Assembly (NCBI GenBank): GCA_021199795.1
Contig: JAJQHJ010000009.1
Location: 62,001 to 126,000, forward strand
DNA: 64,000 nt
Direction: 5' to 3'
Source of the DNA: Oscillospiraceae bacterium
Lineage (GTDB): Bacteria > Bacillota > Clostridia > Oscillospirales > Ruminococcaceae
The position numbers and the translations under genes were made by a program. Below, piece by piece: positions 1 through 64,000 of this stretch. The notes beneath the pieces were generated by a model. That model was not told where the DNA came from. It saw nothing but the letters and a program-made list of their open reading frames with translations, and searched no databases. Position 1 is the stretch's first letter. Each line of letters starts with the position of its first letter.

Positions 1-1
1 T

Positions 2-1489
2 CCTGCTTACACATTCGGTCTCTGGCTAACTACTTCGTTCACTACCCAGTATGACGAGGCAACTATAACCTCATTCATCGATGGCATGGCTGAGAGAGAC
101 ATTCCGCTTTCAGTCTTCCACTTCGACTGCTTCTGGATGAAAGAGTATGAATGGTGCAATTTTGAGTGGGATCTGAAGCAATTCCCCGACCCTCCGGCTA
201 TGCTCAAGAGGCTTCATGACGACAAGGGTCTAAAGACCTGCGTATGGATCAACCCCTATATTTCCCAGCGTTCAAAGCTCTTTGACGAGGGCGTCGAGAA
301 CGACTACTTCATCCTTAATCCTGACGGCTCGGTATTCCAGTGCGACATGTGGCAGCCGGGAATGGCTATTGTGGACTTCACTAATCCTGCCGCATGTGAG
401 TGGTATGCTTCTAAGCTAAGAACCCTTTGCGAAATGGGCGTTGACTGCTTCAAGACCGACTTCGGCGAGAGAATCCCAACTGAATGCGTCTACTACAACG
501 GTGCAGATCCCATCAAGATGCACAACTACTACACTTATCTCTACAACAAGACTGTTTTCAATGTTCTTAAGGATTACTACGGCGAGAATAAAGCGTGCTT
601 ATTCGCAAGAAGCGCGACTGTTGGCTCGCAGCAGTTCCCTGTTCACTGGGGCGGCGACTGCTCGGCTGAATACAGCTCGATGGCTGAGACCTTAAGAGGC
701 GGACTTTCACTTTCGCTCTCCGGCTTTGGCTTCTTCTCACACGACATTTCCGGATTTGAGCAGACCGCTACTCCCGACATCTACAAGCGTTGGTGCGCAT
801 TCGGACTTCTCTCGACACACTCAAGACTTCATGGCAACAGCTCCTACAGAGTTCCGTGGCTCTTTGACGACGAGGCTTGCGATGTCCTCGGATTCTTCAC
901 CAAGCTCAAGGGCAAGCTGATGCCATACATCTTCTCACAGGCTGTCAAGACTCACGTCAAAGGCGTTCCGATGATGAGAGCAATGGTCATGAGCTTCCCG
1001 GATGATCCGACCTGCAAGACCATTGACACTCAGTATATGCTGGGCGATAACCTCCTCTGCGCTCCTATCATGAATGACCGCAGTGAGGCACTCTGGTATC
1101 TGCCTGCCGGCAAGTGGACAGATGTCATCACCGGTAAGGTTTATGAGGGCGAAAAGTGGCACCGTGAAACCATGAACTACTTCAGAATGCCGGTTCTTGC
1201 TAGACCTAATTCCATCATCGTCTGGGGCGACTTCAAGAGAGACTTCGAGTATAACTACATGAAGAACGCTGAGGTCGTTATCTACGAGCTTGACGACGGC
1301 AAGACCGCTTCCGCAGTTGTTTACGACAAGGACGCTGTAAAGATCACTGAGATTACTGCTTCGAGAAGTGGCAATACCGTCACCGTCAGCTACGATAAGT
1401 GCGACTGCGACTTCACGGTCAAGCTGAGTGGAAGTGACAAGGCTGTCTCCTGCCCTGCCGGTTCGACTTCCGTTACTATCGGACTTTAA
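2..1489 (+). CDS. yicI: Alpha-xylosidase, GH31 family (5' end outside window)
   Basis: The frame is open from the first bases of the window, so the N-terminal part of the gene lies upstream. The visible part is the end of the GH31 barrel and the C-terminal beta domains. It holds the nucleophile motif KTDFGERIP (Asp codon at 458-460) and, about 66 codons later, WGGDCSAEYSSM with the likely acid/base Asp (656-658), both in the YicI pattern. YicI enzymes remove alpha-1,6-linked xylose from xyloglucan oligosaccharides. No signal peptide can be judged. The next gene starts 2 bases after the stop. GH31 membership is clear; xylosidase rather than glucosidase specificity rests on the KTDFGERIPT signature. 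Confidence 0.88.
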   Translation, partial: PAYTFGLWLTTSFTTQYDEATITSFIDGMAERDIPLSVFHFDCFWMKEYEWCNFEWDLKQFPDPPAMLKRLHDDKGLKTCVWINPYISQRSKLFDEGVENDYFILNPDGSVFQCDMWQPGMAIVDFTNPAACEWYASKLRTLCEMGVDCFKTDFGERIPTECVYYNGADPIKMHNYYTYLYNKTVFNVLKDYYGENKACLFARSATVGSQQFPVHWGGDCSAEYSSMAETLRGGLSLSLSGFGFFSHDISGFEQTATPDIYKRWCAFGLLSTHSRLHGNSSYRVPWLFDDEACDVLGFFTKLKGKLMPYIFSQAVKTHVKGVPMMRAMVMSFPDDPTCKTIDTQYMLGDNLLCAPIMNDRSEALWYLPAGKWTDVITGKVYEGEKWHRETMNYFRMPVLARPNSIIVWGDFKRDFEYNYMKNAEVVIYELDDGKTASAVVYDKDAVKITEITASRSGNTVTVSYDKCDCDFTVKLSGSDKAVSCPAGSTSVTIGL

Positions 1490-1491
1490 TC

Positions 1492-1800
1492 ATGTCAAGT
1501 TTCGATTTGATTTACGAGACCGTAAAGAAAATCCCAAAAGGAAAAGTGGCTACCTATGGACAGGTAGCCACTCTTTCGGGTAATCCGAAATGGTCTAGAG
1601 TTGTTGGTTATGCCCTCCACCGCAACCCAGAACCGGGAGTTATCCCCTGCCACAGAGTCGTCATGAAAGACGGCTCACTTTCGCCAGCGTTCGCCTTTGG
1701 CGGAGAGAATCGGCAGAGGGAGCTGTTGGAGAGTGAGGGTGTGGAGTTTTTGACGGATGGGAGGGTTGATATGGTTAAATGCCAGTGGCGACATTTGTAG
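1492..1800 (+). CDS. MGMT-type (Ogt/Atl-like) DNA-binding domain protein, 102 aa
   Basis: A single-domain protein matching the C-terminal helix-turn-helix domain of O6-alkylguanine-DNA alkyltransferases. It has VPKGKVATYGQVA-like residues (IPKGKVATYGQVATL) near the start and IPCHRVV with the acceptor-type cysteine at residue 53. Alkyltransferase-like (ATL) proteins have Trp in place of this Cys, so this one keeps the reactive residue but lacks the N-terminal domain of full MGMT/Ogt. It could be a minimal alkyltransferase or a damage-recognition protein that hands lesions to excision repair. It starts 2 bases after the GH31 stop. Its own stop codon lies inside the palindromic repeat at 1796-1824. 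Confidence 0.85.
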   Translation: MSSFDLIYETVKKIPKGKVATYGQVATLSGNPKWSRVVGYALHRNPEPGVIPCHRVVMKDGSLSPAFAFGGENRQRELLESEGVEFLTDGRVDMVKCQWRHL

Positions 1801-1824
1801 GGGCGGATAATATCCGCCCCTACA
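1796..1824. repeat. Perfect 29-bp palindrome shared by two convergent stop codons
   Basis: Two 14-base arms (TGTAGGGGCGGATA and its exact complement) flank a single A. The TAG of the MGMT-like gene (1798-1800) and the TAG of the facing Nudix gene (complement of 1820-1822) both lie inside the arms. The same arm sequence bounds the element at 54600-54688, so this is a dispersed repeat. It could fold as a bidirectional terminator, although no long T-run follows on either strand. Confidence 0.8.
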
Positions 1825-2287
1825 TTTTAGTCCCATTCACCACCACTTCCCTGAGCCTATCCCCCTCATACCTGAGCTTCAGCGAGAAGAACGGTTCGTT
1901 ACTGTCCAATAGCTCAAAGAATATCTTATCTCCCTCCCAGATGGGGAGGGTTTTTATTTCAGACTTCTTGACCCATTCAAGGTCACCCTCGTTGCAGTCA
2001 AGGCTTAGTTCGCCCTCATAGTCGGTGCAGGTAAATAAATGCATTTGCTCGTCATAGTTGTCGTCCGTCACAAAAGTCACAATGCCGCGGTATCTCGGAT
2101 TCACGAGGGTGACGCCGGTTTCTTCATAGGCTTCGCGCTTGACGCAGTCATAGGGAGATTCGCCAAATTCAAAGTGCCCGCCGATGCCGATCCACTTGTC
2201 GTGGTTGAGGTCATTTTTCTTCTTGACGCGGTGCATCATGAGGTATGAGTCGTCTTTTTCTATGTAGCAAAGAGTAGAATTGTCCAT
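1820..2287 (-). CDS. Nudix hydrolase (MutT/8-oxo-dGTPase-like)
   Basis: The Nudix box is complete: GGHFEFGESPYDCVKREAYE followed by ETG matches Gx5Ex7REUxEExGU. This binds the metals that hydrolyse a nucleoside diphosphate linked to another moiety. The N-terminal sequence (MDNSTLCYIEKDDSYLMMHR) and the WIGIGGHFE context resemble the MutT/YtkD group that acts on oxidised nucleoside triphosphates, though Nudix substrates are hard to predict. The start at 2287 is chosen because GGAGG sits five bases before it; an in-frame ATG 24 bases upstream has no ribosome site. It is divergent from the M23 gene and convergent with the MGMT-like gene. Confidence 0.88.
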   Translation of the reverse strand: MDNSTLCYIEKDDSYLMMHRVKKKNDLNHDKWIGIGGHFEFGESPYDCVKREAYEETGVTLVNPRYRGIVTFVTDDNYDEQMHLFTCTDYEGELSLDCNEGDLEWVKKSEIKTLPIWEGDKIFFELLDSNEPFFSLKLRYEGDRLREVVVNGTKM

Positions 2288-2372
2288 ACAGTCCTCCATG
2301 TATATTTCCAAAAAATCTGTTAATACTTAGCTTTAAAGAACGCCCTTTGGGGCAGAAAGCGAGTGCAACTTG

Positions 2373-3095
2373 ATGGATAATAACAGTAAAATCAAAAAGG
2401 CTATGGCGAAAAGCGGCGTGTACATTGCCTTGTGCGTGGGAATACTGGCTGTCGGGGTCGTTACGGCAGTTGGCTACCGGGCGGCGGTGGGATCTTTGAC
2501 AGAGACGCTTATCCCGGACGTGAGCGACACGCTTGAGCTTCCCGACCTCGACAACTATCAGACTGTCGACTCAATTGTGACAGACGCTGAGAAAACAGAC
2601 GATGCCGCGATAATTGAAGAAGACGCCTCCGCCGTGATTGAATCCGCAGACGTCACCGAAGAGCTTGAGACGCTTTTCTATGAGGAGGCTAAGGTTCTGC
2701 CGATATCAGGGGAGATTCTGAATGAATTCTCATGGGGAGAGCTGGTGAAGACCTCCGGAAGCGTTTGGAAAATCCATGACGGGATAGACATTGCAGCCGA
2801 GGAGGGCACCATGGTCAAGTCGATGACCTCGGGAACCGTTACGGATATCTATAGCGACACGCTCTGGGGCAACTGCGTCGTTATTGATCACGGCGACACG
2901 GTTATCGGGTACTATTGCGGACTTTCGGATGACGTTTCCGTCAGCATCGGCGACAAGGTCGCCTCTGGAACAGTTATCGGAACGGTCGGCAATACGGCAG
3001 ATATTGAGTCTGACATGGCGTCGCACCTCCACTTTGCCCTCAAGTATGAGAACGCATGGATAGACCCTATCTCCTATATCGAGCCGGTCAAATAG
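2373..3095 (+). CDS. Membrane-anchored M23/LytM peptidase-family protein (SpoIIQ-like)
   Basis: About 240 residues: a short cytoplasmic N-terminus, one membrane helix (residues ~14-36), an acidic linker, and a C-terminal LytM/M23 domain. The zinc ligands HxxxD (His135, Asp139 in KIHDGIDIA) and HxH (His218/His220 in SHLHFAL) are all present. The size and topology match clostridial SpoIIQ, the forespore protein that pairs with SpoIIIAH during engulfment and, unlike the Bacillus protein, keeps its zinc site. A housekeeping cell-wall endopeptidase is the alternative. No clear ribosome site was found; a TTG lies directly before the ATG used. The terminator at 3108-3149 follows. Confidence 0.7.
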   Translation: MDNNSKIKKAMAKSGVYIALCVGILAVGVVTAVGYRAAVGSLTETLIPDVSDTLELPDLDNYQTVDSIVTDAEKTDDAAIIEEDASAVIESADVTEELETLFYEEAKVLPISGEILNEFSWGELVKTSGSVWKIHDGIDIAAEEGTMVKSMTSGTVTDIYSDTLWGNCVVIDHGDTVIGYYCGLSDDVSVSIGDKVASGTVIGTVGNTADIESDMASHLHFALKYENAWIDPISYIEPVK

Positions 3096-3107
3096 CATGG
3101 ATTCGCA

Positions 3108-3149
3108 AAAGCGCAGTATCTTGGGAGAAGATTACTGCGCTTTGGTTTT
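3108..3149 (+). terminator. Intrinsic terminator after the M23 gene
   Basis: An 11-bp stem, AAAGCGCAGTA (3108-3118) with TACTGCGCTTT (3133-3143), is followed by a T-rich stretch. It lies between convergent genes and the A/T flanks on both sides suggest it can act in both directions. Confidence 0.8.
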
Positions 3150-3150
3150 A

Positions 3151-3426
3151 TCAGCCTTTAAGACCCTTTGCCTGACGAACCATGTCCTCGACAACTATGT
3201 CGTAGATTTCGCCAAGGGTTGAGCAGTACTCAAGCACTTTCCAGGGCTCATTTGTGTGGTAATGGATTTTGATGGTCTCCTCGTCGCCGTATGCCAACAG
3301 GCAGTCGCCCTTGAAATGTTCGACAAAGTAGTCGTCGATTTCGTCCTCGTCGAGATTTTCGCCGTCTATGAGGAGCTGGGTGTCATACCTGAACTCTATT
3401 TCTTCACTGTTGAGCTGTTCGTCCAT
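3151..3426 (-). CDS. Stand-alone FakA/YloV C-terminal-domain-like protein, 91 aa
   Basis: The protein resembles only the last part of FakA (YloV, the DhaL-type fatty acid kinase subunit). It shows a FRYDTQLLIDG strand, a GDCLLAYGDEETIKIHYHTN core with the family's KxHxHTN-like motif, and the WKVLEYCSTLGEIYDIVVED ending. The DhaL kinase domain is absent and no remnant of it lies upstream. Full-length FakA phosphorylates fatty acids bound to DegV-type FakB proteins; two DegV proteins are encoded at 27.0-29.5 kb. The ribosome site AGGAGG lies 6 bases before the ATG. It lies 16 bases downstream of the permease gene, so the two are probably cotranscribed. Role unknown; regulatory or ligand-sensing is an inference. 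Confidence 0.6.
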   Translation of the reverse strand: MDEQLNSEEIEFRYDTQLLIDGENLDEDEIDDYFVEHFKGDCLLAYGDEETIKIHYHTNEPWKVLEYCSTLGEIYDIVVEDMVRQAKGLKG

Positions 3427-3442
3427 TTGTGAACCTCCTATT

Positions 3443-4294
3443 TTACATTACAAGATTTATTATCAATCCGCTGAGTGACCCGATGAGGTACAGAAGCAGA
3501 AGGATTGCGATGTTTTCCTTGAGACGCTTGTTGGTCTTGAAAAGTACTACTATTCCTAGTCCCGCCCCGGTTGAGAGTCCTGCGACTACCGAGCCGAATG
3601 AAAGGCTTCCAGCAGCATACAGGTTAGTTAAAAGCACCGATGCGGCGCAGTTCGGAATGAGTCCGATAAGAGCCGCCAGGAACGGCTGGAATATGCTGTC
3701 GGTCATCAGGATGCTGCCGAGCCTGTCCTCTCCCAGAAGTTCCATTGCGAAGCCCAGTACAAGCGATGTTATGAACAGGAATATGAATATCTGTATTGTA
3801 TGCTTTGCGGCGGAATAGACGACTCCGTGCTCCTCACAGCCACAGCCCTCGCAGAGATCGCGATATGGCTCCTCTTCCTCGTTACCTTTGCGATGGAAGA
3901 ACCGAAGAATCGTGTCGATAAGCAGTCCGGCAAGAACGGCTATTATGAGCTTTGCGAGTATTAGCTTGCCGACGTCGGCGGCGTTTCCTCCGGAAAGAAG
4001 AATCGGAATAGCTTCATCGCTTGTGGCAATGTAGACGGCCATCAGCGTGCCGAGGCTGACAAGTCTGCCTGAAAACAGATTCGTCACCGCAACCGAAAAT
4101 CCACACTGCGGAACACAGCCGATTATTGCTCCGCCTATGGGTCCGAAAGGTCCCATTTTGCGAAGAGAATTCGCCAGCTTGTCGCTAGCCTTATGCTCGA
4201 GAAACTCTATCAGTAAATACGCTCCAAACAGAAACGGCAGCATTTTTGCCGTGTCTATGAGGGCGTCAAGAAATACGTCTATAATTAAATCCAT
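3443..4294 (-). CDS. Putative metal-exporter-like permease (ArsP_2-like, internal duplication)
   Basis: A 283-residue protein with about eight to ten hydrophobic helices in two related halves. Each half carries a similar signature: IIGCVPQCGFSVAVTNLF near residue 58 and LIGLIPNCAASVLLTNLY near residue 214. A cytosolic linker holds a cysteine-rich stretch, CEGCGCEEHG, that could bind a metal. This matches proteins annotated as putative manganese or heavy-metal transporters (Pfam ArsP_2, a relative of the arsenite/organoarsenical permeases). The substrate cannot be told from sequence. It probably forms a two-gene unit with the FakA-C-like gene downstream. Confidence 0.65.
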   Translation of the reverse strand: MDLIIDVFLDALIDTAKMLPFLFGAYLLIEFLEHKASDKLANSLRKMGPFGPIGGAIIGCVPQCGFSVAVTNLFSGRLVSLGTLMAVYIATSDEAIPILLSGGNAADVGKLILAKLIIAVLAGLLIDTILRFFHRKGNEEEEPYRDLCEGCGCEEHGVVYSAAKHTIQIFIFLFITSLVLGFAMELLGEDRLGSILMTDSIFQPFLAALIGLIPNCAASVLLTNLYAAGSLSFGSVVAGLSTGAGLGIVVLFKTNKRLKENIAILLLLYLIGSLSGLIINLVM

Positions 4295-4419
4295 GCTACT
4301 CCCCTATTTTATTTTCTAACTTCTCCATTTTACATTAATTGAGTAGGGCTGTCAAGTTGATTTTCACAGATTTTTGTGCTACAATGATTGTAGAATGTAA
4401 TTTGGAGGTCGATTTTGAC

Positions 4420-4989
4420 ATGAAATATATTTTGGCGTCGAGTTCACCACGTAGACACGAGCTTTTTGGGTATATCACAAAGGATTTTGAGGTTATTTCG
4501 CCCGATTGCGACGAGGTTTTGCCGGATGGAGTTGAGCCCTATTCCGTGCCTGAAATGTTGGCAGTCAGAAAAGCCATGAGTGTGGCTAAGATTCATCCTG
4601 ATGAGCTGGTCGTTGGGTGCGATACGGTTGTAATCCTGGATGGCGTTATTTTCGGAAAGCCTAAGGATGAGACTGTCGCCTATGACATGCTGGGAACACT
4701 TTCCGGGAGGACGCACACCGTCGTCAGCGGCGTGTGCATCTGTTATAAAGGCAAGACGCTTTCGTTCTCGCAGGAGACGGATGTTGAGTTTTATCCCCTC
4801 TCGGATTCAGAGATAAGAAATTACATAGCAGAATTCAAGCCTTTTGACAAAGCCGGTTCCTATGGAGTTCAGGACGGCGGGGCACTCTTCATTAAAGGAA
4901 TCAAGGGCGACTACTACAATGTAATGGGGCTTCCGATTGCTAAGCTCAAGCGTGAGATAGACAAGCTCGTCATGCTGGCAGGAGGCTGA
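4420..4989 (+). CDS. maf: Maf-like nucleotide pyrophosphatase
   Basis: A 189-residue Maf protein beginning MKYILASSSPRR, the universal Maf N-terminal motif. GCDTVV and KPKDE follow around residues 66-85, with the GSYGVQD motif near residue 150. Maf proteins hydrolyse dTTP/UTP or modified NTPs to the monophosphate and are proposed to clear non-canonical nucleotides; overexpression blocks septation in Bacillus. The start follows TTTGGAGG at about 12 bases and gives the standard family length; upstream in-frame ATGs would add an unconserved leader. It begins a short plus-strand cluster with the hypothetical gene at 4993 and the lipid kinase. Confidence 0.93.
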   Translation: MKYILASSSPRRHELFGYITKDFEVISPDCDEVLPDGVEPYSVPEMLAVRKAMSVAKIHPDELVVGCDTVVILDGVIFGKPKDETVAYDMLGTLSGRTHTVVSGVCICYKGKTLSFSQETDVEFYPLSDSEIRNYIAEFKPFDKAGSYGVQDGGALFIKGIKGDYYNVMGLPIAKLKREIDKLVMLAGG

Positions 4990-4992
4990 AAG

Positions 4993-5307
4993 ATGGGGCT
5001 TTTCAAGAAGAAAGACAAATATGCCCTCTCCCAGAAAGACTTAGCCAAGTTCAACGGCAAGTCGATTCAGTATGCCGTTGAGAGGATTGACGGGCAGGAA
5101 AAGGTCCTGGGCAAGGACGGTGGAATTATAATCCTCAGTGACGTTATCGTCGTTATGTGTGAAGCTCACGAGGTTTTCCGGTGCAGAATCAAGGATGCCA
5201 CTATGGGCGAGCTCCTGAGTGGAAACGGCGTCGAGATAGTAGGATATGACGACTACACAGGCGAGAAGCGATTTGTCACCGCACACTATTCCTACTATAG
5301 AAAATAA
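4993..5307 (+). CDS. Conserved-looking small cytosolic protein, 104 aa
   Basis: Not recognised. A basic N-terminus (MGLFKKKDKYALSQKDLAKF) is followed by an alternating hydrophobic pattern, GGIIILSDVIVVMCEAHEVF, and a C-terminal stretch VEIVGYDDYTGEKRF. There is no signal peptide or membrane helix. The strand pattern resembles a small beta-rich (PH-like or SH3-like) fold, but this is only an impression. It starts 3 bases after the maf stop, with GGAGGCTGAAAG spanning that stop, so translation is probably coupled to maf. Confidence 0.75.
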   Translation: MGLFKKKDKYALSQKDLAKFNGKSIQYAVERIDGQEKVLGKDGGIIILSDVIVVMCEAHEVFRCRIKDATMGELLSGNGVEIVGYDDYTGEKRFVTAHYSYYRK

Positions 5308-5343
5308 AAAAATTCCCGGAAAATGAGAAGCGGAGGCGATCTC

Positions 5344-6258
5344 ATGAATTCAAAAAGGCTGCTACTTATCTACAACCCGAATTCGGGCATGAAAACAATT
5401 GCAAAAAAGCTTTCCGACATTGTGGACGTCTTCACAAAAGGAGGCTACTCGGTCACCGTCCACCCGACGCAGAGGTGGCTTGACTGTCTTGAGACGGTCT
5501 CTGAAAATTGCAAAGGCGATTACGACAGAATTGTCATTGCCGGCGGCGACGGAACACTGAATGAGGCTGTAAACGGGTTTATGGCGGCTGACTTTTGGGG
5601 AAGCTTCGGCTATATTCCCTGCGGCTCGACAAACGATTTCTCAAAGTCGGTCGGTATTCCGACGAGGACTCTTGATGCGGCGAAGACAGCTCTTGATGGT
5701 GTGCCTTTTGTATGCGACTTGGGCAAGCTTAACGACAGGTATTTCACCTATGTTGCGGCTTTCGGGACGCTTGCGGAGGTCTCCTACAGTACTCCTCAAA
5801 ATGCCAAGAACCAGCTCGGGTTCAGTGCGTATATTCTTGAGGGGCTGGCTTCAATTCCATCGATGACTTCCTATAAACTCAGCTTTGAGTCGGAGGAAAG
5901 AAGCGGCAAGGGAGACTATATCCTTGGGCTCATACTCAACACCGTCCACGTCGGAGGAATGAAGATAAGGGGTGTTGAAAACATCCGCCTCGACGACGGG
6001 CAGTTCGAGGTATTGCTTATCAGGAACCCTAAAAACACCACCGAGCTCAATCACATCATATCCTCTGTCATGAAGCTCGACTTTGACAATGAATACATGG
6101 ACGGATTCAAGACCTCGAAAATAACTCTTCGGTGCCAGACACCAATCGCCTGGACGGTGGACGGAGAAAAAGGCGGAGAGTTCAAGGAGACGACTGTGGA
6201 GGTCAGGGAAAAGTCTTTGAGGGTGCTGGTGAAAGAGAAAGATAAAAGAAAACAGTGA
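5344..6258 (+). CDS. Diacylglycerol/lipid kinase family protein (YegS/DgkB-like)
   Basis: A soluble lipid kinase of the DAGK catalytic family: LLLIYNPNSGMK at the N-terminus and the nucleotide loop VIAGGDGTLNEAVNGF near residue 66. GSTNDFSKSVGIP follows near residue 92, and WTVDGEKGGEF lies close to the C-terminus. Members phosphorylate diacylglycerol (DgkB, recycling of lipoteichoic acid by-product) or related lipids at the inner membrane face. The start is set by CGGAGG seven bases upstream; an earlier ATG at 5323 lacks a site. It is the last gene of the maf cluster and is followed by a strong terminator. Confidence 0.88.
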   Translation: MNSKRLLLIYNPNSGMKTIAKKLSDIVDVFTKGGYSVTVHPTQRWLDCLETVSENCKGDYDRIVIAGGDGTLNEAVNGFMAADFWGSFGYIPCGSTNDFSKSVGIPTRTLDAAKTALDGVPFVCDLGKLNDRYFTYVAAFGTLAEVSYSTPQNAKNQLGFSAYILEGLASIPSMTSYKLSFESEERSGKGDYILGLILNTVHVGGMKIRGVENIRLDDGQFEVLLIRNPKNTTELNHIISSVMKLDFDNEYMDGFKTSKITLRCQTPIAWTVDGEKGGEFKETTVEVREKSLRVLVKEKDKRKQ

Positions 6259-6266
6259 TGAAAATG

Positions 6267-6298
6267 CCGCCTCGAATGGTTCGGGGCGGTTTTGATTT
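6267..6298 (+). terminator. Intrinsic terminator after the lipid kinase
   Basis: A 10-bp stem, CCGCCTCGAA (6267-6276) with TTCGGGGCGG (6280-6289, one G-U pair), has a 3-base loop followed by TTTTGATTTT. Confidence 0.88.
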
Positions 6299-6313
6299 TA
6301 TATTCAGCAGGCA

Positions 6314-7900
6314 CTATGCCACCAGATACTGATACAGTTCCGAAATGCTCATGTCTTGCATCATCTTCTTTAAGTATTCGAGTTCTTCGGATATCATTTC
6401 GTCTAAGACTCTCATTCCGAGAAGCTCGACGGGGGCTTTGTCGTCGGTGAGAATAAGATTGCTCTCCTCTACCTCGGTCATGCGATTGTAAACACGGGTC
6501 ATGAATGTATTTACTGTTCCGTCAAGGGAATCAAGATTGCTTTCTAATTGTTCCTGGCAATCATAGCTGTTTGAGGCGAAGAGAACCATGTTCGACGCAT
6601 TCGTCTCTACCGTGTAGACGCTGTTGAAGACCGACTTTATCGTTCCGCAAAGGTAGTCGTTGATGCTGTCCTCATCGCTGGTTGAGTACATGTTCATGTT
6701 GACGACCATGACTCCGCCATCATTTAAGTGCTCAGAGACTTCAGTGAAAAACTCAACGCTCGACATCTGGAACGGGATGGTTATATCCTGATAGGCGTCG
6801 ACCATTATTACGTCATAGGTCTCGTCGGTGAGGTTGATGTAGGCTCTGCCGTCCTGGGTGTAGGTCGTGACGCAGTCGGAAAGGTCGAAGTACTCATATG
6901 CCAAATCTATAATCTTCTGGTCGATCTCGACACCGTCGATGTCTGTTATTCCGAAATAGTATTCACACTGAGTGGCAAAAGTTCCGGTGCCGAGTCCCAG
7001 GATAAGCACAGAAGTGTCTTCATTCTCCGCGGCTCCTGCCATTACAGGTGCGGCGAGTGCGTAGTCATAATACATTCCCGTGAGACCGGTTGTCTTCATC
7101 TTGACAGACTGAACGCCGAAGAGGACGTTTGTCGACAGGTAAATCGAGTCCTCGTCCTCTTCAACTCTTAAGTAGTTATAGATTGATTCGCCCTCATAGA
7201 GAATGTCAGTCTCCCAAAAAGCGACGCCAATGTTGTTTGAAAGGATTCCAAGAACAAGTATGACTGCCATTACAACGCCTTTGCCGACGAACTTCTTCTT
7301 TTTAAGAACCCAGTAGACAATGCAGACGATGTAGAGGATGCTCGCAAACAGGACGAAAGTCAGTGCTGTTCCGATATTCGGAATTGTGACGAATGTCGGC
7401 AGGAATGTGCCTATTATCGAACCTATAGTTCCGCAGGCTTCAATTCTTCCGGCAACACTTCCGCTCTCCTCAAGGCTGGATGTCGCATACTTGACGAGGT
7501 TTGGGGTTACCATTCCCAGAACCAGAAGCGGGGAAACAAAGACCAGTATGCAGGATACAAACGCCGCGACGATAAGGTAGTTCGTCGTCACGAACATTGC
7601 AAGAACCAGTGCGACTCCGGCGATGATGAACTTTCCGACAAGTGGAATGAGCATAGTCCAGGTTGCAGCTCCGAAAAGCCAACCGAAAAGGCGGTCGGGG
7701 TTGTTATATTTGTCCGCCATCTTGCCACCAAGAACGTTTCCTATCGCCATCGCAATCATTATGGTTCCGATGATTATCGTCCAGACTATCTGGCTTGATG
7801 AAAAGTAGGGTGCCATCAGCCTTGACGCACCGAGCTCTATTGCCATTACCGACAGTCCCGAGAAGAACGCCGTGGCGTAGAAAAGCCATTTGTTTTTCAT
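6314..7900 (-). CDS. Membrane protein fused to a spermidine-synthase-like domain
   Basis: A 528-residue fusion. Residues 1 to ~215 hold about seven hydrophobic helices of the kind found in MFS-like/SpeE fusion proteins (ELGASRLMAPYF, GNVLGGKMADKY). The rest is a Rossmann methyltransferase-type domain with VLILGLGTGTFATQ, a DIDGVEID acidic strand and YDVIMVDAYQD. These match the aminopropyltransferase (SpeE) family. Polyamine synthesis is not certain for such fusions; many are orphan enzymes. The start is preceded by AAAGGAG. It lies 27 bases downstream of the FGGY kinase gene on the same strand, so the two may be cotranscribed, with no obvious shared pathway. Confidence 0.83.
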   Translation of the reverse strand: MKNKWLFYATAFFSGLSVMAIELGASRLMAPYFSSSQIVWTIIIGTIMIAMAIGNVLGGKMADKYNNPDRLFGWLFGAATWTMLIPLVGKFIIAGVALVLAMFVTTNYLIVAAFVSCILVFVSPLLVLGMVTPNLVKYATSSLEESGSVAGRIEACGTIGSIIGTFLPTFVTIPNIGTALTFVLFASILYIVCIVYWVLKKKKFVGKGVVMAVILVLGILSNNIGVAFWETDILYEGESIYNYLRVEEDEDSIYLSTNVLFGVQSVKMKTTGLTGMYYDYALAAPVMAGAAENEDTSVLILGLGTGTFATQCEYYFGITDIDGVEIDQKIIDLAYEYFDLSDCVTTYTQDGRAYINLTDETYDVIMVDAYQDITIPFQMSSVEFFTEVSEHLNDGGVMVVNMNMYSTSDEDSINDYLCGTIKSVFNSVYTVETNASNMVLFASNSYDCQEQLESNLDSLDGTVNTFMTRVYNRMTEVEESNLILTDDKAPVELLGMRVLDEMISEELEYLKKMMQDMSISELYQYLVA

Positions 7901-7927
7901 TTGAACTCCTTTCTCAAATTTCAGGAT

Positions 7928-9517
7928 TTACTTATAATTCTCTACCGCTGCCCTTTCTGCGGGAAGCATGTTCTCATATCTCTTCATGTAGCTCGAGAAA
8001 CCGTCGATGTCGCTCTGTGCAGGTGACTCAGTTGTTGACTTCATATTGTCGCCGCAGAAGATATTACTTTCAAGACAGTCGGCAAGAGTCTCTCCGTCAG
8101 ACTTGAGTGCCATATATTGAGCCAGGAGAGCCATTCCCCATGCGCCGCCCTCACCTGCTGTTTCCATGACGGAAACGGGGGTGTTCATTGCAGCTGCAAG
8201 GAGCTTCTGACCTACGCCTTTGGTCTTGAAATAGCCGCCATGACCGGTGATGCGGTCGATTTCCACTTTCTCGGATGCCAGGATATCCAGACCCATCTTG
8301 AGGGTTGCGAGTGCCGAGAAGAGGTTGTTTCTTATCAGGTTTGCAAGTGTGAAGTTGCCGTCGGGGACTCTGACCAAGAGTGGTCTGCCCTCATTAAGCC
8401 CCGTGATGCTTTCGCCCGAGAAATAGTTGCAGGAGCAGACACCGCCGCAATCGGGGTCGCCGGTCATAGCATGTGTGAGCAGGAGATCATAGAGGTCGGG
8501 CTTTCTCATCGGGTGACCCGAAAGGGTGGCGAACTCCATGAAAATCTTCATCCAGGCGTCAAGGTCTGAGGAGCAGTTGTTACAGTGAACCATCGCAACC
8601 GGCTTGCCGTCGGGGGTAGTGACCATGTCGATTTCGGGATAGTACTTCGAGAGTGGCTTGCCCAAGACAACCATTGCGAATACTGAGGTTCCTGCGGAGA
8701 CGTTTCCGGTTTTCACTCTGACGCTGTTTGTCGCAGCCATTCCGGTTCCTGCGTCGCCCTCGGGAGGACAGAGAGGAATTCCGGACTGGAGTTTGCCGGT
8801 AGGGTCGAGGAATTTAGCTCCTGACTCGGTCAGAACTCCTGCATTCTCGCCTGCGGGGAGAATATCAGGGAATACTTCAGATAATGTCCAGCTGTAGCCA
8901 TATGGCTTGACGAGTTCGTCAAATTTGGCGACCATTTCAGCATCGAACTTGCCGGTGTTTGAATCAATCGGGAACATTCCGGAAGCTTCTCCTACTCCCA
9001 AAACACGATTTCCGGTCAGCATATAGTGGATATATCCTGCGAGCGTGAGAACATGGGAAATGTCCTTAACATGCTCCTCACCGTTTAAGATTGCCTGGTA
9101 GAGGTGAGCTATCGACCAACGCTCGGGGATATTGAACTGGAAGAGCTCGGAAAGCTCCGATGCTGCCTGAGCGGTGATGGTGTTTCGCCAGGTTCTGAAC
9201 GGAACCAGGAGTTTATCATCCTTGTCGAAAGCCATGTAGCCGTGCATCATCGCGCTGAAGCCCATTGCTCCCATAGTTGTGAGCGGCTCGCCGTACTTCG
9301 ACTCAAAATCGCTTGCAAGTGAAGCATAGCAATCCTGCAGTCCGGTATGGATATCGTCTAAAGAATAAGTCCAGATGCCATTCTCAAGGCGGTTTTCCCA
9401 GTCGTGAGCACCCGAGGCGAGGACTTCACCGTGAGTGCCGGTTAAAATAGCCTTGATTCGGGTGGAGCCGAATTCTATTCCTAAGTAGGTTTTTGATTGA
9501 TCTATACAGTTTTTCAT
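7928..9517 (-). CDS. FGGY-family carbohydrate kinase (xylulokinase-like)
   Basis: A 529-residue sugar kinase with the ASKHA ATPase fold. It has a [15 protein letters not shown] phosphate-1 motif at the N-terminus and an MMHGYMAFD segment corresponding to the xylulokinase MHG motif. [13 protein letters not shown] lies mid-protein and [20 protein letters not shown] near the C-terminus. The length is slightly above classical XylB (~490-500), and the [13 protein letters not shown] stretch recalls ribulokinase-like members. Xylulokinase or L-ribulokinase activity is plausible given the xylan-degrading gene set, but the sugar is not certain. GGAGG precedes the ATG at 9517. No isomerase gene is adjacent. 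Confidence 0.82.
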
Positions 9518-9669
9518 AATATATAGTCCTCCAGAGTAAAATGTTACCTTTAATTATACCCTTAAAAGCGACAGTTGTCAATCATGATGTGAAAACTTTC
9601 GCACTTTGTTGCTCCATTATTTTTCGTCAATATGCACAATTCAGGGCTGAAATTGTAACAAAATTGTAA

Positions 9670-9698
9670 TTGTAATTTCTGCCCAAGTGTGATACAAT
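9670..9698 (+). promoter_or_regulatory. Sigma-A promoter of murA
   Basis: TTGTAA (9670-9675), a 17-base spacer and TACAAT (9693-9698). This predicts a 5' leader of roughly 85-90 bases before murA. A second overlapping TTGTAA lies 6 bases further upstream. Confidence 0.75.
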
Positions 9699-9709
9699 AG
9701 TATGGTGCA

Positions 9710-9750
9710 GGAGGACGGGCTGTCTCTGCAAGTGAAAAAAAGCCGCCTCC
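9710..9750 (+). other. Leader hairpin in the murA 5' UTR
   Basis: GGAGG (9710-9714) plus GGCT (9718-9721) can pair with AGCC (9741-9744) plus CCTCC (9746-9750). This forms a bulged stem immediately downstream of the predicted start of transcription. The GGAGG in the 5' arm is Shine-Dalgarno-like but too far from the murA ATG to serve it. No T-run follows, so it is not a terminator. Confidence 0.4.
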
Positions 9751-9792
9751 AAGCCTTAATAATTGCTATTTGCTCTTAGGAGATAAACATAT

Positions 9793-11079
9793 ATGGATCA
9801 GGAAAAATTAGTTATCAACGGCGGAAAGCCCCTTAAGGGCGACGTCTATATCAGCGGCGCGAAGAATGCAGCCGTAGCCATCGTTGCCGCCACAATTTTG
9901 TGTGACGAGCCAGTTACGCTTGAGAATGTCCCTGAAATCGGTGACATCGGAATCTGCGTCAAAATTCTCTATGAAATGGGCGCAAGTATCAAAATTATCG
10001 ACAAAAATACAATAAGAATTGACACAAGAGGGATTTCTGACCCGGTTGTCCCCTATGAGCTTGCACGTTCAATAAGGGCTTCAAGCTACTTTATGGGTAC
10101 ACTTCTGGGAAGATTCAAGAAAGCCGATGTTCCGCTTCCCGGCGGATGCGACCTGGGTGACAGACCTATCGACCAGCATATCAAGGCATTCAACGCTCTG
10201 GGAGCTGAATATTCCCTCGAGGGCGGAATCGTAAGGCTGAGAGCTAAGGAGCTCATCGGAAGCCAGATTTTCTTTGACAAGCACACTGTCGGCGGAACTA
10301 TCAACGCCATCTGCGCTGCTGTTAAGGCGAAAGGCTTGACGGTTATTGAGAATGCAAACAAGGAGCCGCACATCGTCGACCTTGCCAACTTCCTTAACTC
10401 TATGGGAGCTGACATAATGGGTGCCGGCACTGACGTCATAAAGATTCGTGGTGTTGACTACCTCAAGGGCATCACCTATTCTGTGATTCCAGACCAGATT
10501 GAAGCCGGAACCTACATGGTTGCAGCTGCTGCCACAAAGGGCGACGTGTGGATCAAGAATGTAATTCCGAAGCACCTTGAATCGATTACAGCTAAGCTGA
10601 GAAAAGTCGGTGCTACGGTTGAAGAGTATGACGAGTGCGTTCATGTTTTCGTAGACGGTCCGCTTCTCAAGACTACACTCAAGACTCTTCCCCACCCCGG
10701 TTTCCCCACAGATATGCAGCCGCAGTTCTCGACACTTCTGACAGTTGCCGAGGGGACAAGCGTCGTTACTGACGACATCTTCGACAACCGGTTCAGATAT
10801 GCCAACGAGCTGAGAAGAATGGGTGCTGACATCACAGTTGAGGGCACTACCGCCGTCATCCAGGGCGTCCCGGAGCTCACCGGAGCCGCAGTCAGGGCTA
10901 CCGACCTGAGAGCCGGAATAGCTCTTGTAATTGCCGGACTCATGGCAAACGGAACTACTGTCGTTGAGAACATCTACCACATCGAGCGTGGATATGAGAA
11001 CATTGAGGACAAGCTCATGGGCTTGGGAGCCGATATTGTCAGAGTAAGAGAGTACGAAGCAGTAAAGAGAACAGGCTGA
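9793..11079 (+). CDS. murA: UDP-N-acetylglucosamine 1-carboxyvinyltransferase
   Basis: The first committed enzyme of peptidoglycan synthesis, transferring enolpyruvate from PEP to UDP-GlcNAc in the cytosol. The 428-residue length is standard. Visible marks are the N-terminal INGGKPLKGDVYISGAKNAA and the active-site loop PGGCDLGDRPIDQH. Cys119 there is the residue attacked by fosfomycin in Cys-type MurA. GFPTDMQPQF and DNRFRYANELRRMGAD follow further on. A GGAGATAAA-type ribosome site precedes the ATG. A long antisense open frame inside it is a coding shadow. Transcription ends at the hairpin at 11102-11144. Confidence 0.96.
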   Translation: MDQEKLVINGGKPLKGDVYISGAKNAAVAIVAATILCDEPVTLENVPEIGDIGICVKILYEMGASIKIIDKNTIRIDTRGISDPVVPYELARSIRASSYFMGTLLGRFKKADVPLPGGCDLGDRPIDQHIKAFNALGAEYSLEGGIVRLRAKELIGSQIFFDKHTVGGTINAICAAVKAKGLTVIENANKEPHIVDLANFLNSMGADIMGAGTDVIKIRGVDYLKGITYSVIPDQIEAGTYMVAAAATKGDVWIKNVIPKHLESITAKLRKVGATVEEYDECVHVFVDGPLLKTTLKTLPHPGFPTDMQPQFSTLLTVAEGTSVVTDDIFDNRFRYANELRRMGADITVEGTTAVIQGVPELTGAAVRATDLRAGIALVIAGLMANGTTVVENIYHIERGYENIEDKLMGLGADIVRVREYEAVKRTG

Positions 11080-11101
11080 TAAACATAAATGAATATAATA
11101 T

Positions 11102-11144
11102 CCTGCGTATCTCCTTTGCGGGATGTACGCAGGGTTTCTTTTGT
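11102..11144 (+). terminator. Intrinsic terminator after murA
   Basis: An 8-bp stem, CCTGCGTA (11102-11109) with TACGCAGG (11126-11133), can be extended inward by TCTCC/GGGA pairing. GTTTCTTTTG follows. Its position between murA and the preferred start of the next gene argues against the upstream ATG at 11089. Confidence 0.75.
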
Positions 11145-11172
11145 CTTGAAATCAGAAAAAGGACGTGTCAAC

Positions 11173-11955
11173 TTGTCAAGAATATATCCGCTATTTTCGT
11201 CAAGCTCGGGAAATTCCTGCTTTATTGGAAATCCGAGTGAGGGAATTCTCATAGATGCTGGCTTGAACTGTCGGAGACTCAATCAGGCTTTGCTTCAAAA
11301 CGATATCCCGATTGAAGCGATCAAGGCAGTTTTCATAACCCACGACCACACTGACCACATTGCGGCTCTGAAAGTGTTCAACAAGCACTATGACATTCCG
11401 GTTTACGCCTCGCCAAATACTATGGACTGGCTTATTGATGGCGGACACCTAAGTCGGGGATACCGCCAAAATGTAGGTGAAGAGGTTGTTATCGGGGATT
11501 TCTCCATCACTTCATTCAAAACGCCTCACGACGCCATTGAGAGTGTCGGATACAGAATCGGGATGCCGGACGGGAAAACCTGCGTCTACTGCACCGATCT
11601 GGGGCACGTGACCAAAGAGGTGGATGAGAATTTAAGACTTGCGGATCTCGTGTTCCTAGAATCGAATTATGATGAGAATATGCTGAGAACCGGTCCCTAT
11701 CCGTTCCCATTGAAGCAGAGAATCGCTTCGCCGGATGGACATCTGTCGAACGGTGCCAGTGCAAAAGAGCTTCACAGCTTAATTGAAAATGGGCTCACAA
11801 AGATAATTCTCGGGCACCTCAGCCGGGAGAACAACACTCCTCATATCGCTGAGAATACGCTTATGCGAGAGCTCGGGGATGAGTTCCAGAGAAACAGGGA
11901 CTATCTTCTCTACATAGCACCTATAGAAACCACCGGAATGGCGGTGACGTTCTGA
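11173..11955 (+). CDS. MBL-fold metallohydrolase (WalJ/YycJ-like)
   Basis: A metallo-beta-lactamase-fold protein whose motif HDHTDH (in AVFITHDHTDHIAAL) supplies the two-metal site. It begins SRIYPLFSSSSGNSCFIG, the signature opening of the YycJ/WalJ family. Members are linked to the WalKR cell-wall system and behave as DNA exonucleases in some species; here no WalKR genes are adjacent. The start is taken as TTG at 11173, with AAAAAGGA nine bases upstream. The ATG at 11089 has no ribosome site and would run translation through the murA terminator. The stop overlaps the rlmH ATG (TGATG). Confidence 0.82.
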   Translation: MSRIYPLFSSSSGNSCFIGNPSEGILIDAGLNCRRLNQALLQNDIPIEAIKAVFITHDHTDHIAALKVFNKHYDIPVYASPNTMDWLIDGGHLSRGYRQNVGEEVVIGDFSITSFKTPHDAIESVGYRIGMPDGKTCVYCTDLGHVTKEVDENLRLADLVFLESNYDENMLRTGPYPFPLKQRIASPDGHLSNGASAKELHSLIENGLTKIILGHLSRENNTPHIAENTLMRELGDEFQRNRDYLLYIAPIETTGMAVTF

Positions 11956-12437
11956 TGAATATTTCGATAATTGCCGTCGGTAAGCTGAAAGAGAATTACT
12001 GGAGGGAAGCTATAGCTGAGTACTCGAAAAGAATTTCCCGTTTCGCGCATTTTGAGATAGTTGAGCTGCCCGAGTCAAGGCTAGGCGACAATCCGTCGGA
12101 TGCCGAGATTTTCTCGGGACTTGAGAATGAGGCAAAGCTCATGCAGCCTTATCTTGAAAAGAAAGGCTCCTGCAACATTGCGATGTGCATAGAGGGCAAG
12201 CTTATTTCGAGCGAAGAGCTAGCCAGTGAAATTGACTCCGCCGGAGTGAACGGCTATTCGACCGTCAATTTCTTCATAGGGAGCTCATTCGGGCTTTCTG
12301 ACACTGTTAAGAAATCCTGCAAAATGAGAATTTCAATGTCTCGTATGACTTTGCCGCACCAGCTGGCGAGGGTTGTTCTGAGCGAACAGATTTATAGGGC
12401 ATTGACGATTAATGCGGGTGTGAGATATCATAAATAA
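11955..12437 (+). CDS. rlmH: 23S rRNA pseudouridine(1915)-N3-methyltransferase
   Basis: A 160-residue SPOUT methyltransferase that N3-methylates pseudouridine 1915 in helix 69 of 23S rRNA. Family marks are the N-terminal MNISIIAVGKLKENYWREAI and the SAM-binding knot region VNFFIGSSFGLSD. The C-terminal LPHQLARVVLSEQIYRA and GVRYHK, matching the usual PYHR-type ending, complete the family pattern. It overlaps the WalJ-like gene by one base, so the two are translationally coupled. A strong bidirectional terminator follows. Confidence 0.95.
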   Translation: MNISIIAVGKLKENYWREAIAEYSKRISRFAHFEIVELPESRLGDNPSDAEIFSGLENEAKLMQPYLEKKGSCNIAMCIEGKLISSEELASEIDSAGVNGYSTVNFFIGSSFGLSDTVKKSCKMRISMSRMTLPHQLARVVLSEQIYRALTINAGVRYHK

Positions 12438-12463
12438 AAAGCCCCTGTAAGGGGCTTTTTATA
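12436..12463. terminator. Bidirectional terminator between rlmH and the CarD gene
   Basis: A near-perfect hairpin, AAAAAGCCCCT (12436-12446) with AGGGGCTTTTT (12450-12460), has a 3-base loop and T-runs on both strands. It serves the convergent genes on either side. Confidence 0.92.
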
Positions 12464-12473
12464 TCGAATCAGT

Positions 12474-12983
12474 TCAACTTTCCATCTCGCAGCAGCGAAT
12501 GATATATCCTCTGACATCAGAGGGTTTGATGTTCAGGGCGAAGCCGAGTTCGCCATAGAGCATGTCTTCAGCTATCTTCATGTACCTGAGATCAACCGCC
12601 GGGACGTTCTTCTTTTCAGCGATAAGAGTCTTCTGCTTCTCGAAAACGTGCTTTATGATGCTGATGAGATTCTCACATTCGTGGGTCTTTACAAGACCTT
12701 TGTAGAATTCCATAGCAAGCTTTGAATCCCTTGGCACGTCGAGCACAGAGCTTATCTCGGTTATTCTTCCGATAAGCTCCTCCGCCATTTCCTTGGTTAT
12801 TACCTTGCGCATAAGGATGGTTGAATCGACCGGTGTGTAGATTTTACCCTTTCTGTAAAATGGGACAAGAGTGTAATACTCTTTCTGCTTGTCCAATCCC
12901 GATATCGAGGGCTTGCCGATGTCCTCCACCTTGCAGACGCCTTCGTTGCCATAGACAACGTAATCATTCACGCAAAACATCAT
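12474..12983 (-). CDS. CarD-family (CarD_CdnL_TRCF) transcription factor
   Basis: A 169-residue protein with an N-terminal RNA-polymerase-interacting domain (NDYVVYGNEGVCKVEDIG, then EYYTLVPFYRKGKIYTPVD) and a helical C-terminal domain. CarD/CdnL proteins bind the beta subunit and stabilise open complexes at many promoters, often rRNA promoters. The C-terminal part (residues ~110-169) is more divergent and contains two adjacent Cys near the end (RCCEMES). An ATG pair opens the gene; the first is used here. It is a single gene flanked by the terminator shared with rlmH and by the thyA promoter region. Confidence 0.88.
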   Translation of the reverse strand: MMFCVNDYVVYGNEGVCKVEDIGKPSISGLDKQKEYYTLVPFYRKGKIYTPVDSTILMRKVITKEMAEELIGRITEISSVLDVPRDSKLAMEFYKGLVKTHECENLISIIKHVFEKQKTLIAEKKNVPAVDLRYMKIAEDMLYGELGFALNIKPSDVRGYIIRCCEMES

Positions 12984-13125
12984 TACTACTTCTTTACTGT
13001 CTCAATTTCAATTACTATGAGTTAATTATAACACATTTCTCACCAAAATTCCAGAGGCAAATTGCACAAAACTCAAATTTTTATCGGACTTTTTGGGAAT
13101 TTACAGATAGTATTATTCTTATCTC

Positions 13126-13154
13126 TTGCTTTTAGGGCTCCGGCATGTTATAAT
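13126..13154 (+). promoter_or_regulatory. Sigma-A promoter of thyA-folA
   Basis: TTGCTT (13126-13131), a 17-base spacer and a perfect TATAAT (13149-13154), about 25 bases before the thyA start. It shows that the in-frame ATG at 13126 cannot be the start codon. Confidence 0.85.
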
Positions 13155-13179
13155 AGTTATAATTCAGGAGGTGTGCGCT

Positions 13180-14085
13180 ATGTCAATGTGGGACGATGAA
13201 TATGTCCGTCTTCTTAAAAAAATCAGAGCTGATGGAACAGAAGTTGAAAACCGCACCGGTGTCAGCTCAATTAAAATTCCATCCTGGCACTTTTCGCTTG
13301 ACATTGGCGAGGAGTTCCCCATTCTCACTACGAAACAGCTCTTTATCCGGCAGGCAGTTCTCGAAATGCTCTGGATTTATCAGGCTCAGTCGAATGACGT
13401 GAGATGGCTGAAAGCTCGAAACGTCAACATCTGGAACGAATGGGAGATAGACGATGACGGATTCTGGACTGCTACGCAGATGGTTCCGGACGGCGAGGGC
13501 GGTCTTGTCAAAAAGGAGATCAAAAAAGAGTTCGGCAAGGAATGGGCGCACACTATCGGCACTGCCTACGGCTGGATTGTCCATAAATTCGGGCTTACCA
13601 ACGAGCTTATAAGTAAGCTTAAAACCAATCAGACCGACCGGCGGATGGTGATGTCCCTATGGCAGAACGACTATCTTGAGACTGCTGTTCTCCCCTCCTG
13701 CGTGTGGAGCAGCGAGTGGGACGTAACTGATGGCAAGCTTAATGCCTGGGTTCACCAGAGAAGCTGCGACGTACCGCTTGGGCTTCCTTTCAATGTGACT
13801 CAGTATTCGGTTCTTCTTTGTATGCTTGCGCAGGTTACGGGCTTGAAGCCGGGCACAATTGACTGGTCAATAAAGGATGCACATATCTATGTCAACCAGG
13901 TTTCAGGCGTCGACGAACAGATAAGGCGTTATGACGAGAACGGCGGAGGATATCCTGCACCTAAGCTCTGGTTGAATCCGGATGTTGATGACTTCTACAA
14001 ATTCGACAATTCGGCGGAGCTCAAGGATGTCAAGCTCATAGATTACCGGCACATGGGAAAGATTGCGTTTCCGATTGCACAGTGA
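13180..14085 (+). CDS. thyA: Thymidylate synthase
   Basis: Converts dUMP to dTMP with methylenetetrahydrofolate as methyl donor and reductant. The 301-residue protein shows the catalytic cysteine in AVLPSCVWSSEWDV, the phosphate-binding QRSCDVPLGLPFNVTQY, and the C-terminal DYRHMGKIAFPIAQ. The residue after the catalytic Cys is Val rather than the usual His, and Glu-Trp replaces Gln-Phe in the following motif. This is a variant pattern, but all other core motifs are intact. CAGGAGGTG lies just before the ATG. folA starts 12 bases downstream, so the pair regenerates the folate that ThyA oxidises. Confidence 0.94.
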   Translation: MSMWDDEYVRLLKKIRADGTEVENRTGVSSIKIPSWHFSLDIGEEFPILTTKQLFIRQAVLEMLWIYQAQSNDVRWLKARNVNIWNEWEIDDDGFWTATQMVPDGEGGLVKKEIKKEFGKEWAHTIGTAYGWIVHKFGLTNELISKLKTNQTDRRMVMSLWQNDYLETAVLPSCVWSSEWDVTDGKLNAWVHQRSCDVPLGLPFNVTQYSVLLCMLAQVTGLKPGTIDWSIKDAHIYVNQVSGVDEQIRRYDENGGGYPAPKLWLNPDVDDFYKFDNSAELKDVKLIDYRHMGKIAFPIAQ

Positions 14086-14097
14086 GGAGACTTTGAT

Positions 14098-14568
14098 ATG
14101 ATTAAAATTGTTGCAGCAATCGGCAAAAACCGTGAGCTCGGGCGGAACAATTCGCTTATATGGCATCTGCCTACAGATATGAAGCTCTTCAAAGCAGAAA
14201 CCATGGGACAGACGATTGTCATGGGCAGGCTGACATATCTTTCTATTGGCAGACCGCTTCCGAAAAGGAGAAACATAGTTATTTCGAGGGACAAAAGCCT
14301 CAAGATAGATGGCGTTGAGATTGCCGGCTCGCTTGATGAAGCACTTGAGCTGTGTAAATGCGAATGCTGTGTCATCGGCGGAGCACAGGTGTACTCGCAG
14401 GCACTGGAGCTTGCAGACGAGCTTGTTCTGACGGAGATAGATGCCGAGTGCCCAGAGGCGGATGCATGGTTCCCAGAGTTTGATAAGGCAAAGTATGAGG
14501 CTGAGGTATCAGCTGAGGGAGAAGATGACGGGATCGGGTTCAGGCAGGTAAGGTACAAGAAAATATAA
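14098..14568 (+). CDS. folA: Dihydrofolate reductase
   Basis: NADPH-dependent reduction of dihydrofolate to tetrahydrofolate, completing the cycle with the adjacent thyA. It is 156 residues, the standard length. The N-terminus MIKIVAAIGKNRELG, LIWHLPTDMKLFK with the acidic active-site residue, MGRLTYLSIGRPLPKR, and CCVIGGAQVYSQAL are all in order. GAGGAG precedes the ATG. The terminator at 14567-14604 overlaps its stop codon. Confidence 0.95.
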   Translation: MIKIVAAIGKNRELGRNNSLIWHLPTDMKLFKAETMGQTIVMGRLTYLSIGRPLPKRRNIVISRDKSLKIDGVEIAGSLDEALELCKCECCVIGGAQVYSQALELADELVLTEIDAECPEADAWFPEFDKAKYEAEVSAEGEDDGIGFRQVRYKKI

Positions 14569-14604
14569 AACAATCCCTCCCGGAAAACCGGGAGGGATTG
14601 TTTT
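14567..14604. terminator. Bidirectional terminator between folA and the P-type ATPase
   Basis: A 17-base arm containing CAATCCCTCCCGG pairs perfectly with CCGGGAGGGATTG around an AAAA loop (14584-14587). It is flanked by AAAA and TTTT, so it works for both convergent genes. Confidence 0.93.
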
Positions 14605-14616
14605 ATGCATCATGTA

Positions 14617-16671
14617 TCAGGGTTCATCCTTTGTCGCGGTCAGATCCATCTTTTTTATCCGAACGCTATTGAAGAGGACGGCGATGGTGGAGACGGCGAG
14701 GCATATGAGGCAGATAAATGCGTCGATTGTCTGGTTCTGAATAAACAGCGGCGAGAACGCCATTATCGGGACGGTTACGGCATTGAAAATCATTCCGAAA
14801 AGGAAATTCGAGGAGATTGTCTTCTTTGTCTCGGATGAGATTTTTACAGCGTTGGAGGCGTCGCGGAGGTCGTTCTTCAAGAGAATTATCTCGCTTGCTT
14901 CAAGTGCGACGTCGGAGCCATCTTTCATCGAGATCGCTACATCTGCGGCGGCAAGTGCAAGAGCATCGTTCGAGCTGTCCCCTATCATTGCAACGGTTCT
15001 TCCACCATAGCGGAGCTTTCGGATCATGTCGGCTTTCTGGGAGGGGGTTACGTTCTCAGCATGGTCATAAACACCAACCTCTTCAGCAACAGACTTTCCG
15101 GTTCCCTGGCTGTCGCCTGTAACCATTATGGTGCGGATTCCAAGCTTGGCGAGGCGTTCAACACCTGCTTTGCTCGTGGGCTTGAGCTTGTCCTGAAACG
15201 CGATTGCTCCGATTGGTGAACCGTTTCTGGTGACGGCGGCTATCGTTTTGCCCTCGTCGGTCAGGTGCTGGCAGACTGTGGCGTAGCCCTCATATTCTCC
15301 TATGAATATTGCATCTGCTCTTCCCACAGAAACGCTGTCTTCTTCTATAACACCCTTGACTCCGAAGCCCTCTACTGACTCGAACACGTCGCAGTCCATC
15401 GGCTCAATGTCATTCTTTTTGGCATAGTCAAGAACTGCCGAAGCTATCGGGTGGGTGGAGTGGGACTCAAGCGAAGCGGCTATAAGCATCACCTCCACAG
15501 CATCTGTTCCGAAAGGAATCACATCGGTGACAAACGGCTTGCCTACTGTTATGACTCCGGTCTTGTCCATGACGACAGTGTTTATCGATTCCATCTTTTC
15601 AAGTGCTACCGGGCTCTTGTAGACAACACCCTCGCGCTCGCCTCTTGAAACGGCGGCGTTCACTGCGAAAGGAATTGCAAACAGAGTGGCGCACGGACAG
15701 GATGTAAGAAGCATTCTTTCAAGTGCTTCAAGAGGTCTTCCGAAATCCTTTGAAGCCAACAGCCAGATGAAGAACACTAAAACTGCAATGCCAATAGCGC
15801 AGAGTGTGTATACTCTTTCATTTCTCTGAAGATGCGTATAAACCTTGGAATCGGTGCTTTTTATCGACTCAGCGTTTCTAGCTGCGGCTACCATCTTCCC
15901 GAGATTTGTGTCTTCGCCTGTGCTTTCGGCTTTAATTGTTATAAACCCGCTCCGGCAGACGGTTCCGGCAAAGATCGCATCGCCAGCCGTCTTCTCCACA
16001 GGAAGTGCTTCGCCGGTGAACAGGCTTTCGTCTACGCCTGCTCTTCCGGAAACTACAGTGCCGTCGCAGGGAAAGTTTTCGCCGGGCTGAACCAGAATCA
16101 TATCTCTAGCAGAGATTTCCTGAATCGGGACAGTGTACTCGACGTTGTTCCTGACTACAGTGACGTTCTTCGGGAAAAGGTCATTGAGCTTGTCGGCAGT
16201 TGAACCTCTAGACTTGTTCATCTTCTCTTCGAGGTACTCGCCCACCATCATGAACAGAACGATAATCGCGCAAGCCTCGAAGTGGATTCTGTCGGCATAG
16301 TCCTCACGGCTGATTATAACCATGACAAGAGAATAAAACGAAGTTATTACAGCAAGCCCTGTCGCTACTGTTGCAAGGCTTTCTATATTCGGATTGAACT
16401 TGAGAATTCTTCCGAAGCCACGGATATACATTTCTTTTCCCAGAAACAGAATCGGTACAAAAAGTGCCAGACGAACTAGGGACATGATTGCAACGTTTTC
16501 ATCCAAAAAGAACATCGGCAGCCCAAACGCCCTCACTCCCGCAAGATAGAGAAGCATAAGCGTGAGAACAGCTACTCCTGCAATACTCCCGGGAGTGACC
16601 GAGCGTTTTTCCTCTTCGGATTTTTCAGAAGAATTTGAGACGACCCTTTTTGTCGTTTCGATACTTTCCAT
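14617..16671 (-). CDS. P1B-type heavy-metal ATPase without N-terminal metal domain
   Basis: A 684-residue P-type ATPase with the P1B transmembrane CPC motif (SCPCATLFAIPFAV) and the phosphorylation site MDKTG. It also has an HP locus (SHSTHPIASAV) and a GDSSNDALAL hinge. The N-terminal HMA domain common in Cu/Zn/Cd pumps is absent. Several normally fixed residues differ: TGEA instead of TGES, DKTGVIT instead of DKTGTLT, and GDSSND instead of GDGxND. It therefore belongs to a divergent branch; substrate unknown, metal ion likely. The promoter at 16695-16723 drives it alone, and GGGGTG lies before the ATG. Confidence 0.85.
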   Translation of the reverse strand: MESIETTKRVVSNSSEKSEEEKRSVTPGSIAGVAVLTLMLLYLAGVRAFGLPMFFLDENVAIMSLVRLALFVPILFLGKEMYIRGFGRILKFNPNIESLATVATGLAVITSFYSLVMVIISREDYADRIHFEACAIIVLFMMVGEYLEEKMNKSRGSTADKLNDLFPKNVTVVRNNVEYTVPIQEISARDMILVQPGENFPCDGTVVSGRAGVDESLFTGEALPVEKTAGDAIFAGTVCRSGFITIKAESTGEDTNLGKMVAAARNAESIKSTDSKVYTHLQRNERVYTLCAIGIAVLVFFIWLLASKDFGRPLEALERMLLTSCPCATLFAIPFAVNAAVSRGEREGVVYKSPVALEKMESINTVVMDKTGVITVGKPFVTDVIPFGTDAVEVMLIAASLESHSTHPIASAVLDYAKKNDIEPMDCDVFESVEGFGVKGVIEEDSVSVGRADAIFIGEYEGYATVCQHLTDEGKTIAAVTRNGSPIGAIAFQDKLKPTSKAGVERLAKLGIRTIMVTGDSQGTGKSVAEEVGVYDHAENVTPSQKADMIRKLRYGGRTVAMIGDSSNDALALAAADVAISMKDGSDVALEASEIILLKNDLRDASNAVKISSETKKTISSNFLFGMIFNAVTVPIMAFSPLFIQNQTIDAFICLICLAVSTIAVLFNSVRIKKMDLTATKDEP

Positions 16672-16694
16672 AGTATCACCCCTTATTTCTATAA

Positions 16695-16723
16695 ATTATA
16701 CCACCTTCTCCGACATAAATCAA
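16695..16723 (-). promoter_or_regulatory. Sigma-A promoter of the P-type ATPase gene
   Basis: On the minus strand, TTGATT (16723-16718), a 17-base spacer and TATAAT (16700-16695), about 25 bases before the ATPase start codon. Just upstream, CTTATTAC and its complement GTAATAAG form an inverted repeat separated by a long spacer. Confidence 0.75.
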
Positions 16724-16807
16724 CTTATTACGCCTAAAAACAAAGCCCCATTCCTGAAAAATTGAGTAATAAGGCTTGATTCTGTGTGATATTTTCATAA
16801 AAGCAGC

Positions 16808-17767
16808 TTAGTATGCTCCTGAATAGATTTCGGCTATCAGCTCTTCGAGCTCCTCGATCCTCTGCTTACATTCTGAAACGTAGGCTTCATATTCAGCCAG
16901 CTTTTCTCTATACTCTTCATCCTCTGCAAGCAGGGTTTCAGTGACCTCAGAAACGGTTGCGAACTCGCAGTCTTCATTCCCTGCATATGAAGACAGGGTG
17001 CTTAAGAGGCTTGTGACGAAGCTTTCGGTGAGAGTTCCTGATCGCATTGAATCCATATCCACGGCTACTATCATCGCGGAAAGGTTTGAATAGGAGGAGC
17101 TGAAACGGGTGTACGACGAGCTGTCAACCGTTAAAAAAGAATAGTCAAAGGTGATATAGCCGTCATCCGTTATTCCGGAGGTTGGGGTGGTGTTATAAAC
17201 TGTGTATCCGGAAAATCCGTCCGAAATGAGCATTTCTACCGACGAATCAGAGTAGTAATCGCTCCTCAGAAGAAAGATATCGGAACACTCAATGCTGTTT
17301 CTTCTCATGTAGGAAAGAAGTGAAGTGACGGTCTCGTTTGTGTCAGACGTGAAGACAGACGCCGTCAGCATTATTTCATGACCTGTGCCTGATGCCAGAA
17401 CTGACAGACTTTCAAGCTCACCGAGTTCATAGTTACAGTTAAGAAGCAGGACAGGTTCAAAGCCATATTCGTCCGCTTTCTCCTCAGCATACGCTATATC
17501 ATCTTCGGACGAGATAACGAAACCGACAACAAACTGCGCTATGCCACTTGCATCAGACAGTAGTTCAGCCTGGGCTGATGAAATGCTTCTTCTGAGCTCA
17601 TTGACCTCGTTCTCATAAGCCTCCGCCTCAGCCACTGCTGCTTCAAGCCTGGCTTTCTGCTCGGATGTATTCGCACTGTAGCTATACATCATGATGCCCA
17701 GCACTGCCAGCACTATAAGCGACAGCACAGCGAGTATCAGGTTTCTTCTGGCATGATTAGTCCCCAT
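16808..17767 (-). CDS. Membrane-anchored coiled-coil protein with a deacetylase-like core, function unknown
   Basis: A 319-residue protein. One membrane helix (residues ~9-30) is followed by an alpha-helical coiled coil (~36-70), a mixed alpha/beta middle region, and a second acidic coiled coil at the C-terminus (~275-315). The middle reads like a degenerate NodB/polysaccharide deacetylase fold: YGFEPVLLLN, then a GHEIMLTASVF strand and an SDGFSGYTVYN strand. The metal-binding His motif is missing, so catalysis by that mechanism is unlikely. It is the last gene of the HPrK-like/PqqD/S26 operon, 14 bases after the signal-peptidase-like gene, and probably acts outside the membrane. Confidence 0.6.
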   Translation of the reverse strand: MGTNHARRNLILAVLSLIVLAVLGIMMYSYSANTSEQKARLEAAVAEAEAYENEVNELRRSISSAQAELLSDASGIAQFVVGFVISSEDDIAYAEEKADEYGFEPVLLLNCNYELGELESLSVLASGTGHEIMLTASVFTSDTNETVTSLLSYMRRNSIECSDIFLLRSDYYSDSSVEMLISDGFSGYTVYNTTPTSGITDDGYITFDYSFLTVDSSSYTRFSSSYSNLSAMIVAVDMDSMRSGTLTESFVTSLLSTLSSYAGNEDCEFATVSEVTETLLAEDEEYREKLAEYEAYVSECKQRIEELEELIAEIYSGAY

Positions 17768-17781
17768 ATTTCACTTTCCTT

Positions 17782-18237
17782 CTAGTCTATTTTCAGAATT
17801 CTTTTTACAACACGTTTGAGCTTGCTTTTTAGCATGAACCAGAACTTTCTTAAGGGATAGATAAAATTCCAGAACCGGACATAGCATTTATATGACCGGT
17901 CGTTGACAGATATCTCATGCGAATTCTCTTTCCCGCTTCTCCAGAATGATTTCGCCACGCCCTTGATACTGGAAACCGGGACTCTTTCAAGTGAATAAGT
18001 ATTATCCCCACGAATCAGCGCGATATCACCGTCAAAGGAAATAATCCTGTGGAGCACCTGAGTTCCATCATCACGGACATAGAGAACTACGTCATTTATT
18101 TTTGGTCTGCCCTCAGGCTTCTCTATCAGAACATGCGACTTATAGCTATAGAGAAGTGGATTCATGCTGACGCCCTTTATCGGGATGACGATGAAACCGG
18201 AGCTTTCGAGTTCATCAAGTCTTGTCGTGCTTTCCAT
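17782..18237 (-). CDS. S24/S26-family signal-peptidase-like protein (ER type)
   Basis: A 151-residue protein with the catalytic serine box PIKGVSMNPLLY (Ser24), a second box PKINDVVLYV, and a QVLHRIISFD segment with His63 where bacterial SPase I has Lys. The Ser/His arrangement is that of SipW/Sec11-type peptidases. No N-terminal membrane helix precedes the serine; a basic, aromatic C-terminus (residues ~112-150) may contact the membrane. It lies 1 base after the PqqD gene, in an operon with an HPr-kinase-like gene. Processing of a leader or pilin-like substrate is an inference; no candidate substrate was found beside it. Confidence 0.72.
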   Translation of the reverse strand: MESTTRLDELESSGFIVIPIKGVSMNPLLYSYKSHVLIEKPEGRPKINDVVLYVRDDGTQVLHRIISFDGDIALIRGDNTYSLERVPVSSIKGVAKSFWRSGKENSHEISVNDRSYKCYVRFWNFIYPLRKFWFMLKSKLKRVVKRILKID

Positions 18238-18238
18238 A

Positions 18239-18517
18239 TCAGTCTTCTATGAATCCGGCTTCGCGCATTCTTTCGATCATAGTCTCAACGTCGTCGGAAA
18301 TTCTCTTTCGGTCTTCATCTGTCTCGGCACCGTTTGCTCTTATCAGCTCATCGGTTATCTCATCGGGAGTCTTGCCCTTAGCCAGACCCTCCCAGATATC
18401 CTTGGCTGATTCGTTCAGCTTGACCATTCCGTGGAAGCTCTTGCTAGCCTCACCGGTGGCTACTACAACGTATTTCCCGGCAACCTTTCTTATGATAAAG
18501 CCGTCCTTGATTTTCAT
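18239..18517 (-). CDS. PqqD-family protein (RiPP-recognition-element fold)
   Basis: A 92-residue winged-helix protein of the PqqD family: IIRKVAGKYVVVATGEAS, then MVKLNESAKDIWEGLAKGKT and a C-terminal helix ending MREAGFIED. PqqD-type domains bind leader peptides of ribosomally made, modified peptides and present them to a modifying enzyme. The start MKIKDG is chosen because GGAGG lies 8 bases upstream; it then overlaps the stop of the kinase-like gene as ATGA. No radical SAM, cyclase or precursor peptide gene is in reach, so a RiPP function is possible but unproved. Confidence 0.82.
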   Translation of the reverse strand: MKIKDGFIIRKVAGKYVVVATGEASKSFHGMVKLNESAKDIWEGLAKGKTPDEITDELIRANGAETDEDRKRISDDVETMIERMREAGFIED

Positions 18518-19290
18518 CCTGGCATCCTCCATTGCTTGTTTATTTCTTCTGAAGTTGTTTCCTTGTCCGACCTATGATACTTCTCACCTGTGAGGGCTTC
18601 AAAGCTTGTTTTCACCGCTTCTTCTGAGATATCGCACTCGAGAAGATACAGAGGGAGCCTCGAGAGAATCTCATCAAATAGGTCGAGCATGAGACCAGTT
18701 GCCTCCTCTTCATATGGGTGAAACATCTGCCGGAGCATGAGCGAAATTGCATCACCGGGATCTACCGGGCGGATAGTATTCTCTTCTCCTCTTCTTACAA
18801 AGCAGATTCCCGCCATATCGGCGTTTTTCATCTGATTCCAGCCCTCTTTGCCGCACCATGGAGTGTCGTAGGCTCTGATTGTACCGTCGGGCTTGACATG
18901 AAAGATTGGTTTATCGCCGTTTACGATTCCGACATCGTCGCCTAAGTATCTCTTCCAGAGACCGATATGGGTTGACTTTCCTGTTCCGCTTGCGGCGGTG
19001 AAGAGATACGCTTTGTCCTTATATGTTATACATGCACCGTGAAGTGCGACTCTGTCGTAGTATGGAAGCTTAGAAGCTATTGCCGAATAGATGGCATCCC
19101 GCTCAAGAAACTCATCCCGCATATCAGGACTGTACTCACGGAGTTCATCAAGCCTTGAGTCTTCGGCATAGACGGAGAAGTCGGGAGTCCTTGAATCTGT
19201 AAGATAATCGCGGCAGAACCAGCGGAGATAATCAAATCTGGACTTGATTTCAACAGTCAGATCTGCCAGCCTGACACTAAAAACGTCCAT
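18514..19290 (-). CDS. HPr kinase/PEP-carboxykinase-like P-loop protein
   Basis: A 258-residue protein with an HPrK-type P-loop, TAASGTGKSTH (SGTGKST at residues 101-107), a GDKPIFHV strand, and TPWCGKEGWN further on. The N-terminal ~90 residues are unlike HPr kinase. Relatives next to PqqD genes (for example in SynC/D/E-type and lasso clusters) are thought to phosphorylate or otherwise modify a peptide. A true HPr kinase would carry a different N-domain and the capping P-loop HxxxVDIYG context, not seen here. The start follows GGAGGG at 9 bases. It is first in the four-gene operon, directly preceded by a terminator-like hairpin. Confidence 0.75.
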   Translation of the reverse strand: MDVFSVRLADLTVEIKSRFDYLRWFCRDYLTDSRTPDFSVYAEDSRLDELREYSPDMRDEFLERDAIYSAIASKLPYYDRVALHGACITYKDKAYLFTAASGTGKSTHIGLWKRYLGDDVGIVNGDKPIFHVKPDGTIRAYDTPWCGKEGWNQMKNADMAGICFVRRGEENTIRPVDPGDAISLMLRQMFHPYEEEATGLMLDLFDEILSRLPLYLLECDISEEAVKTSFEALTGEKYHRSDKETTSEEINKQWRMPG

Positions 19291-19305
19291 CCGTTCACTC
19301 CCTCC

Positions 19306-19343
19306 AAAAAAAGCATCCTGCAACCAATCCGACCGCAGGACGC
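19306..19343 (-). terminator. Terminator-like hairpin next to the ribosome site of the HPrK-like operon
   Basis: Read on the minus strand, GCGTCCTGC (19343-19335) pairs with GCAGGATGC (19321-19313), 9 bp with one G-U. Seven T residues follow (19312-19306). The GGAGGG ribosome site begins on the next base. It sits between the predicted promoter and the first gene, so it would act as an attenuator or ribosome-site control element rather than an end-of-gene terminator. Confidence 0.6.
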
Positions 19344-19368
19344 CAAATAGTCAAACCAAGCTAAATAT

Positions 19369-19397
19369 ATTGTGCCATATCGCGAAGCATTTTTCAA
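19369..19397 (-). promoter_or_regulatory. Candidate promoter of the HPrK-like/PqqD operon
   Basis: On the minus strand, TTGAAA (19397-19392), a 17-base spacer and CACAAT (19374-19369). The -10 element is a poor match, so this is tentative. A TATATT lies nearby but with worse spacing. Transcription from here would give a leader of about 70 bases containing the hairpin at 19306-19343. Confidence 0.35.
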
Positions 19398-19471
19398 GTG
19401 CTTTCGGGAAATTTTTTGGGATTATTATATCTGGATTTTCAGAAGATCAGCAAAAAGAATGCCAGCCACAC

Positions 19472-19500
19472 TTGCCATCAAGATAAGAATATGATATAAT
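19472..19500 (+). promoter_or_regulatory. Sigma-A promoter of the first DUF4160/DUF2442 pair
   Basis: TTGCCA (19472-19477), a 17-base spacer and TATAAT (19495-19500), 21 bases before the DUF4160 start codon. The ribosome site AGAGGTGA lies between. Confidence 0.85.
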
Positions 19501-19521
19501 AGCCTTGAAAGAGGTGATCTG

Positions 19522-19782
19522 ATGCCGACAATTTGTGCGTTCAGAGGCATTAAAATCAGTATTTACTGGAATGACCATATGCCGCCGCATTTTCATGCGA
19601 CATACGGCGGCTCTGAAGTTTTAGTCTCAATAGAAGAGCTTGAGGTTCTTGAGGGAACAATGCCATCAAAACAGCTTAAAATGCTTTTGGGCTGGGCGGC
19701 ATTCCACCAGGAAGAGCTGAGAGAAAACTGGGAACTGGCAAGGCAGAAGCAAGGCTTATTCTCTATTGAGCCCTTGAAGTGA
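19522..19782 (+). CDS. DUF4160 domain protein, copy 1
   Basis: An 86-residue DUF4160 protein. It has the family pattern: MPTICAFRGIKISIYWNDH, PPHFHATYGG, an EGTMPSKQLKMLLGW stretch and a C-terminal ENWELAR...FSIEPLK. The PHxHA motif suggests a metal-binding or catalytic histidine pair. Function is not established; DUF4160 and DUF2442 genes often occur as a pair and have been suggested to be a toxin-antitoxin-like module, which is unproved. It is paired with the DUF2442 gene 21 bases downstream, has its own promoter, and has a paralogue at 57105. Confidence 0.82.
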   Translation: MPTICAFRGIKISIYWNDHMPPHFHATYGGSEVLVSIEELEVLEGTMPSKQLKMLLGWAAFHQEELRENWELARQKQGLFSIEPLK

Positions 19783-19803
19783 TCATAGATTTGAGGTGAG
19801 GTT

Positions 19804-20160
19804 ATGTCCAAAAGTGTTGAATATTACCTATCAAAAGGCTTTGACAAAAAATCCGCTGAGTACTTTGCAGCCGGAAGGAAAAAGATTACCGACGTTTCAG
19901 CCAACGACGATTTTACCTTGACAATACTCTTCGATAACGGAGAAAAAAGACTTCTGGATGCCAGAGTTGCTTTAGCAGGAGGCAATACTGCTGACATACT
20001 CACATCAAAAGAAGCGTTCAAAAGAGTATATCTCGACGACAGCAGGTGCATTTCATGGGATTTAGACCCGAGCGTAGACAGTAGCGAGGTCTGGGAAAAC
20101 AAAATCGACCTCTGTCCTGACAGCTGCTATATTGACAGTATACCTATTTCCAGTAACTGA
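19804..20160 (+). CDS. DUF2442 domain protein, copy 1 (N-terminally extended)
   Basis: A 118-residue protein. The first ~30 residues (MSKSVEYYLSKGFDKKSAEYF) form an extra helical segment absent from the paralogue at 57388. The rest is a DUF2442 domain: FTLTILFDNGEKRLLDAR, an AFKRVYLDDSRCISWDLD turn, and IDLCPDSCYIDS at the end. DUF2442 resembles the N-terminal domain of the structurally solved protein NE0471. The partner is the upstream DUF4160 gene. GAGGTGAGG lies before the ATG. Function unknown. Confidence 0.8.
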   Translation: MSKSVEYYLSKGFDKKSAEYFAAGRKKITDVSANDDFTLTILFDNGEKRLLDARVALAGGNTADILTSKEAFKRVYLDDSRCISWDLDPSVDSSEVWENKIDLCPDSCYIDSIPISSN

Positions 20161-20173
20161 ATAACATAAAGTC

Positions 20174-20215
20174 AACACCCCTGACGGAGGCTATCTCCAT
20201 CAGGGGTGTTTACAC
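20174..20215 (+). terminator. Intrinsic terminator after the first DUF4160/DUF2442 pair
   Basis: An 11-bp arm, AACACCCCTGA (20174-20184), pairs with TCAGGGGTGTT (20200-20210), with an inner GGAG/CTCC stem. The T-run is short on the plus strand. On the minus strand the hairpin is followed by GACTTTATG, so it may also close phoR-distal transcription poorly. Confidence 0.7.
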
Positions 20216-20246
20216 ACACTACTTATGAAAAGGATTTTGGTATTTC

Positions 20247-21917
20247 CTAGCTCGCTTTTGGGAACTCTATCGTGACCGTGGTGCCGACGTTTTCTTTGCT
20301 GTCAAGGGATATCCTGGCGTCGTGATAGATGGCTCCATGTTTGACTATTGAGAGACCCAAGCCGGTTCCGGGGATTTCGCTTGAACGGCTCTTGTCAACA
20401 CGATAGAACCTCTCAAAGACTCTGTCGGTCTCCGACTGGGGGATTCCACAGCCGGTGTCGCTTACTTTCAGGATAACACTGTCTTCAGCATTGCGGACAC
20501 TTATGGTTGCCTTGCCGCCATCATGATTATACTTCAAGGCGTTGTCGGCAAGATTATAGATCATTTCATCCAAGATTCTGAGGATTCCGAAAACACAAGC
20601 ATTTTCGCCCTCAACCTTAAGCTCAACGCCTTTCTTTTCAGCTTCCGAGGAAAGACGCTCGCGGACACTTTCGGAAAGGGCTTTGAGGTCGACGTTCTCG
20701 CGTTCAAGTCCGCCTGCGTTGCCCTCGTCAAGCTCACTGAGCTTGATTATGTCGCCAATCAGGGCTATAAGCCGCTGGGCTTCATCATAGATGGACTTTG
20801 AGAAGTCCTTTGAAAGCTCCTCCGGGACATCGCCCGCCATCAGCATTTCGGCAAATCCGGATATCGAGGTTAACGGAGTTTTCAATTCATGTGAGACGTT
20901 TGAAGTGAATTCTCTGCGGAGCTGTTCTCGCTCCTGACTCTCGGTGACATCGAGAATTATGATTACTGCGCCGATTACGGCGTTTTCTTCATATACAGGG
21001 CTTGCTATGAGGCTGTAGCAGCGTCCGGATATCTCCATCGAGCTCTCCGCCTTTTCGCCTGAAAGTGCGGACTCGATGGCTGTTCTCAACCCCTTTGTGC
21101 GGTTGTATCTCAGGACACTTCCGGTAACAGGAGTGGTCAAGCCTAAAAGGCTCAAGGCTGCGCTATTGTATGTCAGAACGCAGAGATCCTTGTCAATGAC
21201 CAGGAAGCCCTCGCTCATGTTTTCGGTGATAAGCTTAAACTCCGACTGCTGCTTTTCGGCACTCTTTATCTGCTCGGCTATCGTTCTTCTCTGAGCGGAA
21301 AGCTTGTTGAGAAGAGGTGTCAGCTCCTCATAGGTTTCATTCTTTTCAGGTGCGTCGAGATTGAGGTTGTTGATAGGCTCTACTATCGACTTTGAAGCCC
21401 TGAGTGAAAGAAGTAGTGACAAAACAAGCGCGATTGCAAGCACAACGAGAACTGGTCTTACAAGTCCCAATAGCACTGTAACAACTGTGTACTGAGTTGC
21501 AGCTACTCTCAAGACGCTTCCGTCATCAAGAAGAATTGCGTAGTAGATTGTCTTCTCTGTGAGGGTTTCCGAATAACGGGTGCTGGAGCCTGTGCCATTT
21601 GCGAATGCTTCAATTATCTCTTCACGGTCGGAATGGTTTTCAAGGGTTTCTGCATCTGCGGCTGTGTCATAAATGACTGTGCCGTCGGAGGCGATGATAC
21701 TGATTCTCGATTCCTCGTCGCCATAGCCCTCTATCAGCTCTACGCCCTCTTTATTGATAGCATAGGCGATATATTCGGCTTTATCCTGGAGCTGGGACTC
21801 AAGGCTCGATTCAAAATAATCGAACAGAACCCCCATTATCAGGGCGATGCAGGCAACCAATACCAGCAGTGCGACTATTATTTCCGAATGAAATATTTTT
21901 TTACTTAGAGTGCTCAT
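20247..21917 (-). CDS. phoR: Phosphate sensor histidine kinase
   Basis: A 556-residue membrane kinase with two membrane helices (~12-35 and ~150-170) around a ~110-residue extracytoplasmic domain. A PAS domain follows (LVIDKDLCVLTYNSAALSLLG), then HisKA with the phospho-acceptor His in FTSNVSHELKTPLTSISGF. HATPase_c follows with N-box DNALKYNHDGG and G-box GTGLGLSIVKHG. The domain order and its position last in the pst-phoU-phoB operon identify it as PhoR, which senses phosphate sufficiency through PstSCAB/PhoU. It lies 1 base after phoB. Confidence 0.92.
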   Translation of the reverse strand: MSTLSKKIFHSEIIVALLVLVACIALIMGVLFDYFESSLESQLQDKAEYIAYAINKEGVELIEGYGDEESRISIIASDGTVIYDTAADAETLENHSDREEIIEAFANGTGSSTRYSETLTEKTIYYAILLDDGSVLRVAATQYTVVTVLLGLVRPVLVVLAIALVLSLLLSLRASKSIVEPINNLNLDAPEKNETYEELTPLLNKLSAQRRTIAEQIKSAEKQQSEFKLITENMSEGFLVIDKDLCVLTYNSAALSLLGLTTPVTGSVLRYNRTKGLRTAIESALSGEKAESSMEISGRCYSLIASPVYEENAVIGAVIIILDVTESQEREQLRREFTSNVSHELKTPLTSISGFAEMLMAGDVPEELSKDFSKSIYDEAQRLIALIGDIIKLSELDEGNAGGLERENVDLKALSESVRERLSSEAEKKGVELKVEGENACVFGILRILDEMIYNLADNALKYNHDGGKATISVRNAEDSVILKVSDTGCGIPQSETDRVFERFYRVDKSRSSEIPGTGLGLSIVKHGAIYHDARISLDSKENVGTTVTIEFPKAS

Positions 21918-21918
21918 T

Positions 21919-22587
21919 TCAAAGCTCTCCTATTCTGTAACCAACTTTTTTGACAGTCTGAATAAGGCTGCCAGACTCGCCGAGCTTCTGGCGAAGCGTC
22001 CTTATATGGACGTCAAGAGTTCTCGACTCGCCATAGTATTCGCCCCAGATGTGGCTTAAGAGCTCTTCCCTGCCGACTACTTTTCCGTTAGCCTGCAGTA
22101 ACATCAGGAGAATACTGTATTCCTTGAACGATAGCGAAACCTGCTCTTCTCCCACTCTTACAGTGTGCTTTTCTGAGTCGAGGTATATGTCGCCGACATG
22201 GTATTCCGAAGACTTCTCTATCGCTTTGCCGCTTCTGCGAAGAACTGCTCTGACGCGTGAGGAAAGCTCGGTCATGCCAAAAGGCTTTGTTATATAATCG
22301 TCGGCTCCCAGGTCAAGACCCGTTACCTTATCAAATTCCGAGCCCTTGGCTGTCAGCATGATGACAGGTGCGTCCGATTCGGCTCTGACTTTCTTCAGAA
22401 TGGAAAGTCCGTCCTCCTCAGGAAGCATTATGTCAAGAAGTATCAGTTCAGGCTTTGATAGCCTGTACTCCTCCCAGAACTCAGAGGGAGTGGGAAACCC
22501 GACTATATCGTGACCCTCTTTTGAAAGGGCATAGCAGATGAGCTTTCTTATATTGTCGTCATCCTCGACCAAATAAATTCTCGCCAA
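21919..22587 (-). CDS. phoB: Phosphate response regulator, OmpR/PhoB family
   Basis: A 222-residue two-domain regulator. The REC domain has the acidic pair DD in YLVEDDDNI, the phospho-acceptor Asp in LILLDIMLPEEDG, and the Lys in YITKPFG. The C-terminal winged helix ends SRTLDVHIRTLRQKLGE...GYRI. The likely start is TTG at 22587 (giving MARIYLVEDD, the usual opening), because AGGAG lies 8 bases upstream; the in-frame ATG further upstream would have only 2 bases of spacing. It probably acts on the PHO-box repeats upstream of pstS. Bacillus-style naming would be phoP. Confidence 0.92.
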   Translation of the reverse strand: MARIYLVEDDDNIRKLICYALSKEGHDIVGFPTPSEFWEEYRLSKPELILLDIMLPEEDGLSILKKVRAESDAPVIMLTAKGSEFDKVTGLDLGADDYITKPFGMTELSSRVRAVLRRSGKAIEKSSEYHVGDIYLDSEKHTVRVGEEQVSLSFKEYSILLMLLQANGKVVGREELLSHIWGEYYGESRTLDVHIRTLRQKLGESGSLIQTVKKVGYRIGEL

Positions 22588-22647
22588 GACCATCACTCCT
22601 AATATCGCTATAATTTGATTATAGCATACTTTGCGTCACCACGCAAC

Positions 22648-23304
22648 CTACATTTGTGGTCTTTGTTTGTGTTCTCCGGTGACTGAATAGATTACCCATT
22701 CGGCAATGTTTACAGCATGGTCGCCGATTCTCTCAAAGTATTTTGCAATCATCAGAATGTCTATATAGAGCTCGCCTGTGCCGCTCTTGCTCTCAACTGC
22801 AGCGATAAGCTCGTTTTTGACGGCATCGAAAAGTCTGTCTACTACGTCGTCCATGGCGATAACTGCCTTTGCAGCGGCTACGTCCTTGGTTACGAACGAA
22901 TTTACGCTTTCGGTTACCATTCTGACTGTTGCTTCAGCCATGTCGTAAATCTGGATATCTCCTCCCACCTTAAGGGGTGCTATATTCTTTGCAACATCGG
23001 AAATATCGAATGCCTGGTCTCCGATTCTCTCCATGTCGGAGGTCATCCGGAGTGCAGAGGATATTACACGGAGATCGGTTGCAACCGGCTGCTCACGGAT
23101 TATGAGCTTCATGCAGAGATCTTCAATTTCACGCTCCTGGCGGTCGATCTGTCTTTCAGCTTCTGCGGCGTTCTCCAAAAGCTTTTGGTCAGCCGTCGAA
23201 AGATATTTTACTGCGGAGGCTATCGCGTCCTCGCAGAGTGCTCCCATTTCTATTAGTTCGTTATTCAAAAGCTCAAGCTGCCTTGAAAGATTTTCTCTCA
23301 TCAT
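22648..23304 (-). CDS. phoU: Phosphate-specific transport system accessory protein
   Basis: A 218-residue all-helical protein made of two PhoU repeats. Each carries the acidic metal-binding helix: [19 protein letters not shown] in the first repeat and [20 protein letters not shown] in the second. [12 protein letters not shown] and [14 protein letters not shown] are the diagnostic ERIGDH-type motifs. PhoU links PstB to PhoR and represses the regulon when phosphate is plentiful. Its start overlaps the pstB stop codon, and GGAGG lies just before it. Confidence 0.95.
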
Positions 23305-24137
23305 CCGAACCTCCCCGTTATATATGCTTCTGTGCGGTCGTCAGAGGGACTTGAGAACATCTTGTTCGTGTCACCGTATTCGACCAGTTCACCCAGGAGG
23401 AAGAACGCCGTCTTGTCGGCGATTCTCGCTGCCTGCTGCATATTGTGTGTTACAATTACTATTGTATAGTGCTCAAGGAGCTCAAGTGCAAGCTCCTCTA
23501 TTTTTGATGTGGAAATAGGATCGAGGGCTGATGTCGGCTCATCCATGAGGACTACCTCAGGCTCGACTGCAATTGTTCTTGCAATGCAGAGTCTCTGCTG
23601 CTGTCCTCCGGAAAGACCAAGAGCACTCTTTTTCAGTCTGTCCTTGCATTCATCCCAGATTGCAGCTTGCCTTAAAGATCTCTCAACTGCTTCGTCAAGC
23701 TGGACGCGTGATCTTACGCCCTGGACTCTCAAGCCATAGGCGACGTTGTCATAGATGCTCATCGGGAACGGGTTTGGCTTCTGGAAAACCATGCCGACAC
23801 GTCTTCTTAAAACGGATACGTCTATATCTTTGTAGATATCGATTCCGCCGAGTGTCAGTTTACCCTCTATCTTGACGCCCTCTACAAGGTCATTCATACG
23901 GTTGAGGGACTTAAGGAATGTCGACTTGCCGCAACCGGATGGTCCAATAAGTGCTGTTATACGGTTCTGCGGGATTGCTATGCTCACGTCCTTTATAGCG
24001 TGGTTTTCACCATACCAGAGGTTCATGTGCCGGACATCTATCAGAGTTTCGCCCTCTGCGGGAGCTTTCGTGTTCTGAACTTCTCTTATTTCTTTATCGT
24101 CGTTTTCGACATTTGCGATTTCAATCTCAGCCTTCAT
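23301..24137 (-). CDS. pstB: Phosphate ABC transporter ATP-binding protein
   Basis: A 278-residue ABC ATPase with Walker [10 protein letters not shown], signature LSGGQQQR, Walker [12 protein letters not shown] and the PstB-typical [12 protein letters not shown] opening. An N-terminal extension of ~30 acidic residues precedes the ABC domain. It energises phosphate import through PstCA. AGGAGG precedes the ATG; the gene overlaps pstA by 11 bases and phoU by 4, indicating coupled translation. Confidence 0.96.
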
Positions 24138-25014
24138 TCTCCGTCCTCCTCTTTAGCTTCTTGCCGGCAATCTTGGCGGCTGTATTTATTATCAGTGTCA
24201 GAATAAGCAGTATGAATGCGATTGCGAACGCTGTTCCGGAATCGGCACGCTCTTTGGCGTAGACATAAAGTGCAACTGCCAGAGTGGAGCCGGAATGGTT
24301 CGGGGTTATAGCTTCAAGCGGTGTGTAGATGACGTCCGCCATGCCTGCTGTGAAGAGAAGTGCCGCACTCTCACCGACGATTCTTCCTATCGAAAGAATA
24401 CATCCGGTGACGATACCGTCTATAGCTGAGGGAAGTACAACGGTTCTGACCATGTGCCACTTTCCTGAACCTAAAGCCAGTGAACCCTCACGGTAGCTGT
24501 TCGGAACAGTCTTTAAGCTCTCCTGAACGGTACGGACTATTGTCGGAAGAGTCATGATAACGAGTGTCAGGGATCCTGCAAGAAGACTTGTTTTAAGCTT
24601 GAAAGTCTGGACGAATATCAGCATACCGACCAAGCCATAGATGATTGACGGGATTCCGGCAAGGGTTTCAGTTGCAAACTCTATTACCGCTACTGCTTTC
24701 TTGTTTTTTGCATATTCATTCAAGTATATCGCAGCTCCCGTTCCGACCGGAAGAACGATTATAAGCGTCATTATTACCACATAGATGGTGTTTAAGATGT
24801 TCGGGAGGATTCCCGTGATGCCTTTTAAGTAGCTGACGCCGTTCGAGAGAAACTCCCAGCTTATATTCGGAAGTCCTCTTATTACTATTACCACTACTAC
24901 AAACAGCACTGCGGCTATGATTACTACTGCCGAGAGATATACCAGTGTCTTTAAAATTGCTGTTTTGACTTTTCGGGAGGTCGAAATTCCCGGATTCTTT
25001 TTCATATCATTCAT
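24127..25014 (-). CDS. pstA: Phosphate ABC transporter permease
   Basis: A 295-residue permease with six membrane helices and the EAA-type loop [35 protein letters not shown], typical of PstA/PstC, lies at residues ~117-131. It forms the phosphate channel with PstC. It starts 3 bases after the pstC stop with AAGGA in the end of pstC. Confidence 0.94.
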
Positions 25015-25017
25015 AAG

Positions 25018-25896
25018 CTATTTGTCCTTCTTGCGCTTTACCACAAGATTCAGTATAAGATTTACTATCATGATGAATACAAAGAGCACCAATGCTATGC
25101 TGAAAAGTGCCTGTCTCTGGAGTCCTGAGGAGTAAGCCATTTCACTTACAATTGCAGTTGTCAGGAATCTTACGCTCTTGAAGAGACCCGGCATATTCGC
25201 AACATTTCCTGCTACCATCATTACTGCTGTTGCCTCACCTATCGCTCTGCCTGTTCCTAAGACCAGTGAGGCGAGAATTCCGCTCTTTGCCGCGGGGATC
25301 GTTACATTGAAGATGGTTTCAGTTTTATTGGCTCCAAGTGCCAAGGAGGCTTCCTCATACTCTTTTGGAACTGCTCTTATAGCGGTTTCCGACATTGAGA
25401 TTACTGACGGGAGAATCATGATTATGAGTACTACTATTGCAGAGAAGAGATTTGCTCCGTCGGGAAGATTGAACATTTCCCTTACTGCCGGGACTACATA
25501 AATCATTCCGACAAGTCCGAATACTACTGACGGGATTCCGCTCATCAGGTCTACTATCGAGCGCATGATTCCGGAAAAACGTTTGCCGGACATCTTTGCT
25601 ATGCATACGGCGCAGAGAAGTCCAAGAGGAAATCCAATGAGCATTGCTCCGAACGTTCCTATGATACTCGTTAAAATAAACGGAAGTATTCCATAGGACG
25701 GATTATCCCCAGTTGACTTCCATACGGTTCCGAAGAGGAAGTTTCCAAGTCCTATTTCTTTTATTGCAGGTATGCCTGATACCACAAGGTATACCGTGAT
25801 TACTACTACAAGTGCAACAGCGAGAAAGCCACAGATTATGAATATTGTATTCATTACTGTATCGAGAACGTGTGCTGTCTTTTTTACTTTTTCCAA
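25018..25896 (-). CDS. pstC: Phosphate ABC transporter permease
   Basis: A 292-residue permease with six membrane helices, GIPSVVFGLVGMIYVVP, and the EAA loop ASLALGANKTETIFNVTIPAA. The start is TTG at 25896, supported by AAAGGA nine bases upstream. It is separated from pstS by 128 bases carrying a GC-rich hairpin without a T-run. Confidence 0.94.
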   Translation of the reverse strand: MEKVKKTAHVLDTVMNTIFIICGFLAVALVVVITVYLVVSGIPAIKEIGLGNFLFGTVWKSTGDNPSYGILPFILTSIIGTFGAMLIGFPLGLLCAVCIAKMSGKRFSGIMRSIVDLMSGIPSVVFGLVGMIYVVPAVREMFNLPDGANLFSAIVVLIIMILPSVISMSETAIRAVPKEYEEASLALGANKTETIFNVTIPAAKSGILASLVLGTGRAIGEATAVMMVAGNVANMPGLFKSVRFLTTAIVSEMAYSSGLQRQALFSIALVLFVFIMIVNLILNLVVKRKKDK

Positions 25897-25945
25897 CTTG
25901 CCGCATCCTTTCCCGGTTTTGGGTTAAGCTTTATGCCGCTCTCCC

Positions 25946-25976
25946 CGGGAGGCGACCGAGGCAAGACCGCCTCCCG
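25946..25976 (-). other. Intercistronic hairpin between pstS and pstC
   Basis: CGGGAGGC (25946-25953) pairs with GCCTCCCG (25969-25976), with further inner pairing. No T-run follows on the minus strand, so it fits an RNA-stability or partial-termination element that raises pstS expression over pstCAB. That arrangement is well known for binding-protein-dependent operons. Confidence 0.6.
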
Positions 25977-26024
25977 AAGATTCTAGCATATATCGGGTTT
26001 GAAACTATCTGGTTTAAATGGCTA

Positions 26025-26834
26025 TCAGTTTACCGGTACGCAGCCTGCAGCTTCTATGTACTCATTTACAGCGGAGCTGGTGCAGTAATCATAGAATGCC
26101 TGAGCAGCGTCAGAGAGAGTAGCGTCTTTCTTGGTTACGAAGACGAAGTTTCTCTGGATCTGATATGAGCCGTCGAGAACGGTTTCGCTGGTGGGATAAA
26201 CTCCCTCAACAGAGATTGCACTTACAGTGTCGTTGACAGATGCGAGTGAAACATATCCGATAGCGTTCGGGTTAGAGGAAACTGCGCTTACAACGTCACC
26301 GGTGGAGGTGAGTTCCTGAGAATATACGCAAGCGTCAGCAGTTCCGGTGATGGACTCAAAGCCGTCTCTGGTTCCGGAAGAAGCTTCACGACCGATGCAG
26401 ACGATGGGGAGATCCTCGCCGCCTACTTCACTCCAGTTGGTGATTTCGCCGGTGAAGATTGCAGCAATCTGCTCAATGGTTAAATCAGATACAGTGTTCG
26501 AGGTGTTTACGATTACGGCAATACCGTCAATTGCAACTACTGTCTGTTCACAGGTCTCAAGCTCACTGTCCTTTAAGTTACGGCTTGCAAGACCGATGTC
26601 GCAGGTGCCGTCGATTACTGCCTGGATACCAGAACCGGAACCAGTCGGATTATAGGTGACGGTGATGTCGGGATTCTCCTCCATGAATGCTTCCATGAAG
26701 TAACCCATGACTTTCTCCATTGAGGTGGATCCGTCAGTAGAGACTGACTTAGCCTCAGTTTCGCCGCAAGCGGTGAGTGAGCCGAGTGCCAGAACAAGGC
26801 ACATAATAAGCGCAAAAATCTTTGCTTTTTTCAT
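26025..26834 (-). CDS. pstS: Phosphate-binding lipoprotein
   Basis: A 269-residue lipoprotein: signal peptide MKKAKIFALIMCLVLALGSL followed by TAC with the lipidated Cys23. The mature protein has the phosphate-binding TDGSTSMEKVMGYFMEAF and YNPTGSGSGIQAVIDG strands and IGREASSGTRDGFES, all hallmarks of PstS. It captures phosphate outside the membrane for PstCAB. The start at 26834 gives a normal signal peptide; an in-frame ATG 12 bases upstream sits too close to the AAAGGA ribosome site. Confidence 0.95.
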   Translation of the reverse strand: MKKAKIFALIMCLVLALGSLTACGETEAKSVSTDGSTSMEKVMGYFMEAFMEENPDITVTYNPTGSGSGIQAVIDGTCDIGLASRNLKDSELETCEQTVVAIDGIAVIVNTSNTVSDLTIEQIAAIFTGEITNWSEVGGEDLPIVCIGREASSGTRDGFESITGTADACVYSQELTSTGDVVSAVSSNPNAIGYVSLASVNDTVSAISVEGVYPTSETVLDGSYQIQRNFVFVTKKDATLSDAAQAFYDYCTSSAVNEYIEAAGCVPVN

Positions 26835-26899
26835 TTCAAATAACATCCTTTCAGATTTTACATGTAGAGGGCGGTCTTTCTCTTCCCGTCCACGGCTCT

Positions 26900-26955
26900 A
26901 ATATAGCGCAGCTAATGTTAAGTCTGAAAGCACTGTTATGTTAAATCTGTGTTAA
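26900..26955 (-). promoter_or_regulatory. PHO-box repeats and promoter of the pst operon
   Basis: On the minus strand, TTAACA occurs at 26955-26950, 26944-26939 and 26921-26916. The first two are exactly 11 bases apart and the third falls two helical turns further. This matches PhoP boxes of Firmicutes (TTAACA-like units every 11 bases). A -10-like TATATT lies at 26905-26900 and no -35 hexamer is needed if the regulator activates. Confidence 0.75.
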
Positions 26956-26971
26956 ATATCGCCTTAAAACG

Positions 26972-26998
26972 AAAAAATCCGCCACTTGGGCGGACTTT
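26972..26998 (-). terminator. Intrinsic terminator after the first DegV gene
   Basis: On the minus strand, GTCCGCC and GGCGGAT form a stem around a CAAGT loop, followed by TTTTTT. It lies between the DegV stop and the pst promoter, insulating the two units. Confidence 0.8.
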
Positions 26999-27012
26999 TG
27001 ATGCGATATTGA

Positions 27013-27873
27013 TTACTTATGGATACCTCTAAAGAAGAGTGCTATGGTTCCCGGTCCTGCATGACCGCCGGTTACGGGTTCGTACTGTTCTATCATGGCG
27101 TTACCGGTAAAGCCGATGGCTTTGAGTTGTTCGAGAAGTGTCATAGCTCCCGCTTCGTTGTCGGCATGGGCGATGCTTATATCTAAGGACATATCTGAGC
27201 AGAGCTTCTGGTATTTGTCGGCAAGGGTGGCTATAGCACGCTTCTCTCCCCTTGCGACGCCATTGAAGACGATGTGACCGGTGTTATCGCCCATGAGAAT
27301 CGGCTTGACATTAAGAAGCGATCCGGCAAAGGCTACTGTTCCGGAAACTCTGCCGCCTTTCTTTAAGTATTTCATGTCATCCACTGTGAAGTACTGGCAA
27401 AGGTGATCACGTTTGTTATATAGCTCACTTACCACAACGTCGATTCTTTCGCCATTTTCTATGAGCTCAGCGGCGTCGAGAACGTGCATTCCCTCTCCCA
27501 AAGAGGCGGCATAGGAATCGAAAACTATTATTGCACGGTCGGGATAGGTTTCCTGGAGCTCGCTTGCGGCTATCTTGGCTGAGCTGATAGCTCCGCTGAT
27601 TCCCCCTGCCATTCCGACATAGAGGACGTCGTCGCCATTCTGAAGTGCTGGCTCGAATGCTTTCATGTAGTCGACGATGTTTACCATCGATGTCTTTATG
27701 TCTGCGCCCTCGCGCATTGCTTTATAGAACGACTTGCCATCGAAGCCCTCAAGGGTGTTATATTCAACAACCTTGTCGTTTATGCTGTAGTGGAAGTGCA
27801 CAAGCTCGATGTTGTGCTCCTTGAGAACCGCAGGGCTCAAGTTTGCCGAGGTGTCGGTGAATAGTCTTATCAT
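27013..27873 (-). CDS. DegV family fatty-acid-binding protein, copy 1
   Basis: A 286-residue DegV (FakB-like) protein: IRLFTDTSANLSPAVLKEHN at the N-terminus, LYVGMAGGISGAISSA where the fatty-acid carboxylate is bound, and YLKKGGRVSGTVAFAGSLLNVKPIL. FakB proteins present fatty acids to the kinase FakA for phosphorylation and phospholipid synthesis. No full FakA lies in the window, but a FakA C-terminal-like protein does (3151-3426). It is monocistronic, with GGAGACATGTAA before the ATG and a terminator after the stop. It is clearly diverged from the DegV at 28635. Confidence 0.9.
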   Translation of the reverse strand: MIRLFTDTSANLSPAVLKEHNIELVHFHYSINDKVVEYNTLEGFDGKSFYKAMREGADIKTSMVNIVDYMKAFEPALQNGDDVLYVGMAGGISGAISSAKIAASELQETYPDRAIIVFDSYAASLGEGMHVLDAAELIENGERIDVVVSELYNKRDHLCQYFTVDDMKYLKKGGRVSGTVAFAGSLLNVKPILMGDNTGHIVFNGVARGEKRAIATLADKYQKLCSDMSLDISIAHADNEAGAMTLLEQLKAIGFTGNAMIEQYEPVTGGHAGPGTIALFFRGIHK

Positions 27874-27968
27874 TTACATGTCTCCTTAACGAGATAATTT
27901 CCGTCGAATATGATACCACTTTGGGCTGAAAATTTCAATCTTCCTGCGAAAATTTCGCCTCTACTCTT

Positions 27969-28009
27969 AAAAAATGAGCAGTAGAGCTCCACATTCTGGA
28001 ATTCTACCG
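27969..28009 (-). terminator. Intrinsic terminator after the membrane XRE gene
   Basis: On the minus strand, CGGTAGAATTCC pairs with GGAGCTCTACTG (one mismatch, two G-U) around a 7-base loop, followed by CTCATTTTTT. Confidence 0.6.
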
Positions 28010-28017
28010 CCGATTTT

Positions 28018-28626
28018 TTACTTATTATCGTCTTTATTATGGTTCACATGATAGAGCCGGAAGCTCAGGACTACCAGTGCCTCCGCGGGAATCTCTATCA
28101 GAAAGAGCTGCCACCAGTTGTATTTTAAGAATATCACATAGAGCGTTCCAACGATGCTCAATACCAGAAGCGAGATTATTACAAAGTTGTATTTTCCCTC
28201 ATGCCAGATTGAATTCAGAACCAACAGGTCTGTCAGAAGAACAGGCAGTGCATAGACGAATACCTGCCAGTATATCGAACCCCTGAGCCAGAAGATGATG
28301 AAGAGTATTGTCGCAACAGTCATGATTCCAACTGCGGTTATTCCCATTATAATTTTGTAGGGAATATTCGATTTGACAGAGTCGATTATACTGATGCTGA
28401 TTTTCTCGTCAGGGTCATGAGGTCTCGCCAGGTAGTCAACTGTCACTCCAAAGATGTCGGCGATATTTCTCAGAACTATGACGTCCGGCAAAGCCTCAGC
28501 CCGCTCCCATTTGGAGACAGACTTATCGGAATAGTTGAGCTTTTCGGCAAGCTCAAGCTGGGTCATGCCCGCACGGGTTCTTAGCTCAATTATATTGCTT
28601 GCTATAGTGGTCTCAATCTCTTTCAT
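28018..28626 (-). CDS. Membrane-anchored XRE-family regulator
   Basis: A 202-residue protein. The first ~70 residues are a Cro/C1-type helix-turn-helix (MTQLELAEKLNYSDKSVSKW, VTVDYLARP), and the remainder has four to five hydrophobic helices (from ~residue 92). Such helix-turn-helix/membrane fusions are common in Clostridia and are thought to sense an envelope signal; the target is unknown. It begins 8 bases after the second DegV gene, so it is probably cotranscribed with it and may regulate it. A terminator follows. Confidence 0.85.
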   Translation of the reverse strand: MKEIETTIASNIIELRTRAGMTQLELAEKLNYSDKSVSKWERAEALPDVIVLRNIADIFGVTVDYLARPHDPDEKISISIIDSVKSNIPYKIIMGITAVGIMTVATILFIIFWLRGSIYWQVFVYALPVLLTDLLVLNSIWHEGKYNFVIISLLVLSIVGTLYVIFLKYNWWQLFLIEIPAEALVVLSFRLYHVNHNKDDNK

Positions 28627-28634
28627 GGGTACCT

Positions 28635-29483
28635 CTACTTCTCGAAGAATACTACTCCTATTGCTCCTGGTCCTATGTGTGTGCCTATCGTCGCACCTAT
28701 TCTCATCACAGGAAGTTCATCTGTCTCAGACTCCCAGAGGCTTCTTGAATCCTCGACATATTTGTCAAGGTATCCCCTGCTGTTTCCGGTGTAGGCGAGA
28801 GAATATGGTTTCGAGAAATCGATTCCGTTGCTCTTATTGACGAGCTCGTTGAGGAGGTTATTGCCCTTTTTGGAGCCTCTTGCCTTTCCGACCATGATGA
28901 CTTCGCCCTCTTCAACTCCGATAACCGGCTTGATCTGAAGAAGACTTCCTGCAAACTCGACTGCCGCAGAGATTCTTCCGCCCTTTCTTAAGTACTCAAG
29001 TGTATCTAAGAGTGCAAGTATTCTTATTTTGTGTCTTACTTCATTGAGGGTTTTCTCAAGCTCCTCTACTCCCATTCCATCACGGATGAGGGAGTCTGCA
29101 TATCTTATGAATATGGCTTCGCCTAATGCGGCACTCAGGCTGTCGACCACTATTGGCTTAACCTCGCAGGCTTCAGCCGCTATGCAGGCGGACTGATAGG
29201 TTCCGGAAAGCTTTGAAGAGAGTGTGATTACAAAAGGCGTGTCGCCGTCGGCGGTAACTTCTTCAAAAGCATGCTCGTAGTCAGCTGGTGTGAGCTGGGA
29301 TGTGTGAGGAAGGTCGTCCGACTCGACAAGCATATCATAGAATCTGTCGGGGGTGATGTCGACGCCGTCCCTGTACTCCGTGTCGCCAATTGTGACAGTC
29401 AGAGGAAGGAGATACCAGCCGTGCTCTTTTGCCTCTTCTACGGTTATGTCTGATGCTGAGTCGATTACAAGTCTTAGTGCCAT
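28635..29483 (-). CDS. DegV family fatty-acid-binding protein, copy 2
   Basis: A 282-residue DegV/FakB-like protein: LRLVIDSASDITVEEAKEHG, the DDLPHTSQLTPADYEHAFEE region, FVITLSSKLSGTYQSACIAA, and YLRKGGRISAAVEFAGSLLQ. It shares the fold and motifs with the protein at 27013 but differs in many residues, suggesting preference for a different fatty acid. AAAGGAG precedes the ATG. The membrane XRE gene follows closely, while the aro operon ends just upstream. Confidence 0.9.
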   Translation of the reverse strand: MALRLVIDSASDITVEEAKEHGWYLLPLTVTIGDTEYRDGVDITPDRFYDMLVESDDLPHTSQLTPADYEHAFEEVTADGDTPFVITLSSKLSGTYQSACIAAEACEVKPIVVDSLSAALGEAIFIRYADSLIRDGMGVEELEKTLNEVRHKIRILALLDTLEYLRKGGRISAAVEFAGSLLQIKPVIGVEEGEVIMVGKARGSKKGNNLLNELVNKSNGIDFSKPYSLAYTGNSRGYLDKYVEDSRSLWESETDELPVMRIGATIGTHIGPGAIGVVFFEK

Positions 29484-29509
29484 TATGTGCTCCTTTACTT
29501 CTTAAAAAC

Positions 29510-29950
29510 TTAATTCTTCTTTGTGAGATAATCTTCCAGGAACTTTACAGCCTCTATATAGCCATTGAAGCCGAGTCCCATATATGTTTTCACACATGCC
29601 TTGCCAGCATATGAAATCTGGCGGAAATCCTCGCGCTCGTTTACAGCCGATATATGAACCTCAACTGCCGGAATCGAGACTGCCTTGAGGGCATCCAGGA
29701 TTGCAACGCTCGTGTGGGTGTAGGCGGCAGGATTGATGACGATTCCGTCGAAAACACCGTAGGCTTCCTGAATCCTGTCGACGATTGCTCCCTCGTGGTT
29801 TGACTGGAAGAATTCCACTTCAATTCCCCTGCTGTCGCAATAATCGGAAATAAGCTTCACTAGAGACGAATAGGTTTCTGAACCGTAGATTCCCGGCTCC
29901 CTGATTCCGAGCATATTTAAGTTCGGACCGTTTATTACAAGCAGCTTCAT
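29510..29950 (-). CDS. aroQ: 3-dehydroquinate dehydratase, type II
   Basis: Third step of the shikimate pathway. A 146-residue type II enzyme with MKLLVINGPNLNMLGIREPG (catalytic Tyr region at YGSETYSSL) and FFQSNHEGAIVDRIQ. GIVINPAAYTHTS and VEVHISAVNEREDFRQ follow. Type II dehydroquinases act by a trans elimination through an enolate. It is the last gene of the aro operon, and its ATG overlaps the aroE-aroK stop (ATGA). Confidence 0.95.
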   Translation of the reverse strand: MKLLVINGPNLNMLGIREPGIYGSETYSSLVKLISDYCDSRGIEVEFFQSNHEGAIVDRIQEAYGVFDGIVINPAAYTHTSVAILDALKAVSIPAVEVHISAVNEREDFRQISYAGKACVKTYMGLGFNGYIEAVKFLEDYLTKKN

Positions 29951-31176
29951 ATTGAGCCCTCGATTCCTTTGATTATTTTGTCGACTGTTTCCCGCACTGT
30001 GCCGTTGTTGTCGACCCGGATGTCGGCGAATTTCTCGTACATGGGCTTGCGTTTGCGGTATAGCTCAGATAAATCCGACTTCTGGGAGATTGGTCTGCCG
30101 TCGGTCGGGAGCTTGGATGTGTCTCGCTCAAGCCAGACTATAATGCCATTCTGGTGGAGGAGGTTATAGTTTTCTTCCCTTGTGACAACTCCGCCTCCGG
30201 TGGAGATTATTCTCTCCGAAAGCTTGCCTGAGGCTTCCATTTCAGCTGTTTCAAGCCGACGGAACTCCTCTTCTCCGGAATTCTCAAATATCTCGGGGAT
30301 AGTCATCCCGGCATCCTTTACGATTTCAGCGTCGGTTTCTATAACAGGTCTATGAAGCCTCTGACCGAGTGCCTGGGTTACAACCGATTTGCCGCTGCCG
30401 GGCATACCTATCAATATAATATTTTCGAGCTCTCTTGTCAATGAGTTTTCAATAAATGTAACCGAATCGTCACTAATTTCTTTTTTCTGAAAGTGCTCGG
30501 AGCTGTATTTTGCCTGGGCTACAAGCATGTGGAGCCCGCTCTTATATTTCAAGCCAAGACTTTCAGCTTGCAGAATAAGAGCCGTCCTCATCGGGTTATA
30601 GATTACATCCAGAACACACTCGCAGGACTTGATTCTTCTTAAATCCAAAGGAGATACGCCGTTTTTCGGGTACATTCCGACAGGGGTTGCATTTACAACG
30701 AGAACTGCGTCAGAATGCTTCTCGATATTATCGTAGTTATCTTCACCATGGCGACTTATCGGGACTACTTCTGCGCCCATTTCGCTCAGGACTTTCTGGA
30801 CGGTGACTCCGGTGCCGCCTGTTCCTAAGACAAGAGCTTTCTTCCCGGATATGTCGACTCCGGTTTCAAGAACCATGCTTTTAAAGCCATAGTAGTCTGT
30901 ATTGTAGCCGTAGATTTTGCCGTCGCGCCTGACAAGAGTATTAACGCTTCCAAGGCTTTTTGCGATATCCGAAAGCTCGTCACATAGGGAGGCGGCTACT
31001 TTTTTATATGGGATGGTGACATTCAAACCGTCCCAGTCGCCGTTTAAGATGAAGTCTTCGACCTTATCTTTGGGGACTTCATAGAGACGGTAGTCGTAAT
31101 CACCTAAGTAAGCATGGATTCTCGGGGAGTAGCTATGCCCGAGAGTCTCTCCCAAAAGACCGCATTTAAGCGTCAT
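29947..31176 (-). CDS. aroE-aroK: Shikimate dehydrogenase-shikimate kinase fusion
   Basis: A 409-residue bifunctional enzyme for two consecutive shikimate steps. Residues 1 to ~245 are AroE: KCGLLGETLGHSYSPRIH, LNVTIPYKKVAASLCD with the catalytic Lys, YNTDYYGF and the NADP loop VLGTGGTGVTV. Residues ~252-409 are AroK: the Walker A motif GMPGSGKS (257-264), TDAEIV for shikimate, STGGGVVTRE and the lid DGRPISQKSD. AroE and AroK are usually separate; the order of the fusion is dehydrogenase first. It is translationally coupled to aroQ and starts 2 bases after pheA. Confidence 0.94.
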   Translation of the reverse strand: MTLKCGLLGETLGHSYSPRIHAYLGDYDYRLYEVPKDKVEDFILNGDWDGLNVTIPYKKVAASLCDELSDIAKSLGSVNTLVRRDGKIYGYNTDYYGFKSMVLETGVDISGKKALVLGTGGTGVTVQKVLSEMGAEVVPISRHGEDNYDNIEKHSDAVLVVNATPVGMYPKNGVSPLDLRRIKSCECVLDVIYNPMRTALILQAESLGLKYKSGLHMLVAQAKYSSEHFQKKEISDDSVTFIENSLTRELENIILIGMPGSGKSVVTQALGQRLHRPVIETDAEIVKDAGMTIPEIFENSGEEEFRRLETAEMEASGKLSERIISTGGGVVTREENYNLLHQNGIIVWLERDTSKLPTDGRPISQKSDLSELYRKRKPMYEKFADIRVDNNGTVRETVDKIIKGIEGSI

Positions 31177-31178
31177 GT

Positions 31179-32351
31179 TTACATTACCTCTCTGTAACTG
31201 CCTAAGTAGTTATATTCGCTGCAGATGTCGCCAAGTTCACTCATCAGCTGCAGGAACTGAGGAGAATAGACGGAGGTGTCAAGGTCGAAATAGAACATGA
31301 ACTCAAAATCCTTGTCGGGAATCGGGCGGCTTTCGAGCTTAGAAAGGTTAATTCCGAAAGCATAGAGACGTGACAGGAATTTATAGAGCGAACCCGGCTT
31401 GTCTTCGAGGACGCACATAAGGCTGGTTCTGTCTGCACCGGGATAGATTTCGAGGTCTTTCGATATGCAGATGAAGCGGGTGTAGTTATTGTCGTTATCC
31501 TGAACTGTAGGCTTTATGCAATCCAAGCCGTAGAGCTTCTGGCACTCGCTTGAGGATAGGGTGGCAATGTCAGATCTCGAAGACTCTGCAACCATCTTTG
31601 CGGCAACTGCGGTGTTCTCGCATGGGATAACCTTGACTCCCTTGAGAGTGGACAAGAATTCGGCGCACTGACTGATAGCCTGCTGATGGGAATAGATTTC
31701 GGTTATGTCCTCAAGCTTGGTTCCTTTCTTTGCAAGAAGATTGTGTTCAACCTTGAGGCGGATGCTTCTTACGATATTGAAGCTGTGCTTGGTCATGAGG
31801 TCATAGACGGAATTTACCGAGCCGGCGGTGCTGTTCTCAAGCGGAATTACGCCATACTTGCAGAAGCCCTTTTCGATTGCAGTGAAGACGGCGTCGAAGT
31901 TTGAGAAATACATGATAGTAGGAGACTTGAAAAGCTTCTCTGCGGCTTTCTGGGAATATGCGCCCTCAACTCCCTGACATGCTACAACTGCACGCTCCGG
32001 GAAAAGCTGGGGTGTGTTCTCTATTGCCTGGGAAATATTTTTGCTCAGTTCACTTCCATGACCTATGAGTCTGTTCTGATAGCCGCGGCTGAGCTCAAGG
32101 ATAAACGAATAGAGGAGCTCGGTGTATTCTTTCAGATCGTCGGGAGTTTTGTCGACAACGTCCTGAATCTTTTCGCGCTCACGGCGCATGTCAAGAACAG
32201 GGAGACTATGCTCCTTTTTAAAGGATGCCAGTCCTGCAGCGGTTTCCATTCTCTCGCCAAAAAGCTTGACTATTTCATTGTCTATCTCGTCGATCTTGTC
32301 GCGATAAACCTTTCTGCCATCGGAATTTGTGGTAATCTTCTCAGTTTCCAT
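31179..32351 (-). CDS. pheA: Bifunctional chorismate mutase/prephenate dehydratase
   Basis: A 390-residue P-protein. An AroH/AroQ-type chorismate mutase (residues ~15-95: YRDKIDEIDNEIVKLFGERM, RREREKI) is followed by prephenate dehydratase (ACQGVEGAYSQKAAEKLF and the STAGSVNSVYDLM region). A C-terminal ACT domain (LEDKPGSLYKFLSRLYAFGI, LESRPIPD) gives phenylalanine feedback inhibition. It yields phenylpyruvate. The start at 32351 follows AAAGGA by 9 bases; the longer open frame upstream would overlap aroC coding sequence. Confidence 0.94.
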   Translation of the reverse strand: METEKITTNSDGRKVYRDKIDEIDNEIVKLFGERMETAAGLASFKKEHSLPVLDMRREREKIQDVVDKTPDDLKEYTELLYSFILELSRGYQNRLIGHGSELSKNISQAIENTPQLFPERAVVACQGVEGAYSQKAAEKLFKSPTIMYFSNFDAVFTAIEKGFCKYGVIPLENSTAGSVNSVYDLMTKHSFNIVRSIRLKVEHNLLAKKGTKLEDITEIYSHQQAISQCAEFLSTLKGVKVIPCENTAVAAKMVAESSRSDIATLSSSECQKLYGLDCIKPTVQDNDNNYTRFICISKDLEIYPGADRTSLMCVLEDKPGSLYKFLSRLYAFGINLSKLESRPIPDKDFEFMFYFDLDTSVYSPQFLQLMSELGDICSEYNYLGSYREVM

Positions 32352-32376
32352 TATGTCATGTCCTTTCAAGTCTATT

Positions 32377-33444
32377 TTATATGTACTTCTTGTACTCCAG
32401 ATATGCGTCGTAAACGGCGATTGCGGCGGCTGCTTCAACGCAGGGAACAGCTCTTGGCACTATGCACGGGTCGTGGCGACCCTTGACCACAAGTTCGCCC
32501 TCTGTTAATGTATCAAGCCTTACTGAGTGCTGCTTCTGCGAAATCGACGGTGTCGGCTTGAATGCAACTTTGAATACGACCGGCATTCCGGTTGTAATGC
32601 CACCAAGGATTCCTCCGCAGTTGTTGGTTGTGGTGACGACTTTGCCGTCCCTGACTTCAAACGGGTCGTTATTCTCGCTTCCACGGAGCTTTGAAGCCTC
32701 AAAGCCGATTCCGAACTCAATTCCCTTTACCGCCGGGATACCGAAAACGATGTTTGCAATTTTATTTTCCATTCCGTCGAACATCGGGTCTCCGAGTCCC
32801 ACGGGAAGCCCAAGCACTTTACACTCGACTATTCCTCCGACCGAATCGCCCTCACTCTTGGCGGATGCAATGCACTCCTGCATTTTCTCTGCTTTCTCGT
32901 CGCTTACTGTTGGGAAAGGCTTCTGAGCAGTTGCTTCAAGAAGCTCGCCATCATCTGAAACATCGCCTATTGAAGCTATTCGGGATATAACTGTTATGCC
33001 CAGGCTGTCAAGAATCTGTAGGACTATTCCACCTGCTAAGCAGAGAGGAGCTGTAAGTCTTCCCGAGAAGTGCCCTCCTCCGGCATAGTCCTGATTGCCA
33101 CCGTATTTTACTGATGCCGTGAAGTCGGCGTGACCGGGTCTTGGGAGAATTTTGAGCTCGCTATAGTCATTTGAGCGGGTGTCGGTGTTTCTTATGATTG
33201 CCGTGAGTGGTGCGCCGCAGGTAACTCCGTCTTTGATTCCGGATATAAACTCCGGCTTGTCTGCTTCCTTGCGGGCAGTTGAATATGCATTCTTACTGGG
33301 AGCGCGACGTGATGTAAAGGCTTCCAGCTTGTCAAAATCGATTTTTATTCCCGCCGGGAGCCCCTCAAGCGTCATTCCAATTGCCGCAGAGTGGGACTGA
33401 CCGAATATGGTGAGCTTAATGTTACTGCCGATACTGCTTGCCAT
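32377..33444 (-). CDS. aroC: Chorismate synthase
   Basis: A 355-residue FMN-dependent enzyme that makes chorismate from EPSP. Family signatures present: LTIFGQSHSAAIGMTLEGLP, RNTDTRSNDYSEL, RPGHADFTASVKYGG, GGGHFSGRLTA, and VKGRHDPCIVPRAVPCVEAA near the C-terminus. It is the seventh and last common step of the shikimate pathway. It lies 15 bases after aroA, and pheA follows at 25 bases. Confidence 0.97.
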   Translation of the reverse strand: MASSIGSNIKLTIFGQSHSAAIGMTLEGLPAGIKIDFDKLEAFTSRRAPSKNAYSTARKEADKPEFISGIKDGVTCGAPLTAIIRNTDTRSNDYSELKILPRPGHADFTASVKYGGNQDYAGGGHFSGRLTAPLCLAGGIVLQILDSLGITVISRIASIGDVSDDGELLEATAQKPFPTVSDEKAEKMQECIASAKSEGDSVGGIVECKVLGLPVGLGDPMFDGMENKIANIVFGIPAVKGIEFGIGFEASKLRGSENNDPFEVRDGKVVTTTNNCGGILGGITTGMPVVFKVAFKPTPSISQKQHSVRLDTLTEGELVVKGRHDPCIVPRAVPCVEAAAAIAVYDAYLEYKKYI

Positions 33445-33459
33445 CCTGCACCGTCCTTT

Positions 33460-34710
33460 TTATGATTTTATATTGAGTGTCGCAAAATCCTCCCAGAAGT
33501 CTGGATAGGACTTTCTCACGCACATGCTGTCAAGTACTGTTACTTTACTGGTTGATGCACAAGCCGCAACTGCCGCGCTCATAGCGATTCTATGGTCGTT
33601 GCAGCTGTCAACTGTCCCTTCGGCGAGATTTTTTACACCGGTGATGATTATTCCATCGGAAAGCTCTTTAGCATTTCCGCCGAGATTGTTTATGAGTGCG
33701 CATGTCGATGCGATTCTGTCAGATTCCTTGATTCTCAGGCGTCCGGCATTGATTATATGGGTTTCACCCTCACAGACTGACGCAACCGCGCTTAAGGTCG
33801 GGATCAGATCGGGAATCTGGGAGGCGTCTATTGTTACGCCATGGAGCTCGCCTCTTCTTACGGTCACGGAAGTGCCATCTATGGTGACATCTGCTCCCAT
33901 TTCCTTGAGAACTGAGATCACCGCTTTATCGCCCTGGGATGAATCAGGATTCAAGCCCATGACTGCGACTCCGTCACTGGATAGCGCACCCATGCAGAGG
34001 TAGAACGCGGCATTTGAATAGTCGCCCTCGACTGTAAAGCAGTCTCCCATGTCAGGCTTCTGGTTACCTTTTATACGGTAGGTATCGCCATGATGCGTGT
34101 ATTCTATTCCAGACTTAAGAAGAAGCTCCTCAGTCATTGCGACATAGCCCTTTGACTGGAGGACTCCGGTCACACGGAGCGTTGAATCTCCATCCAGAAG
34201 TGGCAAAGCCAGAAGAAGCCCGGTTATATACTGGGATGAAACGTCACCCGGGATTTCATATTCGCCGGGAGTGAGCCTGCCGGAACACTTTATAGTGGTT
34301 TCGGTCTTAGTTATACTCATTCCGTGGCTTTTGAGGACTTCATCCAGAGGACTCAGAGGGCGGTCGATGAGGCGACCTTTAGGAATGAATTCTCCCTCAA
34401 CTCCCAAAGCTCCAAAAACTGGTATGAGAAACCGAAGAGTCGAGCCGCTTTCGCCACACTCAAAAGTGTCTGAACGCTGAGTATGTCCGACGGGCGAGAC
34501 ATGTATTTTGTTGCCTGCAATCTCAATATTCGCCCCTGCTGAATTCATGCAGGAAGCTGTGGCGACAATGTCATTTGAAATGCCTTTACAGGTAATTTCA
34601 GCATCATGTCTACCGAGAGCTGCCAGGATAACTGCTCTGTGTGCCTGGGATTTCGAGGCAGGGATGACTATTTCGCCGGAGCGTTCGCCAGGGAGAAATT
34701 CTTTTGTCAT
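33460..34710 (-). CDS. aroA: 3-phosphoshikimate 1-carboxyvinyltransferase (EPSP synthase)
   Basis: A 416-residue EPSP synthase: PASKSQAHRAVILAAL (shikimate-3-phosphate binding), ECGESGSTLRFLIPVFGALG (PEP/glyphosate region), SSQYITGLLLALPLL, and RIKESDRIASTCALI near the C-terminus. In the PEP loop it has ESGSTLRF rather than the NAGTAMR-type class I motif, which points to the less glyphosate-sensitive class II-like group; that is a prediction. It begins 1 base after the aroB stop. Confidence 0.95.
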   Translation of the reverse strand: MTKEFLPGERSGEIVIPASKSQAHRAVILAALGRHDAEITCKGISNDIVATASCMNSAGANIEIAGNKIHVSPVGHTQRSDTFECGESGSTLRFLIPVFGALGVEGEFIPKGRLIDRPLSPLDEVLKSHGMSITKTETTIKCSGRLTPGEYEIPGDVSSQYITGLLLALPLLDGDSTLRVTGVLQSKGYVAMTEELLLKSGIEYTHHGDTYRIKGNQKPDMGDCFTVEGDYSNAAFYLCMGALSSDGVAVMGLNPDSSQGDKAVISVLKEMGADVTIDGTSVTVRRGELHGVTIDASQIPDLIPTLSAVASVCEGETHIINAGRLRIKESDRIASTCALINNLGGNAKELSDGIIITGVKNLAEGTVDSCNDHRIAMSAAVAACASTSKVTVLDSMCVRKSYPDFWEDFATLNIKS

Positions 34711-34711
34711 A

Positions 34712-35752
34712 TCAAAGCCAATCCTTAAGATCTGTTTTCGGGAGCTTTAAGAGCTCGCAGTGACCGATTTTTCTGGGGACTACTATTGTAATGGTGCCGC
34801 TCGTGGCTTTCTTGTCAGAAAGGGCAAGGGTGTACATTTCGTCCGCCGTGAATTCGGTCTCGGTCGGGAGACCGTATTTTTTGAGAAGCGCGATTATGCG
34901 GTTGCAATCCGCCTCGCTCAGGTAACCATACTTTACGGCGGAGCGCGAAATGGTCGCCATGCCTATGGCAACCGCCTGACCATGGAGGGTCTGGAAGCCG
35001 CTTAAGCCCTCGACTGCGTGACCGACGGTGTGACCGAGATTGAGAAGCATTCTCTCGCTGGTGTCGAACTCGTCGGCTTTGACGATATCCCGCTTCATGG
35101 TTACACATGTAGTGATCACGTTTTCAAGCTGATTTTTGGCAGGTGTCTCCTCAAGCTTGGTGAAGAATTCCTCACTGAAGAGGACTGCATACTTTATAAC
35201 TTCGGCACAGCCGCAGAGGTATTCCTCCTCGGGGAGTGTAGAGAGCGTTTTCGGGTCACAGATTACAGAGGCAGGCTGATAGAATGAACCAACCTGGTTC
35301 TTGCCGCTCTCAAGGTTGACGGCAGTTTTTCCGCCTACCGACGAGTCGACCATTGCAAGAAGAGTTGTCGGAATCTGGACGAACTTGACTCCACGCTGAT
35401 AGGTTGCAGCTGCAAAGCCGGTTAAGTCCCCCACCACTCCGCCTCCGAGGGCTACAAGAAGATCGCTTCTTGTTACTTTCATTTCAAAGAGGAATTCGAG
35501 GAGATTGATATAACAGCTCATGCTCTTTGAACGTTCGCCGTGCGGAACGACGAATTCATGGACTGTGAAGCCCTCGTTTTCAAGGCTCTTTGTAACCCTT
35601 TTGCCATAGATGGGATAGACGTTGTCGTCGGAAACTATTACGGCAGTTTTGCCTTTTACAAGAGGCTTGCAGAACTCGCCACACTTATCTAAAATCCCGT
35701 CAGAGACGGTTACATCATAATTACGGGATGCCGTGACATTTACAACACTCAT
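34712..35752 (-). CDS. aroB: 3-dehydroquinate synthase
   Basis: A 346-residue NAD- and metal-dependent enzyme for the second shikimate step. Visible are VPHGERSKSM, the NAD loop LVALGGGVVGDLTGFAAATY, VDSSVGGKTAVNL, and the metal-binding His pair LNLGHTVGHAVE plus HGQAVAIGM. The ATG overlaps the tyrA stop (ATGA), and the operon order is aroF-tyrA-aroB-aroA. Confidence 0.96.
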   Translation of the reverse strand: MSVVNVTASRNYDVTVSDGILDKCGEFCKPLVKGKTAVIVSDDNVYPIYGKRVTKSLENEGFTVHEFVVPHGERSKSMSCYINLLEFLFEMKVTRSDLLVALGGGVVGDLTGFAAATYQRGVKFVQIPTTLLAMVDSSVGGKTAVNLESGKNQVGSFYQPASVICDPKTLSTLPEEEYLCGCAEVIKYAVLFSEEFFTKLEETPAKNQLENVITTCVTMKRDIVKADEFDTSERMLLNLGHTVGHAVEGLSGFQTLHGQAVAIGMATISRSAVKYGYLSEADCNRIIALLKKYGLPTETEFTADEMYTLALSDKKATSGTITIVVPRKIGHCELLKLPKTDLKDWL

Positions 35753-36582
35753 CTTCCGTCAACCTCCGCTTTAATCTTTCTTCCATCATCTAAGAGCCGA
35801 ACAAGCTCCTCTTTATCGTTTTCACGAATCGCAGTTCTGTATTGGTCGAGGTTTTCGACCAAGATATCCAGCTCTTTTATAAGATTGTCGCCGTTTTCAA
35901 GGAACAGCTCCGCCCACATTTCAGGGTTGAGCCAGGCGACTCGGGTCATGTCCTTATAGCTGCCTGCCGAAAAGCCCTTGTGTTCGCGAGCTGTCGGGCT
36001 CTTGATGTAGGCATTTGATACCACGTGGGCAAGCTGAGAGGTGAAAGCTATCATTTCGTCGTGCTTTTCGGCTGTGGTGACAGAAATGCTTCCGAAACCG
36101 GCGGGCTGGAGAAGCTCTTTCGTATGGCTTAGAAGCTTGATGCTCGGCTCGCCATTCGGAACGAGCACCATCGGTGCGCCCTTGTACATATCTGCTTTTG
36201 CGTACTTATAGCCGGAATTATGGGTTCCCGCCATCGGGTGACCTCCGACAAAGGTGAAGCCGTATTCATCGGCAAGCTTAAATCCAACCTCGGTGACCTT
36301 GCGCTTGGTTCCGCAGCAGTCTATCACAACCGGCTTTGAACCGAAATAGGGCGCGGCTTTCTCAAGATATTCTATGCAGGCATCCGGATAGACTGAGATT
36401 ATGACTATGTCGCACTCATGAAGCCTGTCCATAGTAAGCTCATCATCGACGTCTCCTGCAAGCTTAAGATAGTCAAGAGCAGATTTACTCCTGTTCCAGC
36501 CGAGGACAGTGTGCCCAGCCTTTTTGTAAGCCTTGGCGAATGAGGCTCCTATGAGCCCCAAGCCCACGATTCCGGCAATCAT
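35749..36582 (-). CDS. tyrA: Prephenate dehydrogenase
   Basis: A 277-residue NAD-dependent enzyme that converts prephenate to 4-hydroxyphenylpyruvate, the tyrosine precursor. It begins with the Rossmann loop IAGIVGLGLIGASFAKAY and has the catalytic GGHPMAGTHNSGYKYA segment (His involved in decarboxylation). No ACT domain follows, so feedback by Tyr would need another mechanism; the upstream leader attenuator offers one at expression level. The ATG overlaps the aroF stop (ATGA). Confidence 0.93.
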   Translation of the reverse strand: MIAGIVGLGLIGASFAKAYKKAGHTVLGWNRSKSALDYLKLAGDVDDELTMDRLHECDIVIISVYPDACIEYLEKAAPYFGSKPVVIDCCGTKRKVTEVGFKLADEYGFTFVGGHPMAGTHNSGYKYAKADMYKGAPMVLVPNGEPSIKLLSHTKELLQPAGFGSISVTTAEKHDEMIAFTSQLAHVVSNAYIKSPTAREHKGFSAGSYKDMTRVAWLNPEMWAELFLENGDNLIKELDILVENLDQYRTAIRENDKEELVRLLDDGRKIKAEVDGR

Positions 36583-37583
36583 CCGAGTGCAGCCTCCCTG
36601 ACAGCAGTGATTTTCTTGGATAATGATGCATACTCCTCTGGTCTTAAGGATTGTGCGCCGTCGCAGAGAGCGTGCATCGGGTCGTTATGTACTTCAATGA
36701 TAAGTCCGTCTGCTCCTGCTGCGGTTGCCGACATAGCCATAGGAGGAACGAGTCTTGCCATGCCAGTAGCGTGGCTCGGGTCAGCGATTACGGGGAGGTG
36801 AGAAAGCTCATGGAGCATAGGAATTGCAGAAATATCCATTGTGTTTCTGGTGTAGTCGCTGTAGGTTCTGATTCCTCTCTCGCAGAGCATGACTTTTTCG
36901 TTGCCGGAAGCCATGATGTATTCAGCACTCATGAGGAGCTCTTTAAGTGTATTTGCAAGACCACGCTTGAGTAAAATAGGCTTATCGGTCTTGCCGAGCT
37001 CCTTGAGCATTTCAAAGTTCTGCATATTTCTTGCGCCGACCTGGAGGACGTCTACATCCTCGAAGAGAGGCAGGTCGTTTATGCTCATGATTTCGGTTAC
37101 AATAGGAAGACCGGTTTCCTCACGAGCAATCTTCAGAAGCTCCAAGCCCTTTGCATGGAGACCCTGGAAGTCATAGGGAGAGGTTCTCGGCTTGAATGCG
37201 CCGCCACGGAGCATATTTGCGCCAGCAGCCTTGACCGCCTTGGCAACCGCAACAATCTGCTCTTCAGTCTCAACTGAGCAGGGACCGGCTATCATGCAGA
37301 AGTTTCCTCCGCCGATTTTCACTCCCTTTACGTCTATAACAGTGTCATCAGGGTGGAATTTACGATTGCAGCACTTGAACGACTCGGTGACTCTGGCGAC
37401 GGAATCGACGATATCAAGGCTCTCGATGAGATCCTTGTCGACCTTGGTTGTGTCGCCGATGAGACCCAAGACCGTTGTGAACTCACCCTCGGAAATATGA
37501 ACCTTAATGCCCATTCCTCCGAGCCAATCGATAAGCTGATCGCGCTTTTCCTCTGGAACATTTTTCTTTAATGCTACTACCAT
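36579..37583 (-). CDS. aroF: 3-deoxy-7-phosphoheptulonate synthase, type I-beta
   Basis: A 334-residue DAHP synthase, the entry step of aromatic synthesis. Residues 1 to ~70 form the ferredoxin-like regulatory domain of Thermotoga-type enzymes. The barrel follows with CMIAGPCSVETEEQ (PEP/metal Cys), MLRGGAFKPRTSPYDFQG, LLKRGLANTLKE, and VIADPSHATGMARLV. The start at 37583 is fixed by AAAGGA nine bases upstream. A much longer reading frame runs back through the leader, but it overlaps the attenuator and is not conserved-looking. First structural gene of the operon. Confidence 0.95.
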   Translation of the reverse strand: MVVALKKNVPEEKRDQLIDWLGGMGIKVHISEGEFTTVLGLIGDTTKVDKDLIESLDIVDSVARVTESFKCCNRKFHPDDTVIDVKGVKIGGGNFCMIAGPCSVETEEQIVAVAKAVKAAGANMLRGGAFKPRTSPYDFQGLHAKGLELLKIAREETGLPIVTEIMSINDLPLFEDVDVLQVGARNMQNFEMLKELGKTDKPILLKRGLANTLKELLMSAEYIMASGNEKVMLCERGIRTYSDYTRNTMDISAIPMLHELSHLPVIADPSHATGMARLVPPMAMSATAAGADGLIIEVHNDPMHALCDGAQSLRPEEYASLSKKITAVREAALG

Positions 37584-37642
37584 AATAATTAGTCCTTTCT
37601 TTTTGTCGGAAAGAAGTCTGCCGGTTACTTTGGCAGTTTCAC

Positions 37643-37671
37643 AAAAAAGCTGCACAAGTAACCTGTGCAGC
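37643..37671 (-). terminator. Attenuator terminator of the aro operon
   Basis: On the minus strand, GCTGCACA (37671-37664) pairs with TGTGCAGC (37656-37649) across a 7-base loop, followed by six T (37648-37643). It lies ~60 bases before the aroF start codon, inside the leader. Its 5' arm is also one strand of the competing antiterminator. Confidence 0.88.
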
Positions 37672-37739
37672 TGATAAACAAAACTTTTTGTTGCAACACA
37701 AATCACTTTACCTTGGGGGATCAGCGCATGGTAAAGTAA
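37656..37739 (-). promoter_or_regulatory. Competing leader hairpins (1:2 and antiterminator 2:3) of the aro operon
   Basis: Segment 1 (minus-strand 37739-37730, TTACTTTACC) pairs with segment 2 (37712-37703, GGTAAAGTGA). Segment 2 continues as AAGTGATTTGTGTTGC (37708-37693). This can instead pair with segment 3, GCTGCACAGGTTACTT (37671-37656), over 16 positions with one mismatch and four G-U pairs. Segment 3 is the 5' arm of the terminator. Segment 1 covers the last Tyr/Phe codons of the leader peptide. A ribosome stalled there would free segment 2 to form the antiterminator. Confidence 0.75.
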
Positions 37740-37819
37740 TAATAATATGCAAAGCAGAAAACATTGGCTGAGCCAACAGTTTGTTTTGACATCGTGCAAC
37801 TCTCCGTAAAATACTTCAT
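37721..37819 (-). CDS. Phe/Tyr-rich leader peptide of the aro operon, 32 aa
   Basis: A 33-codon reading frame between the promoter and aroF. It starts at ATG 37819 with GAGGA nine bases upstream and ends at TGA just before segment 2 of the leader hairpins. The last 13 residues are VFCFAYYYYFTMR: four consecutive Tyr codons and three Phe codons in nine positions, all placed over or next to hairpin segment 1. That is the layout of leader peptides in ribosome-mediated attenuation (compare pheL, pheA leaders of enterobacteria). An internal ATG at codon 10 is a possible alternative start. Confidence 0.78.
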   Translation of the reverse strand: MKYFTESCTMSKQTVGSANVFCFAYYYYFTMR

Positions 37820-37847
37820 TTGAACGATTCCTCGTTCATCTTTTTAG

Positions 37848-37876
37848 ATTATATACGACTGCAAACCGTTTGTCAA
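37848..37876 (-). promoter_or_regulatory. Consensus sigma-A promoter of the aro operon
   Basis: On the minus strand, TTGACA (37876-37871), a 17-base spacer and TATAAT (37853-37848): both hexamers are perfect. Transcription should begin near 37841, about 22 bases before the leader peptide start. Confidence 0.92.
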
Positions 37877-38085
37877 GAGTTTTTTTAGAATTTGTTGGTT
37901 TAAAATGTAGAACCGCATCTAATGGTCATTGAATTTGATAAATGTGTACAAAGGCGAAAGGGGGTTATCAGAAAATCTTCAAATCTTTGCCCGAACGTTT
38001 CACTTGGCTTTCCTCATGGCTTAATGCAGTTTTAAAAATCGATGAGTATAATGGGCTCATAAACTTCCTAAGGAGGAACGTTAAT

Positions 38086-38508
38086 ATGAAACTCAAAAGA
38101 TTTTTGGCAATACTTATGAGCCTGTCTCTTATCGTTATGCTGGTAGGATGTACTTCCGGGGATGACGATACAGATGACGAAGCCGAAACCACAACAGCGG
38201 CAACCACAACAGAAGCAGAAGAAACCGAGGACGACGTTACTGTCGAGGATGAAAACACATCCAGCGAGGATGAAGAATCCACTGATGATGAAACATCTAC
38301 CGACGACGGCACGGCAGAAGATACCGACGCCACCGAGGACTCTGAGGCTACTGAAGATGAAGAATCCACAGAAGACACTGAACCTGAAGAATCAGAAGAC
38401 GAGGTAGCAACCGACACCGACAGTGAAGAGGAATCAACCACTGAGGATGCCGAAGCTGAGGATACAGAAGCCGAAGAGTCTGCGGATTCTGAAGAAACAG
38501 AAGAGTAA
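38086..38508 (+). CDS. Acidic low-complexity lipoprotein, 140 aa
   Basis: Signal peptide MKLKRFLAILMSLSLIVMLV followed by GC (lipidated Cys22). The whole mature part (~118 residues) consists almost only of Glu, Asp, Thr, Ser and Ala in loose repeats such as TEDTEPEESEDE. No fold or catalytic residues can be recognised. Such tails often serve as cell-wall-spanning stalks or cation-binding surfaces, but here no domain is attached. TAAGGAGG sits 7 bases before the ATG; the in-frame ATG at 37942 has no site. It has its own terminator and precedes the tannase-like lipoprotein, whose N-terminal linker has similar composition. Confidence 0.75.
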   Translation: MKLKRFLAILMSLSLIVMLVGCTSGDDDTDDEAETTTAATTTEAEETEDDVTVEDENTSSEDEESTDDETSTDDGTAEDTDATEDSEATEDEESTEDTEPEESEDEVATDTDSEEESTTEDAEAEDTEAEESADSEETEE

Positions 38509-38536
38509 ACCCCGGTAATTCTCCTATACTTAAACG

Positions 38537-38568
38537 AAGCCGCCTGCTCTTGTGAGTGGGCGGCTTTC
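38537..38568 (+). terminator. Intrinsic terminator after the acidic lipoprotein
   Basis: AAGCCGCC (38537-38544) pairs with GGCGGCTT (about 38559-38566), with an inner CTC/GAG stem. A short T-rich stretch (TCATCTATCTTT) follows. Confidence 0.7.
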
Positions 38569-38659
38569 ATCTATCTTTCACAATATCCTTAAGCTACATT
38601 TAAGTTTCAGAGCGCAAAATATCAAAATAGAATTTACTTTTTTCTAAAAGGGTGATATA

Positions 38660-41029
38660 ATGTATACAAAAATCAGTAAAATCGTCTCGTTGATCACATG
38701 CTTTGCCATGCTTCTGACGCTTGTCGGGTGCGGCAGCACATCCACTGATGTGGACACAGACTCAGATGCTGCCGAAGCCGAAGCGACCGAAAGCAGTGAT
38801 GAAGCAGATGCTCAGGAGACATCATCGGAGGCTACTATTGTGTCGGACAAGGAATATATCGAATATACCCTGAATCTTGCGAACAATACCGACTATACCT
38901 GGACTTACCAGACTAACTCATGGGTTATGTCAATAGTTTCGGCTGTCGCTTATCCCGAGATTGAGGACGAAGAGGGCGTTTCCGTATGCGTTCCGGCGGC
39001 ATATGTCACAGGAATTGACGCCGACGGAGACGGAGCTGCGGACATCACAGCTGACAACTACACTGAGCCGGTAAATGGCACTCTCGTTATTGACTATGAT
39101 GCTGAAATAACCAGCACTAACGGACAGGTTTATACCGCCGCAACTGCTCCTGTTATCTTAAACACCGGTGCGGCTGGATACGGCAACGCCACAAACACTC
39201 TTGCTTCCTCGACTTATGCCGAGGAGGGCTACATCAACGTAGCCTGCGGCAACAGAGGAAAGCAGGACACTGCAACTGACGAGGACGGCAACACCTACTA
39301 CACCGGCGACGCTCCCTCCTGCCTTGCAGACCAGAAAGCTGCGGCAAGATTCGTTAAGTACAACATACTTTTGGGCAATCTTCCCGGAAGCGTTGACTAC
39401 TTCGTTTCAACAGGCGGTTCCGGAGGAGGGGCACATGCCACAATGTTCGCTGCAACCTCCAACAATTCTGACTTCTACCCATATCAGGAAGAGGTCGGAG
39501 CAGTCGGATGCTATCTCTGCGACGACGGAACCTACACTACTACTGTCACCATCGACGGTGAAGAGGTTTCACTTTCCGACGGTGCATGGGGATGCATAGC
39601 CTACAGTGCTATCACTTCCCTCTATGAAGCTGACATGGCACTTGCTTTTGAATACTACATGGACACCACATATGACTTCGGAAGCTCATTCCAGAAGCAG
39701 CTGGCGGCTTATCTCTCGGAAGCTTATATGGAATATATTAACGAGCAGAACCTGACTGTAGAGGAAAGCGCAGTTGGCTTTGACCTTGACGGCGACGGAG
39801 AGCTGAATTCGACAATCGCCCTTACTATTGAGTGCGATCCGGACGAATATCCGGAGACAAACGGCTATCACGGGACTTACCTAGACCTGTATCTTGCAGA
39901 GTTCACCGAAAACCTTGAATGGTATCTTGAGAATCTCGACTATGCCGACGGCTGGACATGGTTCGACGAAGACGGAAATGCACTTTCGGATGAAGAGGTT
40001 GCTGCAATGACTACGACTGACAAGGCAGAAGCTTTCATCGAGGGCAGGTACACCAAGTCGAGCTCAACCGGCTCCATGAGTGGAGATTTGCCGAGTGGAA
40101 TGAACGGCGCGCTGGATTTTGTGGACAGGGATAGTACAGAAGAAAGAGGAGAAATTGGCGGCATGACCGGAGGTCGTGGAGACATTTCCGGCAACATCAC
40201 CGATGGAGAGCTTCCTGACGGCGAAATGGGAGACTTCACAGCAAGTGATCTTCCAGATGGTGAAATTAGTGAAATCAGTGAAATTGGCACCGAGGGCTCG
40301 GGCGACTCTATGATAGTCGGAACCCCTGACGCAGGAACCACACAGTCCGCAACCGGCAGCACCGACTCAACAAACTACTCAACTTACGATGAAATGCTCG
40401 AAGCTTATGAGACTGATATCGAATCAATCCTCGCTGGCGACGAATATGGAAACAACATTGTTTCACTCTACAATCCTCTCAACTACATCGGCGATGATGA
40501 TACAGAGAACCCGACATGGGTGAGAATCCTCTGCGGTGCTTCTGAGGGTGACATTTCAATGTTCAACTCACTCAACTTGCAGATTGCAATGCTGAATGCA
40601 GGTATCGACTGCAACATCGAGTGGCAGTGGGATGGCGGACATGTTCCGTCGGAGATACTCGGCGATTCGTTCGCGCTATATGTCGATGAAATGTATGGCG
40701 AATATGTGAGCGGAGTCACCACTGAGAAAGCTGAGGCAGAGGCTCAGACAACTAATGGAACCTCCACTTCCGCTACTGGAACAGACTTAAGCTCATGGGT
40801 TACTCTTAACGATGACGGAACAGTAACGTTTAGCCTGGCGAGTGCTGTAGCATACAGGACAAACGGTGCCAGCAAAGCTATGCCCGGATTCGACGTTATC
40901 GACTACGGTCAGGAGGACTACGTCTTCGGCAACACCGAGCAGGACGCAAGGCACTGGGACACCTATCTCCTCGAAATTCTTGAGGAGTACAGAGATGTTC
41001 TCGAACCGCTGTTCAACAGTGGCAATTAA
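38660..41029 (+). CDS. Tannase/feruloyl-esterase-like alpha/beta-hydrolase lipoprotein
   Basis: A 789-residue surface lipoprotein (lipobox LVGC, Cys24) with an acidic linker to ~residue 65. The catalytic core resembles bacterial tannases (subtype B): INVACGNRGKQ, GDAPSCLADQKAAARFVKYN, and the nucleophile elbow STGGSGGGAHA with Ser254. Late in the chain, GASEGD and WQWDGGHVPSEI could give the acid and the His. Tannase-like enzymes split gallate or ferulate esters of plant polyphenols and xylans, which fits the GH10 xylanase gene downstream. A low-complexity Gly/Asp/Ser/Glu insert (~residues 465-575) separates the core halves. Specificity is not certain. Confidence 0.65.
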   Translation: MYTKISKIVSLITCFAMLLTLVGCGSTSTDVDTDSDAAEAEATESSDEADAQETSSEATIVSDKEYIEYTLNLANNTDYTWTYQTNSWVMSIVSAVAYPEIEDEEGVSVCVPAAYVTGIDADGDGAADITADNYTEPVNGTLVIDYDAEITSTNGQVYTAATAPVILNTGAAGYGNATNTLASSTYAEEGYINVACGNRGKQDTATDEDGNTYYTGDAPSCLADQKAAARFVKYNILLGNLPGSVDYFVSTGGSGGGAHATMFAATSNNSDFYPYQEEVGAVGCYLCDDGTYTTTVTIDGEEVSLSDGAWGCIAYSAITSLYEADMALAFEYYMDTTYDFGSSFQKQLAAYLSEAYMEYINEQNLTVEESAVGFDLDGDGELNSTIALTIECDPDEYPETNGYHGTYLDLYLAEFTENLEWYLENLDYADGWTWFDEDGNALSDEEVAAMTTTDKAEAFIEGRYTKSSSTGSMSGDLPSGMNGALDFVDRDSTEERGEIGGMTGGRGDISGNITDGELPDGEMGDFTASDLPDGEISEISEIGTEGSGDSMIVGTPDAGTTQSATGSTDSTNYSTYDEMLEAYETDIESILAGDEYGNNIVSLYNPLNYIGDDDTENPTWVRILCGASEGDISMFNSLNLQIAMLNAGIDCNIEWQWDGGHVPSEILGDSFALYVDEMYGEYVSGVTTEKAEAEAQTTNGTSTSATGTDLSSWVTLNDDGTVTFSLASAVAYRTNGASKAMPGFDVIDYGQEDYVFGNTEQDARHWDTYLLEILEEYRDVLEPLFNSGN

Positions 41030-41052
41030 GACATCACCTTCCTTCCACATTA

Positions 41053-41095
41053 AGCCCCGCCGGCAATCTCGTAAGAGCGCCGGCGGGGCTCTTTA
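41053..41095 (+). terminator. Intrinsic terminator after the tannase-like gene
   Basis: A perfect 12-bp stem, AGCCCCGCCGGC (41053-41064) with GCCGGCGGGGCT (41079-41090), followed by CTTTA. Confidence 0.85.
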
Positions 41096-41181
41096 TAAAA
41101 AAATTTGATTTCAGTATTCCATTCTTTCGTGAAGTGTGCTATAATGAACCTATCACTATTTCGTGAAAGGACATACATATT

Positions 41182-42501
41182 ATGAAAACTTCATTTAAAA
41201 GAATCCTTGCAATTTTCCTGTCGGCTTGCATGATGCTCTCGCTTGTCTCCTGTGGAGAAACCGAGGAAGCAAATGTCGACTATCTGACCGAGCTGACAGA
41301 TCAGTCGCTCACCTACACTCTTGATGAGCTCTATGACCTCGAAACCGAGACTCTCTATGCCGCTGACTATGAGCTTCCGGCACTCTATAAGTATTTTGAG
41401 GGGCTCTGCAACATCGGCGTGGCGTTCACATCCGACCAGATTGTAGATTTGGAGGACGACATCACCAAGAGCATTCTGAAGCACTACAGAGTTTATACTC
41501 TTGGAAACGAGCTCAAGCCCGACCATGTCAACCCCTCCGAGGGCGAATATAACTTTGACGATGCTGACGCTTTCGTTGAATTTGGTCAGCTCACTGATGC
41601 CACTCTCCGTGGACATACTTTAGTCTGGCACTCTCAGGTTCCTGACTGGTGGTTCAAGGCAGACCCATCCGACACAAGCTCTTTGGCAGACTGCTATGCA
41701 AACGGAACTCTCGCTACGAGCGATCAGCTTATCGAGAGAATGCAGGAATATATCACAACTGTTGTTTCAAGATATGCAGATACTATTGATATCTGGGATG
41801 TCTGCAACGAGGTTCTCAATGACTCCGGAACCGGCGTAAGAGGCATAAACGACAGCTCATACTGGTCTTATATCATCGGCGACCTCGACGGAGACGGATA
41901 TTCGGACGACTACATCCAGATTGCGTTTGAAGCCGCAAGAGCCGCAAACGAGGACGCTGTCCTGATGATCAACGACTACAACATGGAATGGTCGTCGGCT
42001 AAGTGCCAGCAGATGTATAACCTGGTTGTAAGAATGTTTGAAAAGGGCGTAAGAATCGACGGCGTCGGCTTCCAGTCACATATCGAGCTTGACTGCAATG
42101 TTGAAGCCTACAGATCAAACCTTGAACTTATCGCAAGCCTGAGTGACCTCTACGACGAATACTTCCCTGAGTATGCAGGAAACTTCAGAATCACTATCAC
42201 CGAGCTTGATATGGACATGTTCATCGGCTCCAACTCTGACGGCGGATATTATATCTGGTCTGACGAGGAATATGAGCAGCAGGCTGAAAAGTATGCCGAG
42301 CTTATCGACATGTTCCTCGACTTTGCAGATGAGGGAATCATCGACACCATCATCTTCTGGGGAACAGACGACGAGAATTCCTGGCTCAACTCCACTCCTA
42401 AGATAAGAAGAAACGCTTCCCTCCTCTTTGACAGAGACCTCTCGGTCAAGCCCTGCTTCTATTCTGTTGCAGAGGCGGCATTGACCCACGTCTCAGACTA
42501 A
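41182..42501 (+). CDS. Endo-1,4-beta-xylanase, GH10, lipoprotein
   Basis: A 439-residue surface xylanase with a lipobox (LVSC, Cys24). The GH10 barrel shows RGHTLVWHSQVPDWWF and the acid/base Glu210 in WDVCNEVLND. VGFQSHIELD and the nucleophile Glu341 in TITELDMDMF follow, and WGTDDENSWL closes the barrel. It cuts the xylan backbone with retention. No carbohydrate-binding module or dockerin is attached. A TATAAT lies ~40 bases upstream and AAAGGA before the ATG. It stands between the tannase-like esterase and the lysine operon as its own unit, with terminators on both sides. Confidence 0.95.
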   Translation: MKTSFKRILAIFLSACMMLSLVSCGETEEANVDYLTELTDQSLTYTLDELYDLETETLYAADYELPALYKYFEGLCNIGVAFTSDQIVDLEDDITKSILKHYRVYTLGNELKPDHVNPSEGEYNFDDADAFVEFGQLTDATLRGHTLVWHSQVPDWWFKADPSDTSSLADCYANGTLATSDQLIERMQEYITTVVSRYADTIDIWDVCNEVLNDSGTGVRGINDSSYWSYIIGDLDGDGYSDDYIQIAFEAARAANEDAVLMINDYNMEWSSAKCQQMYNLVVRMFEKGVRIDGVGFQSHIELDCNVEAYRSNLELIASLSDLYDEYFPEYAGNFRITITELDMDMFIGSNSDGGYYIWSDEEYEQQAEKYAELIDMFLDFADEGIIDTIIFWGTDDENSWLNSTPKIRRNASLLFDRDLSVKPCFYSVAEAALTHVSD

Positions 42502-42527
42502 AATTGCCATCTCCATCTCTCACCAAC

Positions 42528-42573
42528 GGTGCGTCTTGGTTTCTACGGAAACCTTGGCGCACCTCCCTTTTTA
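42528..42573 (+). terminator. Intrinsic terminator after the GH10 xylanase
   Basis: Nested stems GGTGCG/CGCACC (42528-42533 with 42558-42563) and GGTTTC/GAAACC inside, followed by TCCCTTTTTT. Confidence 0.8.
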
Positions 42574-42604
42574 AAATAAATTTTGAATAAGCGTGATATA
42601 ACTA

Positions 42605-42633
42605 TTGACATTTTCAGGCGGTCTGCTTATAAT
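42605..42633 (+). promoter_or_regulatory. Consensus promoter of the lysine operon
   Basis: TTGACA (42605-42610), a 17-base spacer and TATAAT (42628-42633), directly upstream of the riboswitch. Confidence 0.92.
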
Positions 42634-42635
42634 AT

Positions 42636-42832
42636 AGAAGAGGTAGAGGCGCAGCAAGCCAAGAGTAGCATTGCCTATATGACCGCCAGGGTCGGCATTT
42701 GTGAAAGGGGCTGCTGCCGAGGACGCTTTACGGCAAAAAAGTGATCCGGCAATGCGGTTAATATCCGTTTTGCTGTCGCACGAAAAGTGCGGAGAGCTAT
42801 CGACGTTTCATACTGCGCGGCTGTACGCGCTC
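42636..42832 (+). promoter_or_regulatory. Lysine riboswitch (L box)
   Basis: The leader shows the conserved landmarks of lysine riboswitches in order: GAGGTAGAGGCGC, CCAAGAGTAG, GTGAAAGGGGCTGCTGCCGA, and GTGCGGAGAGCTATCG. It ends in a GC-rich segment (TACTGCGCGGCTGTACGCGC) that can pair back with the 5' side as P1. A terminator lies just downstream, and the genes that follow make lysine. High lysine should favour termination. Ends are approximate. Confidence 0.88.
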
Positions 42833-42845
42833 ATAATGAATCGGC

Positions 42846-42877
42846 GGCAGCTGCTCTTGCGGCTGTCTTTTTGTTTT
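42846..42877 (+). terminator. Riboswitch-controlled terminator before dapA
   Basis: GGCAGCTGC (42846-42854) pairs with GCGGCTGTC (42859-42867; two G-U) around TCTT, followed by TTTTTGTTTT. It is the expression platform of the lysine riboswitch. Confidence 0.85.
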
Positions 42878-42915
42878 AGCTATTACCTTAATTTTTGACA
42901 CAAGAGGTTTTCATC

Positions 42916-43800
42916 ATGAAGCACACTGTTTTTAAGGGAGCGGCAACCGCTCTTATAACTCCGTTCAAGGACGGGGCTATTGACTACGAAAGCTATGAAA
43001 GAATTTTAGAGCAGCAGATTTCCGGAGGAATCGCGGCTCTGGTAGTTGCCGGAACCACCGGCGAGGGCTCAACCCTCACAGATGAGGAGCACAAGAAAAT
43101 AATCGAATTCACCGTCGAAAAGGTAAACCACCGCGTTCCCGTTGTAGCCGGAACCGGCTCTAACGACACTGCATATGCAGTAGAGCTTTCGAGATTTGCT
43201 ACCCAGGCGGGAGCAGACGCTTTGCTTCTCGTTTCGCCATACTACAACAAGGCAACCCAGGAGGGACTTTACCAGAGCTTCAAGCTGGTTGCAGAGTCCT
43301 GCGGCGCGCCGTGCATTCTCTACAATGTTCCGTCGAGAACGGGATGTAACATTCTCCCCGCAACTGCGGCTCGGCTCGCTGAGATTGACAATATCGTCGC
43401 CATAAAAGAGGCTTCGGGAGATATCTCCCAGATTGCAGAGTTGGCGGCAATTGCAGGCGACAAGCTTGACATCTACTCAGGAAACGACAATCAGATCGTT
43501 CCGATTCTCTCGCTTGGCGGCTCGGGAGTTATTTCCGTACTCTCGAATGTCCTGCCACATGAGACCAACGAGATTTGCACCAAGTTCTTTGAGGGAGATA
43601 TTGCCGGCTCACGCGAAATGCAGCTTAAGTATCTTCCGCTCATAGATGCACTCTTCAGCGAAGTCAACCCGATTCCCGCAAAGGCGGCTATGACTGCTAT
43701 GGGATTCTGTGAGAATGAACTGAGGCTTCCGCTTACACCTATGGAAAAGCCGCATCTTGACAAGATGCTTGCAATTATGAAAAACGAAGGATTGATATAA
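42916..43800 (+). CDS. dapA: 4-hydroxy-tetrahydrodipicolinate synthase, riboswitch-controlled copy
   Basis: A 294-residue class I aldolase that condenses pyruvate with aspartate semialdehyde. It has the GAATALITPFKDGAIDY opening, GTTGEGSTLTDEEH, ILYNVPSRTGCN with the Tyr/Arg motif, and the Schiff-base Lys in VAIKEASGD. AGAGG lies 8 bases before the chosen ATG. A second, clearly related dapA is at 53682-54578. This copy leads the operon dapA-lysA-dapF-dapL under the lysine riboswitch. Confidence 0.96.
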   Translation: MKHTVFKGAATALITPFKDGAIDYESYERILEQQISGGIAALVVAGTTGEGSTLTDEEHKKIIEFTVEKVNHRVPVVAGTGSNDTAYAVELSRFATQAGADALLLVSPYYNKATQEGLYQSFKLVAESCGAPCILYNVPSRTGCNILPATAARLAEIDNIVAIKEASGDISQIAELAAIAGDKLDIYSGNDNQIVPILSLGGSGVISVLSNVLPHETNEICTKFFEGDIAGSREMQLKYLPLIDALFSEVNPIPAKAAMTAMGFCENELRLPLTPMEKPHLDKMLAIMKNEGLI

Positions 43801-43803
43801 TTT

Positions 43804-45108
43804 ATGGAGACCATCCTTACAGACAACGTTACTGTCCGCGACGGCGAGCTTTACTTCTCGGAGCAAAGCACGCTGTCGCTTGCAAAAAAATACGGCACTC
43901 CCCTGTACCTTATGGATGAGGGGAGAATCCGCCGCAATTGCCGTGAATACAAAGAAGCTTTAGATGAATTCTACGGGAACGGTTCAGAAGCCATCTATGC
44001 CGGAAAGGCTTGCTGCTTTAAGGCTATCTACAAGATTATAAATGAAGAGGGCTTGGGAGCGGATCTGGTCTCATGCGGTGAAATCCACACTGCGAAACTG
44101 GCTGGGTTTCCTCTTGAGAACGCCTACTTCCAGGGAAACAACAAGACGGATTCGGATATTGAATATGCTATCGATGCCGGCGCCGGCTATTTCGTCTGCG
44201 ACAATGTTGAAGAAGTAGACGCGATTTCTGAGATTGCAGGTAAAAAAGGCGTCACACAGAAGATTCTTTTAAGACTCACTCCGGGCATAGACCCTCATAC
44301 ATATGATGAAGTGGCTACCGGCAAGGTTGATTCCAAGTTCGGAACTGCCATCGAGACAGGTCAGGCTGAGGAGATTGCGAAATACACCCTCTCGAAGCCA
44401 GGAATCACACTTTCCGGCTTCCATTGCCATGTAGGGTCGATGGTTTTTGACTCGGATACTTTTATAAGAAGTGCGGAGATCATGCTGGGCTTCTGCAAGC
44501 TGATGAACGAGAAGTATGGCTACGTCACCGAAATTCTTGACCTCGGCGGAGGGTACGGAGTCAGATACGTTGAATCCCAGCCGGTTATAAGCATCCGGGA
44601 CAATATTAAAGAAGTTTCAGAGTTTATTAAGTCTGAGTGTTCGGAACTTGGCATCCCGCTTCCCTCTCTTAGATTGGAGCCGGGAAGAAGCATTGTTGCC
44701 GATGCAGGAATGACTCTCTACACTGTTGGAACTATCAAGAGGATTACCGGATATAAGAATTACGTTTCCATCGACGGCGGCATGACAGATAATCCGAGAT
44801 ATGCACTTTATCACTCGGCTTATACGGTTCTGACTGCGAATAAAGCAAGTGAAGAGAAAACATTGAAGTGTGATTTAGTAGGCAGATGCTGTGAGTCGGG
44901 AGATATCGTCCAGCCTGATGTCATGTTCCCGGAAAGCATCCAGAGAGGAGACACCGTTGCGGTTCTCACTACAGGAGCATACAACTACTCGATGGCATCG
45001 AACTACAACAGAATTGGCAGACCGCCAGTTGTTATGGTTGACGGCAAGAATGATTATCTGGCAGTAAGACGCGAAACTCTTGAAGATTTGACGGCTTGCG
45101 ACCTTTGA
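43804..45108 (+). CDS. lysA: Diaminopimelate decarboxylase
   Basis: A 434-residue PLP enzyme of alanine racemase fold type III that makes lysine from meso-DAP, the final step. Visible are the PLP Lys in AIYAGKACCFKAIYK, GFHCHVGSMVFD, LDLGGGYGVRY, RLEPGRSIVADAG and the active-site Cys motif VGRCCESGD. It starts 3 bases after dapA. Family length is normal. Confidence 0.96.
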   Translation: METILTDNVTVRDGELYFSEQSTLSLAKKYGTPLYLMDEGRIRRNCREYKEALDEFYGNGSEAIYAGKACCFKAIYKIINEEGLGADLVSCGEIHTAKLAGFPLENAYFQGNNKTDSDIEYAIDAGAGYFVCDNVEEVDAISEIAGKKGVTQKILLRLTPGIDPHTYDEVATGKVDSKFGTAIETGQAEEIAKYTLSKPGITLSGFHCHVGSMVFDSDTFIRSAEIMLGFCKLMNEKYGYVTEILDLGGGYGVRYVESQPVISIRDNIKEVSEFIKSECSELGIPLPSLRLEPGRSIVADAGMTLYTVGTIKRITGYKNYVSIDGGMTDNPRYALYHSAYTVLTANKASEEKTLKCDLVGRCCESGDIVQPDVMFPESIQRGDTVAVLTTGAYNYSMASNYNRIGRPPVVMVDGKNDYLAVRRETLEDLTACDL

Positions 45109-45119
45109 AAGGACAAATT

Positions 45120-45953
45120 ATGAAATTCACGAAGATGCACGGAGCAGGAAACGATTATATCTATTTCAACTGCTTCGAGGAGAAGATTGATGACCCGGAG
45201 GCTTTGTCAATTAAGCTTTCTGACCGGCATTTCTCGGTCGGAGGCGACGGAATTGTGCTTATAATGCCGTCAGAAGTTGCCGATTTCCGGATGAGAATGT
45301 TCAACACCGACGGCAGTGAGGGAAAGATGTGCGGCAACGCTTCACGGTGCATAGGAAAGTATGTCTATGAAAAAGGGCTTACAGACAAGACAACTGTCAC
45401 CCTTGAAACCCTTGCCGGCATCAAGACGCTTAATCTTGATGTCAGGGGTGGAAAAGTTGAGAGCGTATGCGTCGATATGGGAAAAGCTGAGTTCAGGGCT
45501 CCTATTATACCTGTTGTTTCCGATAAGGACGAGGTTATCGATGAGCCGCTCACAGTTGGTGGCAAGGAATATCATATCACCTGCGTTTCGATGGGAAATC
45601 CGCATTGCGTCACGTTTGTCAATGAGGTCAAGAGCCTGGAGCTTGCGAAAATCGGCGTGCTTTTCGAGAACAATGAGATTTTCCCGGAGAGAGTCAACAC
45701 CGAGTTTATCAGGGTTATCGATTCAAAAACGCTCGAAATGCGGGTCTGGGAACGCGGAAGCGGTGAAACCCTTGCCTGCGGAACCGGTGCTTGCGCCAGC
45801 GTTGCGGCGGCTGTCAGGAACGGAATCTGCAAGGCAGGAGAGGAAGTCACTGTAAAGCTTCTCGGAGGCGATTTGTTCATCACCTGCTCGGAGGACTACG
45901 ATATCAAGATGCGTGGCGGAGCGGAGTTTGCATTCGACGGCGAGATAAAATAG
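45120..45953 (+). CDS. dapF: Diaminopimelate epimerase
   Basis: A 277-residue cofactor-independent epimerase that turns LL-DAP into meso-DAP. The two catalytic cysteines are present in GKMCGNASRCIGKY and ETLACGTGACAS. It opens with MKFTKMHGAGNDYIYF. The start is at 45120, where AAAGGA lies 6 bases upstream; an ATG at 45096 would overlap lysA and lacks a site. Confidence 0.96.
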   Translation: MKFTKMHGAGNDYIYFNCFEEKIDDPEALSIKLSDRHFSVGGDGIVLIMPSEVADFRMRMFNTDGSEGKMCGNASRCIGKYVYEKGLTDKTTVTLETLAGIKTLNLDVRGGKVESVCVDMGKAEFRAPIIPVVSDKDEVIDEPLTVGGKEYHITCVSMGNPHCVTFVNEVKSLELAKIGVLFENNEIFPERVNTEFIRVIDSKTLEMRVWERGSGETLACGTGACASVAAAVRNGICKAGEEVTVKLLGGDLFITCSEDYDIKMRGGAEFAFDGEIK

Positions 45954-45963
45954 GAGGATTCAG

Positions 45964-47145
45964 ATGAAAGCGAACAAGAATTTTTACAAAATAGAGCAGG
46001 ATTATCTCTTTGCGGAGGTTGCGGAGAGAACTGCGAAGTATTCAAAAGCGCACCCCGATGCGAAGATTATCAAGATGGGTATAGGAGACGTTACCCTGCC
46101 TCTTTGCGAAGCTGTTACTGATGCCATGCATAAGGCAGTTTCCGAAATGGGAGTCAAGGAGACTTTCAAGGGCTACGGCGAATACAGAGGCTATGATTTC
46201 CTCTGCGAGAGCATTGTAGGCTACTACAAGGGCTTCGGAGTTGACCTCGAAACCGAAGAGGTTTTCGTTTCTGAGGGTGCTAAGACTGATTTAGGCAACA
46301 TCTTGGACCTGTTTGATTCAGACAACACAGTTCTGGTCACTGACCCTGTCTATCCCGTTTATGTTGACACCAACATTCTGGCAGGAAGAAAGATTGTCTA
46401 CGCCGACGCCACTGAGGGAAACAACTTCCTGCCGATGCCGGACTATTCAGTCAATGCTGATATCATCTATCTCTGTTCGCCGAACAACCCGACAGGTGCG
46501 GCTTACACAAGGGCTCAGCTCAAGGAGTGGGTTGACTACGCACTTTCAAAGAATGCTGTAATCCTCCTCGATTCGGCTTATGAGGCGTTTATAACCGATC
46601 CCGATGTGCCGCATACTGCTTATGAAGTTGAGGATGCAAAGAAGTGCGTCATCGAAATCTGCTCGCTCTCTAAGACAGCTGGTTTCACCGGAACAAGATG
46701 CGGATATACCATCGTCCCGAAAGATCTACACTTTGATGAAAACCTCAACAAGCTCTGGCTGAGACGGCAGTCGACCAAGTTCAACGGCGTTTCCTACATC
46801 GTCCAGTGCGGTGCGAATGCAGTATTCACTCCCGAGGGTCAGAAAGGCGTTAAGGAGAACATCGCCTACTACCAGGAGAATGCAAAAATCATGATGGCGG
46901 CTTTGGATGATTGCGGAATCAAGTATTTCGGCGGCAAGAATTCGCCCTATATCTGGCTCAGGTGCCCAGGCGGGCTCGGCTCTTGGGAATTCTTTGACAA
47001 GCTTCTTGAAGAGGCTAACGTCGTCGGCACCCCTGGCGAGGGCTTCGGCAAGAACGGCAAGGGATATATCCGCCTCACCTCATTCTCAACCCACGAGAAC
47101 ACCGAGGAAGCTATGAAGCGGCTTAAGAAAATGCTCGGAAAATAA
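45964..47145 (+). CDS. dapL: LL-diaminopimelate aminotransferase
   Basis: A 393-residue fold-type I PLP aminotransferase that converts tetrahydrodipicolinate directly to LL-DAP, bypassing the acylated intermediates. Marks include IIKMGIGDVTLPLCEAVTDA, GAKTDLGNILDLF, YLCSPNNPTGAAYTR, and the PLP Lys in SLSKTAGFTGTRCGY. This variant is typical of many Clostridia, Chlamydiae and plants. GGAGGATTCAG precedes the ATG. It is the last of the four lysine genes; a nitroreductase gene follows at 24 bases. Confidence 0.95.
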   Translation: MKANKNFYKIEQDYLFAEVAERTAKYSKAHPDAKIIKMGIGDVTLPLCEAVTDAMHKAVSEMGVKETFKGYGEYRGYDFLCESIVGYYKGFGVDLETEEVFVSEGAKTDLGNILDLFDSDNTVLVTDPVYPVYVDTNILAGRKIVYADATEGNNFLPMPDYSVNADIIYLCSPNNPTGAAYTRAQLKEWVDYALSKNAVILLDSAYEAFITDPDVPHTAYEVEDAKKCVIEICSLSKTAGFTGTRCGYTIVPKDLHFDENLNKLWLRRQSTKFNGVSYIVQCGANAVFTPEGQKGVKENIAYYQENAKIMMAALDDCGIKYFGGKNSPYIWLRCPGGLGSWEFFDKLLEEANVVGTPGEGFGKNGKGYIRLTSFSTHENTEEAMKRLKKMLGK

Positions 47146-47169
47146 AATTAACGAACAGGAAGAAAGCAA

Positions 47170-47691
47170 ATGGAAGCAGTTGAAAACATACTTAAAAGAA
47201 GAAGCATAAGAAAGTATACCGACAAAAAAATTGACGCTGAAACGATGCACAAGCTCCTCGAGTGCGGAATGGCTGGTCCCACATGCGTAAATGCAAGGGA
47301 CTGGGCTTTTATCGTGGTTGACGACAAGGAGCTGTTGACGGAGCTTTCCCACTGCAACGGAAGAGCCGCTGGAATGCTCCCGGATGCTGCTGCGTCTATC
47401 ATAGTCTGTGGTGACCTGAGCCGGGCATTCTCAAGAGCCAAGGACTACTGGATTGAGGACGCCTCGATCGCGACTCAGAATATAATTCTCGCGGCATCAG
47501 CTCTGGGACTCGGTGCTGTATGGCTAGGAACCTATCCGCAGGAGGACAAGGTCGGAAACGTTAAGGAGCTCATGAAGCTCCCCGACGAGATTGTTCCCCT
47601 CTCTGTAATAGCTCTTGGATATCCGGACGAAGTGAAAGACGACGACAAGATTACCTATGAGGAAAGCAGGGTGCATTATAACAAATGGTGA
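47170..47691 (+). CDS. Nitroreductase-family flavoprotein
   Basis: A 173-residue FMN enzyme of the NADH oxidase/nitroreductase fold: an RRSIRKYTDKKID opening (FMN phosphate), AGPTCVNARDWAFIVV, an SIATQNIILAASALGLGAVW helix and the PLSVIALGYPDE ending. The physiological substrate is unknown; such proteins reduce quinones, nitro compounds or free flavins. It may be read through from dapL, and its stop overlaps the start of the esterase gene. Confidence 0.88.
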   Translation: MEAVENILKRRSIRKYTDKKIDAETMHKLLECGMAGPTCVNARDWAFIVVDDKELLTELSHCNGRAAGMLPDAAASIIVCGDLSRAFSRAKDYWIEDASIATQNIILAASALGLGAVWLGTYPQEDKVGNVKELMKLPDEIVPLSVIALGYPDEVKDDDKITYEESRVHYNKW

Positions 47692-48857
47692 AACGGATTA
47701 TTGCAATTCTTCTCAGCGTGTTGACGCTGACTATGGGGTTGACCGGTTGCGGAAGCAGCGAAAACGAAATTGAAATTGACGAGGATGTGCTCAGTGTGAA
47801 CAGCTTTTTGCCGACAGAAAAATATGTGAAGAAGTTAGGACGTACCGAACAGGTTGATGAGGGTCTCTGGCTCGCCTATTCCGGCTCGGGTGCGGAATTT
47901 ACTTTCAATGGCACCAAGGCAACTGTCACAATCCTCGGCGACGACACCATAAACTCTGAAGACTGGAACAGCGTCCCGAGAATCGCAATTTATGTGAACG
48001 ATGAACTCGTTGTCGATGAAATGCTGATGGAGGAGTCGACCTCATTCACTGTTTTCGAGAGCGAAGAGGCTGAGGACTGCGTTATAAGAATAATCAAGCT
48101 CTCCGAAACTGGGAACTCTACCTGCGTTATCGGTTCAATCGAGGTTGAGGCTTTCGGCGCAATCAAGCCGACCGAGGACAAGGAATACACTATCGAATTT
48201 GTTGGCGACTCGATCACCTGCGGCTATGGCGTCGATGCTGAGGATCAGAACTCTTCTTTCTCGACCCGCACTGAAAATGCAAGCAAGTCCTATGCTTACT
48301 TGACAGCACAGCTTCTGGATGCCGATTATAGCCTCGTTTCAAAGAGTGGTCATGGAATCATTTCAGGCTATACCTCCGACGGAACTATTCAGTCGTGGGG
48401 AGTTATGTCGCAGTTCTATGAGTGCTTCGGCTCCGGCTCGGGAACGGTCAATGGCGTTACTCCCGATTCGGTTGAGTGGGATTTTAAGAACAATCCCGTT
48501 GACCTCGTTGTAATTAATCTCGGAACCAATGACTACAGTTACACCGGCTCTGATGCGGACAAACAGAATGAATATAAGACCGAGTATGTCGAATTCATAA
48601 AGCAGATCAGGGAGAACAACCCCGACGCCTATATTATTTGCGCATTAGGCATCATGGGAAATGAGCTCTATCCGATGGTTGAAGAGGCTGTCAGTGAATA
48701 TGTCAATGAAACCGGAGACGAAAAGGTCACAAGCTTTGAATTTGATGTGCAGAGTTCATCTGATGGCTACGGTGCAGACTGGCACCCGAGTGCTGTGACA
48801 CAGGAGAAGTCGGCAGAAGCTCTGGCGGAATTTATCAGAGAGTGGCTTGGATGGTAA
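47685..48857 (+). CDS. CE2-like acetyl esterase (SGNH hydrolase) lipoprotein
   Basis: A 390-residue lipoprotein (lipobox LTGC, Cys22). The N-terminal half is a jelly-roll-like domain (LWLAYSGSGAEFTFNG). The C-terminal half is an SGNH hydrolase: EFVGDSITCGYGV (catalytic Ser), LVVINLGTNDYSYTG (Asn), and the Asp-His-type DWHPS at the end. The two-domain order matches carbohydrate esterase family 2, which removes acetyl groups from xylan and mannan. Together with GH10 it fits xylan debranching. It overlaps the nitroreductase gene by 7 bases; a GTG 3 bases on could also start it. Confidence 0.85.
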   Translation: MVKRIIAILLSVLTLTMGLTGCGSSENEIEIDEDVLSVNSFLPTEKYVKKLGRTEQVDEGLWLAYSGSGAEFTFNGTKATVTILGDDTINSEDWNSVPRIAIYVNDELVVDEMLMEESTSFTVFESEEAEDCVIRIIKLSETGNSTCVIGSIEVEAFGAIKPTEDKEYTIEFVGDSITCGYGVDAEDQNSSFSTRTENASKSYAYLTAQLLDADYSLVSKSGHGIISGYTSDGTIQSWGVMSQFYECFGSGSGTVNGVTPDSVEWDFKNNPVDLVVINLGTNDYSYTGSDADKQNEYKTEYVEFIKQIRENNPDAYIICALGIMGNELYPMVEEAVSEYVNETGDEKVTSFEFDVQSSSDGYGADWHPSAVTQEKSAEALAEFIREWLGW

Positions 48858-49020
48858 AAAGCCGACCAAAAATCTTTGAAAATTCTCAAATAAAAATTTC
48901 CACTAATAAGACCCGCGGTTGCGCAAATAATATCCTTGCAAGCGAGAATTAAGTTTTTGTTTGTAAAATGCGTTGCTTTGCAAAAAGCGTTGGCGACGCA
49001 ACCAAAAAAGGAGATATAAT

Positions 49021-49209
49021 ATGAAGGGTATTACAAGCGACCAGGGCAGACAGACTCTTGAAAAGTTCAAGATCGAAGCTGCCAACGAGGTCGGAGTTAA
49101 TCTTAAGAACGGTTACAACGGCGACCTTACCTCTCGTGAGGCAGGTTCCGTCGGCGGTCAGATGGTCAAAAAGATGATCGACGCCTACAAGACCGGTTCT
49201 GTAAAGTAA
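49021..49209 (+). CDS. Small acid-soluble spore protein, alpha/beta type
   Basis: A 62-residue SASP that coats and protects spore DNA. It has the conserved core FKIEAANEVGVNLKNGY followed by NGDLTSREAGSVGGQMVKKM, including the germination protease recognition region (E-A-A-N-E). The start follows AAGGAG. It implies the organism can form spores. A sigma-G-type promoter was looked for but none is convincing in the 160 bases upstream, where the only notable feature is AT-rich sequence. Confidence 0.93.
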   Translation: MKGITSDQGRQTLEKFKIEAANEVGVNLKNGYNGDLTSREAGSVGGQMVKKMIDAYKTGSVK

Positions 49210-49255
49210 GCTTTAAGCTTTATCTTTTTTGAACGAGAAATAACTCTCTTTAAAA

Positions 49256-49293
49256 CGGCTGTCGCGGACTGAAATCTGCGGCAGCCGATTTTA
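49256..49293 (+). terminator. Intrinsic terminator after the SASP gene
   Basis: CGGCTGTCGCGGA pairs with TCTGCGGCAGCCG (two G-U) around CTGAAA, followed by ATTTTAT. Confidence 0.8.
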
Positions 49294-49424
49294 TGTCGAA
49301 AAATCTCGCAATATCTCAAAAAACGTCTTTATTTTTTCCGGGAAATGTGCTATCATATACATAAGCCTATTAGCAACTTGTTCCCAGCACCAGAGTGTAC
49401 TCGGATCGGAAAGGATGGCACTAC

Positions 49425-50594
49425 ATGAAAAAAGGAAAAAGGATAGATTATCTTACATTCAAGAAGAAAGCCTCAAGGATAAGATTCGGCAATCTCGCCC
49501 TTATTCTGGCGATTCTCCTTATCATCATTGCGATTATCTGCGTCTCTTGCTCATCTGGCTCAAAAAAGAGCGATGAAAAGGACAACAACAATGACGGTAC
49601 AACAGAAAACCAGGACAGCACCGTGACTGATATTATCGAGGATGAAGCTGACCCAGAATCCAGCACCACGACGGATCCGACCCAGCAGAGCTCATATCTC
49701 TTCATGTCTGTGATAGTATCCTCTGATGAAGTGGGCTCGGGACACCTGGTACTCGTCAACAACAATATCGCACTTCTCAATGAAGTGAATGAGGACGAGC
49801 TGGTCACCGTGAGAGAATATAAGAACAGCGCATACTGGGTAAAGGACTATAGCGTTCTGGTTCTGCCTGACACTATGGATGCCCTCAATGAAATGCTTCT
49901 TGCATTCTACAATGCAACCGGAAACGACAGCGTCATGGTTCGTAGCGGCTATCGCTCATTTGCCTATCAGCAGGAGCTCTATGAAGATGAGCTTTCTTCA
50001 ACCGGAGAGGATTCTTCAGAACTCGTTGCAAAGGCTGGCTACAGCGAGCACCACACCGGATATGCTGTTGACTTCACCACCTACAACGGTAGCTCCTACA
50101 GCGACTTTGACGGAACAGGCGACTATGAGTGGATAATGGAGAACTGCTACAAATATGGCTTCATCAATCGTTATCCTGAGGGCAAGGAGTCTATAACCCT
50201 TATTGACAGCGAGCCCTGGCACTTCAGATATGTGGGAATTCCACACGCACAGGTTATGTATGAATACGACATGTGTCTTGAGGAATATATCTCGTATATC
50301 AAGAACTACACTATTGACACAGGCTTCCTGCTTGTGAACTCCTTTGACGGTGCGCAGTATATAATCTACTACGTCCCGATGTCTGATTCGGACACCACGA
50401 CTATCTATGTCCCGCTCATGGAAGACGGCGTTACAGCTTATCCCTATGAGATTTCCGGAAACAATGTCGACGGTTTCATCGTGACAGTCACCCTCCAGGA
50501 AGGAACTGGAAACACTTCGACCGATGACACCACCGCCGAGGACGAGACAACCGAGGGCACAGAGGAAACCGAAAACAGCGAAAGCGAAGAATAA
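49425..50594 (+). CDS. Membrane-anchored D-Ala-D-Ala carboxypeptidase, VanY/M15B type
   Basis: A 389-residue protein with a basic N-terminus, one membrane helix (~26-45), an acidic Ser/Thr linker, and a VanY domain at residues ~145-275. Zinc-site motifs are present: SGYRSFAYQQELY, SEHHTGYAVDF (SxHxxGxAxD) and EPWHFRYVG. It trims the terminal D-Ala of peptidoglycan precursors. A ~100-residue beta-rich extension and an acidic Thr/Glu tail follow the catalytic domain. The start ATG at 49425 follows AAGGA by 9 bases. The membrane helix ends in CVSC, which is not a good lipobox. Confidence 0.88.
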   Translation: MKKGKRIDYLTFKKKASRIRFGNLALILAILLIIIAIICVSCSSGSKKSDEKDNNNDGTTENQDSTVTDIIEDEADPESSTTTDPTQQSSYLFMSVIVSSDEVGSGHLVLVNNNIALLNEVNEDELVTVREYKNSAYWVKDYSVLVLPDTMDALNEMLLAFYNATGNDSVMVRSGYRSFAYQQELYEDELSSTGEDSSELVAKAGYSEHHTGYAVDFTTYNGSSYSDFDGTGDYEWIMENCYKYGFINRYPEGKESITLIDSEPWHFRYVGIPHAQVMYEYDMCLEEYISYIKNYTIDTGFLLVNSFDGAQYIIYYVPMSDSDTTTIYVPLMEDGVTAYPYEISGNNVDGFIVTVTLQEGTGNTSTDDTTAEDETTEGTEETENSESEE

Positions 50595-50629
50595 TACTCA
50601 AAAAACATATCAATCGGAGGTAATTTATA

Positions 50630-51463
50630 ATGGCGGAATGCAGTCACGATTGCTCGTCCTGCTCGCAGGACTGTTCTTCGAGAACGGCTCCACAGGACAT
50701 GCACGTCTCGGCTAACGAATTCTCAAATGTTAAGAAAGTAATCGGAGTTGTAAGTGGAAAGGGTGGCGTCGGAAAATCGCTCGTCACTTCCCTCCTGGCT
50801 TCTGAATCGTCTAAAAAGGGCAATAAAACAGCAATTCTCGACGCTGATATCACCGGTCCCTCTATCCCAAGAGCGTTCGGAGTATCCAAGCAGCTCACCA
50901 CAGACGGAAAGTACATCAATCCGTCTGTTTCCAAGGGCGGAATTAAGATAGTTTCTACTAATCTTCTCTTGGATGACGAGACCCAGCCGGTTGTCTGGCG
51001 TGGTCCTATCATTGCGGGAGCTGTCAAGCAGTTCTGGAATGAGGTCAACTGGGGCGAGGTCGACTACATGTTTGTTGACATGCCTCCGGGAGCTGGAGAC
51101 GTCCCCTTGACTGTCTTCCAGTCTATAAGACTTGACGGAATTGTTATCGTCACTTCCCCGCAGGAATTAGTCAGTATGATAGTCTCAAAGGCTGTCAACA
51201 TGGCTCAAATGATGGGTGTTCCGATTTTAGGAATCATCGAGAACATGAGCTACGTGAAGTGCCCATGCTGCGGAGAGGAGATAAAGGTATTTGGCGAAAG
51301 CCACACGGCTAAGATTGCAGAGGAAAACCACCTGGGGCTTCTTGCCAGGCTGCCATTCGACCCAGAGATTTCAAGCCTTTGCGACAAGGGAGAGATTGAA
51401 AGCTACGAGTGTGAGTCCATTAAGGCTGCTGCCGACATGATTTTCAAGGCAGTTGAAGATTAA
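50630..51463 (+). CDS. mrp: Mrp/NBP35-family Fe-S carrier ATPase
   Basis: A 277-residue deviant Walker ATPase: VVSGKGGVGKSLVTSLLA, DADITGPSIPRAFG, DMPPGAGDVPLTV and the Cys pair YVKCPCCGEEI that holds a bridging [4Fe-4S] cluster. The N-terminal cysteine-rich stretch HDCSSCSQDCSS resembles eukaryotic/clostridial NBP35 rather than the MIP18-like domain of E. coli Mrp. It delivers Fe-S clusters to apo-proteins in the cytosol. GGAGG lies before the ATG. Single-gene unit with a terminator. Confidence 0.93.
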   Translation: MAECSHDCSSCSQDCSSRTAPQDMHVSANEFSNVKKVIGVVSGKGGVGKSLVTSLLASESSKKGNKTAILDADITGPSIPRAFGVSKQLTTDGKYINPSVSKGGIKIVSTNLLLDDETQPVVWRGPIIAGAVKQFWNEVNWGEVDYMFVDMPPGAGDVPLTVFQSIRLDGIVIVTSPQELVSMIVSKAVNMAQMMGVPILGIIENMSYVKCPCCGEEIKVFGESHTAKIAEENHLGLLARLPFDPEISSLCDKGEIESYECESIKAAADMIFKAVED

Positions 51464-51474
51464 ATTTGCAATAA

Positions 51475-51505
51475 AAAGCACCGTCATTTCTGGCGGTGCT
51501 TTCTA
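51475..51505. terminator. Terminator between mrp and the DUF308 gene
   Basis: AAAGCACCG (51475-51483) pairs with CGGTGCTTT (51494-51502), with A-rich and T-rich flanks on both strands for the convergent genes. Confidence 0.85.
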
Positions 51506-51523
51506 TTATGGATATTGAAAGAA

Positions 51524-52072
51524 TCAGTCTTCCTGTCCCTCAACAACTACGTCGCCGTCTTTCTTCTTTCCGGAGAAGAATGTAACAACGATGTCGAGAA
51601 CTGCCTGGACGATGAGCGAAATGCCGATGACCATCCAGATAGCGTCAGAAGCAGATATACTTACGATGATGACTGCGCAGGCGAGTGTTACGACTGCATC
51701 GAGAAGTGCCGGCTTCCAGCCGCTGTCCTTAAGTCTCATAAGATCAACAGACATTCCTAGCTTCGATACTCCGAGCAAAAGAATTGCCAAGGCGATTACA
51801 GTGTCGAATACTCCGACAACCCATCCTGTCTTGATGAGAATGAATGCGCCGATTGCTATTTCCATAAGTCCCTTGGTCATTCCCTGACCTAAGACACTTC
51901 CGACAGGGTCGCTTCTGAAATAACCGATGAGGGAAACAACACCCATAACTAAAAGTGCGATTCCGGCAATGATTACGACGGCTCTTGTAAGAGTGTCCGG
52001 GCTTATGAGCAGGAACAAGCCTACTACAATTTCAACCACCGCAAGTCCGATTCCTGATAATTTTTGTTTCAT
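51524..52072 (-). CDS. DUF308/HdeD-like membrane protein
   Basis: A 182-residue protein with six hydrophobic helices in three pairs (for example GIGLAVVEIVVGLFLLIS, VVIIAGIALLVMGVVSLIGY) and a short charged C-terminal tail. This fits the HdeD/DUF308 family, whose E. coli member is involved in acid resistance at high cell density; the biochemical role is unknown. GGGAGGA lies 6 bases before the ATG. It is divergent from a TetR regulator whose candidate operator adjoins the -35 element of this gene. Confidence 0.82.
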   Translation of the reverse strand: MKQKLSGIGLAVVEIVVGLFLLISPDTLTRAVVIIAGIALLVMGVVSLIGYFRSDPVGSVLGQGMTKGLMEIAIGAFILIKTGWVVGVFDTVIALAILLLGVSKLGMSVDLMRLKDSGWKPALLDAVVTLACAVIIVSISASDAIWMVIGISLIVQAVLDIVVTFFSGKKKDGDVVVEGQED

Positions 52073-52115
52073 AAAAAATCCTCCCGTATTCAGGTTTTTG
52101 TCCAAAGAAAAGCCG

Positions 52116-52165
52116 TTGACTTTTCTTTCTGAGACAAGTATAATATACATGTGTTGATTTTACAA
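52116..52165. promoter_or_regulatory. Overlapping divergent promoters of DUF308 and tetR genes
   Basis: Plus strand: TTGACT (52116-52121), 17 bases, TATAAT (52139-52144), reading toward tetR. Minus strand: TTGTAA (52165-52160), 17 bases, TATACT (52142-52137), reading toward DUF308. The two -10 elements share four base pairs, so both cannot be occupied at once. Confidence 0.75.
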
Positions 52166-52190
52166 GGGACAGATTGAGGTACTTTGTCCC
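52166..52190. promoter_or_regulatory. Candidate TetR operator
   Basis: GGGACA and its complement TGTCCC are separated by 13 bases. It abuts the minus-strand -35 element and lies just downstream of the predicted plus-strand start point. A position between a TetR gene and its divergent neighbour is where such operators occur. Confidence 0.5.
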
Positions 52191-52271
52191 AAAACCAGCA
52201 ATTCATAGGCTTTTTGTTTTAAATATAGACACTTTTAGCAAAGTGACCATTCCAAAGAAAGTGAGGATATA

Positions 52272-52838
52272 ATGACCTACAAAACAAAAGGAAACCGTCG
52301 GGTACAAGTTACAAAGAAGCTTATAAGTGATGCTCTACTAAAGCTTCTCGAGACTAAGAACATAGAAAAGATAACCATTACAGAGCTCTGTGAAACAGCT
52401 CATGTCAACCGCTCTACATTCTATCACCACTACACCAGCCAGTATGACGTCCTGACGGAAATTGAAGACGAAAAGGTCGAGGACATCAAGGCGATGCTCG
52501 ACAAAATGGATCCAAAAAGAAGCTTCACCATCCGTGAACAAATTGAAGCTATTCTTAACTACCTCAAGGAGAACAAATCCGCATTTTTACTGTTCATGAA
52601 CAGCAAATATATACTCAAGGACTTTTCGGAAAAGCTGTTTGACGTAACGATGGAGAAAAATTTTGCCAAGGAATGTGCGCCGAAAGAGCTTTCCGACGAG
52701 CAGAAAGAGCTTTGGAATAACTTCTATCAGGGCGGCTTCTACTATCTCACATATTCATGGCTTTCAGGCAATTTCTCCGCTTCGCCGTCAGACGTTGCAG
52801 ACCTTATCTGCAATCTCCTCCGCGCGACCTGCAAGTAA
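52272..52838 (+). CDS. TetR/AcrR-family transcriptional regulator
   Basis: A 188-residue regulator. The N-terminal helix-turn-helix reads ITITELCETAHVNRSTFYHH, the TetR signature, followed by a ligand-binding helical domain without recognisable specificity. The YDVLTEIEDEKVEDI helix resembles the DhaS-like subgroup common in Firmicutes. It probably represses the divergent DUF308 gene and itself through the palindrome at 52166-52190. GAGGATATA precedes the ATG, and a terminator follows. Confidence 0.9.
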   Translation: MTYKTKGNRRVQVTKKLISDALLKLLETKNIEKITITELCETAHVNRSTFYHHYTSQYDVLTEIEDEKVEDIKAMLDKMDPKRSFTIREQIEAILNYLKENKSAFLLFMNSKYILKDFSEKLFDVTMEKNFAKECAPKELSDEQKELWNNFYQGGFYYLTYSWLSGNFSASPSDVADLICNLLRATCK

Positions 52839-52844
52839 AAAATT

Positions 52845-52870
52845 CCCGACCGTAATTGGTCGGGATTTTT
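52845..52870. terminator. Terminator between tetR and dapB
   Basis: TCCCGACC (52844-52851 region) pairs with GGTCGGGA around GTAATT, flanked by A-rich and TTTTT sequence. It serves both convergent genes. Confidence 0.85.
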
Positions 52871-52902
52871 GTATGTATCACTTAAGCTTACGCTTACAGC
52901 TA

Positions 52903-53667
52903 TCAGTTGTTCGAGGCTTCGATTAAATCCTGCATTGAGTACATCCCTGCCGGTTTTCCGGACAGGAACACTGCAGCGTTGACTGCTCCCACTGCAAAGA
53001 CTTCCTTTGAAGCGGCTGAGTGAGAAAGAGTGATTACTTCGTCACGTCCGGCAAAGATTATCTCGTGCTCGCCTACTATCGTTCCGCCCCTTATCGAGTG
53101 GATTCCAATTTCAGTCTTGTCACGCTTCTTGCGCTGACTGTGGCGGTCGTATATGTAGTTATACCTCTCGTCCATGGCTTCATTGATGGAATCTGCAAGC
53201 ATTAAAGCCGTTCCACTCGGAGCATCTATCTTCTGGTTGTGGTGCTTTTCAACTATTTCTATATCATAGCTGTCGCCAAGGATTGTGGCGGCTTTTTTTG
53301 CAAGCGCGCTTAAGAGATTGATTCCTATCGACATATTGGCGGTGAAGAATATCGGAACCTGGCTTGAACAAGACCTGATGTCAGCGATGTCCTGCTCGCT
53401 ATAGCCGGTTGTGGCAAGAACCAACGCTGTGCCATTTGTCTTTGCATAGTCGAGAAGCCCTGGCAGTGCAGATGGGTGGGAAAAGTCGATTATTACATCC
53501 GGCTTGCATGTTAGATTCTTAATATCCGTTACAGTCTCAAAGCTTAGTTCACCCGGAGCGACCTTATCTATTCCGGCGACAGCTTCAATATCGTCTCTTT
53601 TTGAGATAACGTCTGCGACTACCTTGCCCATTTTTCCGAAGCAACCGCTTATTACCGCTTTTACCAT
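52903..53667 (-). CDS. dapB: 4-hydroxy-tetrahydrodipicolinate reductase
   Basis: A 254-residue NAD(P)H enzyme: VKAVISGCFGKMGKVVADVI (Rossmann loop), VIIDFSHPSALPGLLDYA, the catalytic VEKHHNQKIDAPSGTALML, and GIHSIRGGTIVGEHEI. It makes tetrahydrodipicolinate, the substrate of DapL. It is the last gene of asd-dapA2-dapB and lies 14 bases after dapA2. Confidence 0.96.
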   Translation of the reverse strand: MVKAVISGCFGKMGKVVADVISKRDDIEAVAGIDKVAPGELSFETVTDIKNLTCKPDVIIDFSHPSALPGLLDYAKTNGTALVLATTGYSEQDIADIRSCSSQVPIFFTANMSIGINLLSALAKKAATILGDSYDIEIVEKHHNQKIDAPSGTALMLADSINEAMDERYNYIYDRHSQRKKRDKTEIGIHSIRGGTIVGEHEIIFAGRDEVITLSHSAASKEVFAVGAVNAAVFLSGKPAGMYSMQDLIEASNN

Positions 53668-53681
53668 TTGATCAATCCTCT

Positions 53682-54578
53682 CTAATTTGCTGAGACCAAT
53701 CCGTGCGAAATCAAAATCTGTCTCAGTTTTTCTTTGTTCTCCGCTCCCATTTCACACAGCGGCAGTCTGCATCCTCCGACATTAAAGCCCATCATGTTCA
53801 TAGCCGCTTTTATCGGAATGGGATTGACCTCGCTGAAAAGGGCATTCATGAGGTCGAGATACCTGAATGCGAGTTCACTAGCCTTGTCATAGTCTTTATC
53901 CAGACACAGCTTACAGATTTCATGAGTGGTCTCTGGCAGGATATTTGAAAGCACGGAAATTACTCCTTTGCCGCCTATCGCCATCATGGGAACTGTTATA
54001 TCGTCGTTGCCGCTGTATAGAGGCATTTCATCGCCGCACTGGGCACGAATCTCCATTGCAAGAGCCATGTTGCCGCTTGCTTCCTTGGTTCCGACTATCT
54101 GAGGGTGCTTAGCGAGCTCCTTATAGGTGGAAATGCTGATATTGAAGCCGGTTCTGGACGGGACATTATAGACTATTGCGGGAAGCTTCGTCTTCGAGAG
54201 AATCCGCTCATAGTGTCTTATGAGCCCGCCTTGGGTGCACTTATTGTAATAGGGAGTGACCAGAAGAAGCCCGTCTGCGCCAGCTTCCTCGGCAGCCTGG
54301 GTGGTGCCGATGCAGTATTCGGTGTCATTAGAACCGGTCGAGCATATTACGGGAACTCTGCCATGGGCTGTTTCAACCGCGCACTTCATGAGTGCCCTAT
54401 GTTCCTCGCCAGAAAGAACAGCATTCTCACCAGTGGTTCCGACTGCTACGATGGCATCTATACCCTCGGAAATCTGGAACTCGATCAGCTCACGGTACTT
54501 TTCGAGGTCTATCTCGCCATTTGGCTTGAATGGGGTTACAATTGCAGTGGCTGCGCCGGTGAATAGTAGGTGCTTCAT
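53682..54578 (-). CDS. dapA: 4-hydroxy-tetrahydrodipicolinate synthase, second copy
   Basis: A 298-residue DapA paralogue with all active-site motifs: GAATAIVTPFKPNGEIDLEK, VGTTGENAVLSGEEHR, VYNVPSRTGFNIS and the Schiff-base Lys in GTKEASGN. It sits between asd and dapB, which supply its substrate and use its product, so it is likely the constitutive cell-wall (meso-DAP) copy, while the one at 42916 answers to lysine. The start follows GAGGAGG; an open frame reaching further upstream runs into the repeat at 54600. Confidence 0.95.
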   Translation of the reverse strand: MKHLLFTGAATAIVTPFKPNGEIDLEKYRELIEFQISEGIDAIVAVGTTGENAVLSGEEHRALMKCAVETAHGRVPVICSTGSNDTEYCIGTTQAAEEAGADGLLLVTPYYNKCTQGGLIRHYERILSKTKLPAIVYNVPSRTGFNISISTYKELAKHPQIVGTKEASGNMALAMEIRAQCGDEMPLYSGNDDITVPMMAIGGKGVISVLSNILPETTHEICKLCLDKDYDKASELAFRYLDLMNALFSEVNPIPIKAAMNMMGFNVGGCRLPLCEMGAENKEKLRQILISHGLVSAN

Positions 54579-54599
54579 GGTATCACCCTCCTCGTATAG

Positions 54600-54688
54600 T
54601 GTAGGGCTGGATATACAGCTAGCTTCGCTAGCTGCCCGCCCGCCCAACAGAGCAATCGAACCTTCGGGCGGATGATATCCGCCCCTAC
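54600..54688. repeat. MITE-like element with the palindromic repeat arms
   Basis: The 89-base element is bounded by TGTAGGGCTGGATAT and ATATCCGCCCCTACA, a 15-base inverted repeat with two mismatches. Its right end (GGGCGGATGATATCCGCCCC) is the same palindrome type as at 1796-1824. Inside is a perfect hairpin, CAGCTAGC-TTC-GCTAGCTG. It separates asd and dapA2. An AT-rich TTAATTC/GAATTAA hairpin adjoins it up to the asd stop. No coding capacity. Confidence 0.65.
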
Positions 54689-54716
54689 AATTTAATTCCT
54701 AATTCCGAATCCCGAA

Positions 54717-55796
54717 TTAATCGAAATATCCCTTTGCCGCAAGAAGTTCTGCCATCAGGACTCCGCCGCCGGCGGCTCCACGGAGGGTGTTATGCGAAAT
54801 GCAGACGAATTTGTAGTCATACTGAATGTCTTCACGGAGTCTGCCCATCGAGATTGCCATGCCGCCCTCGCGGTCTCTGTCAAGCTTGACCTGCGGACGG
54901 TCGGGCTCTTCAAAGTAGTTTAAGAACTGCTTGGGAGCAGATGGGAGCTCCAGCTCCTGCGGAACGCCGGAGAAAGTTCTCCAGGCTTCCAAAATCTCTT
55001 CCTTAGTGGGCTTGTTCTTAAATCTTACGAATACAGCGGCGGTGTGACCGTCTGAAACAGGGACTCTTAAGCACTGAGTTGTGATTGAGGGTGCATCTGC
55101 ACAAACGATTTCATCGTCCTCGATATGTCCCCAGACCTTGAGCGGCTCCTGCTCGCTCTTTTCCTCCTCGCCGCCGATATAGGGGATGAGGTTGTCGACC
55201 ATTTCAGTCCAGGTGTCGAATGTCTTTCCGGCTCCGGAGATCGCCTGATAGGTGCAGGCTAAAACTTCTGTGATGCCATACTTTCTGAGAGGAGTCAAAG
55301 CAGGAACATAGCTCTGGATGGAGCAGTTGGACTTGACAGCTATGAAGCCGCGCTTGGTGCCGAGACGCTTTCTCTGGGCGTCGATTATCTCAATGTGCTC
55401 GGGATTTACTTCCGGGATGACCATCGGGACATCAGGGGTGAAGCGGTTTGCGGAGTTATTGGAAACTACGGGGCATTCGAGCTTGGCATAAGCCTCCTCG
55501 AGAGCCTTTATCTCATCTTTTTTCATATCTACGGCACAGAAGACGAAATCGACCATAGAAGCAATTTTCTCTTTATCTGCTGTGGCGTCCATTACAACTA
55601 TATCTTTGGCGCAATCGGGAATCGGGGTGGTCATCAGCCAACGGGAGCCCACAGCTTCACTATAGGGCTTTCCTGCCGACTTCGGGGATGCTGCTAAGAC
55701 CTTGATTTCAAACCACGGGTGATTTGCTAAAAGAGTTATGAATCTCTGCCCTACCATGCCGGTGGCTCCGATTACTCCAACTTTATACTTTTTCAT
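54717..55796 (-). CDS. asd: Aspartate-semialdehyde dehydrogenase
   Basis: A 359-residue NADP enzyme that makes aspartate semialdehyde for lysine, threonine and methionine. KVGVIGATGMVGQRFITLL opens the Rossmann domain; the catalytic Cys is in VKSNCSIQSYVPAL, and the His in VPVSDGHTAAVFVRFK. The length and AVGSRWL/NNSANRF region fit the archaeal/fungal-like (larger) ASADH group. AAGGAG precedes the ATG. The leader of ~110 bases overlaps that of queA on the other strand. Confidence 0.95.
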   Translation of the reverse strand: MKKYKVGVIGATGMVGQRFITLLANHPWFEIKVLAASPKSAGKPYSEAVGSRWLMTTPIPDCAKDIVVMDATADKEKIASMVDFVFCAVDMKKDEIKALEEAYAKLECPVVSNNSANRFTPDVPMVIPEVNPEHIEIIDAQRKRLGTKRGFIAVKSNCSIQSYVPALTPLRKYGITEVLACTYQAISGAGKTFDTWTEMVDNLIPYIGGEEEKSEQEPLKVWGHIEDDEIVCADAPSITTQCLRVPVSDGHTAAVFVRFKNKPTKEEILEAWRTFSGVPQELELPSAPKQFLNYFEEPDRPQVKLDRDREGGMAISMGRLREDIQYDYKFVCISHNTLRGAAGGGVLMAELLAAKGYFD

Positions 55797-55836
55797 GACT
55801 ATTACTCCTTAATCCTGCCGGCGAATCAAAATGGTA

Positions 55837-55865
55837 TTGAAAAAATCGCCCGGTTGATATATAAT
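55837..55865 (+). promoter_or_regulatory. Promoter of queA
   Basis: TTGAAA (55837-55842), a 17-base spacer and TATAAT (55860-55865). It predicts a 5' leader of ~115 bases before queA. Confidence 0.75.
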
Positions 55866-55915
55866 GTCAAGTGCGGGATACATATTCATCCACTTTCCAC
55901 TATCCATACTTATAT

Positions 55916-55944
55916 ATTATACCGCGGCAAGATGAATCCGTCAA
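55916..55944 (-). promoter_or_regulatory. Promoter of asd-dapA2-dapB
   Basis: On the minus strand TTGACG (55944-55939), a 17-base spacer and TATAAT (55921-55916). The start point falls near 55909, inside the region transcribed from the queA promoter. Confidence 0.8.
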
Positions 55945-55987
55945 CCTTAAAATACACCAAATTTTATTTGAAAGAAGCACTGAAATC

Positions 55988-57040
55988 ATGACAGTTGAAA
56001 CCAATATGAAGACAAGCGATTTTAATTATGACCTGCCGGAGGAGCTTATCGCCCAGACTCCCGTCGAACCGAGGAATGCTTCCAGGCTGATGGTTATTGA
56101 CCGCGAAACGGGCGACATCACGCACGACCACTTCTACAATCTATGTAAGTATTTACGAAAAGGTGACACCCTCATCGTCAACGATTCGAGAGTTCTTCCC
56201 GCCAGAATCTACGGTGAAAAGGCAGACAACGGCACATTTATAGAGTTTTTGCTCCTTGAGCAGAAAGAAAACATGGTCTGGGAGATTCTCTGCCGACCGG
56301 GCAAGAAAGCAAAGATAGGCACGAAGTTTATTTTCGGCGGAGGAAAGCTCACCGCCGAGATTATCGATGTTATGGATGACGGCAACCGTATTGCGAAATT
56401 TAGTTGCGATGGCAGCATCTACACAGTTCTCGATGAGATAGGTCAGATGCCGCTTCCTCCATACATCAAGGAGAAGCTTGAAAACAACGAGAGATACCAG
56501 ACTGTATATTCAAACGAGGTCGGCTCCGCCGCTGCTCCTACTGCCGGGCTTCACTTCACCCAAGAACAGCTTGAAGAACTTCAAGCCGCTGGTATCAATA
56601 TTGGTCGTGTCACCCTCCATGTCGGCTTAGGCACATTCCGACCGGTCAAGGAGGAGAACATAGCCGAACACAAGATGCATTCTGAGCACTACGACCTCCC
56701 ACCGGAAACTGCGGAGCTTATAAACCGTACAAAGGCAAACGGCGGCAGGGTCATAGCCGTCGGGACAACCTCATGCAGGACTCTTGAAAGCGTTGCGACC
56801 AAGTTTAATGGCGAAATCAAGCCGGACGACGGAAACACCGACATATTCATCTACCCCGGCTATCAGTTCAAGGCAATAGACGGTCTCATCACCAACTTCC
56901 ACCTCCCCGAGAGCACCCTAATCATGCTGGTCTCGGCGTTCTTAGGCAAGGACAAGACTATGGCAGCATATAAATGTGCTGTGGAGGAGAAGTATAGGTT
57001 CTTCAGCTTTGGGGATGCGATGATTATTATTGATGAGTGA
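55988..57040 (+). CDS. queA: S-adenosylmethionine:tRNA ribosyltransferase-isomerase
   Basis: A ~350-residue enzyme that transfers and rearranges the ribosyl group of SAM onto preQ1-tRNA to give epoxyqueuosine. Family motifs: [64 protein letters not shown], and [16 protein letters not shown]. Two ATGs compete: 55988 and 56006 (MKTSDFNYD, the usual QueA opening); neither has a strong ribosome site. No other queuosine gene is nearby. Confidence 0.94.
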
Positions 57041-57043
57041 TTA

Positions 57044-57072
57044 TTGACAGCTTGCATTTGTGATGGTATAAT
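57044..57072 (+). promoter_or_regulatory. Promoter of the second DUF4160/DUF2442 pair
   Basis: TTGACA (57044-57049), a 17-base spacer and TATAAT (57067-57072), four bases after the queA stop and ~33 bases before the DUF4160 gene. The consensus is perfect, as for a strongly expressed small operon. Confidence 0.9.
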
Positions 57073-57104
57073 TATAGTAGAAGCATAAGAGAGGAACTTT
57101 TGGA

Positions 57105-57371
57105 ATGCCTGTACTGAGCACTTTTTACGGTATTATCGTACGTATGTACAACGAAGTTGGCGGTAAGCACAACCTGCCACATATTCATGCTGAATACTCT
57201 GGCGAAGAAGTTGTTATGGCTCTCGACGGAACAGTAATCGAGGGTTCAATTCCGAAAAACAAGATGAAATTATTAGAAGCATGGGTGGAAATCCATAGAG
57301 AGGATCTTGAAGCTAACTGGCAGCTCTTATCAGGCGGCGAACAGCATTTCAGAATTGACCCTCTCAAGTGA
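57105..57371 (+). CDS. DUF4160 domain protein, copy 2
   Basis: An 88-residue paralogue of the protein at 19522. It keeps the family positions: MPVLSTFYGIIVRMY, LPHIHAEYSGEEV, EGSIPKNKMKLLEAW, HREDLEANWQLL and FRIDPLK. It differs at most other positions and has a 3-residue insertion in the first loop, so the duplication is old or the pairs were acquired separately. GAGGAA lies before the ATG. It is followed at 16 bases by a DUF2442 gene. Confidence 0.82.
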   Translation: MPVLSTFYGIIVRMYNEVGGKHNLPHIHAEYSGEEVVMALDGTVIEGSIPKNKMKLLEAWVEIHREDLEANWQLLSGGEQHFRIDPLK

Positions 57372-57387
57372 TTCGGAGGTGTTAAAA

Positions 57388-57636
57388 ATGTTGCAACCTG
57401 CAATTACTAAAGTTGAGCCGATCAGGGATAATTTTTTAATTCTATCCTATGAGACTGGCGAAAGAAAGAGGTTTGATGTATCGCCTTACATCAAGGGCAG
57501 TTGGTTTGGAAAGCTCAAAGACTTTTCGTACTTTTCGACTGTACACCTGCTGCCGAACGGTTCGGGAATTGAATGGGCTGACGGACAGGACATTGCCCCA
57601 CATGAGCTTTATGAAAACAGCGAGGAAATAGAATAA
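57388..57636 (+). CDS. DUF2442 domain protein, copy 2
   Basis: An 82-residue DUF2442 protein: ITKVEPIRDNFLILSYETGE, KRFDVSPYIKGSWFGKL, FSYFSTVHLLP, and GIEWADGQDIAPHELYENS, a close match to the family pattern. It lacks the N-terminal helical extension seen in copy 1. TTCGGAGGTG lies 7 bases before the ATG at 57388; the longer open frame upstream overlaps DUF4160. A strong terminator follows at once. Confidence 0.85.
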   Translation: MLQPAITKVEPIRDNFLILSYETGERKRFDVSPYIKGSWFGKLKDFSYFSTVHLLPNGSGIEWADGQDIAPHELYENSEEIE

Positions 57637-57665
57637 AAAAGGACAGCCGAGCGGCTGTCCTTTTT
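57635..57665. terminator. Bidirectional terminator between DUF2442 and GH5 genes
   Basis: GGACAGCC (57641-57648) pairs with GGCTGTCC (57653-57660) around GAGC, with AAAAAA and TTTTT flanks. Confidence 0.92.
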
Positions 57666-57674
57666 GTTATCCAT

Positions 57675-58829
57675 TTACTCCAATCCCGCCATGAGACCGT
57701 TATAGTAGTCCAGGCAGTCTTCAAAGATTTCTAGGTTGGCTCTATCGAATAAGCCATAGGCTTCTGAGCCGGCGTCGATGTAGTTGTTGTCCCAGACGAC
57801 ACAGACCATGCCGCACTCCTTTGCTTTCGAGACGAAGTATTCCGCCCACGCTTCTCGGGCAGACTGGTTGTCCTTATTGGTACAGCCCATTTCGCCGATT
57901 ATTACGTAGGTGCCGTTTGCGACGAACTTCTCATAGAGTGCATCGATGTAGTAGTCGATGTCCGACTCACAGGATTCGTCGAATTCGGTGTAGGCGTAGC
58001 TGTCGCTCATGGCTAGGTTATACGGTGTGTACATGTGGACCGTCATGAGGAGCTTGTTGCTCGGGGCGTTCGGGAGTTCAAAGTTATCAGACAGTGCCGC
58101 ATCGGGAGAAGCCGCATAGGTCGAAACCATCAGGTATCTCGTCTCGTTATTGCCACCGGATGCTCTTACGGTGTCAACAAACGCCTGATTGCAGTCCATA
58201 ATGGTCGTCAAAGCTTCCTGACATGTGTCAACCCATTCGGAATAGTACCACTCATAGTTGGTGCCAGTGGGTCTCGGCTCATTCATCGGTTCAAAGATGA
58301 GGTGCTGGTCATAGTCCTTGAAATACTCTGCGATCTGAGTCCATATCTTTGTGATATAGTTGACTGCCTCATCGTGATTTTCAGCTGAGGGATAATAGGC
58401 GTCGATATCGTGGTGGGAATTGAGGATGACGTACATGTCGTTCTCTAAAGCCCAGTCAACTACCTCCTGAACTCTTTCGAGCCAGTCCTCGTCGATATTG
58501 TAGTCATCGTCGCAGTGATAGCTCCATGAAACGGGAATTCGGATTGTCTTAAACCCTAGCTCTGCGATAGTGTCAATCATCTCTTCGGTCGTGTACGGAT
58601 TGCCCCATGAAGTCTCGCTTGAACCGGTGGAGTCAAAGGTGTTGCCGAGGTTCCAGCCAAGCCCCATGTCGGTGATGAGGTCACTTGCTGAAATCGAAGT
58701 GGTTTCGGCGTTGTCGCCATAATGAACGTGACCGTCGGTTGAGGTGTCTCCGCAGGCAGTGAACACTGTGAGGCACATTACCAGTACAATCAGAATTGCC
58801 AGAAGTCTCTTGAATGAAAATTGCTTCAT
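57675..58829 (-). CDS. GH5 endoglucanase-type glycosidase, lipoprotein
   Basis: A 384-residue surface enzyme (lipobox FTAC, Cys26). The GH5 barrel shows MGLGWNLGNTFDS, GFKTIRIPVSW, ILNSHHD, the acid/base Glu184 in IFEPMNEP, TVHMYTPYN and the nucleophile Glu313 in VIIGEMG. GH5 subfamilies include cellulases, xyloglucanases and mannanases; the LGWNLGNTFD opening fits the GH5_4-like group of endoglucanases/xyloglucanases. No binding module or dockerin is attached. It is monocistronic with a ribosome site AAGGAGAC. Confidence 0.92.
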   Translation of the reverse strand: MKQFSFKRLLAILIVLVMCLTVFTACGDTSTDGHVHYGDNAETTSISASDLITDMGLGWNLGNTFDSTGSSETSWGNPYTTEEMIDTIAELGFKTIRIPVSWSYHCDDDYNIDEDWLERVQEVVDWALENDMYVILNSHHDIDAYYPSAENHDEAVNYITKIWTQIAEYFKDYDQHLIFEPMNEPRPTGTNYEWYYSEWVDTCQEALTTIMDCNQAFVDTVRASGGNNETRYLMVSTYAASPDAALSDNFELPNAPSNKLLMTVHMYTPYNLAMSDSYAYTEFDESCESDIDYYIDALYEKFVANGTYVIIGEMGCTNKDNQSAREAWAEYFVSKAKECGMVCVVWDNNYIDAGSEAYGLFDRANLEIFEDCLDYYNGLMAGLE

Positions 58830-58850
58830 TTTGGTGTCTCCTTAAAAATA

Positions 58851-59420
58851 TTATTCGTTAGTATCTATTGCACTGCGGTAAGCCCACAGATACTTTACTC
58901 CTGAAACTGCCGTCAGGATTGCTGCAATCCAGACGAGAATATTGTCGATAATGCTGACTGCTGTGCCACTGAGTCCGACTCCCACAGCTATAAGACCATG
59001 CAGGAAGAGGGTCACGACTACTGCGACCATTGTGAACGCGGTCTTGACCTTTCCTAGCCAGCCGGCTGCCACGACGGTTCCGTCACCGGACTTTACTACA
59101 AGCCGGAGAGCCGAAACCATGAATTCTCTGAAGAGAATCAGCATGACAGGCACTGAGCTGACCCAATTCTTGTCGACAAGCACGAGTAGTGCCGCCATCA
59201 CAAGGGCTTTATCGGCAAGCGGATCGAGGAACTTTCCGAAGTTGGTGATTAAATTACGAGACCTGGCGATTTTTCCATCCAGCATGTCGGTTATTGAAGC
59301 GACTGCGAAAATCAGAAGTGCTATGAACAGGTTCACGTTTGAAAACTCCCACAGCGCAAAAAGTACGAAGAATGGGATCAAGATTACACGTAAAAGTGTC
59401 AGTTTATTTGGAAGATTCAT
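58851..59420 (-). CDS. pgsA: CDP-diacylglycerol-glycerol-3-phosphate 3-phosphatidyltransferase
   Basis: A 189-residue integral membrane enzyme that forms phosphatidylglycerolphosphate. The CDP-alcohol phosphotransferase motif is complete: DMLDGKIARSRNLITNFGKF followed by LDPLADK. Five to six membrane helices are visible. The start at 59420 follows GAGGAGG by 8 bases. It lies 13 bases after rimO, a gene order (rimO-pgsA) common in Firmicutes. Confidence 0.93.
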   Translation of the reverse strand: MNLPNKLTLLRVILIPFFVLFALWEFSNVNLFIALLIFAVASITDMLDGKIARSRNLITNFGKFLDPLADKALVMAALLVLVDKNWVSSVPVMLILFREFMVSALRLVVKSGDGTVVAAGWLGKVKTAFTMVAVVVTLFLHGLIAVGVGLSGTAVSIIDNILVWIAAILTAVSGVKYLWAYRSAIDTNE

Positions 59421-59433
59421 GCTCTTTGCCTCC

Positions 59434-60768
59434 TCAGGTCGCAAGGATTACTTCGCCAATCGGGTCGTAGTCCATTGTGTCGGTGATCCTGACATACTGG
59501 TAGTCGCCGACTTTGAGTGGGATGGATGACGTAAAGAAGATCTTGCCGTCGATTTCTGGGACTTCGTTTTGGCTTCTTCCAAACCAGCACTCGGCATATC
59601 TGTCATAGCCCTCGACGACCACTTCATAGACCTTACCTAGCATTTCAGCTGTCATCTGGTCGCTCACAAGCATCTGCTCCTGGGTGATTATCTCGGCACG
59701 GCGATTCTTTTCATCCTCATCAAGCTGACCATCGAGCTTGGCGGCAGCAGTTCCCTCTTCCTGAGAATAGGCGAAGCAGCCGAGACGATCGAATCGCATT
59801 TCCTTGACGAATTCGCAGAGCTTCTCGAACTCCTCCTCGGTCTCACCCGGGAAACCGGTCATGATTGTCGTTCTGATGATGACATTTGGGATTCTGGCTC
59901 TCAGTTTCGCCACAAGCTCTCTTATTTCAGCCTCATTTGAGCGGCGATTCATTCTCTTCAAAACATTGTCGCAGCAGTGCTGAATCGGAATGTCAAAGTA
60001 TTTGACGCACTTCGGTTCAGTTGCCACAACGTCTATGAGCTCATCTGTGATGCGCTCTGGGTAGCAATAGAGGGTTCTTATCCACTTTAAGCCGTCTATC
60101 TTGCAAAGCTCTTTTAAGAGCTCTGCAAGCTTCTGAGTGCCATAGAGGTCTTCGCCATAGCGTGAAGTGTCCTGAGCTATCAGAATAATCTCGCGGTAGC
60201 CGACTTTGGCAAGCCACTTTGCCTCGTCGATGATGCTTTCCATCGGGCGGGAGCGATATTTGCCCCTGATTCCGGGGATTGCACAGAAAGTACAGTGATT
60301 GCTGCAGCCCTCGGCTATTTTTATGTAGGCGTAGGTCTCGGTGGAAACAATTCTTCTGCCGCCGATTACAAGCGAATACTTGTCGCCGTACATTTCGATG
60401 CCGGTGTTGCTTTCGAGAACTTTTCTTATGGTCTCACCAAGAAGCTCGTTTGCACCTATGCCCAGGACGGCGTCGACCTCGGGAAGCTCTTTCAAAATCT
60501 CCTCGCGATATCTTTCAGCGAGGCAACCTGTAACTATGATAGCCTTGATTCGCTTTTCTTCTTTGAGGGCGACAAATTCGAGGATTGTTTCTATTGCCTC
60601 CTGCTTTGCCGACTCGATGAAGCCGCAGGTGTTGATAACCGCTACATCCGCAAGCGCGGCATCCGGCTGGAGCTCAAACCTCTCTTCTCTTAAATTATAA
60701 GCCATGTGCTCAGCATCGAGCATATTTTTGGCACAGCCCAAAGACACTATTCCGACAGTGACTGCCAT
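59434..60768 (-). CDS. rimO: Ribosomal protein S12 methylthiotransferase
   Basis: A 444-residue radical SAM enzyme that adds a methylthio group to Asp of ribosomal protein S12. The N-terminal UPF0004 domain has three Cys (SLGCAKNM, VINTCGFIE, VTGCLAERY) for the auxiliary cluster. The radical SAM CxxxCxxC is in GCSNHCTFCAIPGIRGKYRS, and a TRAM domain closes the protein. It starts right after the recX stop. Confidence 0.95.
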   Translation of the reverse strand: MAVTVGIVSLGCAKNMLDAEHMAYNLREERFELQPDAALADVAVINTCGFIESAKQEAIETILEFVALKEEKRIKAIIVTGCLAERYREEILKELPEVDAVLGIGANELLGETIRKVLESNTGIEMYGDKYSLVIGGRRIVSTETYAYIKIAEGCSNHCTFCAIPGIRGKYRSRPMESIIDEAKWLAKVGYREIILIAQDTSRYGEDLYGTQKLAELLKELCKIDGLKWIRTLYCYPERITDELIDVVATEPKCVKYFDIPIQHCCDNVLKRMNRRSNEAEIRELVAKLRARIPNVIIRTTIMTGFPGETEEEFEKLCEFVKEMRFDRLGCFAYSQEEGTAAAKLDGQLDEDEKNRRAEIITQEQMLVSDQMTAEMLGKVYEVVVEGYDRYAECWFGRSQNEVPEIDGKIFFTSSIPLKVGDYQYVRITDTMDYDPIGEVILAT

Positions 60769-61395
60769 TTACTCTTCTCCCTCTTTCATTTCGTATTCAT
60801 ATTCCGACAGGGCTTTATTGACCTCTGAAAAGGAGTAGCCCTGGCGGACTAAAGCCGCCTTGACTTTCTGAACGCCCTTTTCGTCGGTTAAGTACCTTGC
60901 ATATTTCTTGTCAATAAGCTCAGCTATCCGCTCGGGGACTGTGTCCTCATATGGATAGAGAGCTTCCGTTATAAGTTCATTCGAGATTCCACGCTTGCGC
61001 ATTTCCTCCCGGGCGCGACGAAGCCCAAAGCGTTTTGTCACACAATAGTGCTCCGCAAGACGCTCTGAGTATCTTCTGTCATTTATGCAGCCGATTGCCG
61101 AAAGGCGGTTGCAGACCTCAAGGCAGATGTCCTCCGGGTAGTTCCGCTCAAGCTTACGGTAGAGCTCGATATAGGAGTAGTCGCGCTCATCCAAAAGGTA
61201 GAGAGCACGCTCCTTGGCACGCCGGAAGTCGTTTGCATGGATTATCTCTTCGATTGCCGACTCCGGCAGAGTCATTTCTTTCTGTAAATGGTACTCGTTC
61301 AGAACGTCGACATTAATGAACAAAGGCTCGCCCTCGTCGAGATCGACTCTCATGGTGGAGCCTTTGTATTTTTCTATAGAAATTACCGTTGGCAT
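60769..61395 (-). CDS. recX: RecX-family regulatory protein
   Basis: A 208-residue RecX: a short N-terminal domain (VISIEKYKGSTMRVDLDEGE) followed by helical repeats with RAKERALYLLDERDYSYIEL, CINDRRYSERLAEHYC and ALVRQGYSFSEVNKAL. RecX binds within the RecA filament groove and limits it. It lies 3 bases after recA. Confidence 0.92.
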   Translation of the reverse strand: MPTVISIEKYKGSTMRVDLDEGEPLFINVDVLNEYHLQKEMTLPESAIEEIIHANDFRRAKERALYLLDERDYSYIELYRKLERNYPEDICLEVCNRLSAIGCINDRRYSERLAEHYCVTKRFGLRRAREEMRKRGISNELITEALYPYEDTVPERIAELIDKKYARYLTDEKGVQKVKAALVRQGYSFSEVNKALSEYEYEMKEGEE

Positions 61396-61398
61396 GAT

Positions 61399-62583
61399 TT
61401 ACTCTGCGGGAGTGAATTCCTCGAAGTCCTCGTCGTCGGGTTCGACTATTACGGAGGTGGGCTTTGGGGATGGCGTATCTACAGCCTGGGCTGTGTCTGC
61501 GGCTTCTCTGAGGGCAGCTTCTTTCTTGTTCTTGCCGGAGAGCATGGAGACTTTGTTGCGCTCTTCCTTGATCTTGTCCTCGACTTCCTGCATGACATCT
61601 GGATGAGCAAGGAGATATTCCTTGGTCTTTTCTCTGCCCTGAGCTATCTTTTCGCCGTTGTAGCTGAACCATGCGCCGGCTTTGTGTATGATGTCGAGCT
61701 CGACTGCGACGTCGACAACCTCGCCTATGCGGGAGATTCCCTTGCCGAAAATCATGTCGAACTCAGCTTCCTTGAACGGGGGTGCGACCTTGTTCTTGAC
61801 GACCTTGCATCTCGTTCTGTTTCCTATAACCTCGGAGCCGTTCTTGATGGCTTCGCCCTTTCTGACATCGATTCTGACGGAGGCATAGAACTTGAGCGCA
61901 CGTCCGCCGGGGGTGGTTTCAGGGTTGCCATAGATGACACCAATCTTCTCACGGATCTGGTTGATGAATATTGCGACGCAGTTTGATTTTGAGATAACGG
62001 CTGTCAGCTTTCTCATCGCCTGAGACATAAGGCGGGCTAGCTGTCCCACGTGGGTGTCGCCCATTTCGCCGTCTATTTCGGCTTTGGTGACCATTGCAGC
62101 TACAGAGTCGAGAACGATTACATCAATTGCTCCTGAACGAACTAACGCTTCAGCAATTTCAAGAGCCTGCTCGCCGGAGTCCGGCTGAGATACCAGCATC
62201 GAATCTATATCTACGCCCAAAGCTGCCGCATAGGTCGGATCAAGTGCGTGCTCAACGTCTATAAACGCAACCTCGCCGCCAAGCTTCTGTGCCTCGGCAA
62301 CAATCGAAAGCGCGACTGTTGTCTTGCCGGAGCTTTCAGGACCGAAAATCTCGACGATTCTTCCTCTCGGGACACCGCCGATTCCCAGAGCCAAGTCGAG
62401 AGTCATTGAACCTGTCGGTATAGCTTCGACGTTGAGAGTAGAGTTCTGCCCAAGACGCATGACTGCACCCGCACCGTAGGTCTTCTCAATCTGAGCTATT
62501 GCGGTTTCAAGAGCTTTCTTTTTCTCCTCCTGATTCTGCGGATCAGCGACAGTCTTCTTCTCAGCAGTCTTCTTCATTGCCAT
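61399..62583 (-). CDS. recA: Recombinase A
   Basis: A 394-residue RecA. The Walker A motif is GPESSGKTT, with the [16 protein letters not shown] loop region, [20 protein letters not shown] (loop L2 neighbourhood) and [18 protein letters not shown]. An N-terminal Lys/Glu-rich extension and an acidic C-terminal tail (DDEDFEEF) are typical. It starts the recA-recX-rimO-pgsA unit. Its promoter has two short palindromes downstream that may mediate SOS control. Confidence 0.97.
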
Positions 62584-62611
62584 ATCGTTTTCCTCGTTTC
62601 TATATGTTATT

Positions 62612-62679
62612 CAGCATTTATGCTGTAGGTACAATTGTACCGTTTTCTATATTATACACTATGAGAGTGAGTTTGTAAA
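62612..62679 (-). promoter_or_regulatory. recA promoter with two palindromes (candidate SOS box)
   Basis: On the minus strand TTTACA (62679-62674), a 17-base spacer and TATAAT (62656-62651). The perfect 14-bp palindrome GGTACAATTGTACC (62628-62641) covers the first transcribed bases. A second palindrome, CAGCATTTATGCTG, follows at 62612-62625. The first has the size and place of a LexA site, although the half-site GTAC differs from the Bacillus GAAC. Confidence 0.65.
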
Positions 62680-62705
62680 GCCTTATCAGTACGGAAAATG
62701 GGACT

Positions 62706-63554
62706 TCAGAAAATTTTTGCTATAACCGTCCTGTCTTTCCCACACAAATCCCGAATAATTCTCACATCCTGATACCCTGCCGATTTAAGAATGCTCTTTA
62801 CTGCTTCGCCTTGGCTTGCTCCTATCTCAAATGCTATATAGCCGCCTGGGCTAAGGGAGCTCTTCCAGATGGTCGGAATTGCTCTATAGAAATCAAGACC
62901 GTCATTGCCGCCGTAGAGGGCAGTTTCAGGCTCATGAGTGACTTCTTTTTGAAGACCTTGCATATCTTCGCTTGTGAGATATGGTGGGTTGCAGGTTATC
63001 AGGTCGAAACCGGTGAACTGCCCGGCTGAGGATTCATCCAGAACGTCCAGCTTATGCGGAATTACGCAGTTGCCATGCTCAGCTATATTCTTTTCAAGAT
63101 AACTGTAGGCATCATCATAGAATTCGACAGCATGGACTTCAGAATCCGGGAGAAGCTCACTTAAAGTTATCGCTATACAACCGGTGCCGGAGCAGAGATC
63201 AATGATTTTTGGGCTCGGGATGTCTTTTACAAGCTTATATGCCGATTCAACAAGGGTTTCGGTGTCCTGTCTCGGGATGAGTACGCCCTCACCTACCGAG
63301 AATTCACTACGATAGAAGTCCCATCTGCCGACTATATACTGTAATGGTTCGCCGGAAAGGCGTCTATGGAGCATAGTATGAATGCTCATGGCTTCGGCTT
63401 CTGTCTCTTTTCGGTCAAGCTGACCAGTAAGAAGCTTAAGCTTAAAGTCCCTGCCAAAGACCTCTTCAAATATTACGTCTGCTTCAAATGAAGCATCTTC
63501 AATACCTCCTGATTCAAGGGAGGATAAAGCCTCGTTATACAGCGAGCTTACCAT
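62706..63554 (-). CDS. prmC: Release factor glutamine methyltransferase
   Basis: A 282-residue SAM enzyme that methylates the Gln of the GGQ motif in release factors. It has VGRWDFYRSEFSVGEGVLIP, RQDTETLVE, the SAM loop IIDLCSGTGCIAITL and the catalytic ITCNPPYLTSEDM. The stop is 120 bases before recA. Its start overlaps the end of the yqhQ-like gene by 7 bases. prfA, often adjacent, is not in the window; the yqhQ-prmC order is usual. Confidence 0.94.
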   Translation of the reverse strand: MVSSLYNEALSSLESGGIEDASFEADVIFEEVFGRDFKLKLLTGQLDRKETEAEAMSIHTMLHRRLSGEPLQYIVGRWDFYRSEFSVGEGVLIPRQDTETLVESAYKLVKDIPSPKIIDLCSGTGCIAITLSELLPDSEVHAVEFYDDAYSYLEKNIAEHGNCVIPHKLDVLDESSAGQFTGFDLITCNPPYLTSEDMQGLQKEVTHEPETALYGGNDGLDFYRAIPTIWKSSLSPGGYIAFEIGASQGEAVKSILKSAGYQDVRIIRDLCGKDRTVIAKIF

Positions 63555-64000
63555 CTGTCGCGTTCTCTGTCCTCGGGAATGCAGGGCTTGAATGCCGCAA
63601 TTGCGACTTCGATCTGGGAGTCGTCCGGCTCCTTTGTTGTTAGTCTCTGAATCCAGAGACCGGGAGCGGAGATTATCTTCGTCAAAATGTTGTCGTATTT
63701 GCCGGCGAGTCTGATGAGCTCATAGGCGATTGCAACTATTATCGGAAGAAGAATGATGTGGGCACCGACTCTCAGAAGAAGCGAATCCCACGGAACCTGG
63801 AATATCGAAAATACGAATATTGATATGAAGAGTACAAGGAATGTAAACGATGTGCCGCACCTTGGATGGAACCTCTTCTGCTTTCTGACGTTCTCGACGG
63901 TCAGGTCAAGTCCGTGCTCATAGCAGAAAATGGTCTTGTGCTCTGCACCGTGGTATTCGTATGTCCTGCGCATGTCTGAAAGAAGACTTGTCGCCCAAAG
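63548..64000 (-). CDS. DUF1385 (YqhQ-like) membrane protein, C-terminal part
   Basis: The gene runs off the window end: the frame remains open through the last 27 bases, so an internal ATG at 63973 is not the true start. The visible part has the signature YEYHGAEHKTIFCYEHG, then RFHPRCGTSFTFLVLF with a hydrophobic helix, and two more helices. DUF1385 proteins are membrane proteins of unknown function, often beside prmC. A Cys/His-rich signature suggests a metal site. Confidence 0.88.
   Translation of the reverse strand, partial: LWATSLLSDMRRTYEYHGAEHKTIFCYEHGLDLTVENVRKQKRFHPRCGTSFTFLVLFISIFVFSIFQVPWDSLLLRVGAHIILLPIIVAIAYELIRLAGKYDNILTKIISAPGLWIQRLTTKEPDDSQIEVAIAAFKPCIPEDRERDRW

Follow-up and report, generated by a model that had tools for sequence, protein, structure and literature searches.

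The locus analysed here raises the question of how an operon for the shikimate, phenylalanine and tyrosine pathways is controlled in a gut bacterium, a clostridial member of the Bacillota. Leader-peptide attenuation is the textbook switch of biosynthetic operons in E. coli; in Firmicutes, T-boxes or TRAP would be expected instead. The T-box expectation for Firmicutes agrees with the available extracts of two publications (PMC1262725, PMC2965389). A preliminary description of the window, which is the whole stretch of 64,000 nucleotides that was analysed, had read the region upstream of aroF as a ribosome-mediated attenuator. The conserved leader frame, the pairings and the in-frame codon selection reported below support this reading, and we consider it very probable that a ribosome-mediated transcription attenuator controls the operon from aroF to aroQ.

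Architecture of the leader and operon

The features of the leader and of the operon are listed in Table 1. The gene order after the attenuator is aroF-tyrA-aroB-aroA-aroC-pheA-aroEK-aroQ, and tyrA was found downstream of aroF in 78/80 loci. The last ORF is presumably an aroQ-like type II dehydroquinase gene, as recognised from its sequence.

Table 1. Coordinates of the aro leader elements and operon genes in the window
Feature	Position	Strand	Basis
Sigma-70 promoter: -35 TTGACA, -10 TATAAT, spacer 17	37848..37876	-	12/12 consensus positions
Short 5' hairpin of the leader RNA, TGAACGA-GGAA-TCGTTCA	37821..37838	-	sequence
Shine-Dalgarno GGAG for the leader ORF	37802..37805	-	sequence; conserved GGAGAGTTGCACGATG in 10/10 close sequences
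Leader peptide, preferred 23-codon reading MSKQTVGSANVFCFAYYYYFTMR	37721..37792	-	conserved start
Same frame, 32-codon reading from ATG 37819	37721..37819	-	upstream start not conserved
Control codons TAT TAT TAT TAC TTT (Tyr4 Phe1)	37733..37747	-	
Segment 1 (5' arm of 1:2)	37730..37740	-	
Segment 2; 37712-37702 pairs with segment 1, 37708-37696 with segment 3	37696..37712	-	
Segment 3; 37668-37656 pairs with segment 2, 37671-37662 with segment 4	37656..37671	-	
Segment 4 plus U tract (intrinsic terminator)	37643..37658	-	
aroF, DAHP synthase (TIGR01361)	36579..37583	-	NCBIfam match; ATG 37583
tyrA, prephenate dehydrogenase	35749..36582	-	best family 156 bits, below cut-off 295
aroB	34712..35752	-	NCBIfam match
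aroA	33460..34710	-	NCBIfam match
aroC	32377..33444	-	NCBIfam match
pheA, chorismate mutase-prephenate dehydratase	31179..32351	-	211 bits, below cut-off 219
aroE-aroK fusion, one ORF	29947..31176	-	both halves below curated cut-offs
aroQ-like type II dehydroquinase	29510..29950	-	ORF; name from sequence

The promoter, described earlier as perfect, does match the consensus at every position. The short 5' hairpin of the leader RNA has a different stem in close relatives, in which the hairpin itself is kept (e.g. ACGGCGAAAGCCGT; judged by eye). The leader ORF ends in VFCFAYYYYFTMR with the stop TGA at 37723-37721, and 137 nt separate this stop from the start of aroF, which has its own AAAGGA at 37598-37593. 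A leader of 32 codons had been proposed, and the frame from ATG 37819 is indeed present, but only the start of the 23-codon reading is conserved. The ATG at 37792 is preceded by GGAGAGTTGCACG, with GGAG 9 nt upstream, and GGAGAGTTGCACGATG around this start is kept in all ten close sequences whose 5' part was inspected. The upstream ATG is absent in L003, L004, L007 and L035 and out of frame in L038 and L039, so the shorter reading is preferred and the leader probably has 23 codons.

Three helices were found in the leader RNA of the window, of which 2:3 excludes both 1:2 and 3:4. The 1:2 helix (37740-37730 with 37712-37702; 11 bp; -11.4 kcal/mol) overlaps the Tyr/Phe control codons, just as the preliminary description had it. 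The antiterminator 2:3 pairs 37708-37696 with 37668-37656 (-18.1 kcal/mol); the pairing claimed earlier is therefore present, but it comprises 13 contiguous pairs plus two and not 16 positions. The intrinsic terminator 3:4 (37671-37649; 10 bp; -14.7 kcal/mol) is followed by TTTTTT ahead of aroF, again as described. Compared with shuffled sequences, the folding z-score was -3.3 for the whole leader and -3.0 for the hairpin region.

An additional pairing between GGTTACTT and AAGTAACC (37623-37630) had also been pointed out. The complementarity exists in the window, but it is not conserved in relatives. Among 11 close sequences inspected, the window included, the site reads AAGTTCCC in six (L003, L004, L007, L035, L036, L039), of which L004, L007 and L039 have identical last 130 nt; it reads AAGTTACC in one and AAGTGACC, which is G-U compatible, in two, and L034 is without it. 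Judging from these sequences, the extra loop pairing is incidental.

Selection on aromatic codons in related leaders

AroF loci were taken from the best 80 of 525 relatives from species genomes and 30 further loci from other genomes, own included, giving 110 loci. These yielded 94 upstream regions distinct in their last 130 nt, and the 93 of at least 200 nt were used for the ORF count. An aromatic ORF, with at least six F/Y/W per 10 codons, was present in 72 of the 93 unique regions, compared with 48/1,860 dinucleotide shuffles and 0/93 reverse complements. Seven other residue groups were counted at the same level: LIV reached 41/93, AGP 8/93 and the remainder 3 at most. The LIV count would reflect the usual hydrophobic bias of T-rich frames.

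The leaders were compared by codon in alignment A1, which has 66 rows and derives from 76 regions in which a script found both leader and terminator. L001 was replaced by the window, 16 regions were left out (L003, L017-L022, L024, L025, L027-L030, L051, L065, L107) and another six, L062, L063, L069, L071, L102 and L103, were included manually once they had been read. Over codons -8 to -1 of the 66 leaders, TTY:TTR was 110:0 in frame, against 48:42 and 37:144 in the other two frames. Since this bias is confined to the reading frame, the LIV figure is no rival to the aromatic signal, and the sequences indicate that selection acts at the amino-acid level on aromatic codons. A promoter matching at least 10/12 consensus positions precedes 58/65 leaders (one row of A1 was too short), compared with 11/325 mononucleotide shuffles. 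The comparison with close relatives, which covered both the leader frame and the pairings, turned out in favour of the proposal: the ORF recurs in the proportion given above, and helices 2:3 and 3:4 covary.

The leader had been described as a Tyr/Phe leader. Its aromatic run is confirmed, with the qualification that Tyr codons dominate and Phe comes second. Tyr occupies codons -4, -3 and -1 in 46, 56 and 50 of the 66 aligned leaders, codon -2 is Phe or Tyr in 58, codon 0 is Phe in 62 and codon +1 is Thr in 60. Because they fall in segment 1, Phe 0 and Thr +1 may be accounted for by pairing. It is conceivable, then, that the attenuator senses tyrosine only and that Phe near the stem is kept by RNA pairing, as UUU of segment 1; the Tyr majorities, the position of the nearly constant Phe 0 within segment 1 and the place of tyrA after aroF are all in line with this. 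We regard it as rather unlikely, however, because Phe is also common outside the stem (26/66 at codon -7, 25 at -6 and 23 at -2), TTR Leu codons are absent from codons -8 to -1, and the operon in the window also makes phenylalanine through pheA. Tyr is probably the main signal of the attenuator and Phe the second.

Covariation of the three pairings

In A1, 95.4% of cells form the 2:3 helix; double-change cells number 42, compared with 9.9 in shuffles, and in slid registers the helix is formed in 55% of cells at most. The double changes fall in four pairs, a number of pairs reached by 189/500 shuffles. Pair 77:151 is GC in 26 rows, AU in 14, UA in 7, CG in 6, GU in 5 and another combination in 6, with 2 gaps. 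Column 77 is unpaired in the counted 1:2 register and column 151 lies outside the counted 3:4 helix, so that this pair is, in the majority of rows, evidence for the antiterminator only. The window is an exception, in which G77 also pairs with C46 in 1:2 and C151 belongs to the final pair of the terminator stem. Across the rows, column 77 varies against a constant C in column 46, and 46:77 pairs in 37/66 rows; the changes at column 77 are thus not explained by 1:2.

The 3:4 helix is formed in 94.9% of cells and has 46 double-change cells compared with 12.1 in shuffles, so the terminator claimed for the window also covaries among the 66 leaders. Helix 1:2 is paired in 85.1% of cells with a covariation score above all shuffles. 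Its double-change cells number 13 compared with 11.4 in shuffles, and a register slid by -1 gives 23. The 1:2 register of the window fits the majority poorly, two of its middle pairs being formed in just 12/66 rows, and it was set aside; the count used the register of L058 and is therefore fitted to a member of the alignment. In the aligned sequences, 1:2 is the weakest of the three pairings in covariation.

These results bear on two further explanations. The ribosome could be needed not for termination control but mainly for coupling or re-initiation at aroF, and leader genes have been proposed to raise downstream translation generally (PMC4833913, as far as its available text goes). We hold this to be very unlikely, given the covarying terminator with its U tract between leader and aroF, the distance of the leader stop from the aroF start and the ribosome-binding site that aroF has for itself. 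Still less probable is it that the ORF encodes a functional small protein, e.g. a membrane peptide, with the terminator as a plain 3' end or a constitutive attenuator. In its favour, the peptide is hydrophobic, with a conserved aromatic run, but the peptides differ in length and sequence beyond that run, and segment 2, which follows the first base of the stop in 54/66 leaders, covaries with segment 3 of the terminator.

Distribution of the element

A covariance model, R1, was built from A1, the 66 rows of which match it by construction. Matches were obtained in 22/99 relatives (E 1e-3), 28/394 genomes of the order (E 1e-5) and 5/398 genomes of the phylum (E 1e-4). In total, 48 different genomes carry one match each, 43 ahead of aroF and 5 ahead of trpB2, with target genes assigned by adjacency to AroF matches or by tblastn; these genome counts are lower bounds, as stricter filters lose weak matches. 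The matches of the order-wide scan span 11 families. With an E limit of 1 and milder filters, 63 sources gave 27 matches, which trailed off to the level of chance.

On the named collection, R1 matched 67/77 aroF loci and the window. Among these 68 matches, 66 are training rows, and L060 and L064 come from outside the training set; the other 10 of the 77 close aroF loci gave no R1 match. Most of the named records belong to uncultured Oscillospiraceae, Ruminococcus-like bacteria, Lachnospiraceae and 'Clostridia', and many are from gut or rumen by their titles. Oscillibacter sp. ER4 (L074), with a record that bears no metagenome-assembly label, also has the element. A relative of AroF was sought in viral contigs and none was found.

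Within the genus, the element is carried by all 16 genomes (own included) with an orthologous aroF of at least 87% identity, and the 15 genomes with a divergent aroF (51-65% identity) all lack an R1 match. In these divergent congeners, 5/9 aroF upstreams inspected by eye follow another reading frame directly. One further locus, L107, has a very different aromatic aroF leader peptide (FFYDAFFGFYFGGYFYG) and a strong terminator at about 1700-1930 without an R1 match; this leader is possibly an independent attenuator.

Leaders ahead of trpB2

The trpB2 target belongs to the TrpB-like family NF009057/TIGR01415. The five leaders matched ahead of it read KYWRYFNF (twice), KYWRYFSF, KYWYFYFT and IWWRFT, and every one contains Trp. 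Three genera are represented among them (g33 three times, g54 and g350), so these are not five independent events. Trp occurs anywhere in the leader in 9/87 aroF leaders (66 of A1 and 21 from genome matches) compared with 5/5 trpB2 leaders, with a Fisher p of 4e-5 that is too small, the sequences being related. Trp was counted over the whole leader as three of the five trpB2 leaders carry it outside the -8 to -1 codon range: by our own reading of the sequences, it lies 2-4 codons ahead of the stem in L192 and L198 and about 10 codons ahead in the other three. In the aroF leaders, Trp stands within the aromatic run in seven (L049, L057, L071, L084, L089, L091, L202; for L071, which A1 misaligns, the Trp codons were taken from the ORF) and is the last residue in L088 and L212. 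These sequences indicate that control codons follow the target pathway, which fits ribosome-mediated attenuation.

A link between the Trp codons of aroF leaders and downstream trp genes was considered and rejected, as trpE is absent within about 2 kb and only tyrA, aroB and aroA are found there. The attenuator scaffold ahead of trpB2, with Trp codons in the leader, was seen in L185, L186, L190, L192, L198 and L199. A second tiny ORF, MRIILYWRWRVRAVNK-, with two Trp codons, was noticed by eye between the attenuator and trpB2 (L185:1420-1473, minus strand; L190:521-574). In 3/3 loci with enough sequence, trpB2 is followed by a sodium-solute symporter gene and a phenylacetate-CoA-ligase-like gene (paaK), both matching below the curated cut-offs of their best families. 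This gene set could salvage indole or aryl acids.

Other sensing systems in the genome

The preliminary description had noted the absence of a T-box at the aro leader, and the Rfam models bear this out: at gathering scores, neither T-box (RF00230) nor any other Rfam family matches the leader. With permissive filters, just four weak hits appear (E 0.76 to 3.5, all below threshold), and no T-box, riboswitch or leader family is among them. Elsewhere in the genome there are seven T-box matches, three above the gathering score and none at the aro operon. One of them, at 59 bits and below the gathering score, precedes trpE, which was identified by family match. The remaining matches precede genes that we take from their translations to be valS, leuA, cysE, alaS, thrS and asnB. 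By coordinates, a T-box stands directly ahead of an aroF copy in two relatives (G071:C4 and G061:C65). From these sequences, the sensing system of aroF differs between relatives. Among relatives without the attenuator, a T-box was found in 0/16 loci and in 1/20 further loci (L117, about 590 nt upstream of aroF).

That the leader is itself a T-box or metabolite-binding riboswitch with an incidental ORF is scarcely credible, even with seven T-box matches in the genome and a T-box ahead of aroF in two relatives, given the Rfam result and since neither the in-frame TTY:TTR bias nor a codon change linked to the target gene is expected of a riboswitch.

The upstreams of trpE, hisG and pheS in the same genome show no other amino-acid-rich leader, with at most three of one residue per 8. 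A lysine riboswitch lies in the window at 42636-42807 on the plus strand (80.4 bits). Palindromes such as GCGCTTTAAAGCGC occur near the aroF promoters of L061, L065, L068, L102 and L103 (5/94 upstreams, searched with one pattern), and a similar one was seen by eye near the promoter of L185. The palindromes at aroF point to a repressor that binds DNA in some relatives.

Proposed mechanism

We propose that RNA polymerase would initiate at the promoter and make the leader while a ribosome translates the 23-codon peptide. When charged Tyr-tRNA (and Phe-tRNA) is short, the ribosome would stall on UAU-UAU-UAU-UAC-UUU and cover segment 1. With segment 1 hidden, segment 2 would be free and 2:3 could form before segment 4 is made, so that no terminator arises and transcription would proceed through the genes from aroF to aroQ. 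When charged tRNA is ample, the ribosome would reach the stop near segment 2, or leave and allow 1:2 to form. Helix 3:4 would then form and transcription would end at the U tract. Stalling, read-through and charged tRNA as the signal are the parts of this mechanism that we infer from the sequences.

The position of the stop codon bears on the second state. Relative to column 77, where the 2:3 helix starts, it lies between -14 and +3 nt in 46/66 leaders, in which it is most often the TAA of GGTAAGG. In 8/66 leaders, the window among them, it lies 15-18 nt before column 77, and in 12/66 it lies 8-23 nt beyond. In the window the distance is 17 nt, further than in most of the 66 leaders. Folds of the window with the RNA hidden past the stop gave 3:4 at +9, +15 and +18, and 2:3 at +12. 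Moreover, when segment 1 is masked in the full-length leader, segment 4 included, the best fold is 3:4, so the switch would have to be kinetic, like that of classical systems.

The host poses a further difficulty. As a phylum, Bacillota fall into the runaway-transcription class (PMC13323073, in its available part), and terminators close after stop codons are described as a proxy for runaway transcription in the accessible text of PMC7858274. In crude terminator calls for the window, 10/17 follow a stop by no more than 12 nt, which fits this class. A working attenuator in a Bacillota host would need local coupling or polymerase pausing.

Comparison with known systems

Leader-peptide attenuators of Proteobacteria include those of trp, his, phe, leu, thr and ilv. 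They are described in general in PMC9413887 and, by its available sections, share with the element a leader ORF with cognate codons, exclusive 1:2, 2:3 and 3:4 pairings and a terminator ahead of a biosynthetic operon. On the other hand, the aro leader matches no Rfam leader family, mixes Tyr and Phe codons, precedes a common-pathway operon and occurs in a Bacillota host.

The nearest published element that we found is uORFC-13-1, known from 24 sequences ahead of aroF, all from Acholeplasma or environmental DNA. It contains one Phe codon or more and is predicted to regulate via the speed of Phe incorporation (PMC8632094, as far as its description was available). Both have a short ORF with Phe codons and a terminator upstream of aroF. 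Compared with that description, the element reported here is Tyr-led, its 2:3 and 3:4 helices covary and it has a Trp-containing form at trpB2.

In Firmicutes, His leaders are reported in few genomes (17; PMC9413887), and a hisS/hisZ leader is also reported (PMC2965389). In the available extracts they resemble the aro element in using leader-peptide attenuation instead of a T-box, but they respond to histidine only and precede other genes. The T-box itself (RF00230) also senses amino acid supply through terminator control; unlike the aro leader, which has no RF00230 match, it needs no ORF. The gbs2033 element, reported upstream of the Enterococcus aroFBC-tyrA operon, is likewise a cis-acting RNA ahead of an aro operon in a Firmicute, but by the partial description at hand (PMC4448216) it is a proposed riboswitch of Lactobacillales. 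A Tyr/Phe aro attenuator of Clostridia was not found in searches of an open-access library, which misses most subscription papers.

Implications

A covarying attenuator with aromatic codons heads a whole shikimate, phenylalanine and tyrosine operon in many uncultured gut and rumen Clostridia. With T-box matches elsewhere in the genome, that of trpE included, both sensing systems coexist in one cell. On balance, we favour the view that a codon-programmable aromatic attenuator is spread across the order of the window: one RNA scaffold that carries Tyr/Phe codons at most aroF-tyrA loci seen, Tyr/Phe/Trp at some, and runs with Trp at trpB2. What makes the element notable is the classing of Bacillota among 'runaway transcription' bacteria. 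It could work only if polymerase and ribosome stay close over the leader, despite that class assignment (PMC13323073, in the part available). It would mean, if the codon-programmable attenuator is real, that RNA polymerase and ribosome are required to keep in step over the first ~150-200 nt.
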